From the NCBI RefSeq assembly GCF_029211125.1, contig NZ_JARGEN010000034.1, forward strand, positions 62,001 through 126,000: 64,000 bases of DNA, in the 5' to 3' direction. Positions within the stretch are counted from its first letter, which is position 1. The number at the start of each line of letters is the position of its first letter. The translations under genes were made by a program, and so were the position numbers. Shown piece by piece: positions 1 to 64,000 of this stretch. Below the pieces are notes generated by a model that worked only from the letters and a program-made list of their open reading frames with translations, did not search any database and was not told where the DNA came from. Source of the DNA: Curvibacter soli. Lineage in GTDB: Bacteria; Pseudomonadota; Gammaproteobacteria; Burkholderiales; Burkholderiaceae_C.

Positions 1-401
1 TGGCTCATCAGGCGCAGGATCGCCAGCGTGGTGAACTCGAAATAGCTCAGCGACACGGATGCATCGCGCGTGCGGGCTTCCTCCACGGCGCCGAAATGCG
101 GCAGCAGGTCGGCGGTGGCCACGACGTCGCCGCGGATGCGGCAGCGCTCCTCGAACCGCACCAGGTGCGGCGAGCCATAGACCCCCGTGCGGTAGCCCGC
201 CTGCAGCGCGATGGCTTCGAGCATGGCGCAGCTCGAGCCCTTGCCATTGGTGCCGGCCACGGTGACCACGGGGCAGTCGAAGCGCAGGTCGAGCCGGCGC
301 GCCACCTCGCGCACGCGCTCCAGGCCCAGTGCGATGTTCTGGGGGTGCAGGCGCTCGCAGTGCGCAAGCCAGGCGTCGAGCGTGGAATATTCGGTATGCA
401 T
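1..401 (-). CDS. folC: Folylpolyglutamate synthase / dihydrofolate synthase, N-terminal part (cut by window edge)
   Basis: Only the first 133 codons are present; the rest lies beyond the left edge. FolC ligases are cytosolic and ATP-dependent, adding glutamate to dihydropteroate and/or lengthening the polyglutamate tail of reduced folates. The Mur-ligase-type P-loop GTNGKGS is at residues 50-56 and the family motif YGSPHL at 75-80. The ATG at 401 gives MHTEYSTLDAWL, a typical FolC beginning. It is divergent from the ArsC-like gene, with 48 bp between the two starts. Whether the enzyme is mono- or bifunctional cannot be judged from this part. Confidence 0.92.
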   Translation of the reverse strand, partial: MHTEYSTLDAWLAHCERLHPQNIALGLERVREVARRLDLRFDCPVVTVAGTNGKGSSCAMLEAIALQAGYRTGVYGSPHLVRFEERCRIRGDVVATADLLPHFGAVEEARTRDASVSLSYFEFTTLAILRLMS

Positions 402-449
402 CACGGGGCGTGATTGTCGCGCAGGCCCGAAATGGCGGATCATCGGCAA

Positions 450-860
450 ATGAGCATCCCCATCGTCTATGGCATCCCCAACTGCAGCACCGTCAAGAAG
501 TCGCGCACCTGGCTCGACGAGCATGGCGTGGCCCATGCATTCCACGATTTCAAGAAACAGGGCGTTCCCGCCGACCGGCTGGCGGCCTGGATCGCCGCCG
601 TGGGCTGGGAAAAGCTGCTGAACCGCCAGGGCACCGCCTGGCGCCGCCTGCCGCCCGAAACCCAGGCCCAGGTACGCGACGCGGCCAGCGCCAGCACACT
701 CATGCAGGCCCAGCCCAGCGTCATCAAGCGCCCGGTCGTGGAGTGGCCGGCGGGCACGGCACAGGCACCCACCGTGGGCTTCGTGCCGCAGCAGTGGGCG
801 CAGCGGGCCACCGGGGCGCAGAATCGAGGGCGCACCCCCTCGGCACAAAGCTTTACATGA
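450..860 (+). CDS. ArsC/Spx-family thioredoxin-fold protein (YffB-like)
   Basis: A 136-residue small thioredoxin-fold protein of the ArsC/Spx/YffB group. The start MSIPIVYGIPNCSTVKKS puts a single cysteine at residue 12, where ArsC-type reductases carry their catalytic Cys, and NRQGTAWR further on matches the family. An in-frame ATG 36 bp upstream is possible but adds residues the family lacks. The tail after about residue 110 is low-complexity and not recognisable. Members are often annotated as arsenate reductase, but YffB-type proteins probably act on other thiol substrates. There is no ars operon nearby, so the substrate is left open. Confidence 0.82.
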   Translation: MSIPIVYGIPNCSTVKKSRTWLDEHGVAHAFHDFKKQGVPADRLAAWIAAVGWEKLLNRQGTAWRRLPPETQAQVRDAASASTLMQAQPSVIKRPVVEWPAGTAQAPTVGFVPQQWAQRATGAQNRGRTPSAQSFT

Positions 861-950
861 CTTTATGCCGCATTGAAGGCCCGGATATGGGAGGTCGATA
901 AACTTTTTACCCACATGGCGCGTTAAACACCCATGAAGGAGTTTTCAATC

Positions 951-1634
951 ATGAAGAAGCTGGTTCTCTTCTCGGCGCTGGCAGCCACTGCTGGCCTGTG
1001 CGCGGCGCAGCAGGAGCAGGGCCGCGTGCTGTCGGCCACGCCCATCGTGCAGCAGGTGGCGATTCCGCAACAGGTCTGCAACACGGAAACCGTGGTCACG
1101 CAAGCGCCGCACACGGGGGCTGGCGCGGTGATGGGCGCCATCGCGGGCGGCGCTATCGGCAATGCCATCGGCGGCGGCAGCGGGCGCGCGGCGGCCACGG
1201 CGCTGGGCATCTTCGGCGGTGCCATCACGGGCGACCGCATCGAGGGCAACGGCCAGCCGCAGTACCAGAACGTGCAGCGCTGCGGCACGCAGACCTCGTA
1301 TGAAAACCGCACCACCGGCTACACCGTGGTGTACGAATACGCGGGCCGCCAGTACACCACCCAGACCGCGACCGACCCGGGCCCCACCATTGCGGTACAG
1401 GTGGTGCCGGCGGCGGGCAACGACCATGGCGGCAACAGCTACTCCAGCCGACCGCCCACGATATACCAGTCGCAGCAGCCCATGTATGTGCAGCCGGGCA
1501 TGGTGGTGCCGACCTATGCGACGCCGCCAGTGGTCTACGCCCCCGGCTATGCACCCGGCTATGCGCCCCCCAACATATCGCTGGATCTGGGCTATTCCTA
1601 TTCGCGTGGCGACCATCACCGCCACTGGCGCTGA
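951..1634 (+). CDS. Glycine-zipper 2TM-domain envelope protein (17 kDa antigen-like)
   Basis: A 227-residue exported protein. A short signal peptide (MKKLVLFSALAATAGLCAAQ) is followed by a glycine-zipper segment at about residues 57-97 (GAVMGAIAGGAIGNAIGGG), typical of Rickettsia 17-kDa-antigen/SlyB-like envelope proteins. The C-terminal third is rich in Tyr, Pro, Gly and Gln with YAPGYAPGYAPP repeats. The residue before the only early Cys is Leu, so the lipobox is poor and signal peptidase I cleavage is likelier than lipidation. The ATG at 951 is preferred over 933 because AAGGAG lies 8 nt upstream of it. Molecular role unknown; probably outer-membrane or periplasmic. Confidence 0.8.
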   Translation: MKKLVLFSALAATAGLCAAQQEQGRVLSATPIVQQVAIPQQVCNTETVVTQAPHTGAGAVMGAIAGGAIGNAIGGGSGRAAATALGIFGGAITGDRIEGNGQPQYQNVQRCGTQTSYENRTTGYTVVYEYAGRQYTTQTATDPGPTIAVQVVPAAGNDHGGNSYSSRPPTIYQSQQPMYVQPGMVVPTYATPPVVYAPGYAPGYAPPNISLDLGYSYSRGDHHRHWR

Positions 1635-1653
1635 CCGCGCGCCTGGCCAGCAC

Positions 1654-1677
1654 GAGGGGCCCCGGCGGCCTCTTTTT
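1654..1677 (+). terminator. Candidate rho-independent terminator after the glycine-zipper gene
   Basis: A GC-rich imperfect hairpin (GAGGGGCC paired with GGCCTC around CCGGC) is followed directly by TTTTT, 20 bp after the stop codon. Layout is typical of an intrinsic terminator; the stem is imperfect. Confidence 0.6.
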
Positions 1678-1752
1678 CAGCCCCTTTTCCTTTGGCGGGT
1701 CGGCCTGCAATCGCAGGCGCATAGCGGCCGCGCAAGAAAGAATTTTCTCAAT

Positions 1753-1807
1753 GAAATCGGCCTCCAGCGCTTATTCTACCTGCGGTGACAGCTATCAAAA
1801 TAGAAGC
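1753..1807 (+). repeat. Dispersed repeat family A, copy 1
   Basis: A roughly 55-bp unit with the family hallmarks GGCCTCCAGCGCTTATTC, then CTGCGGTGACAGCTATCAAA. It lies between the glycine-zipper gene and ppnP. Comparable units recur at least eleven more times in this window in both orientations. Confidence 0.75.
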
Positions 1808-1914
1808 AAACAACCCCAAACGACTTATGCAGAACGGGTTCAGGCAAGACGCGCGTTCTTTGGACGCAACGGCTGGTGCATCCTTGTTTGCGTAAGTCCT
1901 GCCAAAGTTTGCGC

Positions 1915-2235
1915 ATGACCACCGAGCGCATCGACAACGTTTCCATCACCACCCGGGCCAACGTGTATTTCGACGGCAAATGCGTGAGCCACGGCTTCAC
2001 GCTGGCCGACGGCTCGCAGCAGAGCGTGGGCGTGATCCTGCCGTCCACGCTGACCTTCACCACCGGCGCGCCGGAAGTCATGGAGGGCGTGGCCGGTGCC
2101 TGCGAATACCGCCTGGCGGGCGCCGATGCGTGGGTGAAGTCGGGCGTGGGCGAGCGCTTCAGCGTGCCGGGGCAGCCGAGCTTCGACATCCGCGTGAGCG
2201 GCGAGCCCTACTGCTACATCTGCCGCTTCGGCTGA
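1915..2235 (+). CDS. ppnP: Pyrimidine/purine nucleoside phosphorylase PpnP
   Basis: A 106-residue single-domain cupin of the DUF1255/YaiE family, which phosphorolyses many nucleosides to free base plus ribose 1-phosphate in the cytosol. Family blocks seen: NVYFDGKCVSHGF, SVGVILPSTLTFTTGAPEVM, ERFSVPGQPSF and a terminal YICRFG. The ATG at 1915 gives MTTERIDNVS, matching betaproteobacterial homologues; an upstream in-frame ATG at 1876 adds an unrelated leader. No good ribosome-binding site is visible. It converges on murB, and an E-type palindromic element lies between them. Confidence 0.9.
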   Translation: MTTERIDNVSITTRANVYFDGKCVSHGFTLADGSQQSVGVILPSTLTFTTGAPEVMEGVAGACEYRLAGADAWVKSGVGERFSVPGQPSFDIRVSGEPYCYICRFG

Positions 2236-2279
2236 TTCCCCGGCCCGCGTGCGGCAGCGAGCAAGAACACCGCCCAAAC

Positions 2280-2354
2280 ATATACTCCCCCCTCCACCTC
2301 ATCTCCAGCGCAGTAAATTAGCCGACTTATATTATATACTCCCAGGGAGTATAT
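2280..2354. repeat. Palindromic element E, copy 1 (ppnP-murB convergent gap)
   Basis: A half-site ATATACTCCC at 2280-2289 is followed 54 bp later by a perfect inverted repeat at 2334-2354: arms ATATACTCCC and GGGAGTATAT around a central A. The second copy (45826-45899) has the same architecture and partly similar spacer sequence, and it too lies between convergent genes. Function unknown; options include a bidirectional transcription end, a regulator site, or a small RNA promoter, since the minus strand beside the palindrome reads TATAAT. Confidence 0.75.
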
Positions 2355-2378
2355 GGAATTCCAGCACCAGCAGGCCGG

Positions 2379-3515
2379 CTACACCACCACCGGCTCGGGT
2401 TCGAGCAGGATGCCGAAGCGCTCGTACACGCTGGTCTGGATGGCGCGCGCCAGCGTCATCACCTCGCCACCGCTCACGCTGTCGGCGCCGCTGCCGCGGT
2501 TGACCAGCACCAGCGCCTGCCGCTCATGCACGCCCGCCTTGCCTACGGATTTGCCCTTCCAGCCGCAGGCGTCGATGAGCCAGCCGGCGGCCAGCTTGAC
2601 GCTGCCGTCGGGCATGGGGTAGTGCACGATCTTCGGCTCGCGCTCGATGATGTCGGCGCACTGCTCGGGCGTGACGCTGGGGTTCTTGAAGAAGCTGCCC
2701 GCGTTGCCCACGACCGCCGGGTCGGGCAGCTTGGCGCGGCGAATGGCGCAGACCCAGTCGAATATCTGCTGCGCACCGGGGTGGGCGATGCCCGTCTGCG
2801 CGCAGCGGCGCGCCAGGTCCAGGTAGCCCAGCTCGGGCCGCCAGGGCCTGGGCAGGCGCAGGCGCACGCGCGTGATGAGCGCGCGCCCTGCCAACCCCAT
2901 GTTGCGCGGCAGCATGGGCGCTCCATCCCCCATGTTGCGCGGCAGCATGGGCGCTCCATCCCCCATGTTGCGCGGCAGGGCGCCGCCGGCCTGCGCCTCG
3001 GGCGCGTGCTTGAATACCGAATCGCGGTAGCCAAAGGCGCATTGCGCCGCGTCGAGCGTGAAGGAGCGCCCGGTCAGCAGGTCCACCGCGTCCAGCGACT
3101 CGAAGCGGTCCTGCAGCTCCACGCCGTAGGCACCGATGTTCTGCACCGGCGCGGCACCCGCCGTGCCGGGGATCAGCGCCAGGTTCTCCAGGCCCGGCAA
3201 ACCGTGCGCGACGGTCCAGCGCACCACCTCGTGCCAGGCCTCGCCCGCGCCAGCCTCCACGATGACCGCGTGCGGCGTCTCGTCCACCACGCGCAGGCCG
3301 CGGATCTCCACCTTCAGCACCAGCGCCCGCAGGTCGCCCGTGAGGACGATGTTGCTGCCCCCGCCCAGCACGAAGCGGGGCTCGCCACGCCAGCGCGGGT
3401 CGTCCACGATCGCGCGCACATCATCCTCGGCGGCGATGTGCGCCAGGGACTGCGCGCGCGCCACGATGCCGAAGGTGTTGTAGGGCTGGAGCGGAACATT
3501 TTTCTCGACTAACAT
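2379..3515 (-). CDS. murB: UDP-N-acetylenolpyruvoylglucosamine reductase
   Basis: MurB reduces UDP-GlcNAc-enolpyruvate to UDP-MurNAc with FAD and NADPH, the second committed step of peptidoglycan precursor synthesis. Start [16 protein letters not shown] is typical; an alternative ATG three codons upstream (3524) cannot be excluded. Visible blocks: [14 protein letters not shown] (FAD site), [44 protein letters not shown] (catalytic Ser) and the C-terminal flavin domain. The odd point is an in-frame 33-bp tandem repeat encoding [11 protein letters not shown] units just after FGYRDSVFK. Divergent from yajQ, 43 bp between starts. Confidence 0.95.
2895..2978 (-). repeat. 33-bp tandem repeat inside murB
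   Basis: Two full and one partial 33-bp units begin at 2895, 2928 and 2961. Each holds a near-palindrome (CCATGTTGC, GCG, GCAGCATGG) and is in frame, adding 11-residue [11 protein letters not shown]-type repeats to MurB. The copies look identical where they overlap, which suggests recent duplication. Confidence 0.9.
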
Positions 3516-3558
3516 CCACCCCATTGTCTCATCGGCCCCCCCCTGGCGAACACCCTCC

Positions 3559-4044
3559 ATGCCTTCTTTCGATACCGTCTGCGAAGCCAACCTGGTCGAG
3601 GTCAAGAACGCCGTGGACAACACGGCCAAGGAAATCGGCACGCGCTTCGACTTCAAGGGCACCTCTGCCGCCATCGAGATCAAGGAGCGCGAGATCACCC
3701 TCTTGGGCGACGCCGACTTCCAGCTCACCCAGATCGAGGACGTGCTGCGCGCCAAGCTCGCCAAGCGCAGCGTGGACGTGCGCTTCCTCGACGCGGGTGC
3801 GGTGCAGAAGATCGGCGGCGACAAGGTCAAGCAGACCATCAAGGTGCGCAACGGCATCGAGGCCGAACTGGCCAAGAAAATCCAGCGCCTGGTGAAGGAC
3901 AGCAAGCTCAAGGTGCAGGCCGCCATCCAGGGCGACGCGGTGCGCGTCAGCGGCGCCAAGCGTGACGACCTGCAGAGCGCCATGGCACTGCTGCGCAAGG
4001 AAATCACCGACGTGCCGCTATCCTTCAACAATTTCCGGGACTGA
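3559..4044 (+). CDS. yajQ: YajQ-family nucleotide-binding protein
   Basis: A 161-residue cytosolic protein of the YajQ/UPF0234 family; members bind nucleotides, and in Xanthomonas a homologue binds cyclic di-GMP. Start [21 protein letters not shown] and end [17 protein letters not shown] match family ends exactly, so it is full length. Typical inner blocks are TRFDFKGTS and [15 protein letters not shown]. It stands alone, divergent from murB and followed 43 bp later by an aspartyl protease gene. Which nucleotide it binds here cannot be told from sequence. Confidence 0.93.
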
Positions 4045-4087
4045 ACATTCTCCCCCGCCCCGCCGGCCGCGCGGCCCGCGTCCTACC

Positions 4088-4741
4088 ATGCCCCATGCGC
4101 CGCACCACCTCCTGGCCCTTGCTTCGCCGTTGCTGCTGCTGGCCTGCGGCAGCGCCTGGGGCCAGAGCGTCGGGCTGGCGGGCATCCTGGGGCGCGAGCG
4201 GGCGCTGCTGGTGGTTGACGGCGGCGCGCCGCGCAGCGTGGCCGCGGGCCAGTCGCTGCAGGGCGTGAAGGTGCTGGAGATCGGGCGCGACGCGGTGGTG
4301 GTGGACATCGCCGGCAGCCGCGCCACGCTGCGCATGGGCGACGCGCCCGTGAGCGTGGGCAACCGCGGCGGCGGCAACCGCATCGTCCTCATGGCCGACA
4401 GCCGCGGCCACTTCATCCACCAGGGGCGCATCAACGGGCAGACGATGCAGTTCATGGTCGATACCGGCGCCACCACCGTCGCCATCGGCATGGCCGAGGC
4501 CGAGCGCATGGGCCTGGACTTCCGCGCCGGCACGCCGGTGCGCCTGGCCACCGCCAACGGCACGGCGCAGGGCTGGGCCGTCAAGCTCGGCTCCCTGCGC
4601 ATCGACGACGTGGAGCTGTTCGGCGTGGACGCGGTCGTCACCCCCATGCCCATGCCCTACGTGCTGCTGGGCAACAACTTCCTCGCGCAATTCCAGTTGA
4701 CCCGTCAGAGCGACCAGATGGTGCTCGAGAAGCGCTACTGA
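4088..4741 (+). CDS. Retropepsin-like clan AA aspartic protease (TIGR02281-like), exported
   Basis: A 217-residue protein with an N-terminal hydrophobic signal (LLALASPLLLLACGSAWGQ) that may be processed as a lipoprotein at LLLAC. The C-terminal half (from about residue 100) is a single retropepsin-type domain: FMVDTGATTVAIG carries the catalytic Asp in D-T-G, and VLLGNNFLAQFQL closes the domain. Such one-domain proteases work as dimers; those in proteobacteria are periplasmic or membrane-anchored with poorly known substrates. Start MPHAPHHLLA was chosen as the ATG just before the signal. The HD-domain gene starts 6 bp after its stop, so they are probably co-transcribed. Confidence 0.82.
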   Translation: MPHAPHHLLALASPLLLLACGSAWGQSVGLAGILGRERALLVVDGGAPRSVAAGQSLQGVKVLEIGRDAVVVDIAGSRATLRMGDAPVSVGNRGGGNRIVLMADSRGHFIHQGRINGQTMQFMVDTGATTVAIGMAEAERMGLDFRAGTPVRLATANGTAQGWAVKLGSLRIDDVELFGVDAVVTPMPMPYVLLGNNFLAQFQLTRQSDQMVLEKRY

Positions 4742-4747
4742 TCCTGC

Positions 4748-5737
4748 ATGCTGCCGGCCCCGCCCATCAACACCTACGACAGCAGCTACGAAGACCTGCA
4801 AAGCCAGTGGACCGACCTGGAGCTGGGCCTGTCTATGCTGCTGGCCCACCCGCGGCAGGCGCAGGAATTCCCGCGCAAGGTGCGCCAGTTCGACCGCTGG
4901 ATGCAGGACCTCGTCACCCACGACACCGACGCGGCGCTCTACCTGCTGTTCCAGCTCGCGCTGACCTCCTCGGTGGGCTACAGCGCCTCGCACGCGCTGG
5001 TGTGCGCGGCGCTCTGCCACATCGTGGCGCCGCAGCTCGGCATGACCGGCGCCGTGCGCGACAGCCTGGTGCGCGCGGCCATCACCATGAACATCGGCAT
5101 GACCGAGCTGCAGGACGTGCTGGCCGAACAGCGCGAGCGGCCCTCCTCCGCGCAGCAGGAGGCCATCCGCAGCCACCCGCAGCGCGGCCGGCTGATGCTG
5201 GAGCAGTTCGGCATCGCCGACGGGCTGTGGCTCGACACCGTGGCCCAGCACCATGCCGCGCAGTCCGGCAAGCCGGTGTACGACGCGCTGCCGCAGGCCC
5301 AGCGCCCGGCCTACGTGCTCGGGCTCATCGACCGCTACGCCGCCATGATCAGCCCGCGCAAGTCACGCCCGGGCCGCAGCGCGACCGACACGGTGCGCAT
5401 GATCGTCGGCGACGAGCTGCAGCCGCGCGACCCCGTGGGCATCGCCCTGGTGCGCAGCGTGGGCCTGTGCCCGCCCGGCACCTTCGTGCGGCTGGACAAC
5501 GGCGACACCGCCGTGGTGCTGCGGCGCAGCAGCCAGGCCAACCAGCCGCTGGTCGCCAGCCTGCTCGACAGCCATGCCGAGCCCTACGAGCAGCCCCGCC
5601 TGCACCATACCAGCGACGGCAAGCCGCACATCCAGTCCGCCCTGTCGCAGGTGGCCCTGCGTGTGGAACTGAACCACCGCACCATGGTGCGGCTGGGGCT
5701 TTACGTGTCGCAGGGCCGGGCCAGCCTGGAGGGCTGA
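4748..5737 (+). CDS. Degenerate HD/HD-GYP-like domain protein
   Basis: A 329-residue cytosolic protein resembling HD-GYP phosphodiesterases in layout. SASHALVCAAL and RSHPQRGRLMLEQF (residues 142-155) match conserved parts, but the metal-binding HD dyad is replaced: the usual HDIGK position reads MNIGM (residues 114-118), and the HHE-GYP block reads QHHAAQSGKPVYD. Catalysis on cyclic di-GMP therefore looks unlikely, and a scaffold or sensor role is possible. The C-terminal 100 residues resemble the beta-rich tail common in such proteins. Lies 6 bp behind the aspartyl protease gene. Confidence 0.72.
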   Translation: MLPAPPINTYDSSYEDLQSQWTDLELGLSMLLAHPRQAQEFPRKVRQFDRWMQDLVTHDTDAALYLLFQLALTSSVGYSASHALVCAALCHIVAPQLGMTGAVRDSLVRAAITMNIGMTELQDVLAEQRERPSSAQQEAIRSHPQRGRLMLEQFGIADGLWLDTVAQHHAAQSGKPVYDALPQAQRPAYVLGLIDRYAAMISPRKSRPGRSATDTVRMIVGDELQPRDPVGIALVRSVGLCPPGTFVRLDNGDTAVVLRRSSQANQPLVASLLDSHAEPYEQPRLHHTSDGKPHIQSALSQVALRVELNHRTMVRLGLYVSQGRASLEG

Positions 5738-5757
5738 TGCGTCAAGAAAGTTCAAGC

Positions 5758-5812
5758 CTTTTCGGCCTCCAGCGCAGGTGCATAAAGCGCCTGCAGCTAT
5801 CGATTGGATAGC
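5758..5812 (+). repeat. Dispersed repeat family A, copy 2 (degenerate)
   Basis: TTCGGCCTCCAGCGC followed by GCGCCTGCAGCTATCG, in the 78-bp gap between the HD gene and the end of plsY (convergent). Less conserved than copy 1. Confidence 0.6.
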
Positions 5813-5815
5813 GTT

Positions 5816-6442
5816 TCAGCGCTTCTTGCCCAGCCGTGGCTCTTGCCCTTCGACCAGCCGCCGGATGTTGCCGCGGTGGCGCCAGGCCAGCAGCACGGCC
5901 ATCGCGGCGATGGCCGCCGCCACCGGCGTGTCGGCATCCCAGGCCGCGCCCGCGCCCAGCAGGTAGATGAACGGCGCGAACGCCGCCGCCACCAGCGAGG
6001 CCAGCGACGAATAGCGCATGGCCGCCACCACCGCCAGCCAGACCAGCACCACCGCCAGGCCCAGCAGCCAGTCCACGCCGAGCAGCACGCCCAGCGCCGT
6101 GGCCACGCCCTTGCCGCCCTGGAAGCGGAAGAACACCGGGTACAGATGCCCGAGGAACGCTGCCAGCCCCACGAGCGCCACCGTGCCCTCGCCCAGGCCC
6201 CAGGGCCCGCCGAACCAGCGCACCAGCGCCACCGGCAGCCAGCCCTTGGCCGCGTCGAGCAGCAGGGTGACGATGGCCGCCGCCTTGCTGCCCGAACGCA
6301 GCACGTTGGTGGCCCCGGGGTTGCCGCTGCCGTAGCTGCGCGGGTCGCCCAGGCCCATGGCGCGGCTCACCATGACGGCGAACGACAGCGAGCCCACCAG
6401 ATAGGCGGCCACGGCGGCGAGAACGGGGTACAGAGCCTGCAC
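5816..6442 (-). CDS. plsY: Acyl-phosphate:glycerol-3-phosphate acyltransferase PlsY
   Basis: A 208-residue inner-membrane enzyme that transfers an acyl chain from acyl-phosphate to glycerol 3-phosphate, the first step of phospholipid synthesis. Family motifs are present: [14 protein letters not shown] near residues 37-50, and [11 protein letters not shown] (glycerol-3-phosphate/phosphate loop). At least five hydrophobic segments are seen. The start is a GTG at 6442 because AAGGAG lies about 6 nt upstream and [18 protein letters not shown] is the usual N-terminus; a farther upstream ATG adds non-family sequence. Same strand as ybaK, 89 bp downstream. Confidence 0.93.
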
Positions 6443-6531
6443 GGCTTCTCCTTCTTGTGTATGCGGCTGGCATGGAAAGCGGGGGCCATTCTGCCAGCCC
6501 CCGTGCCGCATGCCCCGGCCAGGCGGCGCCG

Positions 6532-7026
6532 CTATTGCTGCAGCGCGCACTGCACGGGTTTGGCGCCGAGCAGCCGTGCGCAGGCCCGCGGGTCGATCTC
6601 CACCAGGTAGCCGCGCCGCCCGCCGTTGATGTGGATGGCGGGCAGCGCCAGGATGCTTTCCTCGACATAGACCGGCATGGCCCGGCGCGTGCCGAACGGC
6701 GAGGTGCCGCCCACCAGGTAGCCGCTGTGGCGGCTGGCCGTCTCGGGCGTGCAGGGCTCGACCGACTTGGCGCCGATCTGCCGCGCGAGGTTCTTGGTGG
6801 ACACCTTGCGGTCGCCGTGCATCAGCACGATCAGCGGGCGGGCGTCCTGGTCCTGCATGACCAGGGTCTTGACCACGCGGTGCTCGTCCACGCCGAGTTG
6901 CCGGGCCGATTCCGCCGTGCCGCCATGCTCCACGTAGTCGTAGGCGTGGCCCGTGAAGGGCACGCCGTGCGCCTTCAGGAAAGCCGTCGCGGGGGTTTCG
7001 CTGACGTGCAGGTCCTTCTTCGCCAT
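6532..7026 (-). CDS. ybaK: Cys-tRNA(Pro) deacylase YbaK/EbsC
   Basis: A 164-residue trans-editing factor that hydrolyses Cys-tRNA(Pro) formed by mistake by prolyl-tRNA synthetase. The fold is shown by [28 protein letters not shown], a conserved Lys in [13 protein letters not shown] and [14 protein letters not shown]. Length matches the family (about 155-165). It starts 4 bp after the end of the aldo-keto reductase gene upstream on the same strand, suggesting one transcript. Confidence 0.92.
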
Positions 7027-7030
7027 GTGC

Positions 7031-8110
7031 TCACTGGGCGGGGTCGCGCAGCTCCCAGCGGATGGCGTCGATCTCGGCCAGCAAGTCGGGCGACAGGGTG
7101 GTGCCCCAGGCGTCCAGGTCTTCGTCGAGCTGCGCCAGCGAGGTCACGCCGATGATGGTGCTGGCCACCTGCCACTTGGTGTAGCAGAAGGCCAGCGCCA
7201 GACGTGTGGGGGTAAGCCCATGCCGGCGCGCCAGCGCGTTGTAGCGACGCGCGGCCGCCAGCGCCTCGGGCCGGCCCCAGCGCTGCTTGCGCACCGATTC
7301 GTAGCTGGCGATGCGCGCGCCCTTGGGAGCATCCGGCCCGGTGATGCCCGATTGGTCGTATTTGCCCGTCAGCAGCCCGAAGCCCAGCGGGGAATACGGC
7401 AGCAGGGACACGCCCAGGCGGTACATGGTTTCGTCGAGGCCGTTTTCCAGCGCGCGGCTGATCAGGCAGTACACGTTCTGCACCGTGGCCACGCGCGGCA
7501 GGCCGTGGGCTTCGGCCAGCCGCACGAACTCGTGCACGCCGTAGGGCGTCTCGTTGGAAAGGCCGATGTAGCGCACCTTGCCGGCCTTCACGAGCCGGTC
7601 CATGGCCTGGAGCTGCTCCAGGATCGGCGTCTGCTGCTCGGCGGGCCTGTCCTTGGAAGGGTTGAAGTAGATGCTGCCGAAGGCCGGCGCGTTGCGCTCG
7701 GGCCAGTGGATCTGGTAGAGGTCGATCACGTCGGTGCGCAGGCGCTTCAGGCTCGCGTCGCACGAGGCGACGATGTCGTTCGCCGTCATGCCCGCGCCCT
7801 CGCGGACCCACGGCATGCCGCGCGACGGGCCGGCCACCTTGGTGGCGAGCACCACCTTGTTGCGCACGCCGGGATGCCGGGTGAACCAGTTGCCGATGAT
7901 GGTTTCGGTGGCGCCGAAGGTTTCCTTGCGCGCAGGCACGGCATACATCTCGGCCGTGTCCAGAAAGTTGACGCCGCGCGCCAGCGCGCGCTCCAGGATG
8001 GCGTGGGCGTCGCCCTCGCCCACCTGCTCGCCGAAGGTCATGGTGCCCAGGCAGATGGGGGTGACGTGCAGGTCGCTGCGGCCAAGCCGGACTTTTTGTG
8101 CGTTTTCCAT
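7031..8110 (-). CDS. NADP(H)-dependent aldo-keto reductase (Tas-like)
   Basis: A 359-residue TIM-barrel aldo-keto reductase of the YajO/Tas type. The catalytic tetrad can be placed: Asp and Tyr in FLDTAEMY, Lys in LATKVAG, His in YQIHWPER. The C-terminal cofactor-binding part (TIIGVTSLAQLDEDL) is present. Start MENAQKVRLGRSDLHVTPICLG gives the standard first strand; longer in-frame extensions upstream have no homologue features. Physiological substrate unknown. Divergent from prfB; ybaK follows 4 bp downstream. Confidence 0.88.
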   Translation of the reverse strand: MENAQKVRLGRSDLHVTPICLGTMTFGEQVGEGDAHAILERALARGVNFLDTAEMYAVPARKETFGATETIIGNWFTRHPGVRNKVVLATKVAGPSRGMPWVREGAGMTANDIVASCDASLKRLRTDVIDLYQIHWPERNAPAFGSIYFNPSKDRPAEQQTPILEQLQAMDRLVKAGKVRYIGLSNETPYGVHEFVRLAEAHGLPRVATVQNVYCLISRALENGLDETMYRLGVSLLPYSPLGFGLLTGKYDQSGITGPDAPKGARIASYESVRKQRWGRPEALAAARRYNALARRHGLTPTRLALAFCYTKWQVASTIIGVTSLAQLDEDLDAWGTTLSPDLLAEIDAIRWELRDPAQ

Positions 8111-8299
8111 GGCGTGTGCCGCTTTCCTCGAACCAACGATGCGTGCGAGTGTACGGCGGCCCCGCACGCCGCGCAGGCGCTGCGCGCGCCGGCAAACCCG
8201 CACAGGGGGCCGCCCGCGCGGCGGCGCATGAGAAAATGCGCGGTTGACTTCCGGGACGCACGTCGCCCCGGCTTTGCCCATTACCCCCAGGACACCCCC

Positions 8300-9404
8300 A
8301 TGGACGCAGAACGCACCAACCTCATCGGCACCACCCTTGCGAGCCTGAGCGCACGCACGGTGGATCTCCGGAGGTATCTTTGACTACGATGCCAAGGCCG
8401 ACCGCCTGCGCACGGTAAACGCATCGCTGGAAGACCCCGCGGTCTGGAACGACCCCAAGCGCGCCCAGGAGCTCGGCAAGGAAAAGAAGATGCTCGACGG
8501 CGTGGTGCTCACGCTCGAAAAGCTCACCCAGGGGCTGGCCGACAGCGCCGAGCTGTATGAAATGTCCAAGGAGGAAGGCGACGATGGCGCGCTGGAGGCC
8601 ATCGAGGCCGATGCCGCCGCCCTGGCCCAGGACGTGGAGGCGCTCGAATTCCGCCGCATGTTCAGCAACGAGGCCGACCCGCTCAACTGCTTCCTGGACA
8701 TCCAGGCCGGCGCCGGCGGCACCGAGGCCTGCGACTGGGCCAGCATGCTGCTGCGCCAGTACCTGAAGTACGCCGAGCGCAAGGGCTTCAAGGCCACGGT
8801 GGAAGACGAGACCCCCGGCGACGTGGCCGGCATCAAGAGCGCCACCATCAAGATCGAGGGCGAGTACGCCTTCGGCCTGCTGCGCACCGAAACCGGCGTG
8901 CACCGGCTGGTGCGCAAGTCGCCGTTCGATTCGGCAGGCGGGCGCCACACCAGCTTCGCCAGCGTCTTCGTGTACCCCGAGATCGACGACTCCATCGAGA
9001 TCAACATCAACCCCGCCGACGTGCGCACCGACACCTTCCGCGCCAGCGGCGCGGGCGGCCAGCACATCAACAAGACCGATTCGGCGGTGCGGCTCACGCA
9101 CATCCCCACCGGCATCGTGGTGCAGTGCCAGGACGGGCGCAGCCAGCACAGCAACCGCGACGTGGCCTGGCAGCGCCTGCGCTCGCGCCTGTACGACTAC
9201 GAGATGCGCAAGCGCATGGAAGAGCAGCAGAAGCTGGAAGACACCAAGACCGACGTGGGCTGGGGCCACCAGATCCGCAGCTACGTGCTCGACAACAGCC
9301 GCATCAAGGACCTGCGCACGGGCGTCGAGATATCGGCCACGCAGAAGGTGCTCGACGGCGACCTCGACGCCTTCATCGAAGCCTCTCTCAAGCAGGGCGT
9401 ATGA
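8300..9404 (+). CDS. prfB: Peptide chain release factor 2, with programmed +1 frameshift
   Basis: RF2 recognises UGA and UAA and triggers peptide release. Translation starts at ATG 8300 and meets an in-frame TGA at 8381-8383 after 27 codons; skipping one base (T8381) and continuing at 8382 gives the full protein of about 367 residues. The slip site CTTTGAC with an upstream GGAGG (Shine-Dalgarno-like) is the classical autoregulatory RF2 frameshift signal. The tripeptide anticodon motif SPF (about residue 207) and [15 protein letters not shown] (about 250) are intact. A strict gene finder would call a truncated gene from 8490. pepN follows. Confidence 0.96.
8371..8384 (+). promoter_or_regulatory. 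prfB programmed +1 frameshift site
   Basis: GGAGG pairs with 16S rRNA a few bases before CTT-TGA-C, so the ribosome slips from CTT to the +1 frame when RF2 is scarce. This sets RF2 autoregulation in most bacteria. Confidence 0.93.
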
Positions 9405-9443
9405 GAATCAAGCAACCCTTTCTTCCCATCGGAGAACCACCCC

Positions 9444-12155
9444 ATGCTGCGTGAAGGACAAGCCCAGGCCATCTACCGCGCCGACTACCAGGCGCCGGCC
9501 TACTGGATCGACACCGTCGAGCTGTGCTTCGACCTCGATCCCGCCAAGACCCGCGTGCTCAACCGGATGACGCTGCGGCGCAATCCCGCAGTGCCCGCGC
9601 AGGCGCTGCGGCTCGACGGCGAGGACCTGAACCTCGCGCGCGTGCTGGTGGACGGCGCGGGCACCTCGTTCAAGCTCGAAGGCGCGCAACTGGTGCTGGA
9701 GAACCTGCCCGAAGGCCCCGGGCCCTTCGCGCTGGAGATCTTCACCACCTGCTGCCCGGCCAAGAACACCAAGCTCATGGGCCTGTTCGTGAGTCAGGAC
9801 ACCTTCTTCACCCAGTGCGAGGCCGAAGGCTTCCGCCGCATCACCTACTTCCTCGACCGCCCGGACGTGATGGCCAGCTACACCGTCACCATCCGCGCCG
9901 ACAAGACAGCGTACCCGGTGCTGCTGTCCAACGGCAATCTGGTGGACAGCGGCGACCTCGACGAAGGCCGCCACTTCGCCCGATGGGTCGATCCGTTCAG
10001 AAAGCCCAGCTACCTGTTCGCCCTGGTGGCCGGCAAGCTGGTGGCGCGCGAGCAGCGCATCACCGCGCGCTCGGGCCGCGAGCACCTGCTGCAGGTCTAC
10101 GTGCGCCCGGGCGATCTCGACAAGACCGAGCACGCCATGCAGTCGCTGGTCCACGCCATCGCCTGGGACGAGAGCCGCTTCGGCCTGCACCTCGACCTGG
10201 ATCGCTTCATGATCGTCGCCACCAGCGACTTCAACATGGGCGCGATGGAGAACAAGGGCCTGAACATCTTCAACACCAAGTACGTGCTGGCCAACCCCGC
10301 CACGGCCACCGACGCCGACTTCGGCAACATCGAGTCGGTGGTGGGCCACGAGTACTTCCACAACTGGACCGGCGACCGCGTGACCTGCCGCGACTGGTTC
10401 CAACTGAGCCTCAAGGAAGGCCTGACCGTCTTCCGCGACCAGGAATTCAGCATGGACATGGCCGGCGTCGAGAGCGCCCGCGCCGTCAAGCGCATCGAGG
10501 ACGTGCGCGTGCTGCGCACCGCGCAGTTCCCCGAGGACGCCGGCCCCATGGCGCACCCGGTGCGGCCCGACAGCTACATCGAGATCAACAACTTCTACAC
10601 CGTCACCATCTACGAGAAGGGTGCCGAGGTGGTGCGCATGATGCAGACGCTGGTCGGCAAGGACGGCTTTGCGAAGGGCATGGCGCTCTACTTCGAGCGC
10701 CACGACGGCCAGGCCGTGACCTGCGACGACTTCGCCCAGGCGATCGCCGACGCCAACCCGCAAAGCGACCTGGCGCGCCTCCTGCCGCAGTTCAAGCGCT
10801 GGTATTCGCAGGCCGGCACGCCGCGCGTGAAGGCCGAGGGCGCCTTCGACGCCGCCGCACAGACCTACGTGCTCACGCTGTCGCAGACCTGCCCGCCCAC
10901 GCCAGGCCAGCCCGCCAAGGAGCCGTTCGTGATCCCCGTGCGCGTGGGCCTGGTGGCGCCGGATGGCCGCGCCCTGCCGCTGCACCTGCAGGGCAGCGGT
11001 GCCGCGCCGGGCGACACCCACACCCTGGTGCTGACGCAAGAGCGCGAGAGCTTCACCTTCACCGGCGTGCAAGCCGAGCCCGTGCCCTCCATCCTGCGCG
11101 GCTTCAGCGCCCCCGTGGTGCTCGACGTGGACTACAGCGACGCGCAACTGCTGGCCCTGCTCGCGCACGACGCCGACCCTTTCAACCGCTGGGAAGCGGG
11201 CCAGCGCCTGGCACTGCGCAGCGCTATCAATGCGATAGCTGCCACCGCAGGTGCAGAAAGCGCTGCGGGCACTTTTGATGTGCAACCTCTGGATGCCGCC
11301 TACATCGACGCCATGCGCAGCGTGCTGCGCCACCCCGCGCTCGACGCGGCGTTCAAGGAGCTGGTGCTGACGCTGCCCTCCGAGAGCTACATCGCCGAGC
11401 AGCTCGACGTGGTGGACCCGCAGCGCGTGCATGCCGTGCGCGAAGCCATGCGCACCCAGCTCGCGCAGGCGCTGGCCGCCGACTGGCAGTGGGCCTATGA
11501 AGCGCACCATGACAACGGCGCCTACCAGCCCGACCCGGTGTCCTCGGGCCGCCGCGCGCTGGCCGGCATGGCCCTGGCGTACCTGTGCCTGGACGCGCGC
11601 CGCACGGGCGACGCGGTCTGGCCCGGCAAGACGCTGCAGCGCTTCAAGGACGCGGGCAACATGACCGACCGCTTCAACGCCCTGGCAGCGCTGGTGGGCA
11701 GCGGCCATGCGCTGGCGGCACAGGCGCTGCAGCGCTTCCACGCGCTGTTCAAGGACGATGCCCTGGTGCTCGACAAGTGGTTCGCACTGCAGGCCGGCGC
11801 CACCGACCGCGGCGGCGACATCCTGCCGCTGGTCAAGCAGCTCATGGCGCACCCGGACTTCAGCCTGAAGAACCCGAACCGCGCGCGCAGCGTGGTCTTC
11901 AGCTACTGCAGCGCCAACCCCGGCGCCTTCCACCGCGCCGACGCGGCAGGGTATGTGTTCTGGAGCGAACAGGTGCTGGCGCTCGACGCCATCAACCCGC
12001 AGGTGGCCGCCCGCCTGGCGCGCGCACTTGACCGCTGGAGCAAGCTGGCCGAGCCCTACCGCCATGCCGCACGCGAAGCCATCGCCCGCATCGCGGCCAA
12101 GCCGGACCTGAGCAATGACGTGCGCGAGGTGGTTTCCCGCGCGCTGGCCGACTAA
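9444..12155 (+). CDS. pepN: Aminopeptidase N
   Basis: A 903-residue M1-family zinc aminopeptidase that removes N-terminal residues from peptides in the cytosol. The substrate-anchoring [15 protein letters not shown] lies near residue 266 and the zinc site HEYFHNW near 302-306, with the third ligand Glu in [14 protein letters not shown] about 20 residues on. Length is close to E. coli PepN (870). Start [15 protein letters not shown] matches the family. An A-family repeat copy lies in frame at 11222-11278 and encodes a linker-like stretch ([17 protein letters not shown]), apparently tolerated in the C-terminal helical region. Confidence 0.95.
11222..11278 (-). repeat. Dispersed repeat family A, copy inside pepN
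   Basis: Read on the minus strand it gives GCCCGCAGCGCTTTC and CCTGCGGTGGCAGCTATC, closely matching copy 1. It is fully inside the pepN reading frame and does not break it. Confidence 0.75.
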
Positions 12156-12183
12156 CCTCATCGTTTCCAGAAAGTCCCCCGCC

Positions 12184-13197
12184 ATGGCACAGCACCCCCC
12201 CCTCACCCGCTACCTCGTCGAACAGCAGCGCGCCGGCGTGACGCTCGACGCGCAACTGCTGCGGCTGCTGGAAACCGTCGCCTCGGCCTGCCGGCGCATC
12301 GGCGCGGAGGTCCGCCAGGGCGCGCTGGCCGGCGTGCTGGGCAGCGCCGGCAGCGAGAACGTGCAGGGCGAGGTGCAAAAGAAGCTCGACATCATCGCCA
12401 ACGAGGTGCTGATCGACGCCAACGACTGGGGCGGCCACCTGGCCGGCATGGCCAGCGAGGAGATGGACGATGTACTGCCCGTGCCCGCCACCTACCCGAG
12501 CGGCGACTACCTGCTGCTGTTCGACCCGCTCGACGGATCGAGCAACATCGACGTGAACGTGAGCATCGGCACCATCTTCAGCGTGCTGAAGAAGCCCGCG
12601 CACGGCACGCCGCTGCAGGCCGCCGACTTCCTGCAGCCCGGTGCGCGGCAGGTGGCCGCGGGCTACTGCCTGTACGGCCCGCAGACCACGCTGGTGCTTA
12701 CGCTGGGCCGCGGCGTGGCGATGTTCACGCTGGACCACCGCGACGGCAGCTTCGTGCTCACGCAAGAAGGCATACAGATACCGCCGGACACCAGGGAGTT
12801 CGCCATCAACATGAGCAACATGCGCCACTGGGACGCGCCGGTGAAGCGCTACGTGGACGAGTGCCTGGCCGGCAAGGAAGGCCCGCGCGGCAAGGACTTC
12901 AACATGCGCTGGGTGGCCAGCATGGTGGCCGACGTGCACCGCATCCTGATGCGCGGGGGCATCTTCATGTACCCGTGGGACCGGCGGGAACCGGCCAAGC
13001 CCGGCAAGCTGCGCCTGCTGTACGAGGCCAACCCCATGAGCTGGCTGGTGGAACAGGCCGGCGGAGCGGCCACCAACGGGCGCGAGCGCATCCTCGGCAT
13101 CCAACCCGCGCAGTTGCACGAGCGCGTGGCCGTGGTGCTGGGCTCCAGACACGAGGTCGACCGCGTGACGCAGTACCACCAGGCCGGCGATGCCTGA
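12184..13197 (+). CDS. fbp: Class I fructose-1,6-bisphosphatase
   Basis: A 337-residue gluconeogenic enzyme hydrolysing fructose 1,6-bisphosphate to fructose 6-phosphate. Metal- and substrate-binding residues are visible in [18 protein letters not shown] (about residue 113), with EEMDD upstream, and GGIFMYPWD and [20 protein letters not shown] near the C-terminus. Start [15 protein letters not shown] is typical for beta-proteobacteria. It begins 28 bp after pepN on the same strand. No Calvin-cycle genes are near, so a role in gluconeogenesis is likely. Confidence 0.95.
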
Positions 13198-13239
13198 GTT
13201 TCAGGCCGGCTTCAGCTTTGACATCGTAGACTCGGAGCG

Positions 13240-15066
13240 ATGATTGAACATGGCCTTCTGCAGGCACTGATCTACCTCGGCGCGGCGGCGCTGTTCGTTC
13301 CCATCTTCAAGCGAATCGGGCTGGGCTCGGTGCTCGGCTACCTGGTGGCCGGCGTGGCCATCGGCCCCTCGGGCCTGCGGCTGATATCCGAAACCGACCT
13401 GGTGCAGTCGATCTCGGAACTCGGCGTGGTGCTGCTGATGTTCCTGGTCGGACTGGAGCTGAACCCCACGCGCCTGTGGTCCATGCGCAAGACCATCTTC
13501 GGCCTGGGCTCCCTGCAGGTGTTCATCACCATCACCGCCACCGCCGTCACGCTGCACTCATTCAAGATCGACTGGCCCGCCGCCGTCGCGCTGGGCATGG
13601 CGGCATCGATGTCATCCACCGCCATCGCACTGCAGCTGCTGGCCGAGCGCAAGCTCACCGTGGCGCCGCCGGGGCAGGCGTCGTTCTCGGTCGCGCTGTT
13701 CCAGGACATGACCGTGATCCCGCTGCTGCTGGGCCTGGCCATGCTCTCACCAGATCTTGCGGAGAGCGGCCACCGGCTGCTCGCATGGCGCCCCATCGCC
13801 ACCGGCGCGGCGCTGCTGACGGGCATGGTGATCGCCGGGCGGCTGCTGCTGCGCCCGCTGATGCGCTGGGTGGCCACCATCGGCATGCGCGAGATCTTCA
13901 TCGCGTTCGTGCTGCTGCTGGTGATCGGCAGCGCGCTGCTGACCGAAAGCATCGGCCTGTCCATGGCCATGGGCAGCTTCATGGCCGGCGTGCTGCTGGC
14001 CGATTCGGAGTACCGACTGGAGCTGGAAGTGGACATCGACCCATTCAAGGGCTTGTTCCTCGGCCTGTTCTTCATGGCCGTGGGCCTGTCGCTCGATCTG
14101 GCCCAGCTCATGCGCCAGCCGCTGCTGGTCGGGGGCATGGCGCTGATCATCGTGCTGATCAAGATCGGCGTGATGCGTGCGCTGGGCCGCATCTTCGGGC
14201 TCAAGCGCGAGAACGGATGGATGTTCGCGCTCTCGCTCTCGCAGGTCGGCGAATTCGCCTTCGTGCTGCTGACGCAGAGCCAGGATTACCACCTGATCTC
14301 CGCCGCCCAGGCATCGCTGGCCAAGACCGTGGTGGCGTTGTCGATGCTGACCACGCCGCTGCTGTTCCTGGCCTTCGACCGCTGGATCGCGCCCGCCTAC
14401 CGCCGCACCGCCGAGCGCCAGCCCGACCGCATCGACGAGCGCAACAAGGTCATCGTGGCCGGCATGGGGCGTTTCGGGCAGATCATGGTGCGCATACTGC
14501 GCGCCACCCGAATCCCCATCACCGTGATCGACAACGACCCGCACCAGATCGAGGCGGCGAGCCGCTTCGGCTGGCGCACCTACTATGGCGACGCCAGCCG
14601 TCCCGACGTGCTGGAGGCCGCGGGCCTGGAGGACGCCACGCTGATCGTGCTGGCGATGAATGATGCGCAAAAGGTCATCAGCACGGCCAACTACATCCGT
14701 CTGCGCTACCCCAAGGTGAAGATGATCGCGCGCGCGCGCGGGCGAGCCGATGCCATGGAGCTGGAGCGCGTGGGCATACCGGCGGTGCGCGAGGTGTTCG
14801 GCTCCGCGCTGGAGGCCACCGAGCGCGCGCTGGTGCTGCTGGGCACCGAGGCAGTGGAAGCAGCGCACATCGTGCAGCGCTTTCGCGAGCATGACGACCG
14901 GCTGCTGCGCGAGATGATGAAGGCAAGCCACGATGACGCGCAGATGCGCGCCATCTTCGACCGCGGGCGCCAGGCGTTCCTGCAACTGCTGCAGGCCGAA
15001 CAGGACAAGCAAGCGACGCGAAAAAAGGAAAAGGACGCTGCGCTACGCACAGACAAGGACGCCTGA
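13240..15066 (+). CDS. kefC: KefB/KefC-type monovalent cation:proton antiporter (CPA2)
   Basis: A 608-residue inner-membrane protein. The N-terminal ~380 residues are a Na+/H+ exchanger domain with about 12 hydrophobic segments; residues from about 403 form a cytosolic TrkA-N (RCK) domain starting KVIVAGMGRFGQIM with the Rossmann glycine motif and VIDNDPHQIEAASR, where NAD(H) or a glutathione adduct would bind. The C-terminal 60 residues are highly charged. KefC-type systems export K+ in exchange for H+ during electrophile stress. No KefF/KefG ancillary gene adjoins it, so assignment to Kef rather than another CPA2 member is by similarity only. Confidence 0.85.
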   Translation: MIEHGLLQALIYLGAAALFVPIFKRIGLGSVLGYLVAGVAIGPSGLRLISETDLVQSISELGVVLLMFLVGLELNPTRLWSMRKTIFGLGSLQVFITITATAVTLHSFKIDWPAAVALGMAASMSSTAIALQLLAERKLTVAPPGQASFSVALFQDMTVIPLLLGLAMLSPDLAESGHRLLAWRPIATGAALLTGMVIAGRLLLRPLMRWVATIGMREIFIAFVLLLVIGSALLTESIGLSMAMGSFMAGVLLADSEYRLELEVDIDPFKGLFLGLFFMAVGLSLDLAQLMRQPLLVGGMALIIVLIKIGVMRALGRIFGLKRENGWMFALSLSQVGEFAFVLLTQSQDYHLISAAQASLAKTVVALSMLTTPLLFLAFDRWIAPAYRRTAERQPDRIDERNKVIVAGMGRFGQIMVRILRATRIPITVIDNDPHQIEAASRFGWRTYYGDASRPDVLEAAGLEDATLIVLAMNDAQKVISTANYIRLRYPKVKMIARARGRADAMELERVGIPAVREVFGSALEATERALVLLGTEAVEAAHIVQRFREHDDRLLREMMKASHDDAQMRAIFDRGRQAFLQLLQAEQDKQATRKKEKDAALRTDKDA

Positions 15067-15085
15067 TTTGTTGGCGCCGATTCAA

Positions 15086-15320
15086 CCTGGAAACGGCAGT
15101 TGGATGCGCCTGCCGGTGCCGTGATCGGGGTGCCAGGCAAGGCGCGACGACGCGGCGGGCTTGCTGCCCGCAAGGAGGAGCAACGCCGCATGGCGCGCCG
15201 AGCGCGGTGCTGGCAGGTGCATAGCGCTCTCACCTATGAGGTGAACGCCATCGAAGCCGTCAACGCTTGATTTCATGCAGCTTGTCAAGGGATACAAAGC
15301 GGTCAACTGCCGTTTCTAGG
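15086..15320 (+). mobile_element. Element B, copy 1 (MITE-like)
   Basis: A 235-bp unit with terminal inverted repeats CCTGGAAACGGCAGTTG (left) and CAACTGCCGTTTCTAGG (right, one mismatch). It is flanked by TTCAA on both sides (15081-15085 and 15321-15325), consistent with a 5-bp target duplication. No transposase is encoded. A second left end follows at once (15326-15353), so part of another copy is fused behind it. Confidence 0.8.
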
Positions 15321-15325
15321 TTCAA

Positions 15326-15353
15326 CCTGGAAACGGCAGTTGGATGCGCCTGG
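15326..15353 (+). mobile_element. Truncated left end of a second element B
   Basis: Starts CCTGGAAACGGCAGTTGGAT and repeats the first 27 bp of copy 1, then runs into an unrelated methyltransferase remnant. Suggests deletion from inside an element or one-ended rearrangement. Confidence 0.65.
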
Positions 15354-15480
15354 CAGCCGCGTCCTATGCGTGGCCGTCGGCGAAGGGCGCAACAGTGTCT
15401 GGCTCGCTCGCCTGGGCCTGCAGGTCGAGGCTTTCGATGTGGCACAGGCGGGTGTGGCCAAGGCCCGCAGCCATATCACA
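15354..15480 (+). pseudogene. Fragment of a class I SAM-dependent methyltransferase
   Basis: About 40 codons read SRVLCVAVGEGRNSVWLARL, then GLQVEAFDVAQAGVAKA, which is motif I (SAM-binding glycine loop) and the following strand of a TehB/UbiE-like methyltransferase. There is no family N-terminus and the rest of the domain is gone; the frame then runs into non-family sequence. It abuts the truncated B element on its 5' side, so the gene was probably lost through rearrangement at the element. Too short to name the original substrate. Confidence 0.7.
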
Positions 15481-15546
15481 ACTTGTTTTGATGCTCACAG
15501 CGAACTCCGTGAAAAGGAGCTGGCTGGCCCAAGTGGATGATGGCAA

Positions 15547-15579
15547 AACGCCGACAACACGTAAGTGCTTGTCGGCGTT
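15547..15579 (-). terminator. Intrinsic terminator of tRNA-His
   Basis: Perfect 11-bp inverted repeat (AACGCCGACAA / TTGTCGGCGTT) with an 11-base loop. Read on the minus strand the stem ends in TTTT just downstream of the tRNA-His 3' end. Confidence 0.85.
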
Positions 15580-15593
15580 AAACTTTTAACAAG

Positions 15594-15669
15594 TGGGGTG
15601 GCTGATGGGACTCGAACCCACGACGACCAGAATCACAATCTGGGACTCTACCAACTGAGCTACAGCCAC
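15594..15669 (-). tRNA. tRNA-His (anticodon GTG)
   Basis: A 76-nt cloverleaf with CCA encoded. The 5' end GTGGCTG pairs with CAGCCAC, and the extra 5' G typical of tRNA-His faces the C before CCA. D-loop AGCTCAGTTGGTAGAG, anticodon loop ATTGTGATT and T-loop GGTTCGAGTCC are all clear. It sits 51 bp behind the ppiD stop on the same strand, with a TATAAT box 15 bp upstream on the minus strand (15685-15690) that may serve as its own promoter. Confidence 0.96.
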
Positions 15670-15684
15670 CACATGGAACATGTG

Positions 15685-15690
15685 ATTATA
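15685..15690 (-). promoter_or_regulatory. Candidate -10 box for tRNA-His
   Basis: TATAAT on the minus strand, 15 bp from the mature tRNA 5' end. No convincing -35 box is seen; a short palindrome ACATG-GAA-CATGT lies between box and tRNA. Confidence 0.4.
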
Positions 15691-15720
15691 ACGGGCTTCT
15701 TGGCATGCTCCGCAGATACG

Positions 15721-17649
15721 TTACTCGCGCGGCGCGGGGGTTGCCGCAGCAGGCTTGTCCACCCGTAGCTGCGTCTTGGCGCGTGTCTTGAGCCATTCAT
15801 AGTACGCCAGCGCCTCCGCCGAGGTGGCGGCCCGGGCCAATTGCTGCGACTGCTGCTGCGCAGCGTCTGCAGCCAGCGCCGCCGGAGGCTCCAGGCGCAC
15901 GACCTTGACCACGGCATATCCTTGCGAGCCCAGATCCACCCCCACGAAGGCTGGCAACGCGGATGCGGGCGCACGCAGCGCGGCGTCCACCACGGCTCGG
16001 GGTTCCTGCTGCAGGTCGTCGCGCGAAACGGTCTTCACCGCAACCGGCATGGCCGCCGACGCAGGTGCGGCCTTCCATGCGGCCAGCTTGGCCTCGCCAT
16101 CCTTGCGTGCGAGTTCTGTGGCCCGGGTGGCCACCAGGGCCTGACGCACCTGGTCGCGCACTTCGGCCAGCGGACGCGCATGCGCCGCCGCGTACTGCAC
16201 GATGCGGCCCGCCGCTAGCTGGCTGGGGCCGATCTCGATGGCCTCGGTGTTGCGTTTCTGCTGGAGGGAGTCGGCGGAGAACAGCGCCTCGAGGAAGCGC
16301 GGGGACGCCAGTGGTCCGGTGGCGCCTGCAGACGGCTCGCGCGTCACACCCTGGGCCGTGCGGATCTGCAGCTTGAGCTTGTCCGCGGCGGGCTGGAGGC
16401 TGTCGGCCTGTTCATAGACGGCGTTGGAGAAGGTTTCGGCCACCTCGGCGAACTTGGCGCTCGCATGCTGGGTGCGCCATTCGTCCTCCAGCTTCGCGCG
16501 CAGCTCCTCGAAGCTGGGCTGATGCGGCGTCTTGATGTCGGTGACCTCGATGATGTGGTAGCCGAAATCGGTCGCCACCACGTCGCTGATCTCGCCCTTC
16601 TTGAGCGCGAAGGCCGTGTCCTCGAAAGACTTGACCATGGCCCCGCGGGCAAAGAAGTTGAGGTCGCCGCCCTGGGGCGCAGAGCCTGGGTCCTGCGAGT
16701 TCTTGCGCGCCACGTCGGCGAAGGTCTGCGGCGCCTTGCGCACCTGGGCCAGCAGTTCCTCGGCGCGCGCCTTGGCCTTCTCGCGCTCGGCGGCGGGCGC
16801 GTCCTTGGTCGCGGCGACCAGGATGTGGCTGACGCGGCGCTCTTCCTTGCCGGCGAAGCGTTCGAGGTTTTCCTTGTAGTAGGTGCGCAGTTCATCCTCG
16901 CTCACGCTCAGGCCACTTTTCACGGCGGCCAGATCGAGCACGAGGTATTCCACCGACGCCTGCTCGGGCACCTGGAAGTTCGCGGCGTGGCTGGTGTAGT
17001 AAGCCTCGATGTCGGCATCGCCTGGATTCACCTGCGCGGCGAATGCGGCGGGGCTGAAGTGCGCGACCTGGATTGCGCGTCGCCCGTGCAGCGCATCGAG
17101 CGCCGCCTTGGCTTGGGCGGGCGCGACGAAGGCGGAATCGGCAATGCCACCCATGACCTGGCGCACGGACAGGTCCTGCCGCATGCGCGCCTCGAACCCT
17201 TCGGGCGTCAGCCCCTGGCTGCCGACCAGCGCACGGTAGCCATCGGCATCGAGCGAACCGTCGGGCTTGCGCAGTGCGGCAATGGCCGGAATCTCCTGCA
17301 GGCTGCGTGCCAATTGGGCGTCGCTGGTGACCAGGCGCTCGGAATGCGCCGCAGCCAGCAGCACGCGCTCGCGCACCAGGCGCTCCAGCGTGGCGTAGCG
17401 GGCCGCGGGCGAATCGAGCAGTTTGGGGTCGATCTGCGGCATCTGCGCGCGGACGCGGTCGCTCTCGGCCTTGTGCGCCGCGTCCCACTCATCCTGATGG
17501 ATGTCCTGGCCATCGACGCGGGCCACCACGGCGCTCTTCTGCGACGCGCGGTTGTAGCCATCGATGCCGAAGAAGATAAAGGAAGGAATGATCAGCAAGA
17601 ACAGCAAGACCATGACGATCCTGGAGTGCTTGCGGATGGATTGGAACAT
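15721..17649 (-). CDS. ppiD: Periplasmic folding chaperone / peptidyl-prolyl isomerase PpiD
   Basis: A 642-residue protein anchored in the inner membrane by one N-terminal helix ([17 protein letters not shown], about residues 13-29) with the bulk in the periplasm. A SurA-like N-terminal chaperone region precedes a parvulin domain at about residues 270-365 ([13 protein letters not shown] ... [21 protein letters not shown] ... FGYHIIEV). PpiD helps newly secreted proteins leave the SecYEG channel. Length matches E. coli PpiD (623). Start [13 protein letters not shown] is the family N-terminus. tRNA-His follows on the same strand. Confidence 0.94.
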
Positions 17650-17845
17650 GTTGTCAGACTTTCAGAGAGGCAATTAGCAATAGGGGCAGCCATTATCGGT
17701 TGCGCCCTGCCACACCACCCGGCATGCGGGTCCACACCGGGGGCGCGGCGCAGGCGCACCGGCGCCCAAGGGGCGCAAACGTCGAGCACGTGCTGGGCGA
17801 AGCTGTCCATGGGCGCATAGCTTATGCGCTTGTTTGGCTTCAAGC

Positions 17846-17904
17846 AAAATCGGCCCGCAGCGCCTGTATTTCCTGCGACTACAGCTACATTTTTAATAGT
17901 AACC
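17846..17904 (+). repeat. Dispersed repeat family A, copy between ppiD and cls
   Basis: AAATCGGCCCGCAGCGCC followed by CTGCGACTACAGCTACAT. It lies in the 259-bp gap upstream of ppiD and directly abuts the 3' end of cls. Nothing else recognisable was seen in this gap. Confidence 0.65.
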
Positions 17905-17908
17905 GGGC

Positions 17909-19405
17909 CTACAGCACAGGTGAGCACAGCCGCGCCAGAGCCTCGGCCAAACGGTGTGGCAGCGGCTGGGATTTGTCCCGCCGCACGGGCGCAGCGCTGC
18001 GCAGGTCGGCCTCGAACTGCGCGGCCAGTGCGGACGAGAGCGCGTCGCCGTAGGCCACGGCGCAGACCTCGTAGTTCAGGCGGAAGCTGCGGGTATCGAA
18101 GTTGGCCGTGCCGATGAAGGCACACAGGCCGTCCACCACCAGCGTCTTGGAATGCAGCATGCGCGCGCGGTATTCCCAGATGCGCACGCCGGCGGCCAGC
18201 AGTTCGTCGTAGTAGGAGCGCGCGGCCGCGCTCACCAGGGCCGAGTCGCTGCGCCGGGGCACGAGGATGCGTACGTCCACCCCGCGCAGCGCGGCGCTGG
18301 TCAGCGCCATCAGCGCGGGCTCGGTGGGCACGAAGTACGGCGTGGTGAGCCACACGCGCTCGCGCGCGGCGTGGATGGCTTCCACCTGCATGCGGTGGAT
18401 GGGCTCGGACGGGTTGTCCGGCCCGCTGGCCACGATCTGCAGCGCGTGCGGGCCGGGCGGCACCTCGGGCAGCAGCCGGGGCATGTCCTGCAGGCGCCCC
18501 GCCTGCATGCCGGTGGCGTACACCCAGTCCTCCAGGAACACCATCTGCAGGTTGCGCGTGGCACCGCCCACGATGCGCAGGTGCACGTCGTGGTAGGCGT
18601 CGGCGCGGGTGCGGCGGTCCTCCTCGTCGGTGATGTTGACGCCGCCGGTGAAGCCCACGCAGCCGTCGCACACCACGATCTTGCGGTGGGTGCGGTAGTT
18701 GGTCACGGGCCGCAGGCGGCGGCCGATGCGCACGCTGTGGAACAGCGCCACCTGCGCGCCCGCGTCGCGCAGCGGCTGCAGGAAGCGCCAGCCCAGGCGC
18801 TGCGAGCCCAGCGCGTCCACCAGCAGGCGCACGGTGACGCCGGCGCGCGCCTTGGCGATCAGCAGATCGCGCAGCGCAGTGCCGATGCGGTCGGGCTCGA
18901 AGATGTAGTACTCGGCATGCACGTGGTGGCGCGCGGCGCGAATGGCGTCGAAGATGGCATCGAACGTGGCCGCGCCGCCCACCAGCAGGTCCACGCGCTC
19001 GGCGGTGGCCACCGGGTACTCCCCCGTGACGAAGCCCAACTGGACCAATTGCCACAACTGGTGGCGCGCATCGAGCGCCTGCGCGGCGCCTGCCTGCCGC
19101 AGGGCCCGCACGTCGCGCTGGCCCTGCAGCGATGCCTGGCTGCGCAGGCGCCGCAGGCGCTGCTTCCTGAGCCGCTGCGGGCCGAAGAAGTAGTAGATGA
19201 AGAAGCCCACGTAGGGCAGCGCCGCCAACGCGAGCAGCCAGCCCATCGTGGCCTCGGGCGAGCGCTTCTGCAGCACGATCCAGCCCGCCAGAACGACGAC
19301 ATACGCGCCCCAGAGCACGGAAAGTGCGGTGAAAACTTCGTCGCGGGGCAGGTAGGCGAGAACGTTCGGCAACGTGGGGCTGGAGGTGGGGACGACGCCG
19401 GCCAT
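17909..19405 (-). CDS. cls: Cardiolipin synthase (phospholipase D family)
   Basis: About 498 residues: two N-terminal hydrophobic helices (around residues 15-60), then two phospholipase-D domains. The active-site HKD motifs are THRKIVVCDG and HSKTLVVDG, each followed by a conserved GG/GTANFD element. The enzyme condenses phosphatidylglycerol molecules to cardiolipin at the inner membrane. The start is uncertain: ATG 19405 (MAGVVPTSS) and ATG 19420 are both reasonable; longer frames run into the regulatory region of the divergent aldehyde dehydrogenase gene. Confidence 0.92.
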   Translation of the reverse strand: MAGVVPTSSPTLPNVLAYLPRDEVFTALSVLWGAYVVVLAGWIVLQKRSPEATMGWLLALAALPYVGFFIYYFFGPQRLRKQRLRRLRSQASLQGQRDVRALRQAGAAQALDARHQLWQLVQLGFVTGEYPVATAERVDLLVGGAATFDAIFDAIRAARHHVHAEYYIFEPDRIGTALRDLLIAKARAGVTVRLLVDALGSQRLGWRFLQPLRDAGAQVALFHSVRIGRRLRPVTNYRTHRKIVVCDGCVGFTGGVNITDEEDRRTRADAYHDVHLRIVGGATRNLQMVFLEDWVYATGMQAGRLQDMPRLLPEVPPGPHALQIVASGPDNPSEPIHRMQVEAIHAARERVWLTTPYFVPTEPALMALTSAALRGVDVRILVPRRSDSALVSAAARSYYDELLAAGVRIWEYRARMLHSKTLVVDGLCAFIGTANFDTRSFRLNYEVCAVAYGDALSSALAAQFEADLRSAAPVRRDKSQPLPHRLAEALARLCSPVL

Positions 19406-19432
19406 CTTACCGGCGCGCATGACCCGCACGGC

Positions 19433-19470
19433 TGTTCCGCAACGGAACACCGCACTGTTGCGCGGTACAG
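19433..19470. promoter_or_regulatory. Candidate upstream activator sites for the AcoR-like regulator
   Basis: A perfect inverted repeat TGTTCC-GCAAC-GGAACA at 19433-19449 is followed by a weaker one, CTGT-N8-ACAG, at 19455-19470. They lie 125-160 bp upstream of the -24/-12 promoter, the usual distance for a sigma-54 enhancer. That the regulator encoded at 22.8-24.7 kb binds here is inference. Confidence 0.5.
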
Positions 19471-19593
19471 CGCACGGCACACCCCGGCGGGCGCGGGCCG
19501 CGCATGCTGCAGCGCCGCAGGCCTGCCGCGAACCCGCGCCGGCATTGGGCTGCGGGCATGCGCTGCACCCATGCGCAGCACAGCGCCCGCGCA

Positions 19594-19608
19594 TGGCATG
19601 GCGCTTGC
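19594..19608 (+). promoter_or_regulatory. Sigma-54 (-24/-12) promoter of the aldehyde dehydrogenase gene
   Basis: TGGCATG-GCGC-TTGC matches the sigma-54 consensus TGGCACG-N4-TTGC at every key position with correct spacing. Transcription should start about 12 bp downstream, leaving a leader of roughly 55 nt before ATG 19675. Confidence 0.78.
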
Positions 19609-19674
19609 GCCCTTGCCTGACGCTGGCCGCGCCCGCGGCACAGGCATACGCAACCTCACCAGGAGACAAGCACC

Positions 19675-21194
<1,520 letters not shown>

Positions 21195-21195
<1 letters not shown>

Positions 21196-21680
21196 TGCAA
21201 GCCATGGCCGCCACCAGCCGCGTGTCGGCCACGCCCGCCGCGCTGGCGCTGATCGCGCGGCTGGTGGCGCAGCACGGGCCGGTGATGTTCCACCAGTCGG
21301 GCGGCTGCTGCGACGGCAGCGCGCCCATGTGCTACCCGGCGGGCGAGTTCATGGTGGGCGACGCCGACGTGCGGCTCGGCGAGATTGGCGGCGCGCCGTT
21401 CTACATGGGCCGCGCACAGTTCGCCTACTGGGAGCACACGCACCTCGTCATCGACGCCGTGCCCGGCAACGGCGGCATGTTCTCGCTGGAGCGGCCCACG
21501 GGGCTGCGCTTCCTCACGCGCTCGCGGCTGTATTCGGACGCGGAATGGACGGCCATCGAGGCGATGGGGCCGCCGCAGGGCGGCGAGGGAGCAGGAGGCA
21601 TCCAGTGCAGTGTTCAACGCCAAGCAGCACATGAAACCGCGCCTTTTGACGCATGGCGGCGTTGCAAATCCTCGCGATAG
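21195..21680 (+). CDS. DUF779 family protein, C-terminus extended by a mobile element
   Basis: A 161-residue frame whose start codon overlaps the aldehyde dehydrogenase stop (TGATG). The family core runs from ATPAALALIARL through FHQSGGCCDGSAPMCYP (conserved double Cys), LGEIGGAPFYMGRAQF and WEHTHLVIDAVPG to SLERPTGLRFLTRSRL. DUF779 genes often follow aldehyde dehydrogenase genes; function unknown, possibly an accessory or redox-linked factor. The last ~27 codons (after GGIQ) come from a C element inserted at 21602, so the native tail has been replaced. Confidence 0.85.
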
Positions 21681-21767
21681 CTACGGCTATCGCTGTGGGT
21701 TGCGCCTTGCCCTGCGCCAAAACGCATCGCTTTTATTGGTGCCGCCAAGCATCGAACACTGCACTAG
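21602..21767 (-). mobile_element. Element C, copy 1 (MITE-like)
   Basis: 166 bp bounded by AGTGCAGTGTTC and its complement GAACACTGCACTAG, with the internal palindrome GCGATAGCTACGGCTATCGC. It is reversed relative to the copies at 39.8 and 53.5 kb. No open frame of its own resembles a transposase; it overlaps the 3' end of the DUF779 gene. Confidence 0.8.
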
Positions 21768-21855
21768 AACATGTTCAAAAGAGCCCGCCGGCGAAGCCCG
21801 GCCAACGGTGAGGACAAACACATATCAAGCCGCTGGCCGGTACTGCGGAGTTTGC

Positions 21856-21914
21856 ATAAAATTGGCCCCCAGCGCTTGTTCCACCTGCGCTGGCAGCTAC
21901 TGTTTCAATAGCAT
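21856..21914 (+). repeat. Dispersed repeat family A, copy at the sirtuin 3' end
   Basis: AAATTGGCCCCCAGCGCTTG then CTGCGCTGGCAGCTAC. It overlaps the last codons and stop of the convergent sirtuin gene. Confidence 0.72.
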
Positions 21915-22759
21915 TGCGCCGCCAGCAGCAGATCGGCCGCGCCTGCGAGCACGGGGCCGCAGGGCGCCTGCAGCTTGAGCGCCAGCAGCGCGTCGGCGCG
22001 CGTGCGGCCCAGGTTCAGGGCCGCCACTGGCAAGCACCGGTCCACCGCCGCCTGCACGAAGCGCAGGCCCGAATACACCATCAACGAAGACCCGGCCACG
22101 AGCATGGCGTCGGACCGGGCCAGCGCCGCCCGCGCCTCCTGCACGCGCGCGTGCGGCACGTTCTCGCCGAAGAACACCACGTCGGGCTTGAGCAGGCCGC
22201 CGCCGCAGTGCCGGCAGGCGGGCACGTCGAAGGTGGAGAAGTCCCGGCCCTCCAGATCGGCGTCGCCGTCGGGCGCGGCGCGGGCCTCCAGCGCAGCCCA
22301 GCCGGGGTTGCGGCGCAGCAGGTCGGCCTGCAGTTCCTTGCGCGGCAGGCGCGCCTCGCAGGCCATGCAGCGCACGGTGTCGATGCGGCCATGCAGGTCG
22401 CTCACGCGCCGGCTGCCCGCAGCGCCGTGCAGACCGTCCACGTTCTGCGTGAGCAGCAGTTCCACGCGCCCGGCAGCCTCCAGCCGCGCCAGCGCCCGGT
22501 GCGCCGGCCCGGGCCGCGCGTGCGCCATGCGCGTCCACCCCAGCAAGCTGCGCGCCCAGTAGCGGCGGCGCACGGCCTCGTCGCCCATGAATGCCTGCAA
22601 GGTGACCGGCGCGGGGCGCTTCCAGTCGCCGTTGGCGTCGCGGTAGTCAGGGATGCCCGACTCGGTGCTGCAGCCCGCGCCGGTCAGCACGAACAGGCGC
22701 GGGTGGTGGCGGGCGAAGTCAGCCAGTGCGGCAGCGGCGTGGGTGGTGGCGGTATCCAT
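21905..22759 (-). CDS. NAD-dependent protein deacylase (sirtuin)
   Basis: A 284-residue Sir2-family enzyme that removes acyl groups from lysine using NAD+. The NAD site GAGCSTESGIPDYRDANG is near residues 27-45, the catalytic His follows TQNVDGLH ... VSDLHGRIDTVRC, and a structural zinc site is formed by CMAC and CRHC. VAGSSLMVYSGL and the C-terminal Rossmann part are intact. Lies 31 bp behind the AcoR-like gene on the same strand. Sirtuins can control acetyl-CoA synthetase, which would fit beside an acetaldehyde oxidation gene, but that link is inference. Confidence 0.92.
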   Translation of the reverse strand: MDTATTHAAAALADFARHHPRLFVLTGAGCSTESGIPDYRDANGDWKRPAPVTLQAFMGDEAVRRRYWARSLLGWTRMAHARPGPAHRALARLEAAGRVELLLTQNVDGLHGAAGSRRVSDLHGRIDTVRCMACEARLPRKELQADLLRRNPGWAALEARAAPDGDADLEGRDFSTFDVPACRHCGGGLLKPDVVFFGENVPHARVQEARAALARSDAMLVAGSSLMVYSGLRFVQAAVDRCLPVAALNLGRTRADALLALKLQAPCGPVLAGAADLLLAAQCY

Positions 22760-22790
22760 GCGCCGCCAGCATAGGGCACAGAACCAGTTG

Positions 22791-24716
<1,926 letters not shown>

Positions 24717-24834
24717 AGTCTCCTCCAGCACTGCGCGCCGCCACGGCGCATGCGAGGCGACACGTTAGCACGCGGCACACGCCGCCGCGCTGCCGCAAAC
24801 CCTGCCGGCGCTGGGGCGACAAGGCCGGTGTGGC

Positions 24835-26271
24835 TCACGCCTGCGGCATGATCGCCTCGGCGTATTCGTAGAGCGCGCCCAGCACGGCCTCGGCGCGTTC
24901 GTCGGCGGTTTCCTGCAGGGTGTCGATCTCGGCGAAGAAGCGGTCCACGCCCAGCGCGCCGCCCTCGCCTTCGAGCAGCCGGGCCGCGCGGTGCGCCTCC
25001 CAGCGCCCCGCTTCCTCGGGCGCCAGCGTGTCGGGGAAGTTGCGCGCGCGGTAGCGAAACAGCAGCTCTTCCAGCCGCGCGTCGTCGAAGCCGGTGCGTG
25101 CGTGGGCCAGTTCCGCCCCCGGCAGGCCGCGCAATTGATTGAGCCGGCGCCGGTCGGCGTTGCCGATGAAGCCGCCATACAGGTCTTCGTCCACGTCGGG
25201 CGCGGCCTCGGGCGGGCGCTTGAAGACCTCGGGCCAGACGGCGCTCATGTCGGGCAGCGCGGCGGCGGCCTGCGCGTTGCGCAGCGCGGCCTCCATGTCG
25301 ATGCCCCAGCGCTCGGCCATGGCCGGCACCAGCGTGCGCAGGTTGCCCACCACCATGGGCGACTTGTTCAGATGCACCGACTTGACGGGAAGGCGCGCCA
25401 CGCCCTCGGGCAGATCTGCGGTCTTGGTGAACAGGCGTGTGCGCAGCGTGACGGCGTCGAGCAGCGGCAGCTCGCGCGGGTCGTGCGCCAAGTCCCAGGC
25501 CAGCAGTTCGTTGCGGTTGGTGGGGTGCGTGGCCAGCGGCCACATCACGGCCAGGCAGCCGCGCTCCGCGGGGAACATGCCCGACACGTGCAGAAAGGGC
25601 TTGGCCGTGGCGCTGGTGGCCGGCAGGCCGAGTTCGGCAGCCACCTGGTCCTTCTTGTGCAGGCGCAGCGCAAAGTCGAACAAGCGCGGCTGGCGCGCGC
25701 GCACCAGCCGCGCCAGCGCAATGGTGGCGCGCACGTCCGACAGCGCGTCGTGCGCCGCCTCGTGCAGCAGGCCGTTGGCGCGCGCCAGGTCTTCGAGCTT
25801 GAAGCTCGGCGAGCCGTCGGCCTTCTTCGGCCATTCGATACCCTCGGGGCGCAGCGCATAGGTCAGGCGCACCACGTCGAGCAGATCCCAGCGCCCGCAG
25901 TCGTTCTGCCATTCGCGCGCGTAGGGGTCGATCAGGTTGCGCCAGAACATGAAGCGCGTGATCTCGTCGTCGAAGCGGATGGTGTTGTAGCCCACGCCGA
26001 TGGTGCCAGGCTGCGAGAACGCCTGCTCGATCTGCGCGGCGAACTGGTATTCGGGCAGGCCCTTCTCCAGGCAGAGCTGCGGCGTGATGCCGGTGATGAG
26101 GCAGGACGCGGGTTCGGGCAGGAAGTCGTTGGCAGGGCGGCAGTACAGCATCAGCGGCTCGCCCACTTCGTGGAGGTCGGCATCGGTGCGGATGGCGGCG
26201 AACTGCGCGGGCCGGTCGCGCCGCACGTTGGCGCCGAAGGTTTCGTAGTCGTGCCAGAGGAAGGTGTGCAT
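24835..26271 (-). CDS. sbcB: Exodeoxyribonuclease I
   Basis: A 478-residue 3'-5' single-strand DNA exonuclease of the DEDDh family, acting in recombination, repair and mismatch correction. The first acidic motif is FLWHDYETFG (residues 4-13); later ones are in GVGYNTIRFDDEITRFMFWRN and HDALSDVRATIALARL. The SH3-like and C-terminal helical domains (LYGGFIGNADRRRLNQLRG, DTLAPEEAGRWEAHRAARLL) follow. Length matches E. coli ExoI (475). Divergent from the lytic transglycosylase gene, about 69 bp between starts. Confidence 0.94.
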   Translation of the reverse strand: MHTFLWHDYETFGANVRRDRPAQFAAIRTDADLHEVGEPLMLYCRPANDFLPEPASCLITGITPQLCLEKGLPEYQFAAQIEQAFSQPGTIGVGYNTIRFDDEITRFMFWRNLIDPYAREWQNDCGRWDLLDVVRLTYALRPEGIEWPKKADGSPSFKLEDLARANGLLHEAAHDALSDVRATIALARLVRARQPRLFDFALRLHKKDQVAAELGLPATSATAKPFLHVSGMFPAERGCLAVMWPLATHPTNRNELLAWDLAHDPRELPLLDAVTLRTRLFTKTADLPEGVARLPVKSVHLNKSPMVVGNLRTLVPAMAERWGIDMEAALRNAQAAAALPDMSAVWPEVFKRPPEAAPDVDEDLYGGFIGNADRRRLNQLRGLPGAELAHARTGFDDARLEELLFRYRARNFPDTLAPEEAGRWEAHRAARLLEGEGGALGVDRFFAEIDTLQETADERAEAVLGALYEYAEAIMPQA

Positions 26272-26340
26272 GGAGACAATCTGCGGGGTGGACGCGAAGG
26301 ATGCAAGTATGCCGGGCACGGGCGCGGGACAATGGCGCGC

Positions 26341-27651
26341 ATGGCCCGCCCCTTCATTCCCTACCTCACCCTGCTCCACTCCTTCCTGCCGTTTGCCGCA
26401 TGCGCCGCTGCCCTGCTGCTTGCGGGCTGCGCCACCACGCCGCCGGCTGTGCAGCCGCCCGCCACGGCCAGCGTACCCACAGCGCCCGGCGTGAGCCCGC
26501 CGCAACCTGGCGAGACAGCGGAGGAAGCCGGCTTTGCCGCATGGGTGCAGGCGTTCGCGCGCGACGCGGTGACGGCGGGCATCCGCCCCGCCACGGTGCA
26601 AACGGCGCTGGCGGCGGCGCGGCTGCAGCCGCGCGTGATCGAACTGGACCGCGCGCAGCCCGAATTCACGCGCCCGCCCTGGGCCTACCTGGACAGCGCC
26701 GTATCGCCTCAGCGCATCGCGCAGGGCCGCGCCAAGCGCGAGGAATACCGCGCGCCGCTCGACGCCGCCGCCGCGCGCTATGGCGTGCCGGCGGCCATCG
26801 TCACGGCGGTGTGGGGCATGGAGAGCAACTACGGCGCCAACTTCGGCAGCTTCTCGGCCATCGACGCGCTGGCCACGCTGGGCTTTGAAGGCCGGCGCCG
26901 CGACTGGGCGCGCGGCGAGCTGCTGACGGCGCTGCGCATCATCGACAGCGGCGACATCGATGCCGCGCACATGGTCGGCTCTTGGGCTGGCGCCATGGGC
27001 AACACGCAGTTCCTGCCCTCGGTGTTCCTGGCCTACGCGGTGGACGCCGACGGCGATGGTCGGCGCGACATCTGGGGCAGCATGGCCGACGTGGCCGCGT
27101 CCACCGCCAACTTCCTCGCACACGTGGGCTGGCAGCCCGGCCAGCCCTGGGGCGCGGAAGTGCAACTGCCGCCGGGCTTCGACTATGCCCGCGCCGAACT
27201 GACGCAGCGGCAGCCCGCCGCGCAGTGGGCCGCCGAGGGCGTGCGCAGCATCGACGGCCAGCCGTTGCCGGACCTGCCCGATGCATCCGTCATCACCCCG
27301 GCCGGCGCGCGCGGACCGGCCTTCCTGGCGGGCGCCAACTTCCGCGCCATCCTGCGCTACAACAATTCGGTGAACTACGCGCTGGCCGTCGGCCTGCTGG
27401 CGCAGCAGATCGAGGGTGGCGCCGGCACAGCAGGCGTCGTGGCGCCCTGGCCGCGCGACCTGCAGCCGCTGGCGCGCGAGCAGTTGCGCGCGCTGCAAGT
27501 CGCGCTCAACGAACGCGGCTTCGACGCCGGAACGCCCGACGGCGTGATGGGCCCGGCCACCCGCGCGGGGCTGCGGCGGTATCAGCAGAGCATTGGCGCG
27601 GTGGCGGACGGGTACCCCACGCTGGAGTTGCTGGCGCGTTTGTTGCAATAG
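26341..27651 (+). CDS. Membrane-bound lytic murein transglycosylase (MltB family) with peptidoglycan-binding domain
   Basis: A 436-residue lipoprotein: signal peptide ending in the lipobox LLLAGC (Cys about residue 30), then an SLT_2 domain with WGMESNYGANFGSFSAIDAL, where the catalytic Glu lies, and GSWAGAMGNTQFLPSVFLAY; the C-terminal ~60 residues are a PG_binding_1 domain (LREQLRALQVALNERGF-like, then DGVMGPATRAGLRRYQ). It cleaves glycan strands forming 1,6-anhydro-MurNAc at the outer membrane. An in-frame ATG three codons upstream (26332) is equally possible. An A repeat begins at its stop codon. Confidence 0.92.
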   Translation: MARPFIPYLTLLHSFLPFAACAAALLLAGCATTPPAVQPPATASVPTAPGVSPPQPGETAEEAGFAAWVQAFARDAVTAGIRPATVQTALAAARLQPRVIELDRAQPEFTRPPWAYLDSAVSPQRIAQGRAKREEYRAPLDAAAARYGVPAAIVTAVWGMESNYGANFGSFSAIDALATLGFEGRRRDWARGELLTALRIIDSGDIDAAHMVGSWAGAMGNTQFLPSVFLAYAVDADGDGRRDIWGSMADVAASTANFLAHVGWQPGQPWGAEVQLPPGFDYARAELTQRQPAAQWAAEGVRSIDGQPLPDLPDASVITPAGARGPAFLAGANFRAILRYNNSVNYALAVGLLAQQIEGGAGTAGVVAPWPRDLQPLAREQLRALQVALNERGFDAGTPDGVMGPATRAGLRRYQQSIGAVADGYPTLELLARLLQ

Positions 27652-27707
27652 TAAAAATGGCCGTCAGCGCATATTCCACGGGCGCAAGCAGCTATTAAAA
27701 CAGGAGC
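27651..27707 (+). repeat. Dispersed repeat family A, copy after the transglycosylase gene
   Basis: AAAATGGCCGTCAGCGCATA then CGGGCGCAAGCAGCTATT, starting at the transglycosylase stop codon. Confidence 0.72.
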
Positions 27708-28133
27708 ATCCACCAACATGCCGCATAGCCAGCCACGGCGCCACCCAGAGCAGCGCCAACCTCGAACCCGGCGACACCCTGGTGCAGAGGCCGCCCCCGT
27801 TAGACTTCGCCGCCGTACAGGCCCGCGCCTCACCGCGCTCTCGGACAGCCTGGCCCGGCTACCCGCCGCCGGCAGCGTCACGAGCCGCCACCAGCCGGGT
27901 GGGCTGGATCAAGATTCGAGCCAAGGAAACGGACCATAAGCAGGTCTTGCCTCTGGCGCCAGACTGACCCGGGATGGCCTGCAATGCACCGGGTAGAACC
28001 TTGAGCCCCCGGACGGGGAGGTCAAACCGGTTTTGCGATGAAAAATGACTGCTTCGAGCCGCATGACCCACCGTATAACGGCGGGTGGTTTTGCAGAAAT
28101 TTTCTTTGAATATCAATAACTTATGAAAGTTAT
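27708..28133. other. 426-bp gap with no recognised gene
   Basis: Short open frames exist on both strands (for example MPHSQPRRHPEQRQPRTRR from 27718) but none has a ribosome-binding site or a recognisable domain. The last ~70 bp before tRNA-Ser are AT-rich, with an imperfect hairpin CCCACCG...CGGCGGG followed by TGGTTTT at 28068-28094. The middle part has coding-like GC and may be a decayed gene, but no family could be identified. Confidence 0.5.
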
Positions 28134-28226
28134 TGGCGGAAACGGAGGGATTCGAACCCTCGATGAGGCTCTACACCCCATACTCCCTTAGCAGGGGAGC
28201 ACCTTCGGCCACTCGGTCACGTTTCC
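28134..28226 (-). tRNA. tRNA-Ser (anticodon GCT)
   Basis: A 93-nt class II tRNA with CCA encoded. Acceptor GGAAACG pairs with CGTTTCC, the anticodon loop reads CTGCTAA (GCT, serine AGC/AGU codons), a long variable arm (GTATGGGGTGTAGAGCCTC) follows, and the T-loop is GGTTCGAATCC. It lies 37 bp behind the lysC stop on the same strand. Confidence 0.96.
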
Positions 28227-28263
28227 AGTCAATCGGGCAATTATGCCTCAAACCCGGGGCATT

Positions 28264-29532
28264 TCAGGCTGCGGGCTGGTCGAGTTCGAAGGCCTTGTGC
28301 AGGGTGCGCACGGCCAGTTCCATGTACTTCTCGTCGATGACTACCGAGGTCTTGATCTCGGAGGTGGAGATCATCTGGATGTTGATGCCCTCTTCCGACA
28401 GCGCGCGGAACATCTTGCTGGCGATGCCCACGTGGCTGCGCATGCCGATGCCCACGATGCTCACCTTGCAGATCTTGGTGTCGCCCACCACTTCCTGCGC
28501 GCCCAGGCCGGGCAGCACCTTGTCCTTCAGCAGCTCCATGGTCCGGGCGTAGTCGCCACGGTTGACGGTGAAGCTGAAGTCTGTCTTGCCGTCCTTGCTG
28601 ATGTTCTGGATGATGACGTCCACCTCGACGTTGGCGTCGGCCACCGCGCCCAGGATCTGGTAGGCGATGCCGGGCTTGTCGGGCACGCCCAGCACGGAAA
28701 TCTTGGCTTCGTCGCGGTTGAACGCAATGCCGGATACGACTGCGTGTTCCATGTGTTCGTCTTCCTCAAAAGTGATCAGCGTGCCCGACTGGGCCTCCTC
28801 GGCGATATCGATGTCCCAGGGCGTGAAGCTCGACAGCACGCGCAGCGGCACCCTGTACTTGCCGGCAAACTCCACCGAACGGATCTGCAGCACCTTGGAG
28901 CCCATGGATGCCATCTCCAGCATCTCCTCGAAGCTCACCGTACCCAGGCGCCGGGCCTCGGGCACCACGCGCGGGTCGGTGGTGTAGACGCCGTCCACGT
29001 CGGTGAAGATCAGGCATTCGTCGGCCTTGAGCGCCGCCGCAACCGCCACGGCGGACGTGTCGCTGCCGCCGCGGCCCAGCGTGGTGATGTAGCCCTCGTC
29101 GTCCACCCCCTGGAAGCCGGTGATGATGACCACCCGGCCCGTCGCGAGGTCGGCGCGCACGCGCTGGTCGTCGATGCTTTCGATGCGGGCCTTGGTGTAG
29201 GCGCTGTTGGTCTTGACCGGCACCTGCCAGCCCGCATAGCTCACCGCGTCCAGGCCCTCGGCCTGCAAGGCGATGGCCAGCAGTGCCGACGATGCCTGCT
29301 CGCCAGTGGCGGCCAGCATGTCGAGTTCGCGGTAATAGTCGCCGCCGGGCTTGGCGGGCGTGAGTTCCTTGGCCAGACCGAGCAGGCGGTTGGTCTCGCC
29401 GCTCATGGCGCTGGGCACCACCACCATCTGGTGGCCGGCGCGCGCCCACTTGGCCACACGCCTGGCGACGCTGCGGATGCGCTCGGTCGAGCCCATCGAC
29501 GTGCCGCCGTATTTGTGAACGATCAATGCCAT
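28264..29532 (-). CDS. lysC: Aspartate kinase
   Basis: A 422-residue enzyme phosphorylating aspartate, the first step to lysine, threonine, methionine and diaminopimelate. The N-terminal kinase domain has KYGGTSMGSTERI (residues 7-19) and GRGGSDTSAVAVAAAL; the C-terminal part holds two ACT domains (ISVLGVPDKPGIAYQILG and VSIVGIGMRSHVGIASKMFR) for feedback inhibition by lysine and/or threonine. Start MALIVHKYGGTS is the family norm. Part of the minus-strand set cysS-alkA-accA-tilS-lysC, now separated from tilS by element D. Confidence 0.95.
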   Translation of the reverse strand: MALIVHKYGGTSMGSTERIRSVARRVAKWARAGHQMVVVPSAMSGETNRLLGLAKELTPAKPGGDYYRELDMLAATGEQASSALLAIALQAEGLDAVSYAGWQVPVKTNSAYTKARIESIDDQRVRADLATGRVVIITGFQGVDDEGYITTLGRGGSDTSAVAVAAALKADECLIFTDVDGVYTTDPRVVPEARRLGTVSFEEMLEMASMGSKVLQIRSVEFAGKYRVPLRVLSSFTPWDIDIAEEAQSGTLITFEEDEHMEHAVVSGIAFNRDEAKISVLGVPDKPGIAYQILGAVADANVEVDVIIQNISKDGKTDFSFTVNRGDYARTMELLKDKVLPGLGAQEVVGDTKICKVSIVGIGMRSHVGIASKMFRALSEEGINIQMISTSEIKTSVVIDEKYMELAVRTLHKAFELDQPAA

Positions 29533-29667
29533 TGGAGTTTCATGCGTACGAGGCGCCCTTGCACATTCATGCCGGGCCGCGGCGCAGGTTGGACACATGC
29601 GTTTGCTTTGGCGCGCCGCGCGCTCGTACTGGGGAAGGGGTCGGGAAACCCGGGCCAAAACCTATTG

Positions 29668-29908
29668 AGGGACTTGCAGAATTATTTTTGCCGAAATTCG
29701 TCTAAATTTGCTTAAAATTTAAGCAAAATTTCTAAGATTTGATGAATTTTGACGAGAATTTTTAGAGGCCATTTTGGGCAAATTGATTTGGAGGCGATCT
29801 CGTGCGTTTTGAGGCGTTTTTCATGTTCAGCGTAGGGGGAGGGGTCGCAGTCTATTTTGAGCGCACGTTGGCGCGTTTAAAAAATTCATCCGAATTCTGC
29901 AAGTCCCT
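29668..29908. mobile_element. Element D (AT-rich MITE-like insertion)
   Basis: A 241-bp element with perfect 16-bp terminal inverted repeats AGGGACTTGCAGAATT / AATTCTGCAAGTCCCT and a 6-bp target duplication CTATTG on both sides (29662-29667, 29909-29914). It is far richer in A+T than its surroundings (runs such as AAATTTGCTTAAAATTTAAG). No open frame of note. The tilS stop codon lies inside the right-hand duplication. The 135 bp between its left end and the lysC start hold no recognised feature. Confidence 0.88.
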
Positions 29909-30859
29909 CTATTGATTGTACCAACCGAGCACGGCCCCCTGCCGCTCCACCCAACCGCTCCCGACCTTGATGCAGATGCGGTGGCCCCGCGTGGCGCAAG
30001 CCGCCAACTGGTCGAGCAGCTCGTCGAGCTGCGCGGTGCTGGGTGTGGTGCCGCAATCGTCCCTCAGCCACTGGCGCAGCGCATTGGCCTGGCGTGCACG
30101 GCCCAGGTGCCGCAGCGCGTCGATGGCGGGCGGGCGGCCCGTGGCCCCCAGGTCCTGCAACGCCAGGTCGCGCAGCAGTTCGGCGGCCTGCGCCGCATGG
30201 CGGGCGCTGCGCGCGAAGGTGTCGCGGAACTGTGGCAGCACGTCGTCCAACGCGGGCAGCAGGCGCGCGCGGATGCGGTTGCGCGTGAACTGCGGGTCGG
30301 CATTGGTCGAGTCTTCGACCCAGGCCACGTTCTGGGCGCACAGCCACGCGCGCACGTCCGCGCCGCGCACGCGCAGCAGCGGGCGGTGGTATGCAATGCC
30401 GTCGCGCTCCCAGTGCGCGGGCATGGCCGCCAGGCCCGGCACGCCCGCACCGCGCGACAGGGCCAGCAGCAGGGTTTCGACCTGGTCGTCCGCATGCTGC
30501 GCAAGCGCTATGCTTTTAATAGCTGCATGCGCTCGTGTATCAAGCGCCAGAGCCCTGAAAGCCTCATAACGCGCAGTGCGCGCGGCGTCCTCCGGGCTGG
30601 CGCCTGGGCGATGCCGCGCATCCACATGCTGCACGGCAAGGGGAACGCCGAGCTGCGCGCACAGGTCCGCGCAATGCCGGGCAAAGCCATCGGCTGCTGC
30701 CTGCAGGCCGTGGTGGACGTGCAGGGCCCGCACCTGCCCGGGCCAGCGCCGCGCGCAGGCCAGCAGCAGCGCGGTGGAATCAGCCCCGCCGCTGAACCCC
30801 ACGGCCAGCGGCAGCGCGGGCGCGAAGGATGCGATGGCCTCGCCGAAGGGCTGGGTCAT
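29909..30859 (-). CDS. tilS: tRNA(Ile)-lysidine synthase
   Basis: A 316-residue N-type PP-loop ATPase that converts C34 of the tRNA-Ile CAU anticodon to lysidine so that it reads AUA. The P-loop is GFSGGADSTALLLA (about residues 20-33), followed by HVHHGLQAAADGFARHC and AQHADDQVETLLLALSRGAGVPGL. Start MTQPFGEAIASF. The C-terminal region is short for TilS. An A-family repeat supplies the codons for RAHAAIKSIALA before the AQHADDQ motif. Its stop codon abuts element D, and the B/C composite lies upstream. Confidence 0.92.
   Translation of the reverse strand: MTQPFGEAIASFAPALPLAVGFSGGADSTALLLACARRWPGQVRALHVHHGLQAAADGFARHCADLCAQLGVPLAVQHVDARHRPGASPEDAARTARYEAFRALALDTRAHAAIKSIALAQHADDQVETLLLALSRGAGVPGLAAMPAHWERDGIAYHRPLLRVRGADVRAWLCAQNVAWVEDSTNADPQFTRNRIRARLLPALDDVLPQFRDTFARSARHAAQAAELLRDLALQDLGATGRPPAIDALRHLGRARQANALRQWLRDDCGTTPSTAQLDELLDQLAACATRGHRICIKVGSGWVERQGAVLGWYNQ
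30507..30560 (-). repeat. Dispersed repeat family A, copy inside tilS
   Basis: Minus strand reads GGCTCTGGCGCTTGATAC and GCGCATGCAGCTATTAAAA, matching the intergenic copies, yet it keeps the tilS frame open. Confidence 0.7.
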
Positions 30860-30952
30860 GCCGCCACCCCGCGCTAGCTGCCAATCACAAGGGGCAGGCG
30901 CATGGCAGCGCACTGCCCCTGTGGCGGGGAGATGGCGCGGCCCGGCAGCGCG

Positions 30953-31357
30953 CTAGTGCAGTGTTCGATGCTTGGCGGCATAAACCTGGAAACGGCAGTT
31001 GAATGCGCCTGCCGGTGCCGTGATCGGGGTGCCAGGCAAGGCGCGACGACGCGGCGGGCTACTGCCCGCAAGGAGGAGCAACGCCGCATGGCGCGCCGAG
31101 CGCGGTGCTGGCGGGTGCATAGCGCTCTCACCCACGAGGCGAACGCCATCGAAGCCGTCAACGCTTGATTTCATGCGGCTTGTCAAGGGATACAAAGCGG
31201 TCAACTGCCGTTTCCAGGTTAAATGAAAGCGATGCGTTTTGGCGCAGGGCAAGGCGCAAACCACAGCGATAGCCGTAGCTATCGCGAGGATTTGCAACGC
31301 CGCCATGCGTCAAAAGGCGCGGTTTTATGTGCTGCTTGGCGTTGAACACTGCACTAG
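30953..31357 (+). mobile_element. Element C, copy 2, interrupted by element B
   Basis: The left end CTAGTGCAGTGTTCGATGCT (30953 on) stops after 28 bp; the rest resumes near 31224 and ends GAACACTGCACTAG at 31357. The 234-bp B element in between is a clear nested insertion. The final TAG of accA (31354-31356, minus strand) is formed by the CTAG at this element's end. The composite separates accA from tilS. Confidence 0.88.
30985..31218 (+). mobile_element. Element B, copy 2 (nested in element C)
   Basis: 234 bp with ends CCTGGAAACGGCAGTTG and CAACTGCCGTTTCCAGG. Flanks ATAAA (left) and TTAAA (right) resemble a 5-bp target duplication with one change. Same orientation as the copy at 15.1 kb. 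Confidence 0.88.
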
Positions 31358-32334
31358 CGGGTCGCCTCGGCCTTGGTGTCGTTGAAGCGGCCATAGCTTT
31401 GCAAGCGCTCATAGCGGCGGTCGAGCAACTCCTTGGGCTTGAGGTCGGACACCTGGCGGAAAGCGTCGTTCAGCGCGCGCTTGAGGAAGGCCGACATCTG
31501 CTTGCAGTCGCGATGCGCGCCGCCCACGGGCTCGCTGACGATCTTGTCGACCAGGCCCAGCGCTTTCAGGCGGTGTGCGGTGATGCCCAGCGCGTCGGCG
31601 GCTTCCTGGGCCTTCTCGCTGGTCTTCCAGAGGATGGAGGCACAGCCTTCGGGGCTGATGACCGAATACACCGAATACTGCAGCATCAGCACCTGGTCAC
31701 CCACGCTGATCGCCAGCGCGCCGCCGGAGCCGCCCTCGCCGATGATGGTGGTCACGATGGGCACTTCGAGCTGCGCCATCTCGAAGATGTTGCGGCCGAT
31801 GGCCTCGGACTGGCTGCGCTCCTCGGCATCGATGCCGGGGTAGGCGCCGGGCGTGTCCACGAACGTGAAGACGGGCAGGTGGAACTTTTCCGCCGTCTTC
31901 ATCAGGCGCAGGGCCTTGCGGTAGCCCTCGGGCTTGCTCATGCCGAAGTTGCGCAGCGCGCGCTCCTTGGTGTCGCGGCCCTTCTGGTGGCCCAGCACCA
32001 TGCAGGCGTGGCCGTTGAAGCGCGCCAGCCCGCCGACGATGGACAGGTCGTCGGCAAAGTGCCGGTCGCCGTGCAATTCGACGAAATCCGTGAAGATGTC
32101 GCGCACGTAGTCGAGCGTGTAGGGCCGCTCGGGGTGGCGCGCGATCTTGGTGATCTGCCAGGGGGTCAGATCGCTGTAGATGTCCTTGGTGAGCTGCTGG
32201 CTCTTCTTGCTGAGCTGGTCGATTTCTTCCGAAATATCGACCGCCGACTCGGTCTGCACGTAGCGCAGTTCTTCGATTTTGGTTTCCAGCTCGGCGATGG
32301 GCTGTTCGAAATCCAGAAAGGTCTTTTTCGCCAA
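31354..32334 (-). CDS. accA: Acetyl-CoA carboxylase carboxyltransferase subunit alpha
   Basis: A 326-residue subunit which, with AccD, transfers carboxyl from carboxybiotin to acetyl-CoA to make malonyl-CoA for fatty acid synthesis. Blocks: [59 protein letters not shown] and [20 protein letters not shown]. The start is a TTG at 32334 (read as Met: [10 protein letters not shown]), with AGGAG 8-9 nt upstream; the ATG 11 codons earlier lacks family support. Its stop codon is provided by the end of element C. Confidence 0.94.
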
Positions 32335-32398
32335 CGTAGTCTCCTGATGCTGCAGCCGCTGTTGCATGGTGTGCGCGGCGGTTGCGGGAACCGGTGTG

Positions 32399-33045
32399 TC
32401 AATAAGCGACCGGCAGAGGATCGAGCGAGCGCCAAATATACCAAGTCGCCACGCTGCAATAAGGCGTCCAGGCGGCGGCCACTTCGCGCGCGTCGCTGCG
32501 GCTCACCGGGTCGCCCGAGAAATAGTTGCGGCTGATGCCGTTGAGCAGCCCCAGGTCGTCGAGCGGCAGCACGTTGGGCCGCATGAGATGGAAGATCAGG
32601 AACATCTCCGCCGTCCAGCGGCCGATGCCGCGGATCGCCACCAGTTCGGCCACGATGGCCTCGTCGTCCATGTCTTCCCAGGCCTTGACATGCACCGTGC
32701 CGGCATCGAAGTGCAGGGCCAGGTCCACCAAGTATTCCACCTTGCGCGCCGACAGGCCGGCGGCGCGCATGTCGTCCACCTTGAGCTTGAGCACGTGGCC
32801 CGGCGTCATGCGGCGCGGTAGCGCAGCGAAGCGGTCCCAGACGGCCTGCGCGGCCTTGACCGATATCTGCTGACCCACGATGCTGCGCGCCAGCGTGGTG
32901 AAGGCGTCGCCGCGCGTTTCCAGGCAGGCGTCGCCGAACTGCGGGATCAGCCGCTTGAGCACCCGGTCCTTCTTGGACAGATGCAGGCAGGCGTCCTGCC
33001 AGTAGTGCGGGGTGGCCAGTTTGGGGCTGGCGCCGGCGGCGGCCA

Positions 33046-33046
<1 letters not shown>
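32399..33046 (-). CDS. alkA: DNA-3-methyladenine glycosylase II-like (HhH-GPD)
   Basis: A 215-residue base-excision repair glycosylase removing alkylated purines. The HhH-GPD core is shown by [20 protein letters not shown], then the helix-hairpin-helix with catalytic Asp region: [20 protein letters not shown]. It is short, like bacterial single-domain AlkA homologues without the N-terminal domain of E. coli AlkA. The start is a GTG at 33046 that overlaps the cysS stop by one base, so it is translationally coupled to cysS. Confidence 0.88.
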
Positions 33047-34419
<1,373 letters not shown>

Positions 34420-34531
34420 GAAATCAAGTGGAAGGGGATGCGGCGCGGCAGCAGGAACCCCAGGCGCCGGCATTGGAAGCGGAGGGCTGCGAGACCGTGC
34501 CCATGGCCCTTTGCGGACGGCTGGACGAGCG

Positions 34532-34558
34532 TTGCATGAATACCCCCTCGGCTACAAT
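34532..34558 (+). promoter_or_regulatory. Candidate sigma-70 promoter for the TPR/L,D-transpeptidase genes
   Basis: TTGCAT (34532-34537) and TACAAT (34553-34558) with a 15-bp spacer, 54 bp before the TPR start. The spacer is shorter than the usual 17 bp, so this is tentative. Confidence 0.4.
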
Positions 34559-34611
34559 CCGCCGCAGTATAGCCTGCCGCCAGCGCTTGACACAGCGTCC
34601 GTTTACTGTCC

Positions 34612-35691
34612 ATGAAACCCGCCCGCCCGCCCCTCCCCCATGTTCTGCGTCTGCTCGTCCTGGCCGCGCTGCTTGCCGGCCCCGCAGCCCACGCGGACGA
34701 GTACGGCGAGATCACCCAGTTGCTGCGCGCAGGCAAATCCGCCGACGCCCTGGCCAAGGCCGACCAGGCCCTGGCCACCAAGCCGCGCGACCCGCAACTG
34801 CGCTTCCTGCGCGGCGTGGCCCAGGCCGAAACCGGCAAGCCGGGCGACGCCATCGCCACCTTCACCCGCCTCACCGAAGAATATCCCGAGTTGCCCGAGC
34901 CCTACAACAACCTGGCCGTGCTGTATGCCAACCAGAACCAGCTCGACAAGGCCCGCTCCGCGCTCGAAATGGCCATCCGCACCAACCCCAGCTACGCCAC
35001 CGCGCACGAGAACCTGGGCGACGTGTACGCCAAGCTCGCGAGCCAGGCGTACAACAAGGCGCTGCAGCTCGACGACGCCAGCGCGGCCACGGTCAAGCCC
35101 AAGCTCGCGCTGATCCATGAACTGTTCATGCGCGGCCCCGCCGCCGGCAAGAACGGCAGCGGCAAGCCCGCCACCCCCGCGCCGCTGCCGCCCGCGGCGG
35201 CAACGCCCGCTGCCCCGAGCCCTGCCGCGCCCGTCGCCGCAGCGGTTCCCCCGGCACCGGCTCCGGCGCCCGCGCAGCCGCCCGTCCCTGCTCCCGCAGC
35301 GGCTGCGCAAGCACCCGCCGCTCCGCCAGCCCCCGCCGCCAGCGAATCCGCCGACGAAAAAGACGTGGTCGCCGCCGTGCAGGCGTGGGCCGCTGCCTGG
35401 TCCGCCCGCGACGTCAAGACCTATCTGTCGGCCTATGCCAAGGATTTCGACCCGCCGGGAAAGCAGTCACGCAGCGCCTGGGAAAGCGAGCGCCGCCTGC
35501 GCATCGAGGGCAAGTCGCGCATCGCCGTGAAGCTCAGCGAGTTGCGCGTGGCCGTCACCGGCGCCAAGGCCGTCGCGCGCTTCCGACAGGACTACAGCGC
35601 CGATACGCTGCGCGTGACCAGCCGCAAGACACTGGAGCTGGTCAAAAGCGATGGCCAATGGGCCATCGTCAAGGAATCGACTGGCGCCTGA
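34612..35691 (+). CDS. Exported TPR protein with C-terminal NTF2-like domain
   Basis: A 359-residue protein. A signal peptide (LLVLAALLAGPAAHA) precedes three TPR-like units at about residues 30-150 (ITQLLRAGKSADALAKAD, LPEPYNNLAVLYANQ). A long Ala/Pro-rich linker (about 180-245) leads to an NTF2/SnoaL-like domain beginning VVAAVQAWAAAWSARDVKTY and ending KSDGQWAIVKE. Probably periplasmic and protein-binding. The next gene, an L,D-transpeptidase, ends in a similar NTF2-like domain, suggesting joint work in cell-wall maintenance. No specific name is justified. Confidence 0.85.
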   Translation: MKPARPPLPHVLRLLVLAALLAGPAAHADEYGEITQLLRAGKSADALAKADQALATKPRDPQLRFLRGVAQAETGKPGDAIATFTRLTEEYPELPEPYNNLAVLYANQNQLDKARSALEMAIRTNPSYATAHENLGDVYAKLASQAYNKALQLDDASAATVKPKLALIHELFMRGPAAGKNGSGKPATPAPLPPAAATPAAPSPAAPVAAAVPPAPAPAPAQPPVPAPAAAAQAPAAPPAPAASESADEKDVVAAVQAWAAAWSARDVKTYLSAYAKDFDPPGKQSRSAWESERRLRIEGKSRIAVKLSELRVAVTGAKAVARFRQDYSADTLRVTSRKTLELVKSDGQWAIVKESTGA

Positions 35692-35698
35692 CCGGCGC

Positions 35699-37069
35699 AT
35701 GTCACGGGAGCGCGCCCTAGGGCATGCTTGTGCACGACGCTTTTCCCGCCGCATCCGCTTGAACCTCCGCCACTTTCTGCAGCCGCATCTTCTGGGTCGC
35801 TGGGCCCGGCTGGCCGTTCTGCTGCCCACTCTCGCCGCCCAGGCGCCGCTCACCCATGCCAAGGAGGAGCGGCGCCACCGCGGCGGCGCCCCGGCCAGGG
35901 CCAGCGCGCCGGCAGCAGCGCCTGCCACCACGCCGCTGCTGCGCGACGGCAAGGCCGAAGCCCGCCTGCTGGACATCCAGCAACTGGCTTCCCAGGGCCG
36001 CAGCCGCGAGGCCCTGGCGCTGGCCGATGCACTGGTGCGCGACCACCCCAACTTCCAGTTGGCGCAACTGGTGCTGGGCGACCTGCTGACGGCCCGCACC
36101 CGGCCCGCGCCGCCGGCGGGCAAGGTGCCCGGCGACGATGTCCCCGCGCTCCCGTCGCAGGCCCAGGCCGGGCTGCAGGCGCTGCGCGAGGAATGGCAGA
36201 TGCGCGTGGCAGCCAGGCACAGGCGGCCACCAGCGGGCAGCCTGCCGGAGCAGTTTCTCGCCCTGTCCCCGCGCAACCGCCACGCCATCGCGGTGGACAC
36301 CTCGCGCTCGCGCCTCTACCTGTTCGAGAACACCGGCGCGGGTCTGGCCCTGGTGGCCGATTACTACGCCTCGGTCGGCAAGCTGGGCATCGGCAAATCC
36401 ACGGAAGGCGACCTGCGCACGCCGCTCGGGGTGTACTTCATCACCAGCCGGCTCGACCCGGCGACGCTGAAGGACTTCTACGGCGCGGGCGCCCTGCCCA
36501 TCAACTACCCGAACCCGCTCGACCAGCGCCGCGGCAAGACCGGCAGCGGCATCTGGCTGCACGGCTCGCCGCCGGACCAGTTCGTGCGCGCGCCGCTGTC
36601 CACCGATGGCTGCGTGGCGCTGTCCAACCCCGACCTGGAGCGCATCGTGCGCACCGTGGAGCCGCGCAGCACGCCCGTGGTCATCGCGCGCGAGCTGCGC
36701 TGGGTGGCGCCGGCCAGCATCCAGGACGAGCGCCATGCATTCGAGGCGGTGCTCGACGCCTGGCGCAGCGCCCGCTCGCGCGGCGACATGCGGCAGGTCG
36801 CCAGCTTCTATGCGCCCGATTTCAGCAACTACCGCTACAAGACGCTGGACGCATGGCTGCCTGCGCTGCAGGCGCAGACCCAGGCGCTCAAGGGCCGCGA
36901 AATACAGCTCAAGGACATGTCCTACCTGCGCTGGACGGACAGCGCAGACACCATGGTGGTAACGTTCGGCGAGGTTCCAGCCGGCGCCCGCACCGGCCCC
37001 GTGAAGCGCCAGTACTGGACGCGCCGCGGCAACCAATGGCAAATTTTCTTCGAAGGAGTGATTGGATGA
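35699..37069 (+). CDS. L,D-transpeptidase (YkuD domain) with C-terminal NTF2-like domain
   Basis: A 456-residue exported protein. The N-terminus (residues 1-55) is basic then hydrophobic ([17 protein letters not shown]), a signal or anchor. The YkuD domain spans about 195-330: [14 protein letters not shown] opens it and the catalytic motif runs from HGSPPDQF (about 286) to STDGCVAL (Cys about 305). The last ~115 residues ([20 protein letters not shown] to [10 protein letters not shown]) are NTF2-like, as in the preceding TPR protein. Such enzymes cross-link peptidoglycan or tether proteins to it. Start ATG 35699 is the first after the upstream stop; later starts are possible. Confidence 0.88.
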
Positions 37070-37650
37070 TTTCCAAAAGAAAAACCGTGCTGGCGCTCGC
37101 AGGCATTGCGGCGGCAGCTATATTTTCAGTAGCAACCACGGCGCATGCGCAGGAAGGCCCCAAGGTCAGGCTCGCCACCACGCTGGGCGACATCGTGGTG
37201 CAGCTCGACCCCGCCCGCGCGCCCAAGACGGTGGAGAACTTCGTGCAGTACGTGAACGACAAGCACTACGACGGCACGGTCTTCCACCGCGTGATCGACG
37301 GCTTCATGATCCAGGGCGGCGGCTTCACGCCCGACATGCAGCAAAAGCCCACGCGTGCGCCCATCCCGCTGGAGGCGGCCAACGGCCTGAAGAACGACAA
37401 GTACACCATCGCCATGGCGCGCACCGGCAACCCCAACTCGGCCACCTCGCAGTTCTTCATCAACGTGAAGGACAACGCCAGCCTCAACGCGCCCCAGCCC
37501 GACGGCTACGGCTACGCGGTGTTTGGCAAGGTGGTCGCCGGCATGGACGTGGTGGACAAGATCCGCGCCGTCGTCACCGGCAACAAGGGCCCGCACCAGA
37601 ACGTGCCGCTCACGCCCGTCGTCATCGAAACGGCCACCGTGCTGAAGTAA
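37066..37650 (+). CDS. ppiA: Periplasmic cyclophilin-type peptidyl-prolyl isomerase
   Basis: A 194-residue cyclophilin with a signal peptide ([22 protein letters not shown]), so periplasmic. Catalytic-site sequence [16 protein letters not shown] with the conserved Arg/Phe, and [13 protein letters not shown] follow. Start ATG 37066 overlaps the L,D-transpeptidase stop (ATGA) and has GAAGGAG 8 nt upstream, so the two are coupled. Part of the signal peptide is encoded by a piece of A-family repeat (GGCAGCTATATTTTC). The cytosolic paralogue follows 20 bp downstream. Confidence 0.94.
37111..37135 (+). repeat. Partial A-family repeat in the ppiA signal-peptide region
   Basis: GCGGCAGCTATATTTTCAGT resembles the right half of the A repeat (GGCAGCTATCAAAAT). 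Only half a unit, so chance similarity cannot be excluded. Confidence 0.4.
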
Positions 37651-37670
37651 CCCTTTCCAGGAGAGACCCC

Positions 37671-38180
37671 ATGAGCCAGAACCCCCAGGTAGAACTGCAC
37701 ATCGCCGGCCACGGCGTCGTCACCCTCGAACTCGACGCCGGGAAGGCCCCCAAGTCGGCGGCCAACTTCCTGAACTACGTGAAGAAGGGCCACTACGACG
37801 GCACCGTCTTCCACCGCGTGATCGACGGCTTCATGATCCAGGGCGGCGGCTTCACGCCCGACATGCAGCAAAAGCCCACCGACGCCGAGATCGAGAACGA
37901 GGCCCACAACGGACTGAAGAACGACAAGTACACCGTCGCCATGGCGCGCACCAGCGCCCCGCATTCGGCCACGGCGCAGTTCTTCATCAACGTGGCCGAC
38001 AACGGCTTCCTGAACCACACCGCGCCCACCGCGCAGGGCTGGGGCTATGCCGTGTTCGGCAAGGTGGTGGACGGCACCGAGATCATCGACAAGCTCAAGG
38101 GCGTGCAGACCGGGCGCAAGGGCTTCCACGACGACGTGCCCAAGGACGACGTGGTGATCGAAAAAGCCGTCGCCCTCTGA
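37671..38180 (+). CDS. ppiB: Cytosolic cyclophilin-type peptidyl-prolyl isomerase
   Basis: A 169-residue cyclophilin without signal peptide. It shares long identical stretches with the preceding gene product ([26 protein letters not shown]), showing an old tandem duplication with split compartments. [19 protein letters not shown] is the PpiB-like substrate loop. AGGAGAG lies shortly before ATG 37671. It catalyses proline cis-trans isomerisation in the cytosol; lpxH follows 11 bp later. Confidence 0.95.
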
Positions 38181-38191
38181 CCGGCAACGCC

Positions 38192-38971
38192 ATGGACGCG
38201 ACCGCGCTCGGGTGGGCGGAGCTTGCCGCTCCCGCACACTGGCGCGCGGTCGATTTCATTTCGGACCTGCACCTGCAGGACGGCGAGTCCGCCACCGTGG
38301 CGGCCTGGGAGCGCTACCTGCGCGAGACGCCCGCCGATGCGCTGTTCATCCTGGGCGACCTGTTCGAGGTGTGGGTCGGCGACGACGCCGCCGACGATGC
38401 CGCCGGCTTCGAGGCCCGGTGCGCCGCCGCGCTGCATGCCGCAGCCGCGCGCATGCCGCTGTATTTCATGCAAGGCAACCGCGACTTCCTGCTCGGCCCG
38501 CGGTACGCGGCCCGCGCGGGCATGGCGCTGCTGGCCGACCCCACCGCATTCACCTTTGGCCCGCAGCGCTACCTGCTGAGCCACGGCGACGCGCTGTGCC
38601 TAGGCGATACCGACTACCTGCGCTTTCGCGCCGAGGTGCGCGCGCCCGCCTGGCAGGCGGCGTTCCTGGCCCGGCCCCTGGCCGAGCGCCGCGCCATTGC
38701 GCGCGGCCTGCGCGACCGCAGCGAGGCGCGCAAGCACGCAGGCATGGCCCATGCCGACGTGGATGCAGTTGCCGCACGCGCATGGCTGCAGGCCGCGCAC
38801 TGCGCCACGCTGATTCACGGCCACACACACAAGCCCGCCGACCATGCGCTCGGCGACGGCCTGCGGCGCATGGTGCTGAGCGACTGGGACGCCGCCGCCC
38901 ATCCGCCGCGGCTGCAGGCCCTGCGGCTCGACGCGCAAGGCAGTCTGCGGCGCATCACGCTGCCCGCCTGA
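38192..38971 (+). CDS. lpxH: UDP-2,3-diacylglucosamine diphosphatase
   Basis: A 259-residue calcineurin-like metallophosphatase cleaving UDP-2,3-diacylglucosamine to lipid X and UMP at the inner-membrane face in lipid A synthesis. Metal motifs: FISDLHLQDG, LGDLFEVWVGDD, GNRDFLLG, SHGDALCLGD and HGHTHKPADH. Start ATG 38192, 11 bp after ppiB; an AGGA-type site is weak (GGCAACGCC). Length is close to E. coli LpxH (240). mtfA follows 5 bp downstream. Confidence 0.95.
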   Translation: MDATALGWAELAAPAHWRAVDFISDLHLQDGESATVAAWERYLRETPADALFILGDLFEVWVGDDAADDAAGFEARCAAALHAAAARMPLYFMQGNRDFLLGPRYAARAGMALLADPTAFTFGPQRYLLSHGDALCLGDTDYLRFRAEVRAPAWQAAFLARPLAERRAIARGLRDRSEARKHAGMAHADVDAVAARAWLQAAHCATLIHGHTHKPADHALGDGLRRMVLSDWDAAAHPPRLQALRLDAQGSLRRITLPA

Positions 38972-38976
38972 GCCCC

Positions 38977-39789
38977 ATGGCGGGTTTCTGGAACTGGCTG
39001 GCGCGCAAGCGCGTGGCGCTGCCCGGTGCGCAGCGCGCCATTCCCGCCGCTGCCTGGGACGCCACCCTCGCCCGCTATCCCTTCCTGCAGGCGCTGACGC
39101 CGTACGAGCGAGCCCGGCTGCAGGTACTGTGCGGCCTGTTCCTGGCCCGCAAGGAGTTCACCGGCGCGGGCGGGCTGGCGGTCAGCGATGCCATGGCGCT
39201 CGACATCGCCGCGCAGGCCTGCCTGCCGCTGCTGCACATCGGTCCGCCGGAGCAGGCGCTGGCGTGGTACGGCGACTTCGTGGGTATCGTGGTGCACCCC
39301 GGCGAGGTGGTGGCGCAGCGCGAGGTGGTGGACGATGCGGGCGTGGTTCACCGCTACGACGAGGTGCTGTCGGGCGAAGCCATGGAGCGCGGCCCGGTCA
39401 TGCTGTCGTGGCAGGACGTGGCCGCCGCCCAGGCCGGCGCGTACAACGTGGTGATCCACGAATTCACCCACAAGATCGACATGCGCGGCGGCGTGGCCGA
39501 TGGCTGCCCGCCCCTGCCCACCGGCTTCCTGGGCACAGCCCACGCACGCGCAGCACGGCAGGCGTGGATGGCAGTGCTGGAGCCTGCCTATGCGCGGTTC
39601 CGCGAACAGGCCATCATCGCCGAGCGCTTCAGCGGCCCCGCTACCTGGCTGGACCCGTATGGCGCCGAATCGCCGGCGGAGTTCTTCGCCGTGGCCTGTG
39701 AGGCGTACTTCGTGGCCCGGGCACGCTTCACGGAAGAGTTCCCCACGCTGGCGCCGCTGTTCGACGCCTTCTTCCGCCGCGAAGCGTAA
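38977..39789 (+). CDS. mtfA: Zinc-dependent peptidase, MtfA family (M90)
   Basis: A 270-residue cytosolic metallopeptidase. The zinc motif HEFTHKID (about residue 162) has the H-E-x-x-H pattern, and SPAEFFAVACEAYF carries the downstream Glu. In E. coli MtfA binds the repressor Mlc and affects glucose uptake; no Mlc-like gene is seen here, so the target is unknown. Start ATG 38977 lies 5 bp after lpxH. A C element lies 11 bp behind its stop. Confidence 0.9.
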   Translation: MAGFWNWLARKRVALPGAQRAIPAAAWDATLARYPFLQALTPYERARLQVLCGLFLARKEFTGAGGLAVSDAMALDIAAQACLPLLHIGPPEQALAWYGDFVGIVVHPGEVVAQREVVDDAGVVHRYDEVLSGEAMERGPVMLSWQDVAAAQAGAYNVVIHEFTHKIDMRGGVADGCPPLPTGFLGTAHARAARQAWMAVLEPAYARFREQAIIAERFSGPATWLDPYGAESPAEFFAVACEAYFVARARFTEEFPTLAPLFDAFFRREA

Positions 39790-39800
39790 GCTCGCCCTGC

Positions 39801-39966
39801 CTAGTGCAGTGTTCGATGCTTGGCGGCACCAATAAAAGCGATGCGTTTGGGCGCAGGGCAAGGCGCAAACCGCAGCGATAGCCGTCGCTATCGCGAGGAT
39901 TTGCAACGCCGCCATGCGGCAAAAGGCGCGGTTTTATGTGCTGCTTAGCGTTGAACACTGCACGAG
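39801..39966 (+). mobile_element. Element C, copy 3 (complete)
   Basis: 166 bp from CTAGTGCAGTGTTCGATGCT to GTTGAACACTGCACGAG, with the inner palindrome GCGATAGCCGTCGCTATCGC. Intact and convenient as the family reference, though its right terminal CTAG has become CGAG. Confidence 0.85.
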
Positions 39967-39992
39967 CGCCCGCGCTGGCGCGGGATCACGAT

Positions 39993-40050
39993 ACAAATCA
40001 GCCTCCAGCGCCCATTCCATCGGTGCAACCAGCTACCAAATAAGTAGCAT
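39993..40050 (+). repeat. Dispersed repeat family A, copy before aroQ 3' end
   Basis: AAATCAGCCTCCAGCGCCCA and CGGTGCAACCAGCTACCAAA, between element C copy 3 and the convergent aroQ stop. Confidence 0.65.
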
Positions 40051-40054
40051 CACG

Positions 40055-40498
40055 CTACCAGTCCAGCAGCCCCGCGATCGCCAGCGCGTAGCCCTGCACG
40101 CCGAACCCGCACAGCACGGCGCGTGCCGCGGGTGCGATGTACGAGTGGTGGCGAAACGCCTCGCGCACATGCACGTTACTGATGTGCAGTTCCACCGCGG
40201 GCACGCCGGTGCCCTTGATCGCGTCGTGCAGCGCCACGCTGGTGTGGGTGTAGGCCCCGGCGTTGAGCACCACGCCCGCGAGCGTGCCCGCCGCCTGCAT
40301 GCGGCCCGCCTCGTGTATCCAGTCGACCAGCACACCCTCGTGGTTGCTCTGCCGGAAATCGAGCACGAGACCGTGCGCGGCGCATGCCTGGGCACAGATC
40401 TGCTCCACGTCGGCCAGCGTCTTGGTGCCATACACCTGCGGCTCGCGCATACCCAGCAGGTTCAGGTTGGGGCCGTTGAGGACGAGGGCCGTTTTCAT
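40055..40498 (-). CDS. aroQ: Type II 3-dehydroquinate dehydratase
   Basis: A 147-residue shikimate-pathway enzyme converting 3-dehydroquinate to 3-dehydroshikimate; forms dodecamers in the cytosol. [20 protein letters not shown] holds the flexible-lid Arg and Tyr, [18 protein letters not shown] the central site, and [20 protein letters not shown] the catalytic His. Start ATG 40498 ([10 protein letters not shown]); an ATG three codons earlier is possible. No accB/accC gene follows, unlike in many proteobacteria; an A repeat lies just downstream. Confidence 0.95.
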
Positions 40499-40636
40499 GG
40501 TGGACATGCGGTGGATTTGCCGGAAGTGGGTCAGGCCCCGATTCTGCCCGCGCCACAGCCGCAGCCACAAGAAAGAGCCCACCGCGCCACCCCATAAGGG
40601 GCAGCATGCGCGCCGCAACCGGATGGTGCTCGCTGG

Positions 40637-40984
40637 TTACCGGTGGTGGCCCCAGCCATGGCCGTGTTGGCGGTAGTAAGCCCCAGGGTAGTAATGCCGC
40701 GGCGGCGCGTAATACACCGGCGGCCGGTAGTAGACCGGGGCGGGCGCGTAGTACATGGGCCGCGGCGGCGCCACGTAGACGGGCGGCGCATACACCGGCG
40801 CGGCGTAGTAGGCCGGCGGCGCGTACACCGGCGCCGCCGCGCCGAGGCTCACGCCCGGCACGCTCAGTCCGATGGACCATGCCACGTCGCTGCGCGCATG
40901 GGCCGCACCCGCAATGCCCAGCAGCCCTGCGGCCAGCGCAGCGGTGGCGAGAGCCCCTTTGAAAGAATGGTTGAGAGTCAACAT
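40637..40984 (-). CDS. Small secreted Pro/Tyr-rich protein of unknown function
   Basis: A 115-residue protein with a signal peptide (GALATAALAAGLLGIAGAAHA) and a mature part made largely of Tyr/Pro/Ala repeats (YAPPAYYAAPVYAPPVYVAP, then RPPVYYAPPRHYYPG) ending GHGWGHHR. Such proteins are common but uncharacterised in Burkholderiales. Start ATG 40984 has AGGAG about 9 nt upstream; an upstream ATG is rejected for lack of a site. Antisense frames here are products of the repeat composition. Divergent from glnS. Confidence 0.72.
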   Translation of the reverse strand: MLTLNHSFKGALATAALAAGLLGIAGAAHARSDVAWSIGLSVPGVSLGAAAPVYAPPAYYAAPVYAPPVYVAPPRPMYYAPAPVYYRPPVYYAPPRHYYPGAYYRQHGHGWGHHR

Positions 40985-41121
40985 GTCGGCATCTCCTGGT
41001 TGAGGGCCTGCACGGCCCTGCTGATGCAACAACGCATCACGTTGTCAAAAGGATGGCATGGCGCGCACCACTGCGGTGTATCGGTACGTAACGCCCTTGT
41101 GGCGCCGCCTAAAATGCGTGG

Positions 41122-42939
41122 ATGAGTTTCCCTCTTCCCGTATTGCCCCCGCACGGTGCCGACCCCGAAGGCACCAAGCCGAACAACTTTTTGCGCCACG
41201 TCATCGAAAACGACCTGCAGCAGGGCACCTACGCCACGCGGCACTGGGCCGGCAGCCCCGGCGATGCCGCACATCAACAGGCTGGCGCCAGCGACCCCGC
41301 GCGCATCCGCACCCGCTTTCCGCCCGAGCCCAACGGCTACCTGCACGTGGGCCACGCCAAGAGCATCTGCCTGAACTTCGGCCTGGCGCGCGACTACGCG
41401 GGCGTATGCCACCTGCGGTTCGACGACACCAACCCCGAGCGGGAAGAGCAGGAGTATGTCGATTCCATCGTCGACGCGGTGCAGTGGCTGGGCTTCGACT
41501 GGCAAGCCAACGGCACCTGCCACCTGTACTACGCAAGCAACTATTTCGACTTCATGTTCCGGGCCGCCGAGTACCTGATCGGCGCGGGCCACGCCTACGT
41601 CGACGAGCAGACGCCCGAGGAGATGCGCGCGCGCCGCGGCGACTTCAACACCCCCGGCACCGACAGCCCGTTCCGCAGCCGCAGCGCGCAGGAAAACCTG
41701 GCGCGCTTCCGCGACATGCGCCAGGGCCTGCTGCCCGACGGCGCTGCCGTGCTGCGCGCCAGGATCGACATGGGGCACCCCAACATCAACCTGCGCGACC
41801 CGGCCATCTACCGCATCAAGCACGCCACGCACCACAACACGGGCGACAAGTGGTGCATCTACCCGATGTACACCTTCGCCCACCCCATCGAGGACGCGCT
41901 GGAAAACATCACCCACAGCATCTGCACGCTCGAATTCGAGGACCAGCGCCCGTTCTACGACTGGCTGCTCGACCGCCTGCGCGAAGGCGGCCTCATCAAC
42001 GCGCCGCAGCCGCGCCAGTACGAGTTTGCACGGCTCAACCTCACCTACGTCGTCACCAGCAAGCGCCGGCTCAAGCAACTCGTGGACGATGGCCACGTCG
42101 CGGGCTGGGACGACCCGCGCATGCCCACCATCGTCGGCCTGCGCCGACGCGGCTATACGCCCGAGAGCATCCAACTCTTCTGCGAGCGCATCGGCGTGAC
42201 CAAGGACTATTCCTGGATCGACTACAGCGCCCTGGAAGGCGCGCTGCGCGACGACCTGGAGCACAAGGCCCACCGCGGCATGGTGGTGCTGTACCCGGTC
42301 AAGCTCGTGCTGACCAACTGGGACGAACTCATGGGCGCGGGCCACCTCGAGCCCTGCACCCTGCCCGCCCTGCCGCACCCGCCAGAAGGCCAACCGGAGC
42401 CCGCCGCGCGCCGCTTCACCATAGGCCGCGAGGTATGGATAGAGCGCGACGATTTCGCCGAAGTGCCGCCCAAGGGCTACAAGCGCCTGTTCCCCGGCAA
42501 CCGCGTGCGCCTGAAGGGCGGCTACGTCATCGAGTGCACCGGCTGCCTGAAGGATGCGGCGGGCGACATCACCGAGGTGCATGCCACCGTGGTGCCCGAC
42601 ACCAAAAGCGGCACGCCCGGCGCCGACAGCGTGAAGGTCAAGGCCGCCATCACCTGGGTCGGCGTGGCCGACGGCGTGGCGGCGCAGGTGCGGCTGTACG
42701 ACCGCCTGTTCACCGACCCGCAGCCCGACGCGGGCGGCAAGGACTTCATCGCGCTGCTCAACCCTGGCAGCCTGCGAACCGTGCGCGCCTACGTGGAGCC
42801 CTCGCTGGCCGCGGCGCAGCCCGACCAGAAGTTCCAGTTCGAGCGCGTGGGCTACTTCGTCGCCGACCGCAAGGACCACCGCCCGGGCCAGCCGGTGTTC
42901 AACCGCATCACCAGCCTGAAGGACAGTTGGGGCAAGTAG
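41122..42939 (+). CDS. glnS: Glutaminyl-tRNA synthetase
   Basis: A 605-residue class I synthetase charging tRNA-Gln. The HIGH-type motif is HVGH (about 73-76) in FPPEPNGYLHVGHAKSI, the KMSKS-type motif VTSKRRL is near 310-316, and the C-terminal beta-barrel anticodon domain (KGYKRLFPGNRVRLKGGYVI) is complete. A 50-residue extension precedes the catalytic core. Its presence means tRNA-Gln is charged directly, not via GatCAB. Divergent from the Pro/Tyr-rich gene. Confidence 0.96.
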   Translation: MSFPLPVLPPHGADPEGTKPNNFLRHVIENDLQQGTYATRHWAGSPGDAAHQQAGASDPARIRTRFPPEPNGYLHVGHAKSICLNFGLARDYAGVCHLRFDDTNPEREEQEYVDSIVDAVQWLGFDWQANGTCHLYYASNYFDFMFRAAEYLIGAGHAYVDEQTPEEMRARRGDFNTPGTDSPFRSRSAQENLARFRDMRQGLLPDGAAVLRARIDMGHPNINLRDPAIYRIKHATHHNTGDKWCIYPMYTFAHPIEDALENITHSICTLEFEDQRPFYDWLLDRLREGGLINAPQPRQYEFARLNLTYVVTSKRRLKQLVDDGHVAGWDDPRMPTIVGLRRRGYTPESIQLFCERIGVTKDYSWIDYSALEGALRDDLEHKAHRGMVVLYPVKLVLTNWDELMGAGHLEPCTLPALPHPPEGQPEPAARRFTIGREVWIERDDFAEVPPKGYKRLFPGNRVRLKGGYVIECTGCLKDAAGDITEVHATVVPDTKSGTPGADSVKVKAAITWVGVADGVAAQVRLYDRLFTDPQPDAGGKDFIALLNPGSLRTVRAYVEPSLAAAQPDQKFQFERVGYFVADRKDHRPGQPVFNRITSLKDSWGK

Positions 42940-43020
42940 CCCTTGTACGCCCGACGGCTCGGGAAAAGGCGCCTTTCGTCCGCTTTTTTCAGCGCCGGGG
43001 GCCGCCCCAAGATGAAAAGC

Positions 43021-43034
43021 GCCCCCTCGGGGGC
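43021..43034. terminator. Candidate terminator hairpin between glnS and the AhpD-like gene
   Basis: A perfect hairpin GCCCCC-TC-GGGGGC. On the minus strand it is followed by GCTTTTC, so it may end transcripts of the convergent AhpD-like gene; the U tract is short. The rest of the 261-bp gap shows nothing recognisable. Confidence 0.4.
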
Positions 43035-43200
43035 AGCAGCCCGCGCCGTGGCCGAGCGTGAGGGGCATTTTCATGCCCATACCCGGAGTGCGTTGTCCCC
43101 CGCGCCGGTGCATACCCCTGTGGACAACCCCGGGGCATGCGCCACGGAACCGCGCCCAGGCTGGCTTTCGCCACGGTGCCTGCCAAAGAGGCAATGCGCC

Positions 43201-43602
43201 CTACCCCTGGTCGAACGCTATGTCCACCGGCACCTGCAGCGCCGTGGCCAGGTGGTTGGTCTTGCCCGCCAGCCCGACGATGGCCAGCAGCTCGGCGTGT
43301 TGCGCCGCAGTCATGCCCCGGGCCTTGGCCGCGGCGGTGTGCGAGTGCACGCAATAGCCGCAGCCGTTGGCGACCGATACGGCGATGTAGAGCATCTCCT
43401 TGGTCAACGGGTCCAGCGCGGAAGGCGTTGCCATCACGCGCTTGACCTCGGCCCAGGTGGATTCGAGCAGCGCGGGGTCGAACGCCAGGTAGCGCCACAT
43501 GTTGTTGATGGAGTCCGTCTTGCGCGTGGCGCGGATGTCGTCGAACACGGCCCGCACGCGCGGGTCGGCCTCGGGGCTGGCAGGTGGAGATTGGGTAGAC
43601 AT
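43201..43602 (-). CDS. Carboxymuconolactone decarboxylase / AhpD-like family protein
   Basis: A 133-residue all-helical protein with the peroxidase-type motif NGCGYCVHSHT (CxxC with downstream His), as in AhpD-like alkylhydroperoxidases. KEMLYIAVSVANGCGYC and GMTAAQHAELLAIVGLAGKT are standard. Single-domain members may reduce peroxides or simply sense thiol state; no ahpC gene adjoins. Start MSTQSPPASPEADPRV. Upstream on the same strand lies a degenerate region. Confidence 0.85.
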   Translation of the reverse strand: MSTQSPPASPEADPRVRAVFDDIRATRKTDSINNMWRYLAFDPALLESTWAEVKRVMATPSALDPLTKEMLYIAVSVANGCGYCVHSHTAAAKARGMTAAQHAELLAIVGLAGKTNHLATALQVPVDIAFDQG

Positions 43603-43642
43603 GCGCGCATTGTGCTGCGCGCCGACCCGGGCGGCTACTGCT

Positions 43643-43870
43643 CTACGGCGCTGCCGCGACAGGTGCCAGCAGCGCCGCCAGCCGCACGGCCTGTGCCGGG
43701 CTCAGGCGGCGCGCGGGCCCGGTGGAAGCAGTGCCGCACCGCGGCCGCGCGGCCGCAGACGCCTTCGCCCCAGGACGGGTTGTCGAGGCAGAGCGCGAGG
43801 ATGCGTGCTTTGCCCAGCGTCTGCTCCATCTCCACCGCGTAGAGCAGCTCGCGCAGCTTGCACGCCGCCC
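43643..43870 (-). pseudogene. 3' remnant of a GT51 peptidoglycan glycosyltransferase
   Basis: The minus strand reads KLRELLYAVEMEQTLGKARI, then a divergent LYLN-type block (ALCLDNPSWGEGVCGRAAAV), characteristic of penicillin-binding-protein/MtgA transglycosylase domains. The frame then shifts: the real end, LSPAQAVRLAALLAPVAAAP and stop, is in another frame. There is no 5' part; the fragment is joined directly to a truncated FUSC gene. Conserved Tyr and Asn positions are changed (LYLN to LCLD), consistent with decay. Confidence 0.72.
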
Positions 43871-43871
43871 T

Positions 43872-44246
43872 CTACAAGCTCGACGCCGCTGGCGCCAAGC
43901 TGCCCCAGGCCATGGCCAGGAAGGCCAGAAAGGTGCCCGGCACCAGCACCAGACCCAGGCGCAGCGGGTCGTGCTCCAGCATCTGCACGGCGAAGAACAG
44001 CGGCAGGCCGATGAGCGGCGCGGGCAGCATCTGCCAGAACTTGCCGCGCTTGGGCGCGGCCAGGTCGGGCGGCGCGGCCACCAGCACGCCCACGCCCGCG
44101 GCGGCGCCCGCCGCAGCGTCGATCAGCCCGTGCACGGCCAGAAAGACCAGCAGGAAGCCCAGCGCGACCGACAGGCCGTTGAGCACGTAGTAGCTCAGCG
44201 CCACGCGCAGCGCGGCGCGCAGGTGGCGCTCGATGCCGGCGGTCAT
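43872..44246 (-). pseudogene. Truncated FUSC-family membrane protein
   Basis: 124 codons of an N-terminal domain: HLRAALRVALSYYVLNGLSV, then a hydrophobic hairpin, APPDLAAPKRGKFWQMLPAP and LGLVLVPGTFLAFLAMAWG. This matches the start of FUSC/YccS-like putative efflux proteins, normally about 700 residues. After MAWG the frame enters unrelated sequence and stops, next to a GT51 remnant. A deletion probably removed most of this gene and the 5' part of the GT51 gene. Its start overlaps the last codon of the downstream-numbered GTPase gene (same strand), so it was co-transcribed. Confidence 0.7.
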
Positions 44247-45208
44247 CGCACGCGCCGCGGCGCGGACGGCGCGCGGCGGCCCGGTTTGCGCGCCGCGGAT
44301 TCCTCGCGCGCGGCCAGCCGCGCGGCCTGGCGCTCGGCGTCGATCTTCTTGCCTTCGGCCAGCCAGCGCGCGAATTCCTGCGGCGTCTCCAGCGTGATGC
44401 GGCCCAGCGCGGCGCTGCGGAAGTCGTGCAGCACGATCTCCGCCGTCTTCTGCAGGTTGACGCGCCCGCCGCCCTGCAGCGCGCCGCGGCGCCGGCCGAT
44501 GGCTTCGAGCAGTTCGTGCTCGGGCATCTCCTCCAGCAGCGGCGCATCTATTGCGTAGCGCGCCGCGAGCAGCGGCGCGTAGGGTCCGCGCAGGTAGGCC
44601 AGCAGCTCCAGCGCCACTTCTTCATCGTCGAACGCGTTGCGGCCCACGGCGCCGCTGGCGGCCAGGTTGAAACCGCTCTGCGCCACGATGATGCGTGGCC
44701 ACAGCACGCCGGGCGTGTCGTAGAGGTAGAAGTCGTCGGCCAGCAGCAGGCGCTGCTCCTGGCGGGTGACGCCGGCCTCGTCGCCGGTCTTGGCCTGGCG
44801 GCGGCCCACCAGCCGGTTGATGAGCGTGGACTTGCCCACGTTGGGGATGCCGCACACCAGCACGCGCATGGGCCGCACCAGGCCGCCGCGCTGCGGCGCC
44901 AGCGCCTGGCAGGCCTGCACGATCTGCGCGGCGGGGGCGCGCGCGGCCTCCAGCGCCAGGGCGCGGGTGTCGGCCTGGGCGTTGAAGTACGCCAGCCACA
45001 GCGCGGTACGCCCGGCGTCGGCCAGGTCTTCCTTGTTCAGTATCTTGAGCTTGGGGCGGCCCGCCGTCAGCGTGGCGAGCAAGGGGTTGGCGCTGGAGCC
45101 CGGCAGGCGGGCGTCGAGCACCTCGACCACCACGTCGGTGTTCTCCATGCGCTCGGCGATCGCCTTGCGCGTGAGGTGCATGTGGCCGGGAAACCATTGG
45201 ATGGCCAT
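44243..45208 (-). CDS. ylqF: Ribosome biogenesis GTPase, YlqF/RbgA family
   Basis: A 321-residue circularly permuted GTPase: the G4 motif (LNKEDLAD, about residue 58) precedes G1 GIPNVGKST (about 129) and G3 YDTPGVLWP. It acts late in 50S subunit assembly. Start MAIQWFPGHMHLTRKAI is the family N-terminus (WFPGHM). The C-terminal ~25 residues are Arg/Ala-rich, likely RNA-binding. Element B copy 3 lies upstream. Confidence 0.93.
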   Translation of the reverse strand: MAIQWFPGHMHLTRKAIAERMENTDVVVEVLDARLPGSSANPLLATLTAGRPKLKILNKEDLADAGRTALWLAYFNAQADTRALALEAARAPAAQIVQACQALAPQRGGLVRPMRVLVCGIPNVGKSTLINRLVGRRQAKTGDEAGVTRQEQRLLLADDFYLYDTPGVLWPRIIVAQSGFNLAASGAVGRNAFDDEEVALELLAYLRGPYAPLLAARYAIDAPLLEEMPEHELLEAIGRRRGALQGGGRVNLQKTAEIVLHDFRSAALGRITLETPQEFARWLAEGKKIDAERQAARLAAREESAARKPGRRAPSAPRRVR

Positions 45209-45258
45209 GGGGGGCTCTTTCGTTTTTTCCGCAAGGGGAAGCGGGCTCCAAGGATAAT

Positions 45259-45495
45259 CCTGGAAACGGCAGTTGACCGCTTTGCATCCCTTGCCAGGCC
45301 GCATGCAATCAGGCGTTGACGGCTTCGATGGGGTTCACCTCGTGGGTGAGCGCGCCATGCGCCTGCCAGCACCGCGCTCGGGGTGCCATGCGGCGTTGCT
45401 CCTCCTTGCGGGCAGCAGCCCGTCGCGTCTCGTCACGTCGTGCCTGGCACCCCGATCACGGCACCGGCGGAGCGCATCCAACTGCCGTTTCCAGG
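45259..45495 (-). mobile_element. Element B, copy 3 (reverse orientation)
   Basis: 237 bp with ends CCTGGAAACGGCAGTTG and CAACTGCCGTTTCCAGG and a perfect 5-bp target duplication ATAAT on both sides (45254-45258, 45496-45500). It fills most of the 350-bp gap between the ylqF start and the small membrane-protein gene. Confidence 0.9.
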
Positions 45496-45558
45496 ATAAT
45501 CGCGCTTCACTCACCCTCTGGCTGTACCGGCCCCGCGCCGGCCCTGTGCCACACCCCC

Positions 45559-45807
45559 ATGCCCCTGCCCCCCTTCCGCGGCCAACGCCCGCAGAGCACC
45601 AGCCGCAAGGCTGACAACGAACTGCTGTTCAAGGGCCTGGCCTGCGCCCTGATCGGCGCGGTCGTGCTGCTGGCGCCCTATCTTGCCCGCGCCGACAGCG
45701 TGCGCGGCCTCATGCAGCAGGCGTACCTGGTCGGCTGGTTCGCGCTGGTGCTGGGCGGCGCCTTCCTGGTGCGCTACGCGCTGCTGCGGTGGCGCAGGAA
45801 GCGCTGA
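45559..45807 (+). CDS. Small hypothetical membrane protein
   Basis: An 82-residue protein with two predicted membrane helices (LACALIGAVVLLAPYLA and YLVGWFALVLGGAFLVRYAL) and a basic C-terminus WRRKR. Start MPLPPFRGQRPQSTSRKA is the only ATG before the first helix. Not recognised as a named family. It converges on gshA with element E copy 2 between. Confidence 0.62.
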   Translation: MPLPPFRGQRPQSTSRKADNELLFKGLACALIGAVVLLAPYLARADSVRGLMQQAYLVGWFALVLGGAFLVRYALLRWRRKR

Positions 45808-45825
45808 AGGCGGCGGGCACGGAGC

Positions 45826-45899
45826 ATATACTCCCCCTACCACCTTCCATCTACCGCAATTATAAAGCCAACTTTAACATCATACTCCCAGGGAGTATG
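45826..45899. repeat. Palindromic element E, copy 2 (convergent gap before gshA 3' end)
   Basis: Half-site ATATACTCCC at 45826-45835 and, 55 bp after its first base, a perfect 19-bp palindrome CATACTCCC-A-GGGAGTATG at 45881-45899. Spacer partly matches copy 1 (CACCT, ATCT, AAGCC, ACTT). The minus-strand spacer holds TATAAT. Confidence 0.75.
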
Positions 45900-45917
45900 G
45901 CATAAACCACCCTCCCC

Positions 45918-47465
45918 TCACAGGGCTGGGGCGCTGCTCGGAATGTGCAGCCGCATGGGTGAAACGTACTGCGCGCGGTAGACCTCGAAGGGCATGGTGT
46001 CGGCGGCCTCGATGGCCTGCTGGGCGGCCACCGATTCCCGCGCTTCGCGCGCGAAGCGCTCTTCCAGCGCGGGTGCGAACGGCAGCGCCAGCAGCTCGCG
46101 CTGGGCCTGCAGCGAACGCACGCGGGTGAAGGGGATGAACGCATCGCCATGGTCCTGCCGCATGGCCGCCAGCACGCGCGCCGAGGGCGCCGCATGCGGG
46201 TCGCGCAGCACGGCCCGGGCCGCCTGCACGGCGTCGCGGTGGCGGCTGCCGCCAAAGGCGGCGTCCAGCGCCTCGGCCACGGGCTCGCAGCCGCGCAGCA
46301 CCTCGGCGCCCCAGGCGTCGAGCGGCACCTGCTGGCCGCCGCGCTCCAGCAGCAGGCCGGGCTCGCGCCCGCGCGCCGCCGTGTGGTGCTGGTTGCGCTT
46401 CAACTCGTCGATCTCCTGCGGCGTGTCGGGCGGGCTGTCGGCCAGCAGGCAGTGCAGCAGGAACACGTCGAGGAAGTGCATGGTCTGCGCGCCGATGCCC
46501 AGCGGCTCGAACGGGTCCAGGTCCATGCAACGCACCTCCACGTATTCCACGCCGCGCTCGCGCAGCGCGTGCAGCGGGCGCTCGCCGGGGAAGATGACAC
46601 GCTTGGGGCGGATGGTGCCGTAGAACTCGTTCTCGATCTGCAGCAGCGAGGGGCTCAACTGGTTGTACTCGCCGCCCAGGTTGCGGATGCCGATGGCCTC
46701 GTAGTCGGGCCAGGGCCGCGTGATGGCGTCGTGCAGCGAGGCGGCGTAGCCCTCCAGGCTGTTGTAGCTCACCGCCAGCGACGCCTGCGCGTCGCTCTGG
46801 TAGCCCAGCCGGCCCATGCGCAGCGAGGTGCCGTGCGGCATGCCCATCGTGCTGGCGCCCATCGCCTGCAAATCGTGCGGACGCCCGGCCACGAAGCTGG
46901 AGCACACGGCGGGCGATGCGCCGAACAGGTACAGCAGCAAAAAGGCGTGGCGGCGGAAGTTGCGTATCAGCGCAAAATATTCCTCGCTGGAGAGGCCCGG
47001 CAGCGACCAGTTGTAGTGGATGCCCGAAATCGTCTGCATGCGCCGCCCGTAGCGGTGGCCCAGGCCCATGCGGTAGACGCTCTTGGCGCGGCCCACGTTG
47101 GAGCCGCCGTAGCGGCCCAGGGGGATCGTCTCGTCGGTGGGCAGGCCGCAGGGCATGCTCGACACCCACAGCATCTCGTCGCCCGCGTCGCGCAGCACGC
47201 GGTAGGTGAACTGGTGGATCTCGCGCAGCTCCTGCAGGCAGTCGTCCACGCTGGCGTGCACGCCGGTGACGAATTCGAGCTGCGACTCGCTGAAATCGGT
47301 GGTGATGTGCGGGTGCGTGAGCGCCGAGCCCAGCGCCGCCGGGTGCGGCGTGAGCGCCAGGCTGCCGCCGGGCAGCGCGCGCAGGCTCTCCTTCTCGACG
47401 CCGCGGCGCATGCCTTGCAGGCGCGCGGTACCGAGTCCCTCCAGCCCTTGCGTCAGGTTCGTCAT
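45918..47465 (-). CDS. gshA: Glutamate-cysteine ligase
   Basis: A 515-residue enzyme joining glutamate and cysteine, the first step to glutathione, of the proteobacterial (type 1) group. Blocks: RRGVEKESLR (N-terminal ATP/glutamate site), DFSESQLEFVTG, MPCGLPTDETIPLGRYG, QTISGIHYNWSL and QIENEFYGTIRPKR. Start MTNLTQGLEGLG; a much longer frame upstream lacks homology. Fits the presence of a KefC-type antiporter, which glutathione regulates. Divergent from cobQ. Confidence 0.95.
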   Translation of the reverse strand: MTNLTQGLEGLGTARLQGMRRGVEKESLRALPGGSLALTPHPAALGSALTHPHITTDFSESQLEFVTGVHASVDDCLQELREIHQFTYRVLRDAGDEMLWVSSMPCGLPTDETIPLGRYGGSNVGRAKSVYRMGLGHRYGRRMQTISGIHYNWSLPGLSSEEYFALIRNFRRHAFLLLYLFGASPAVCSSFVAGRPHDLQAMGASTMGMPHGTSLRMGRLGYQSDAQASLAVSYNSLEGYAASLHDAITRPWPDYEAIGIRNLGGEYNQLSPSLLQIENEFYGTIRPKRVIFPGERPLHALRERGVEYVEVRCMDLDPFEPLGIGAQTMHFLDVFLLHCLLADSPPDTPQEIDELKRNQHHTAARGREPGLLLERGGQQVPLDAWGAEVLRGCEPVAEALDAAFGGSRHRDAVQAARAVLRDPHAAPSARVLAAMRQDHGDAFIPFTRVRSLQAQRELLALPFAPALEERFAREARESVAAQQAIEAADTMPFEVYRAQYVSPMRLHIPSSAPAL

Positions 47466-47793
47466 ATGGTTAGAAGCGGAATGTCTGCATGGGGGCGCAA
47501 CGGTAGCACGGGAGGGCGCGCGGGGTGGGTTGCGGGGTTTTGCGCCTGGGCAAGCAGGCCGCTCTGGTCCCGCCAGCCCCATCCCATCGCACGCATCTTC
47601 CCTGAGCTCCAATATGGAAGCGCTCAGGAAACGCTCAGGAAACGCTCAGTTGGCAAAACGAATCGGCCTCGAATTCTGCCGCATGGGCCGGCGATCGCTT
47701 GACCTGACGGGCTGAGTCTGGCGTCGGCGGGGCCGCCCGCACGCTACGATACCGGCCCCGCCACCTGTTTTGCATGAAGAACCGCGCCAGCGC
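47466..47793. other. gshA-cobQ divergent intergenic region with direct repeats
   Basis: 328 bp without a gene. At 47626-47649 three copies of an 11-bp unit (AACGCTCAGGA-type) stand in tandem, about 145-170 bp before cobQ. Short GC-rich frames are not convincing genes, and no cobalamin riboswitch core was recognised. Confidence 0.5.
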
Positions 47794-49269
47794 ATGCCCG
47801 CCCCCTGCATCATGGTCCTCGGCACCACCAGCGGTGCCGGCAAGAGTTGGCTCGCCACGGCGCTGTGCCGCTTCTACAGCAACCAGGGCCTGAAGGTGGC
47901 GCCGTTCAAGGCGCAGAACATGAGCAACAACGCGCGCGTGGTGGATGGTGGCGAGATCGGCAGCGCGCAGTACTTCCAGTCGCTGGCCGCGCGCGCGCAG
48001 CCCGACGTGCGCATGAACCCCGTGCTGCTCAAGCCCGAGGCCGATACGCGCAGCCAGGTCGTGCTGCTGGGCCAGGTGGATGACGAACTCACGCGCATGC
48101 CCTGGCGCGGGCGCAGCGAACGCGTATGGCCCGCCGTGGCGGATGCGCTGGACCGGCTCCGCGCCGAGAACGACGTGGTGGTCATCGAGGGCGCGGGCTC
48201 GCCCGCCGAGATCAACCTGCATGCGAGCGACATCGTGAACATGCGCGTGGCGCGCCATGCGCAGGCGCGCTGCCTGCTGGTGACCGACATCGACAGGGGC
48301 GGCGCGTTCGCGCATCTCTACGGCACCTGGGCGCTGCTGCCTCCCGATGAGCGCGCGCTGATCCATGGCTTCGTGCTCAACAAATTCCGCGGCGACGCCG
48401 CGCTGCTCGCCCCGGGGCCGCAGATGCTGCAGGAGCTGACCGGCGTGCCCACGGTGGCCACGATCCCCATGCAGTGGAACCACGGCCTGCCCGAAGAAGA
48501 CGGTGTGTTCGATGACCGCAGCGCGGGCGCGGCGGGCGCGGCAGTGCACACGCGCATCGCCGTGGTGGCCTACCCGCGCATCAGCAACCTCGACGAGTTC
48601 CAGCCGCTCAAGAACGTGCCGGGCGTGCGCCTGTCATGGGCGCGCGGCCCGGCGGACGTGGACGGGGCGGACTGGATCGTGCTGCCGGGCTCCAAGGCCA
48701 CGGCGGCGGACCTGGCCTGGCTGCGCGCGCAGGGGCTGGGCGGATCAATAGCCGCCCATGCGGCGCGCGGCGGGCGCGTGCTGGGCATCTGCGGCGGGCT
48801 GCAGATGCTGGGCGAGGCGCTGGTCGACCCGCACGGCATCGACGGCACGGACGCCGCAGGCGGCCCCCTGGGCCACGTGCCTGGCCTGGGCCTGCTGCCG
48901 CTCGTGACCATGTTCGCGCCGGCCAAGACGGTGCGCCGCGCCGCGCCTGTGTTCGGCACCGTTGCGAGGCCGTGGGCGGCGCTCGCGGGCGTGGCGGTGC
49001 AGGGCTACGAGATCCACCATGGCCAGACCCTGCCGCACCCCGGCATGGCGGCGGGCGGCGGCGCGGCGCGCGCGGTGCTGCCCGGTGGGCTGGGCTGGCA
49101 GAACGCGGTGGGCAACGTGCTGGGCCTGTACCTGCACGGCATGTTCGAGAGCGACGCCGTGCTACGCGCGCTGTTCGGCGCGAGCGCGCCCACGCTCGAC
49201 GCCGTGTTCGACCGCATGGCCGACGGCGTGGGCCGCTGGTTCGCGCCACGGGCGCTGGCGCTTTCATAG
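47794..49269 (+). CDS. cobQ: Cobyric acid synthase (glutamine-hydrolysing)
   Basis: A 491-residue enzyme amidating four side chains of adenosylcobyrinate a,c-diamide. The N-terminal dethiobiotin-synthetase-like domain has VLGTTSGAGKSWLATAL and PFKAQNMSNNA; the C-terminal triad-type glutamine amidotransferase has GICGGLQMLGE (nucleophile Cys about 332) and YEIHHGQT. ATG 47794 (MPAPCIMVLG) is preferred to the ATG eight codons earlier. With cobT it indicates cobamide synthesis or salvage; other cob genes are outside the window. Confidence 0.95.
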   Translation: MPAPCIMVLGTTSGAGKSWLATALCRFYSNQGLKVAPFKAQNMSNNARVVDGGEIGSAQYFQSLAARAQPDVRMNPVLLKPEADTRSQVVLLGQVDDELTRMPWRGRSERVWPAVADALDRLRAENDVVVIEGAGSPAEINLHASDIVNMRVARHAQARCLLVTDIDRGGAFAHLYGTWALLPPDERALIHGFVLNKFRGDAALLAPGPQMLQELTGVPTVATIPMQWNHGLPEEDGVFDDRSAGAAGAAVHTRIAVVAYPRISNLDEFQPLKNVPGVRLSWARGPADVDGADWIVLPGSKATAADLAWLRAQGLGGSIAAHAARGGRVLGICGGLQMLGEALVDPHGIDGTDAAGGPLGHVPGLGLLPLVTMFAPAKTVRRAAPVFGTVARPWAALAGVAVQGYEIHHGQTLPHPGMAAGGGAARAVLPGGLGWQNAVGNVLGLYLHGMFESDAVLRALFGASAPTLDAVFDRMADGVGRWFAPRALALS

Positions 49270-49270
49270 C

Positions 49271-49319
49271 AAAAAAGGGCTCCAGCGCTTGATCCACGGG
49301 CGCTGGCAGCTATCAAAAT
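49271..49319 (+). repeat. Dispersed repeat family A, copy between cobQ and cobT
   Basis: AAAAAGGGCTCCAGCGCTTG, ATCCACGGGCGCTGGCAGCT, then ATCAAAAT: one of the best-conserved copies, starting just after the cobQ stop. Confidence 0.75.
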
Positions 49320-49349
49320 CCAGAAACGGCAGTTGACCGCTTTGTATCC
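49320..49349 (-). mobile_element. Solo terminal remnant of element B
   Basis: CCAGAAACGGCAGTTGACCG then CTTTGTATCC equals the terminal 30 bp of element B (as at 45259). The rest is missing; it directly joins an A repeat. Confidence 0.7.
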
Positions 49350-49399
49350 TGCCGTGGTGTACTCGGCGTTTCGGCAACCCTTTCCCCCCCTTCATTGCC

Positions 49400-50431
49400 A
49401 TGACGACGACGATCGACGACATCCAAGACCCCGCGCTGGCCGCGCGCCTGCAGCACCTGCTGGACCACAAGACCAAGCCCGTGGGCGCGCTGGGCCGGCT
49501 GGAGGCGCTGGCGCTGCGCATCGGCCTGGTGCTGGGCACCGAGGCGCCCGCGCTGCAGGCGCCTCAGATGCTGGTGTGCGCCGCCGACCACGGCCTGGCC
49601 GCGCGCGGCGTGTCGGCCTACCCGAGCGACGTGACCTGGCAGATGGTGGAGAACTTCCTCGCCGGCGGCGCGGCGGTCAGCGTGCTGGCGCGCCAGCACG
49701 GGCTGGCGCTGACGGTGGTCGATTGCGGTGTGCGGCACGACTTCCAGCCACGCCCGGCCCTGGTGGTGCGCAAGGTGGCGCCAGGCACGCGGGACGCATC
49801 CGCCGGTCCGGCGATGACGCCCGCCGAGCGCGACGCCGCCATCGCCAACGGGCGCGAGGTGGTGCGCGCGCTGCCCGGCAACGCGCTGCTGCTGGGCGAG
49901 ATGGGCATCGGCAACACCTCCGCCGCGTCGCTGCTGCTGGCGCGGCTGGAAGGGCTGGACATCGCCGATTGCACCGGCGCGGGCACGGGGCTGGATGCCG
50001 CCGGCCTGGCGCGCAAGACCGCCGTGCTGCGCGAGGTGCTGGCCCTGCACGCGCAAGCCGCAGCGCCGCTCGATGCGCTGGCCGCCCTTGGCGGGCTGGA
50101 GATCGCCACCCTCGTGGGCGCGGTGCTGCAGGCCGCCGCCGAGCGGCGCGTCATCGTGGTCGATGGCTTCATCACCGGCGCTGCGGTGCTGGTGGCCGCG
50201 CGTATTGCGCCCGCCGTGCTGCAGCGCTGCGTGTTTGCCCACCGCTCGGGCGAGCGCGGCCATGCGCTGATGCTGGAGCGGCTGGACGCGCAGCCGCTGC
50301 TGGATCTGGACCTGCGGCTCGGCGAGGGCTCGGGCGCGGCGCTCGCGTGGCCGCTGCTGGTGTCGGCCTGCGCCGTACTGCGCGAGATGGCGAGCTTCGA
50401 GTCCGCGGGCGTGTCGCAGCGCGGCGCGTAG
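49400..50431 (+). CDS. cobT: Nicotinate-nucleotide-dimethylbenzimidazole phosphoribosyltransferase
   Basis: A 343-residue enzyme activating 5,6-dimethylbenzimidazole with nicotinate mononucleotide for the lower ligand of cobalamin. Blocks: LDHKTKPVGALGRLE, MLVCAADHGLAARGVSAYP, LLGEMGIGNTSAASLLLA, VVDGFITGAAVLVA and LRLGEGSGAALAWPLL (catalytic Glu near 316). Start MTTTIDDIQDPALAARL, 130 bp after cobQ; the gap holds an A repeat and a B remnant. Confidence 0.95.
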   Translation: MTTTIDDIQDPALAARLQHLLDHKTKPVGALGRLEALALRIGLVLGTEAPALQAPQMLVCAADHGLAARGVSAYPSDVTWQMVENFLAGGAAVSVLARQHGLALTVVDCGVRHDFQPRPALVVRKVAPGTRDASAGPAMTPAERDAAIANGREVVRALPGNALLLGEMGIGNTSAASLLLARLEGLDIADCTGAGTGLDAAGLARKTAVLREVLALHAQAAAPLDALAALGGLEIATLVGAVLQAAAERRVIVVDGFITGAAVLVAARIAPAVLQRCVFAHRSGERGHALMLERLDAQPLLDLDLRLGEGSGAALAWPLLVSACAVLREMASFESAGVSQRGA

Positions 50432-50451
50432 TGGCGCGCGCGTTCTCTTTC

Positions 50452-51603
50452 CTACAGGCTACCGACCCGGTTGCGCCCGCTGTGCTTGGCCCGGTAGAGC
50501 GCGTGGTCGGCGCGCGCCAGCATGGCGTCGATGCCGTCCCCGGGGCCCTGCAGAGTGGCGAGGCCGATGCTCACCGTGCAGCGCGGCAGGCTGGGGCTGG
50601 GCATGGAGACGCGCTGGCGGATGCGTTCGGCGGCCACCTGGGCGGCGGGCAGGTCGGTTTCGGGCAGCAGGGCGACGAATTCCTCGCCGCCGTAGCGGCC
50701 GAAGCGGTCCTGGATGCGCAGCGTGTCGCGCACCCGGCGCGCGAAGCCGGCCAGCACGCGGTCGCCGGTCTGGTGGCCGTAGGTGTCGTTGACGGCCTTG
50801 AAGTGGTCCAGATCCAGCAGCAGCAGCGCCATGGCGTGGCCGCGGCGGCGCGAGCGCTCCAGCTCCTCCGCGCAGGCGTCGAGCAGCGCGCGGCGCGAGA
50901 GCGCGCCGGTCAGCGCGTCGTGCGTGGCGAGCTGCTCGAACACCCCGCGCAGCCGCTCGGTGACCATGAGGATGACGCCCAGGTTGGCGAGCGGCATGGT
51001 GATCGCGGAGCCAATGAAGTAGAAGGTCAGTGCCAGCGTCTTGCCCGCCGGGTCGGCGTAGCCGCTCCACCATCCGAAGGTGAAGCACAACAGCATCAGC
51101 TTGACGGCGATGGCCGCCAGCGCGGTATAGAACGTCAGGCGCGTGCCCAGCGTGGGCTGGAGCCGGCGCGCCAGCAGCCATGCATGGCGGGCGCAGACCA
51201 CGGCGATGCTGGCCGCCATGGTGGCGGCGCGCGCCTCGAAGTCGTCGCGCCCGTAGGTGAACCAGGCCAGCAGCGCGACCACCGCCGCAAGCGGCACGCT
51301 CCAGCGCCAGGGCGCGGGCTCCAGGTCCACCATCTGCTGGCTGCCGGCGTAGTAGAGCCACAGGCCCGTGAGCAGCAGCAGGTTGGCCGCGAGGATCGAG
51401 ATCGCGTCGGGAATCATCCCGCGCAGCCCGATCAGTGCCGACGCGATGCCGCACAGCAGCGGCGCCGCGGCCCAGGCGCGCAGGCTGCGCAGGTGCGGGT
51501 AGCTGCGCCGCAGCGCGAACAGCACGAACGCCATCTGCAGGCTCAGCACCGCCAGCACTAGCAGGATGCTGCGGGCTTCCAGGCCCAGGTGGAGCTGCGG
51601 CAT
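50452..51603 (-). CDS. Membrane-bound diguanylate cyclase (GGDEF)
   Basis: A 383-residue protein: about six hydrophobic segments in residues 1-205, then a GGDEF domain (about 215-380). The active site reads RYGGEEF, so catalysis is expected, and RIQD five residues before it fits the inhibitory I-site (RxxD). DHFKAVNDTYGHQTGD is the substrate-binding block. It makes cyclic di-GMP at the inner membrane; the membrane sensor matches no named family I recognise. Stop lies 20 bp after the convergent cobT stop. Confidence 0.92.
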   Translation of the reverse strand: MPQLHLGLEARSILLVLAVLSLQMAFVLFALRRSYPHLRSLRAWAAAPLLCGIASALIGLRGMIPDAISILAANLLLLTGLWLYYAGSQQMVDLEPAPWRWSVPLAAVVALLAWFTYGRDDFEARAATMAASIAVVCARHAWLLARRLQPTLGTRLTFYTALAAIAVKLMLLCFTFGWWSGYADPAGKTLALTFYFIGSAITMPLANLGVILMVTERLRGVFEQLATHDALTGALSRRALLDACAEELERSRRRGHAMALLLLDLDHFKAVNDTYGHQTGDRVLAGFARRVRDTLRIQDRFGRYGGEEFVALLPETDLPAAQVAAERIRQRVSMPSPSLPRCTVSIGLATLQGPGDGIDAMLARADHALYRAKHSGRNRVGSL

Positions 51604-51619
51604 AGGGCGTGGGGCCGAC

Positions 51620-52264
51620 TCAGCGCGCCGGCGCGGGCGTCTTGGGCTGGTAGTCGCACCAGGGCGCCACGCGGCACTGCCAGCACTGCGGCTTGCGCGC
51701 CTGGCAGACGTAGCGGCCCAGCAGAATCAGCCAGTGGTGGGCGTGCAGCAGGTAGGCGGACGGCACGCGCTTCATGAGCTTCAGCTCCACCTCCAGCGGT
51801 GTCTTGCCCGGCGCCAGGCCGGTGCGGTTGGCCACACGGAAGATGTGCGTATCGACCGCCAGCGTCGGCTCACCGAAGGCCACGTTGAGCACCACGTTGG
51901 CCGTCTTGCGGCCCACGCCGGGCAGCGATTCGAGCTCCTCGCGCGTGCGCGGCACCTCGCCGCCGAAGCGCTCCACCAGGATGCGGCAGGTCTCCATCAG
52001 GTGCCGGGCCTTGCTGCGGTACAGGCCGATGGTCTTGATGTAGCCCTCCAGTCCTTCCTGGCCCAGCGCCAGGATCGCCTGCGGCGTGTTGGCCACCGGG
52101 TACAGGCGGCGCGTGGCCTGGTTCACGCTCACGTCGGTGGCCTGGGCCGAGAGGAGCACGGAGCAGAGCAACTCGAACGGGCTCGTATACTCCAACTCGG
52201 TTTCGGGTCTTGGGTTGGCCGCCTGCAGCGTGGCGAAGAACGGCCCGATGTTTTCTTTCTTCAT
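51620..52264 (-). CDS. nth: Endonuclease III
   Basis: A 214-residue HhH DNA glycosylase/AP lyase removing oxidised pyrimidines. LLSAQATDVSVNQATRRLYP, the hairpin LPGVGRKTANVVLNVAFG (catalytic Lys), AVDTHIFRVANRTGL (catalytic Asp) and the C-terminal 4Fe-4S ligands CQARKPQCWQC...C are all present. Start MKKENIGPFFATLQ. Divergent from the aminotransferase gene with only 18 bp between starts. Confidence 0.95.
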   Translation of the reverse strand: MKKENIGPFFATLQAANPRPETELEYTSPFELLCSVLLSAQATDVSVNQATRRLYPVANTPQAILALGQEGLEGYIKTIGLYRSKARHLMETCRILVERFGGEVPRTREELESLPGVGRKTANVVLNVAFGEPTLAVDTHIFRVANRTGLAPGKTPLEVELKLMKRVPSAYLLHAHHWLILLGRYVCQARKPQCWQCRVAPWCDYQPKTPAPAR

Positions 52265-52282
52265 TGCCCTTGATTCTCTCCC

Positions 52283-53488
52283 ATGGCACTCCCCTTCGCC
52301 GCACGGCTCGACAACGTCGAAACTTCCGCCATCCGCGAGCTGTTCAAGCTGCTCGGCAAGCCCGGCATCATCAGCTTCGCGGGCGGCTTCCCCGACGCGG
52401 CGATGTTCGACGTCGAGGGCTTGCGCGAAGCCAGCAGCCACGTGCTGACCCACGCGCCTGGCGCCGCGCTGCAATATGGCGCCACCGAGGGCTACCAGCC
52501 GCTGCGCGAGCAGCTCGTGCAGTTCATGGCAACCAAGGGCGTGGGCCTCGCGCCCGAGGAACTGATCGTCACCACCGGCAGCCAGCAGGCGCTGGACCTG
52601 CTGGGCAAGGCCATGATCGACCCGGGTGACGCCGTGATCGTCGAAGGCCCCACGTTCCTGGCCACCATCCAGTGCTTCCGCCTGTACGGCGCGCGGGTCA
52701 TTGCCGCGCCCGTGGACAGCCACGGCGCGCGGGTGGACGAGCTGGAGCGGCTGATCGCGGAGCACCGCCCCAAGCTCGTGTACCTGATCCCCACCTTTGG
52801 CAACCCCACGGGCGCCACCCTGACGCTGGAGCGCCGCAAGCGCGTGCTGGAGCTGGCCGCGCGCACGCGCACGCTGGTGGTGGAGGACGACCCCTACGGC
52901 GACCTGTACTTCGGCGAGCCGCCGCCCGATTCGCTGCTGGCCCTGAGCACTGACGTGCCCGGCAGCCGCGACTGGCTGGCCTACTGCGGCTCGCTCAGCA
53001 AGGTGCTGTCGCCGGGCCTGCGCATCGGCTGGCTCAGCGGGCCTGCCGAACTGCTCGCCAAGGCCACGATGTGCAAGCAGTTCAGCGACGCGCACACCAG
53101 CACCTTCGCGCAGGCCACCGCCGCCGAATACCTGCGCGCCGGGCGCATGCCGGCCACGCTGGCGCACGTGCGCGCGGTGTACGCCGAGCGCGCCCGCGCC
53201 ATGTGCGACGCGCTGCGCAAGGAGCTGGGCGACGCCATCGCCTTCAGCGAGCCCGGCGGCGGCCTGTTCGTCTGGGCCCGGCTGACGGGCGCGGGCGGCA
53301 AGGTGGCCGATGCCGGGGTACTGGCCAAGCGCGCCATCGAGAAAGGTGTGGCCTTCGTGCCCGGTGCGCCGTTCTACGCCACCGAACCGGATGCGGCCAC
53401 GCTGCGCCTGAGCTTCGCCACCGCCGACGTGGACAAGATCCGCGAAGGCGTGGAGCGCCTGGCGCTGGCGCTGTGTAGCCACGCATAA
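52283..53488 (+). CDS. PLP-dependent class I/II aminotransferase (MocR/2-aminoadipate type)
   Basis: A 401-residue fold-type I aminotransferase. N-terminal ISFAGGFPDAAMFDVEGL and YGATEGYQPLREQLVQFM are typical of the 2-aminoadipate/aromatic transaminase (LysN/MocR-catalytic) group; the PLP lysine is in YCGSLSKVLSPGLRIGW, preceded by VEDDPYGDLYF and NPTGATLTLERR. There is no GntR-type DNA-binding domain, so it is an enzyme rather than a regulator. Amino-acid substrate not determinable. Element C copy 4 follows. Confidence 0.88.
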   Translation: MALPFAARLDNVETSAIRELFKLLGKPGIISFAGGFPDAAMFDVEGLREASSHVLTHAPGAALQYGATEGYQPLREQLVQFMATKGVGLAPEELIVTTGSQQALDLLGKAMIDPGDAVIVEGPTFLATIQCFRLYGARVIAAPVDSHGARVDELERLIAEHRPKLVYLIPTFGNPTGATLTLERRKRVLELAARTRTLVVEDDPYGDLYFGEPPPDSLLALSTDVPGSRDWLAYCGSLSKVLSPGLRIGWLSGPAELLAKATMCKQFSDAHTSTFAQATAAEYLRAGRMPATLAHVRAVYAERARAMCDALRKELGDAIAFSEPGGGLFVWARLTGAGGKVADAGVLAKRAIEKGVAFVPGAPFYATEPDAATLRLSFATADVDKIREGVERLALALCSHA

Positions 53489-53510
53489 TCCCCCTCCCGC
53501 GTACGTCCAT

Positions 53511-53680
53511 CTAGTAGTCAGTATTCGATGCTTGGCGGCACCAATAAAAGCGATGCGTTGTGGCGCAGGGCAAGGCGCAAACCACAGCGATAGCCGTCGC
53601 TATCGCTATGGTTTTTGCAACGCCGCCATGCGGCAAAAGGCGCGGTTTCATGTGCTGCTTGGCGTTGAACACTGCACTAG
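53511..53680 (+). mobile_element. Element C, copy 4
   Basis: 170 bp, left end degenerate (CTAGTAGTCAGTATTCGATG) and right end intact (GTTGAACACTGCACTAG), inner palindrome GCGATAGCCGTCGCTATCGC present. Lies between the aminotransferase and DUF6172 genes. Confidence 0.85.
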
Positions 53681-53705
53681 GGCGCTTCGCCCCCCGAAGG
53701 ACCCC

Positions 53706-54014
53706 ATGAGAAAGACTTTCCAACTGCGCATCGAAGGCAGGCACCCGGACCGGGTGCTCGACGCGGTGAAGCACGAGATCCGCAAGTACCTCCGGCGCGA
53801 GCGCCGGCGCGCGCTGCCGCCCGGCGTGGACTACTGGGATTTCGACTGCAGGTTCGGGCGCACGCAGGAAGATGCGCAGTCCGTCCACTTGGCCACGCTC
53901 ATCGGCCTGGTCGACATGGTGGCCGGCGAGGGCGGCGAGCAGTGCTATGTGGAAATCCTGGCCACGCACGGGCATCGCCTGGCCCGGCCCGTGGACGGCG
54001 CCGCTGCCGCTTAG
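53706..54014 (+). CDS. DUF6172-like small cytosolic protein
   Basis: A 102-residue protein MRKTFQLRIEGRHPDRVLDA, KHEIRKYLRRERRRALP, PGVDYWDFDCRFG, resembling a small conserved family (DUF6172) of proteobacteria with no known role. The basic helix RKYLRRERRR may contact nucleic acid. ATG 53706 is the only good start. Its 3' end overlaps the convergent rhlE stop by 4 bp. An element C copy just upstream may carry or displace its promoter. Confidence 0.75.
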   Translation: MRKTFQLRIEGRHPDRVLDAVKHEIRKYLRRERRRALPPGVDYWDFDCRFGRTQEDAQSVHLATLIGLVDMVAGEGGEQCYVEILATHGHRLARPVDGAAAA

Positions 54015-55306
54015 CCGCCGCTGCGCGCGGCAGCGGCCCGCAGCCGGTCTTTCTTGCTCGGGCGGCGGCCCTTGATGCCGCCGGCCCCGGGCGCTGGCGG
54101 CGCTGCCGCTTCTGTGGGCTCGAGGCCCGGGACCTGTTCGCGCGGCAGGCTCATGTGCTGCCGCTTTTCGATCAGGCGGAAATGCGCTTCGGTGCCCGCG
54201 CTCACGAAGCTGGCGGCCAGGCCGCTTTCCCCGGCGCGGCCGGTGCGTCCAATGCGGTGGACGTAGTCGGTGGCCGAGCGCGGCAGGTCATAGTTCACCA
54301 CCACCGGCAGCCGCGCGATGTCGATGCCGCGCGCGGCCAGGTCGGTGGTGACCAGCACCTCCCAGCGCTCGTCCTTGAACTCGTCGAGCATCTGCTTGCG
54401 CGCCGCCGGGCCCAGGTCGCCATGCAGGGCGATGGCGAAGATGCCCGCCTGGTAGAGCTTGTCCGCCACCAGTTCGGCGGCATGCCGGGTGGCGACGAAG
54501 ACCAGTACGCGCTGCCAGCCGTTCTCCTTGACCAGATGGCGCAGCAGGGCGGTGCGCCGCGCGGCATCGACCTGGATCGCCCGCTGCAGGATGGCGGGCT
54601 CGCTGCCCGGGGCCTGCGGGATTTCCACCCGCAGCGGCTCGCGCAGCAGGCCCTCGACCAGGGTGCGCACGGCTGGCGCGAACGTGGCGGAGAAGAACAG
54701 GTTCTGCCGCCGGGGCGGCAGCAGCGCCAGCACGCGGGCCAGTTCGTCGGCGAACCCCAGGTCCAGCAGGCGGTCGGCCTCGTCGAGCACCAGCATGCCG
54801 GCATGGGAAAGCTTCAGCGCGTTGTGCTCCACCAGGTCGAGCAGGCGCCCGGGCGTGGCCACCACCACGTCGGCGCCGCCGCGCAGGCCCATCATCTGCG
54901 GATTGATGGAGACGCCGCCGAACACCACCGCCACCTTCAGCGGCTGCGGCAGGCCCTGGGCCAGGCGGCGCAGCACCTCGCCCACCTGCGCCGCCAGCTC
55001 GCGCGTGGGCACCAGCACCAGCGCGCGGATACGCCGGGGCGCTGCGGCAGGCGCGCCTTCCTGCAGCCGCTGCAGCAGGGGCAGCGCGAAGGCGGCGGTC
55101 TTGCCCGAGCCGGTCTGGGCCAGGGCCAGCACGTCGGCACCGCGCAGGATGGCCGGTATGGCTTGCGCCTGCACGGGTGTCGGTGCAGAAAACCCCGATG
55201 CGTCCGCGGCGCAGACGAGCGCGGGGGACAGGCCGAAGGAGACGAAGGTCATGGGTGCCGCCGGGTTCTGGCCGGGCGGGGTCGCGGGCAGCGGTGCGGA
55301 CGGCAT
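54011..55306 (-). CDS. rhlE: DEAD-box ATP-dependent RNA helicase
   Basis: A 431-residue helicase with Q motif FSAPTPVQAQAIPAIL, motif I AQTGSGKTAAF, motif II LDEADRLLD, motif III FSATF, and C-terminal motifs TTDLAARGIDI and HRIGRTGRAG. Basic C-terminal tail (GRRPSKKDRLRAAA). Likely in RNA remodelling or ribosome assembly; RhlE is the closest fit by layout, but other small DEAD-box proteins are possible. ATG 55306 overlaps the serB stop (ATGA), indicating coupling; ATG 55252 is an alternative. Confidence 0.9.
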   Translation of the reverse strand: MPSAPLPATPPGQNPAAPMTFVSFGLSPALVCAADASGFSAPTPVQAQAIPAILRGADVLALAQTGSGKTAAFALPLLQRLQEGAPAAAPRRIRALVLVPTRELAAQVGEVLRRLAQGLPQPLKVAVVFGGVSINPQMMGLRGGADVVVATPGRLLDLVEHNALKLSHAGMLVLDEADRLLDLGFADELARVLALLPPRRQNLFFSATFAPAVRTLVEGLLREPLRVEIPQAPGSEPAILQRAIQVDAARRTALLRHLVKENGWQRVLVFVATRHAAELVADKLYQAGIFAIALHGDLGPAARKQMLDEFKDERWEVLVTTDLAARGIDIARLPVVVNYDLPRSATDYVHRIGRTGRAGESGLAASFVSAGTEAHFRLIEKRQHMSLPREQVPGLEPTEAAAPPAPGAGGIKGRRPSKKDRLRAAAARSGG

Positions 55307-56019
55307 CAGGCGTGCACCACTTCCAGTACCCGGTCCAACCCGCCGCTGTCGATGGCCAGCATGGCCTGGGTGCGCACGCGCGGCTTGGCGTGGTAGGCCA
55401 CGGAGAGCCCGGCCTCGGCCATCATGGGCAGGTCGTTGGAGCCGTCGCCCACGGCGATGGCCTGCCTGGGGCTGGCGCCGAGCAGCGAGGCCACTTCGAG
55501 CAGCGTGCGGCGTTTCTCCGCGCCGTCGCAAATGTCGCCCCAGCTTTGCGGTACCACGCGGCCCGTGAGGATGCCGCCGGCTTCCTCGAGCAGGTTGGAG
55601 CGCGCGAAGTCGATCCCCAGGCGCTGGCGCACGCGCTCGGCGAAGAAGGTGAAGCCGCCCGAGACCAGCAGCACCTTCAGGCCCGCAGCCTTGCAGGCGG
55701 CGATGAGCTGTTCGGCGCCGGGGTTGATGCGCAGGCGCTCGTCGTAGACCTGCTGCAGCGCCGCCACGGGCACGCCCTGCAGCAGCGCCACGCGCTGGCG
55801 CAGGCTTTCCTTGAAGTCCTTGATCTCGCCGCGCATCGTGGCTTCGGTGATGGCGGCCACCTCGGCCTTCTTGCCCACGGCGTCGGCGATCTCGTCGATG
55901 CACTCGATGTTGATCAGCGTCGAGTCCATGTCGAACGCGATGAGCCGGAAGTCGGCCAGCCTGAGTGGCGGGGTGAAGCGCTGGATGACGAGGCCGGGGG
56001 CATAGGGGATGGTGTTCAT
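55306..56019 (-). CDS. serB: Phosphoserine phosphatase
   Basis: A 237-residue HAD phosphatase making L-serine from phosphoserine. The nucleophile motif FDMDSTLINIECIDEIA (DxDST), VSGGFTFFAERV (motif II Ser), and AVGDGSNDLPMMAEAGLSVA (motif IV) are present; the N-terminal ACT domain of E. coli SerB is absent. Start MNTIPYAPGLVIQRF. It overlaps rhlE by one ATGA. An A-type repeat lies immediately upstream. Confidence 0.95.
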   Translation of the reverse strand: MNTIPYAPGLVIQRFTPPLRLADFRLIAFDMDSTLINIECIDEIADAVGKKAEVAAITEATMRGEIKDFKESLRQRVALLQGVPVAALQQVYDERLRINPGAEQLIAACKAAGLKVLLVSGGFTFFAERVRQRLGIDFARSNLLEEAGGILTGRVVPQSWGDICDGAEKRRTLLEVASLLGASPRQAIAVGDGSNDLPMMAEAGLSVAYHAKPRVRTQAMLAIDSGGLDRVLEVVHA

Positions 56020-56021
56020 GC

Positions 56022-56074
56022 TTCTATTTTGATAGCTTCAAGCCCTGGCGGAATAAGCGCTGGGGCTGGATTCG
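56022..56074 (-). repeat. Dispersed repeat family A, copy before serB
   Basis: Plus strand TTCTATTTTGATAGCTTCAA then AATAAGCGCTGGGGCTGGAT: the reverse form of the family unit, located between the ParE toxin stop and the serB start. Confidence 0.68.
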
Positions 56075-56078
56075 ATGT

Positions 56079-56408
56079 TCAACTTTCATCGCCACCCAGC
56101 AGGCTGTCCTGGATGTCGCGCTGCCCGTGCAGGATGCGCCAGATGTCGATATGGTTCGGGCGCTCCAGGTAAAACACCAGGTAGGGAAAGCGTTTGCAGG
56201 GCCAGCATCGCAAACCCGCCAGGCCCAGCGCATGCGCATACCGGGGCGAGCCGGTGGCCGGGTGGCGGCGGATGTGCGCGATGGCCTGCTCCAGCGCCAG
56301 GACGAAGGCCTCGGCGGTCTGCGGCGCCTGCTGCTCCAGGTAGTAGCCGATGGCTTCATGCCCATCCCGGCTGGCGCGGGCACGGCGTATGGCGGGCCTG
56401 GCGGTCAC
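56079..56408 (-). CDS. parE: ParE/RelE-superfamily toxin
   Basis: A 109-residue toxin-like protein: VTARPAIRRARASRDGHEAI, GYYLEQQAPQTAEAFVLALE, QAIAHIRRHPATGSPRYAHA, RCWPCKRFPYLVFYLERPNH, IDIWRILHGQRDIQ match ParE proteins, which poison DNA gyrase. The start is GTG 56408, overlapping the antitoxin stop (GTGA). The pair is complete and in the standard antitoxin-first order. Whether it is active is unknown. Confidence 0.88.
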   Translation of the reverse strand: MTARPAIRRARASRDGHEAIGYYLEQQAPQTAEAFVLALEQAIAHIRRHPATGSPRYAHALGLAGLRCWPCKRFPYLVFYLERPNHIDIWRILHGQRDIQDSLLGGDES

Positions 56409-56644
56409 TGCGCGGAGCCGGTCCGAATGGACTGCCGCAGGCTGTCGAAGTACGCTGCGTCGAATTCGCCCATGGGTTCGGAGCGTGCCCCGTCCAGCAG
56501 CAGCTCGCGCAGGCGGATGCGTTCCTGGTCCCTGCGGATCAGTTCGCGCACGTATTCGCTGGCCGTGCCGTAGCCGCCGCTGGACACCTGGGCGTCCACA
56601 TGGATTTTCAGCGCATCGGGCAGCGAGATGTTCATGGTGCTCAT
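56405..56644 (-). CDS. parD: ParD-family antitoxin
   Basis: A 79-residue ribbon-helix-helix antitoxin: MSTMNISLPDALKIHVDAQV, then SSGGYGTASEYVRELIRRDQ and a C-terminal toxin-binding tail. MNISLP is the DNA-binding strand of ParD/CopG proteins. ATG 56644 is chosen; ATG 56635 (MNISLP) also possible. Overlaps the toxin gene and probably represses the operon with it. Confidence 0.9.
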   Translation of the reverse strand: MSTMNISLPDALKIHVDAQVSSGGYGTASEYVRELIRRDQERIRLRELLLDGARSEPMGEFDAAYFDSLRQSIRTGSAQ

Positions 56645-56731
56645 GGCCGCATCGTAGTTTTCCTGCCAAATTTTGGCAAACATGGAGGTGAGTATCTGCT
56701 GCCCGGCATGCTGCCCGGCAGCGGTATTTGC

Positions 56732-56786
56732 TTCTGTTTTGATAGCTGCATTCGCTTATGGGATAAGCGCTGGAGCCTGATTCGAC
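56732..56786 (-). repeat. Dispersed repeat family A, copy upstream of parDE
   Basis: Plus strand TCTGTTTTGATAGCTGCATT then ATAAGCGCTGGAGCCTGATT. Lies between the parD start and the mfd stop (same strand), so the parDE pair is bracketed by A repeats (see also 56022-56074). Confidence 0.72.
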
Positions 56787-56859
56787 ACTGAATCAAAAGG
56801 CACTCTCTGCCATCTGGTTCTGCGGGATGCGTACGGCCGGGCTGGCGCCGCTGCGGAAG

Positions 56860-59800
56860 TCATGCCGTTTCGGCCTGCGGCTGCCCCAGACTGCGCAGCA
56901 CGTCGCGCACCATCTGGGCGCGGGCCTTGGGGTCGGGCAGCTCGCGCTCGATGCGCAGCTTGTCGTTGCCGGCGAGCTTGATGTGGCGGTTCTTCTGGAT
57001 CAGCCCGATGATGCGCATCGAGTCGATCGGCGGGTTGGGCCGGAAGGTGATGCTGATGACGCCGGGCGCCGCGTCCACCTTCACCACGCCGTAGGGTTGG
57101 CTGAGCACGCGCAGGCGGTGCACGTCGATCAGCGTCTGCGCCTGCGCGGGCAGCTTGCCGAAGCGGTCCACGATCTCTTCGAGCAGGCCGTCGATCTGGT
57201 CGCTGGTCTTGGCCGTGGCCAGCTTCTTGTAGAACGACAGCCGCAGGTGCACGTCGCCGCAGTAGCTGTCGGGCAGCAGGGCCGGGGCGTGCAGGTTAAT
57301 CTCGGTCGCCGCCGACAGCGGCGCCAGCAGGTCGGGCTCCTTGCCGGCCTTCAGCACCCTCACCGCTTCGGACAGCATGTCGTTGTAGAGCTGGAAGCCG
57401 ATCTCCATCATGTTGCCGCTCTGGCTTTCGCCCAGCACTTCGCCGGTGCCGCGGATTTCCAGGTCGTGCATGGCCAGGTAGAAGCCGCTGCCCAGCTCCT
57501 CCATCTGCTGGATGGCTTCGAGCCGCTGGGCCGCGTTCTTGGTCAGCCCCTCGATGTCGGGCACCATCAGGTAGGCATAGGCCTGGTGGTGGCTGCGGCC
57601 CACGCGCCCGCGCAGCTGGTGCAGCTGCGCCAGGCCGAACTTGTCGGCGCGGCTGATGACGATGGTGTTGGCCGTGGGCACGTCGATGCCGGTCTCGATG
57701 ATGGTCGAACACAGCAGGATGTTGTAGCGCTGGGCCACGAAGTCGCGCATCACGCGCTCGAGCTCGCGCTCGGGCATCTGGCCGTGGGCCACGGCGATGC
57801 GGGCCTCGGGCAGCATGGCTTCGAGCTGTTGGCGGCGGTTCTCGATGGTTTCCACCTCGTTGTGCAGGAAGTAGACCTGTCCGCCGCGCTTCAGTTCGCG
57901 CAGCACGGCTTCGCGGATCACGCCCGTGCCCTCGTTGCGCACGAAGGTCTTGATGGCCAGTCGGCGCTGCGGCGCGGTGGCGATGACGCTGAGGTCGCGC
58001 AGGCCCTCCAGCGCCATGCCCAGCGTGCGCGGGATGGGCGTGGCGGTGAGCGTGAGCACGTCCACCTCGGCGCGCATGGCCTTCATGACTTCCTTGTGGC
58101 GCACGCCGAAGCGGTGTTCCTCGTCGATGATGAGCAGGCCCAGGTTCTTGAAGTGCACCGATTCGCTGAGCAGCTTGTGCGTGCCCACGACGATGTCCAC
58201 GCTGCCTTCGGCCAGGCCCTTGGCGGCGGCGCTGATTTCCTTGGCCGAGCGGAAGCGGCTCATCTCCGCCACCTTCACGGGCCACTTGCCGAAGCGGTCC
58301 ACCAGCGTCTGGTAATGCTGCTCGGCCAGCAGCGTGGTGGGGGCCAGGAAGGCCACCTGGCGTCCGCCCAGCACGGCGATGAAGGCCGCGCGCAGCGCCA
58401 CCTCGGTCTTGCCGAAGCCCACGTCGCCGCAGACCAGGCGGTCCATGGGGCGCGGGCTCACCATGTCCTGGATCACGGCGTGGATGGCGGCACTCTGGTC
58501 GGCGGTTTCCTCGAAGCCGAAGTCCTGCGCGAACACCTCGTATTCCTGTGCCGGGTAGCGGAAGGCGTGGCCTTCGCGCGCGGCGCGGCGGGCGTAGATG
58601 TTGAGCAGCTCCGCCGCCGAGTCGCGCACCTGCTCGGCGGCGCGGCGCTTGGCCTTCTCCCACTGGCCGCTGCCGAGCTTGTGCAGCGGCGCCTCGTCGG
58701 CGGAGACGCCCGTGTAGCGGCTGATCTGGTGCAACTGGCTCACGGGCACGTAGAGCGTGGCGTGGTCGGCGTATTCGAGATGCAGGAATTCCTGCGCCTC
58801 GGGCGTGCCGTCGGCGCTGGCGGTCTGGCCCAGGTCCATGTTCACCAGCCCGCGGTAGCGGCCTATGCCGTGCTGCGCATGCACCACGGGGTCGCCCACG
58901 CTGAGTTCGGACAGGTCCTTGATGAGCGCGTCGATGTCGCTCACCTGTTCCTGCCGGCGCCGTCGGCGGGTGGTGGGGCCGGCGGAGAACAGTTCGGTCT
59001 CGGTGACGAAGTCGATGCCCTGTTCCACCCAGGCGAAGCCCGCGGCCAGCGGCGCGGTGGCGATGCCGGCCTTCTCGTCGCTGGCCTCGAACTCGGCCAG
59101 GCTGTCGAACGCGGGCGGGTTCACTCCGCTGGCGCGCAGGAAGTCCAGCAGGCTTTCGCGGCGGCCATCGCTTTCGGCCAGCAGCAGTACGCGCTGCGGC
59201 GTGGCCTCGATGTGGGCCTGCAGCCGGGCCAGCGGGTCTTCGGTGCCGCGCGCGGCGGACAGGTCGCCGAGCTTCTGGAACATGGCGCTGTCGGCCACGT
59301 CCTGCACGCCGGGACGCAGCGCCAGTTGGGCATGCTGGTTGGCGCGGGCGTAGAACTGCTCGGCGGTCAGGAACAGCGTCTCGGGCGGCAGGGCCGGGCG
59401 TTCCGGGTCGCCCTGCACGAGGCGGTAGCGGTCTTTCGTGTCCTGCCAGAAGCGCTGGAACGCGGGCTCGATGTCGCCGTGCAGCACCACGGTGGCGTCG
59501 GCGCCCAGGTAGTCGAACACGGTGGCCGTCTCGTCGAAGAACAGCGGCAGGTAGTACTCGATGCCCGCCGTGGCCACGCCGTTGCCCATGTCCTTGTAGA
59601 TGCGGCTCTTGGTCGGGTCGCCTTCGAGCATTTCGCGCCAGCGCTGGCGAAAGCGTGCGCGGGCCGTGTCGTCCATGGGGAACTCGCGCCCGGGCAGCAG
59701 GCGCACCTCGGGCACCGGGTACAGGCTGCGCTGGCTGTCGGGGTCGAAGGTGCGGATGCTGTCCACCTCGTCGTCGAACAGGTCGACGCGGTAGGGCACG

Positions 59801-60327
59801 GGCGAGCCCATGGGGAACAGGTCGATCAGGCCGCCGCGCACGGCATATTCGCCGGGGCTCACCACCTGCGTCACGTGGCTGTAGCCCGCCAGCGTGAGCT
59901 GCGCGCGGAGCTTGGCTTCGTCGAGCTTCTGCTGCGCCTTGAAGTGGAAGGTGTAGCCGGCCAGGAACGATGGCGGCCCCAGGCGGTACAGCGCCGTGGT
60001 GGCGGGTGCGACCACCACGTCGGCCTCGCCCTGGCTGATGCGCCACAGTGCCGCCAGCCGTTCGCTGATCAGGTCCTGGTGGGGCGAGAAGGTGTCGTAG
60101 GGCAGCGTTTCCCAGTCGGGGAACAGGGCGCAGCGCAGCCCGGGCGCGAAGAAGGCGATCTCTTCGGCCAGCCGGCGCGCGTCCGCCGCATCGGCGGTGA
60201 TGATGGCCGTGCGCCGGCGCGCCGTGCGGGCGCGCTCCGCCACGCGGGACAGCAGCAGTGCGTCGGCGGAGCCCGGTGGCAGGGGCAGGGTGAATCGTTT
60301 GCCAGGGAGGAGAGAGGGAAGGTCCAT
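56860..60327 (-). CDS. mfd: Transcription-repair coupling factor
   Basis: An 1155-residue protein that removes RNA polymerase stalled at DNA lesions and recruits UvrA. Order: UvrB-like N-terminal domains (LFPDWETLPYDTFSPHQDLI), RNA-polymerase interaction domain (GDPVVHAQHGIGRYRGLVNM), RecG-like translocase with Walker A VCGDVGFGKTEVA and DEEH box IDEEHRFGV, TRG motif region, and C-terminal TRCF domain. Length is normal (E. coli 1148). Start MDLPSLLPGKRFTLPLP. Divergent from ispD, 91 bp apart. Confidence 0.96.
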   Translation of the reverse strand: MDLPSLLPGKRFTLPLPPGSADALLLSRVAERARTARRRTAIITADAADARRLAEEIAFFAPGLRCALFPDWETLPYDTFSPHQDLISERLAALWRISQGEADVVVAPATTALYRLGPPSFLAGYTFHFKAQQKLDEAKLRAQLTLAGYSHVTQVVSPGEYAVRGGLIDLFPMGSPVPYRVDLFDDEVDSIRTFDPDSQRSLYPVPEVRLLPGREFPMDDTARARFRQRWREMLEGDPTKSRIYKDMGNGVATAGIEYYLPLFFDETATVFDYLGADATVVLHGDIEPAFQRFWQDTKDRYRLVQGDPERPALPPETLFLTAEQFYARANQHAQLALRPGVQDVADSAMFQKLGDLSAARGTEDPLARLQAHIEATPQRVLLLAESDGRRESLLDFLRASGVNPPAFDSLAEFEASDEKAGIATAPLAAGFAWVEQGIDFVTETELFSAGPTTRRRRRQEQVSDIDALIKDLSELSVGDPVVHAQHGIGRYRGLVNMDLGQTASADGTPEAQEFLHLEYADHATLYVPVSQLHQISRYTGVSADEAPLHKLGSGQWEKAKRRAAEQVRDSAAELLNIYARRAAREGHAFRYPAQEYEVFAQDFGFEETADQSAAIHAVIQDMVSPRPMDRLVCGDVGFGKTEVALRAAFIAVLGGRQVAFLAPTTLLAEQHYQTLVDRFGKWPVKVAEMSRFRSAKEISAAAKGLAEGSVDIVVGTHKLLSESVHFKNLGLLIIDEEHRFGVRHKEVMKAMRAEVDVLTLTATPIPRTLGMALEGLRDLSVIATAPQRRLAIKTFVRNEGTGVIREAVLRELKRGGQVYFLHNEVETIENRRQQLEAMLPEARIAVAHGQMPERELERVMRDFVAQRYNILLCSTIIETGIDVPTANTIVISRADKFGLAQLHQLRGRVGRSHHQAYAYLMVPDIEGLTKNAAQRLEAIQQMEELGSGFYLAMHDLEIRGTGEVLGESQSGNMMEIGFQLYNDMLSEAVRVLKAGKEPDLLAPLSAATEINLHAPALLPDSYCGDVHLRLSFYKKLATAKTSDQIDGLLEEIVDRFGKLPAQAQTLIDVHRLRVLSQPYGVVKVDAAPGVISITFRPNPPIDSMRIIGLIQKNRHIKLAGNDKLRIERELPDPKARAQMVRDVLRSLGQPQAETA

Positions 60328-60418
60328 GCGAAGCGCGGCGTATGCCAAATGGAGAGCACCCTGCGGGCAGGGGGCCCGAAGGGTGCGCAACTGCGGTCGA
60401 TTCTAGAATGGCGCCTCC

Positions 60419-61249
60419 ATGAGCGATGTGCTGCCGTTTCCCGCCACCGTCTCCAGTGCGGTTTCGGGCCGCTTCTGGGCGCTGGTGCCGTGCGCTGGAA
60501 CGGGCGTGCGCGCCGCACCGCCGGGCGGCGGCATGGCGGCATGGCCCAAGCAATACCAGAACGTAGCCGGCCAGCCGCTGGTGCTGCACACGCTGGCGGC
60601 CTTTGCCGGCGTGGCCCGGCTCGCGGGCACGCTGGTGGCCGTGGCGCCGGGCGACCTGTTCTTCCAGGCCCATGCGCATGCCGCCTTCTTCGCCGTGGAC
60701 TGCGGCGGCGCCACGCGCGCGGCCACGGTGGAGGCGGGGCTGCGCGCCCTGCGCACGCGCGGCGCCGCCGCCCACGACTGGGTGCTGGTGCACGACGCCG
60801 CGCGCTGCCTGGTGACCACGGCGCAGATCGACGCGCTGATCGACGCCTGCGCCCATGACGCCGTGGGCGGCCTGCTGGCGCACAAGCTGCCCGACACGCT
60901 GAAGACGGCCACCGCCGGGCCGGGCGGTTTCCGGGTGGCGGGCACGGTGGACCGCAGCGACAAATGGCTGGCGCAGACACCCCAGATGTTTCGCATCGGC
61001 ATGCTGCAAGACGCGCTGGAGCGCGCGGGCGCCCAGGTGACGGACGAGGCCGGTGCCGTCGAGGCCATGGGCTTGCACCCGCGCCTGGTGGAAGGCGGGG
61101 CGCAGAACTTCAAGGTCACCTACCCCGAGGACTTCGCGCTGGCCGAGGCCGTGCTGGCCACGCGCCGGCACGGCGCCACGCTGGAGCGCTTCGGCGGCGG
61201 CGTGATAGCCGATCCCGATCATTCGAAGGACGACGCTGGATGGACATGA
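60419..61249 (+). CDS. ispD: 2-C-methyl-D-erythritol 4-phosphate cytidylyltransferase
   Basis: A 276-residue MEP-pathway enzyme joining CTP and methylerythritol phosphate. The nucleotide-binding loop reads [20 protein letters not shown] followed by [17 protein letters not shown]; the stretch between Arg and PKQY is a few residues longer than usual. [12 protein letters not shown] and KLPDTLKT-like blocks follow, and [18 protein letters not shown] is canonical. Its stop overlaps the ispF start. Together they supply isoprenoid precursors. Confidence 0.93.
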
Positions 61250-61734
61250 GAATTGGCGAAGGCTGGGACGTGCACGCGCTGGTGCCCGACCGCCCATTGA
61301 TCATCGGCGGGGTGCGGATTCCCTTCCACCTGGGCCTGCTGGGCCATTCGGATGCCGACGTGCTGCTGCACGCCATGACCGACGCGCTGCTCGGCGCTGC
61401 GGCGCTGGGCGACATCGGGACGCATTTCCCTGATACCGACCCCACGTTCCGCGGCGCCGATTCGGTGGCGCTGCTGGCGGAGGCGGCGCGGCGCGTGGCG
61501 GCGCAGGGCTGGCGCATCGCCAACATCGACAGCACTGTCGTCGCCCAGGCGCCGCGCCTGGGCCCGCACATACCGGCGATGCGCGCATGCATCGCGCAGG
61601 CGCTGGGCCTGCGCGAAGACCAGGTGAACGTCAAGGCCAAGACCGCCGAACGGCTCGGCCCCGTGGGGCAGGGCCAGGCGATCGAGGCGCGCGCGGTGGC
61701 ACTACTTCTGGGGCTGGGCGGCGGCAACGGCTGA
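61240..61734 (+). CDS. ispF: 2-C-methyl-D-erythritol 2,4-cyclodiphosphate synthase
   Basis: A 164-residue trimeric enzyme of the MEP pathway. Zinc and substrate residues lie in [12 protein letters not shown] and [32 protein letters not shown], and the C-terminal [23 protein letters not shown] 61240 (GAAGGA 9 nt upstream) is chosen; ATG 61246 (ATGA with the ispD stop) is also good. Its last 33 bp overlap the convergent envZ gene. Confidence 0.95.
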
Positions 61735-63234
61735 GTCGTGCCGCAACGCCTGCAGGCGCGCTGCCGGCGTGCGGGCCGCCTTGTCGCCCGCCGGCAACAC
61801 CGAGGCGCGCAGCAACTGGATATGCGCCGCCAGTCCGCCCGAGGTGGTGTTGGCCAGCGCGAACACGCCGCCCATGCGCTGCACGGTCTTGTCCACGATA
61901 GACAGGCCCAGGCCGGCGCCCGTGGCTTCGGTGCGCGCGGAGTCGCCGCGGAAGAAGGGCTTGGTCAGGCTGGACAGCGTTTCCTGCGGTACGCCGGGGC
62001 CGTGGTCGCGCACCTTGAGCAGCACCCATTCGTCGCGCGCCTTGGCCGCGATGTCCACGTGCGCCACGCTGGTGCCGGGCGACTTGCCGTAGCGGCGGGC
62101 GTTCTCCAGCAGGTTGGAGATCACGCGGCCCAGTTCCACGTCGTCGGCCAGCACCTGCATGTCTTCCGCGACCGCGAGGTTGATCTGCAGGTCGGCATGG
62201 TCCTTCACCGCATACACGCACGAGGCGATGACTTCGTGCAGCGGCACAGGCTTGAGTTCCACGTGGTCGGGGCGGGCGTAGTCGAGGAACTTGTCGATGA
62301 TGGCGTCGAGCTGCACGATGTCGGCCACCATGTGGTCGCGCGCGCCGTTGTCGTGCACGCTCATCTCGGTTTCCAGGCGCAGCCGCGCCAGGGGCGTGCG
62401 CAGGTCGTGCGAGATGCCGGCCAGCATCACGGCGCGGTCCTGCTCCATCTTGGCGAGCTTCTGCGCCATGCGGTTGAAGCCGATGTTGACCTCGCGGATC
62501 TCGCTGGTGACGGCCTGCTCGTCGAGGTGGCTGGCCGCGAAGTCGCCTTCGCGCACGCGGTTGGCGGCGAAGCTCAACTGCTTGAGCGGCTGGTTGATGA
62601 GCCGCGCTATTGCCGCGGCTCCGGCCAGCGAAAGCACGGCGGCCGTCACCAGCCAGGTCAGCCAGGTCTTGCCGCCCGCGGGGATGAAACGGGCGCTGTC
62701 CATGAGCAGCCAGTTGGCGTCGCCGTTGATCGTGAACCCGACCCACAGCCCCGGCTTGCCGTTCACGCTGCTGGCGACGATGGTGCCGCTGCCCAGGCGG
62801 CTGGACAACTCTTGCGTCAGGCGCGTGCTGAGCGCGTCGTCGGCCATCAGCTCGAACCGGTCGCCGGGCTCGCGCGGCAGGATGCGCACGCCTTCCTGGT
62901 CGGCCATGGTCTTGATGAGCGACACGCGGGCGATGGCGTCGGAATGCACCAGCGCCGCGCGGCTCAGGCTCACGAGCGAGGCGATCTGCTGCGCCGTCTG
63001 GATGGCGCGCGGCTCGAACTCCAACGCGCGCAGCGTCTGCAGCCACGCGAGAATGCTGCCGATCAGCAAGATGCCCAGCAGGAAGAACGTGCGCCAGAAC
63101 AGGTTCAGCCCGACGCGGGAGCGTGGGTCCCATGTTGCGCCCTCCGTTTCGAGCGGCGCTGGGCTGGTGCCCATGGCATGCGGGTCGATGGTCGAGTTGC
63201 TCACCCTCGCGCGCCCTTCAGACAGCATGTCCAT
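61702..63234 (-). CDS. envZ: Sensor histidine kinase, EnvZ-like
   Basis: A 510-residue inner-membrane kinase: TM1 about residues 46-65 ([20 protein letters not shown]), a periplasmic loop, TM2 about 195-212, a HAMP domain, H-box [17 protein letters not shown] (phospho-His), and an ATPase domain with [19 protein letters not shown] and GAGLGLSIV. Located 3 bp behind ompR on the same strand. Probably an EnvZ/OmpR pair responding to envelope or osmotic stress; the exact stimulus is not in the sequence. The 3' end overlaps ispF by 33 bp. Confidence 0.92.
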
Positions 63235-63237
63235 GCA

Positions 63238-63969
63238 TCAGTTCGTGCCGTCCGGAACAAAGACGTAGCCCACACCCCACACGGTCTGGATGTAGCGCGG
63301 AGCCGCCGCGTCGGTCTCCACCAGCTTGCGCAGGCGCGATATCTGCACGTCGAGGCTGCGGTCGAACGGCTCGAACTCGCGCCCGCGCGCCAGCAGCGCC
63401 AGCTTCTCGCGCGAAAGCGGCTGGCGCGGGTGGCGCACCAGGGCCTTGAGCATGGCGAACTCGCCGGTGGTTAGCGGCAGCTCCTCGCCGTTCTTCTGCA
63501 GCGCGCGCGTGCCCAGGTCGAACGTGAAGGGGCCGAAGGTTACCAGTTCGTTGTCGCCCGAGGGCGCGCCCGGCGCTTCCTGCGGCGGGCGGCGGCGCAG
63601 CACGGCGTGGATGCGCGCCAGCAGCTCGCGCGGATTGAACGGCTTGCCGAGGTAGTCGTCGGCGCCGACTTCCAGTCCCACGATGCGGTCCACGTCCTCG
63701 CCCTTGGCGGTGAGCATGATGATGGGGGTGCGGTCGTTGGCCGCGCGCAGGCGGCGGCAGATCGACAGGCCATCTTCTCCAGGCATCATGAGGTCCAGCA
63801 CGATCAGGTCCACGGTTTCACGCAGCAGCAGGCGGTTGAGCGCCTTGGCGTCTTCCGCCACCATCACCTCGAACCCTTCCTGGGTCAGGTAGCGGCGCAA
63901 AAGGTCGCGGATTCGCGCGTCGTCGTCAACAACGAGAACCTTGTCGGTACGGCCAGCGGTTTGGGTCAT
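63238..63969 (-). CDS. ompR: OmpR-family response regulator
   Basis: A 243-residue two-domain regulator. Receiver domain: acidic pocket DDD (residues 15-17), phosphorylation site Asp59 in LIVLDLMMPGEDG, conserved Thr in IIMLTAKGE and Lys in YLGKPFNPRELL. C-terminal winged helix: LTTGEFAMLKALVRHP, LARGREFEPFDRSLDVQISR, IQTVWGVGYVF. Start MTQTAGRTDKVLVVDDD. Partner kinase gene lies 3 bp downstream. The upstream promoter would extend past the window's right edge. Confidence 0.95.
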   Translation of the reverse strand: MTQTAGRTDKVLVVDDDARIRDLLRRYLTQEGFEVMVAEDAKALNRLLLRETVDLIVLDLMMPGEDGLSICRRLRAANDRTPIIMLTAKGEDVDRIVGLEVGADDYLGKPFNPRELLARIHAVLRRRPPQEAPGAPSGDNELVTFGPFTFDLGTRALQKNGEELPLTTGEFAMLKALVRHPRQPLSREKLALLARGREFEPFDRSLDVQISRLRKLVETDAAAPRYIQTVWGVGYVFVPDGTN

Positions 63970-64000
63970 GTCGTGCCTTTTTGAATTTGTAACAGAGCCG

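Follow-up and report, generated by a model that had tools for sequence, protein, structure and literature searches.

A dispersed two-site DNA element with fixed spacing in Curvibacter soli and some of its relatives

Two copies between converging genes

The window considered here, a stretch of 64,000 nucleotides of the Curvibacter soli genome, contains two copies of a composite element, each located where two genes converge. The first lies between a ppnP-like gene and murB, the second between a small open reading frame and gshA. Their parts and neighbours are the following.

1915-2235, + strand: ppnP-like gene (PF06865; gene call and Pfam), ending 46 bp ahead of the word of copy 1
2282-2289, + strand: half-site word ATACTCCC of copy 1 (the form ATATACTCCC of the preliminary description starts at 2280)
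2305-2324, + strand: core CCAGCGCAGTAAATTAGCCG of copy 1, aligned to the family core (alignment and profile)
2336-2352, no strand: 17-bp palindrome ATACTCCCAGGGAGTAT of copy 1, within a perfect 21-bp dyad spanning 2334-2354
2379-3515, − strand: murB (gene and family call), ending 26 bp past the palindrome of copy 1
45559-45807, + strand: small open reading frame of 82 aa without family match, ending 20 bp ahead of the word of copy 2
45828-45835, + strand: half-site word ATACTCCC of copy 2 (word search)
45851-45869, + strand: core CTACCGCAATTATAAAGCC of copy 2, aligned to the family core (alignment and profile)
45882-45898, no strand: 17-bp palindrome ATACTCCCAGGGAGTAT of copy 2, within a perfect 19-bp dyad spanning 45881-45899
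45918-47465, − strand: gshA, glutamate-cysteine ligase, ending 19 bp past the palindrome of copy 2

The distance from word to word is 54 bp in both copies, and the half-site and palindrome that a preliminary description had placed at 2280-2354 and 45826-45899, at a fixed distance from one another, are both present. That description also proposed the identity of the neighbours. The convergent arrangement stands at both copies and MurB and GshA are confirmed, while the PpnP-like protein belongs to PF06865 but falls below the NCBIfam cut-off, and the small gene, said to encode a membrane protein, matches no family. A minus-strand TATAAT, noticed in or next to the spacer of both copies, turned out not to be general: it lies wholly inside the spacer in 1 of 40 copies, by reading the one at 45826, and in the copy at 2280 it overlaps the palindrome. 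The word ATACTCCC is found seven times in the window, with 0.32 occurrences expected from shuffled sequence, and six of the seven are inside the two elements. The remaining one, at 28180-28187, stands alone outside both.

A family of copies and its distribution

The proposal that constant spacing is the sign of a single unit was borne out when the genome and its relatives were searched for half-site and palindrome: the genome holds some 60 copies (59 elements counted, two of them in the window), and the spacing is constant in relatives as well. The count of 59 is made of 54 exact word pairs and 5 longer model matches, retained from 115 rows once opposite-strand palindrome matches and short low scores had been dropped. 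Selected by their palindrome, at no more than two mismatches, 40 copies were recovered genome-wide, with none for the reversed pattern used as a control. All 40 have the half-site word 53-55 bp upstream (27 at 53 bp, 12 at 54 and 1 at 55), exact in 39 of them and with one mismatch in the last. When the spacing was left open between 41 and 71 bp, 54 exact pairs were obtained in this genome and 28 in a genome of the same family, G016, all of them at 53-55 bp, and 64 in Undibacterium aquatile (G424), distributed between 61 (2), 62 (48), 63 (12) and 64 bp (2). Genomes G423, G425 and G426 yielded 61, 34 and 33 word pairs within the same range, of which 4 pairs, from G426, were listed individually; the reversed controls gave zero in all six genomes.

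The pairs are direct repeats, that is, two C-tract words (ATACTCCC) facing the same way, both in the direct-pair search and when the half-sites flanking palindromes are considered. Between word and palindrome lies a diverged core around ACCGCA-NN-AAAA-AG-GCG, conserved and AT-rich, and the mean column identity is 64% in a 96-column alignment of the 40 copies. In 45 of the 59 copies the word adjacent to the core forms part of a full dyad of 16-17 bp, and in the other 14 the second arm of the palindrome is absent (both counts by eye). Elements without a second arm, at G000:C28:172831-174716, C89:35891 and C10:30113, adjoin mutually related genes, and two of them flank a single gene. The C-termini encoded by these genes, judged by eye, resemble IPTL-CTERM sorting signals.

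Gene contexts were derived from a retrained home-made gene caller, with 884 adjacent gene pairs in the stretches around the copies as background. In this genome 38 of the 59 copies are in convergent gaps, 18 in co-directional and 3 in divergent ones, against a background of 133 convergent (15%) and 132 divergent pairs. The tendency is similar in G016, with 12 convergent copies and 1 divergent among 19 fetched of the 26 model matches. In Undibacterium, 21 of 60 copies are convergent and 6 divergent. The convergent gaps of the preliminary description reflect a strong preference and not a rule. Orientation with respect to gene strand shows no clear bias: the counts are 6 ++ against 12 -- in this genome and 18 ++ against 15 -- in Undibacterium. 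No neighbour gene common to all three lineages was found.

The element is narrowly distributed. A model of the sequence alone, at an E value of 0.01, matched 3 of 60 relatives, namely this genome, G016 (26 matches) and G015 (2). The word-pair pattern was found in 6 of 399 genomes of the family (54 in this genome, 28 in G016 and 1-2 in four others; reversed control in 1 genome), and the palindrome in 6 of 399 genomes of the order (35 here, 16-24 in three Undibacterium and single copies in two; reversed control in 1). Within the genus Undibacterium it occurs in 12 of 43 genomes, as one copy in eight of them; at least seven palindromes are found only in aquatile, rivi, griseum and oligocarboniphilum, species that NCBI now assigns to Cognatundibacterium. 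Copy 1 had no match in plasmids. Viral contigs contain at least 120 word-pair stretches, and so short a pattern is estimated to be frequent there by chance. Among the matches listed, palindromes of Chloroflexi and Pseudacidovorax precede copper and frmR-like genes (by eye), and we have taken them as unrelated operators; those of Chloroflexi, often placed directly before apparent starts of copper or heavy-metal genes (by eye), are probably the operator of a metal-sensing repressor.

Helical geometry and conservation in Undibacterium

In the four Undibacterium species 60 of 66 palindromes were fetched, 6 of the 7 from G425 being left out. The half-site, for which one mismatch was allowed, accompanies all 60, being exact in 56 and one mismatch off in 4; lack of it was no ground for discarding a palindrome. 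It is in direct orientation at 61-63 bp in 38 copies and inverted at 54-55 bp in 18 or at 65 bp in 4. These forms amount to one geometry, in which the two words face the same way and either the first or the second is completed to a palindrome, the core pointing to the completed word (profiles). In U. aquatile the first word is the completed one in 37 of 64 pairs, and the commonest form of these palindromes, ATACTCCCCCCAGTAT (16 of the 37), has a stem of only 5 bp. If the half-site represents one half of a hidden 17-bp dimer site, the distances between centres are 53-55, 61-64 or 74 bp. At 10.5 bp per turn this makes 5.0-5.2 turns in this genome, and 5.8-6.1 and 7.0 in Undibacterium: from lineage to lineage the spacing changes in steps of roughly one helical turn. 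The argument stands on three spacing classes, and that of seven turns is made of 4 copies in 2 orthologue pairs. Such steps suggest that the DNA between the words may be looped.

Orthologous loci were compared in 24 reciprocal pairs established by flanking similarity, 15 between rivi and aquatile and 9 against griseum (5 griseum loci); the comparison covers pairs with both palindromes intact, decayed copies falling outside it. The type of half-site agrees in 24 of 24 pairs and the spacing in 23 of 24. Between rivi and aquatile, gapped alignments gave 118/120 identities for the half-site, 723/786 for the spacer and 760/927 and 794/932 for the flanks (82-85%). Against U. griseum the half-site retains 69/72, while the spacer is down to 287/509 (56%) and the flanks to 293/606 (48%) and 288/613 (47%), so that the contrast between word and spacer is smaller for rivi and aquatile than against griseum. 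Unrelated copies of the same type give 55% for the spacer and 46% for the flanks; in the griseum comparison, then, only the words stand above what such copies share. The arms of the palindrome carry no evidence of conservation here, because the search had selected them. We read the comparison as selection acting on the words and on their distance, and in these related bacteria the element seems to be maintained by selection.

A candidate protein-bound element and its alternatives

How can such an arrangement be accounted for? We see an even chance that we are dealing with a two-site DNA element, dispersed and vertically kept, comparable to BIME or RIB, to which a putative protein binds in helical phase. 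Among the forms initially suggested, a regulator-like site with a distant half-site is the one that fits best. The protein would bind the two same-facing words and loop the DNA between them; less certainly, the complex could then form a local boundary at the 3′ ends of genes, acting as a supercoil sink or as an obstacle to RNA polymerase between convergent genes. This boundary role is modelled on the BIME/RIB elements of enterobacteria. Passages on RIBs place them at the 3′ ends of transcription units and name IHF, gyrase and Rho-dependent termination (PMC2817692). As far as those passages go, the likeness is in the short dispersed intergenic DNA, the two recognition units around a middle (protein-bound in BIME-1/RIB) and the location at 3′ ends, which the gene contexts of the 59 copies here share; the differences are that our two words share one orientation and keep a fixed helical distance, that there is no REP of the GTAG type and that copies number about 59. 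The neisserial dRS3, ATTCCC(N8)GGGAAT, with some 700 copies often in arrays (PMC3898611), is likewise an intergenic repeat (dRS3/NIME) of another betaproteobacterium with a C/G-armed palindrome, but it is far more numerous, and the passages on dRS3 mention no fixed half-site spacing. No description of our element was found in the open-access literature, most subscription papers lying outside that scope; within the same limits the two-word, helically spaced plan also appears undescribed, the general kind, a dispersed intergenic repeat at 3′ ends such as BIME/RIB or REP, being known.

The element could instead be non-autonomous and transposable, of the REP/REPIN kind, copied by a REP-associated tyrosine transposase (RAYT), with words and core serving as transposase recognition and no function for the host. 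This is possible, if doubtful. A match to Y1 transposases is present in 11 of 11 family genomes searched; with the RAYT model the protein of this genome scores 69.9 and that of G016 67.6 bits, below the cut-off of 80. What speaks for a RAYT is the single RAYT-like gene of G016: an element-like pair flanks it on either side, the spacing is exactly 53 bp in both pairs, and the mismatches to the ATACYCC words number 1 and 0. No such pair occurs outside known copies in 1.02 Mb of background (963,602 bp from this genome, 58,819 bp from G016). The RAYT-like gene lies at C56, 21144-21434, with tatC on one side and a dps-like gene on the other; several relatives have their RAYT ahead of a gltB-like gene instead (names by eye). 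A like plan built on another word, with 48-49 bp separating TGTCCCC from TGACCCC 3′ of the gene, is also found at 5 of 13 other parsed RAYT loci, and the copies of the element are dispersed, intergenic and built on a common, diverged core.

Against this, the element is absent from 15 other RAYT loci scanned, including that of this genome and those of four Undibacterium carriers. Next to the RAYT of this genome, 3′ of it, stand TGTCCC and TGACCCC, and next to those of Undibacterium TGACCC words (by eye), in both cases without the element. Nor are the words of this genome's RAYT dispersed: the pattern has 6 matches in 1,027,602 bp, 5 of which are one tandem repeat, and the reversed control has 7. 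A tandem run of TGTCCCC units is seen at G000:C38:89300-109299. As a general partner of the element the RAYT was given up for this genome and for Undibacterium, and it was retained for G016. Further, REPINs consist of two inverted REPs, as reported in passages of one source (PMC8049555), while our words are direct and the consensus folds into the palindrome only; and the Undibacterium orthologues keep words and spacing while their spacers have become as different as those of unrelated copies, something neutral decay would not do. Word and RAYT thus coincide in G016, and elsewhere the link is absent or lost. The like plan at other RAYT loci, together with the flanks in G016, makes the plan of two same-facing C-tract words look RAYT-related, and the element family may descend from RAYT-associated elements.

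A more specific version of the protein-bound reading can be put forward, that of a dedicated boundary element: a candidate protein would bridge same-facing words over 5, 6 or 7 turns and raise a two-way barrier to polymerase or supercoils, a RAYT-type repeat having been put to use by the host and selected copy by copy. We hold this to be rather unlikely. As regards a boundary, terminator-like sites are no rarer in gaps that contain the element.

A bidirectional terminator, or a structured RNA at 3′ ends with the palindrome as terminator hairpin, is suggested by the preference for convergent gaps, many of them tight, and by the A-rich sequence before and T-rich sequence after the palindrome in Undibacterium (by eye). 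Yet a scan found neither promoter-like nor terminator-like sites at either copy in the window, where intrinsic terminators (GC stem, then U-run) numbered 0. In convergent gaps of 20-700 bp a home-made scan found terminator-like sites at the same rate with the element (12 of 72 gene ends) and without it (24 of 136; shuffled sequences gave 7% and 6%). The consensus fold of the 40 copies is the palindrome only, 6 pairs, without two-sided changes, and the covariation hoped for was not seen; column correlations are strongest between neighbours, distant ones being weaker with apparently little excess of pairing. Some single copies do fold well. Compared with shuffles, six strands gave z values of -2.75, -4.16, -1.27, -1.34, -1.49 and -2.45, of which three clearly exceed the shuffles (-2.5 to -4.2), copy 1 not being among them. 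In some copies, too, matching flanks lengthen the stem. The mean extension of the dyad is 0.95 here against 0.41 for re-paired flanks, and 2.25 against 1.04 in 40 Undibacterium representatives (0/5000 in each case), with extension stems of at least 4 in 4 of 40 copies here and 12 of the 40 representatives. Both the extended dyads and the good folds speak against a reading in terms of DNA alone; they could stem from hairpins formed by a minority of the copies or from palindromes repaired by template switching.

The short stem of ATACTCCCCCCAGTAT in U. aquatile and the absence of a second arm in 16 of 19 G016 copies (loose rule) further make a terminator quite improbable, and an RNA hairpin has no need of helical spacing to a second word. 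The small-RNA locus also envisaged at the outset finds little support: apart from the three strands that fold well, there is no promoter-like site at either copy, no two-sided base-pair change and no strand preference, and the one Rfam match in the region of copy 1 does not touch the element and falls well short of its gathering score.

Sites bound by SlmA or Noc provide a comparison for markers of nucleoid occlusion or of chromosomal domains. An organising site of this type would agree with the tens of palindromic, sequence-specific copies that occupy intergenic positions on many contigs and are vertically kept; it is nevertheless very unlikely, as copies show no replication polarity on these draft contigs (32/59 co-oriented with GC skew, 28/59 with third positions) and the convergent preference would be left unexplained.

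The least credible alternative, which we regard as most improbable, is the regulon of a CsoR/RcnR/FrmR-family repressor, with the words as tandem type-1 operators. According to passages of two papers, RcnR binds type-1 sites of the form TACT-G6-N-AGTA, in tandem and on a single helix face (PMC5146963, PMC3902906), and the form TACT-G/C tract-AGTA, with a tract of (C/G)6-7, is that of the palindrome consensus and of the 16 ATACTCCCCCCAGTAT copies of U. aquatile; the same palindrome stands directly before frmR-like and copper genes elsewhere (by eye, among the matches listed), and a frmR-like gene of this family in G306 is preceded by two ATACTCCC words at a distance of 56 bp, which enclose GCGCTT/AAGCGC arms. 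Those are promoter operators, however, while our element avoids divergent gaps (3/59), and beyond one CsoR-like gene this genome offers no match to an RcnR/FrmR-type repressor; since that sole PF02583 gene has a different upstream dyad, ATACCCTATAGGGTAT, the family is an unlikely reader of the element, and three PF02583 genes occur in G696, an Undibacterium that lacks the palindrome.

We return, then, to a two-site element, real and functional-looking, to which a putative protein would bind. It has long been asked whether the short intergenic repeats of bacteria are parasites or serve as working parts. In the present case orthologous copies keep two words and their distance while the intervening DNA has come to differ as much as between unrelated copies, so that a host function and looping could both be tested directly with 75 bp of DNA. 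The RAYT of G016, finally, would offer a route both to the protein and to an understanding of how such a family of elements begins.
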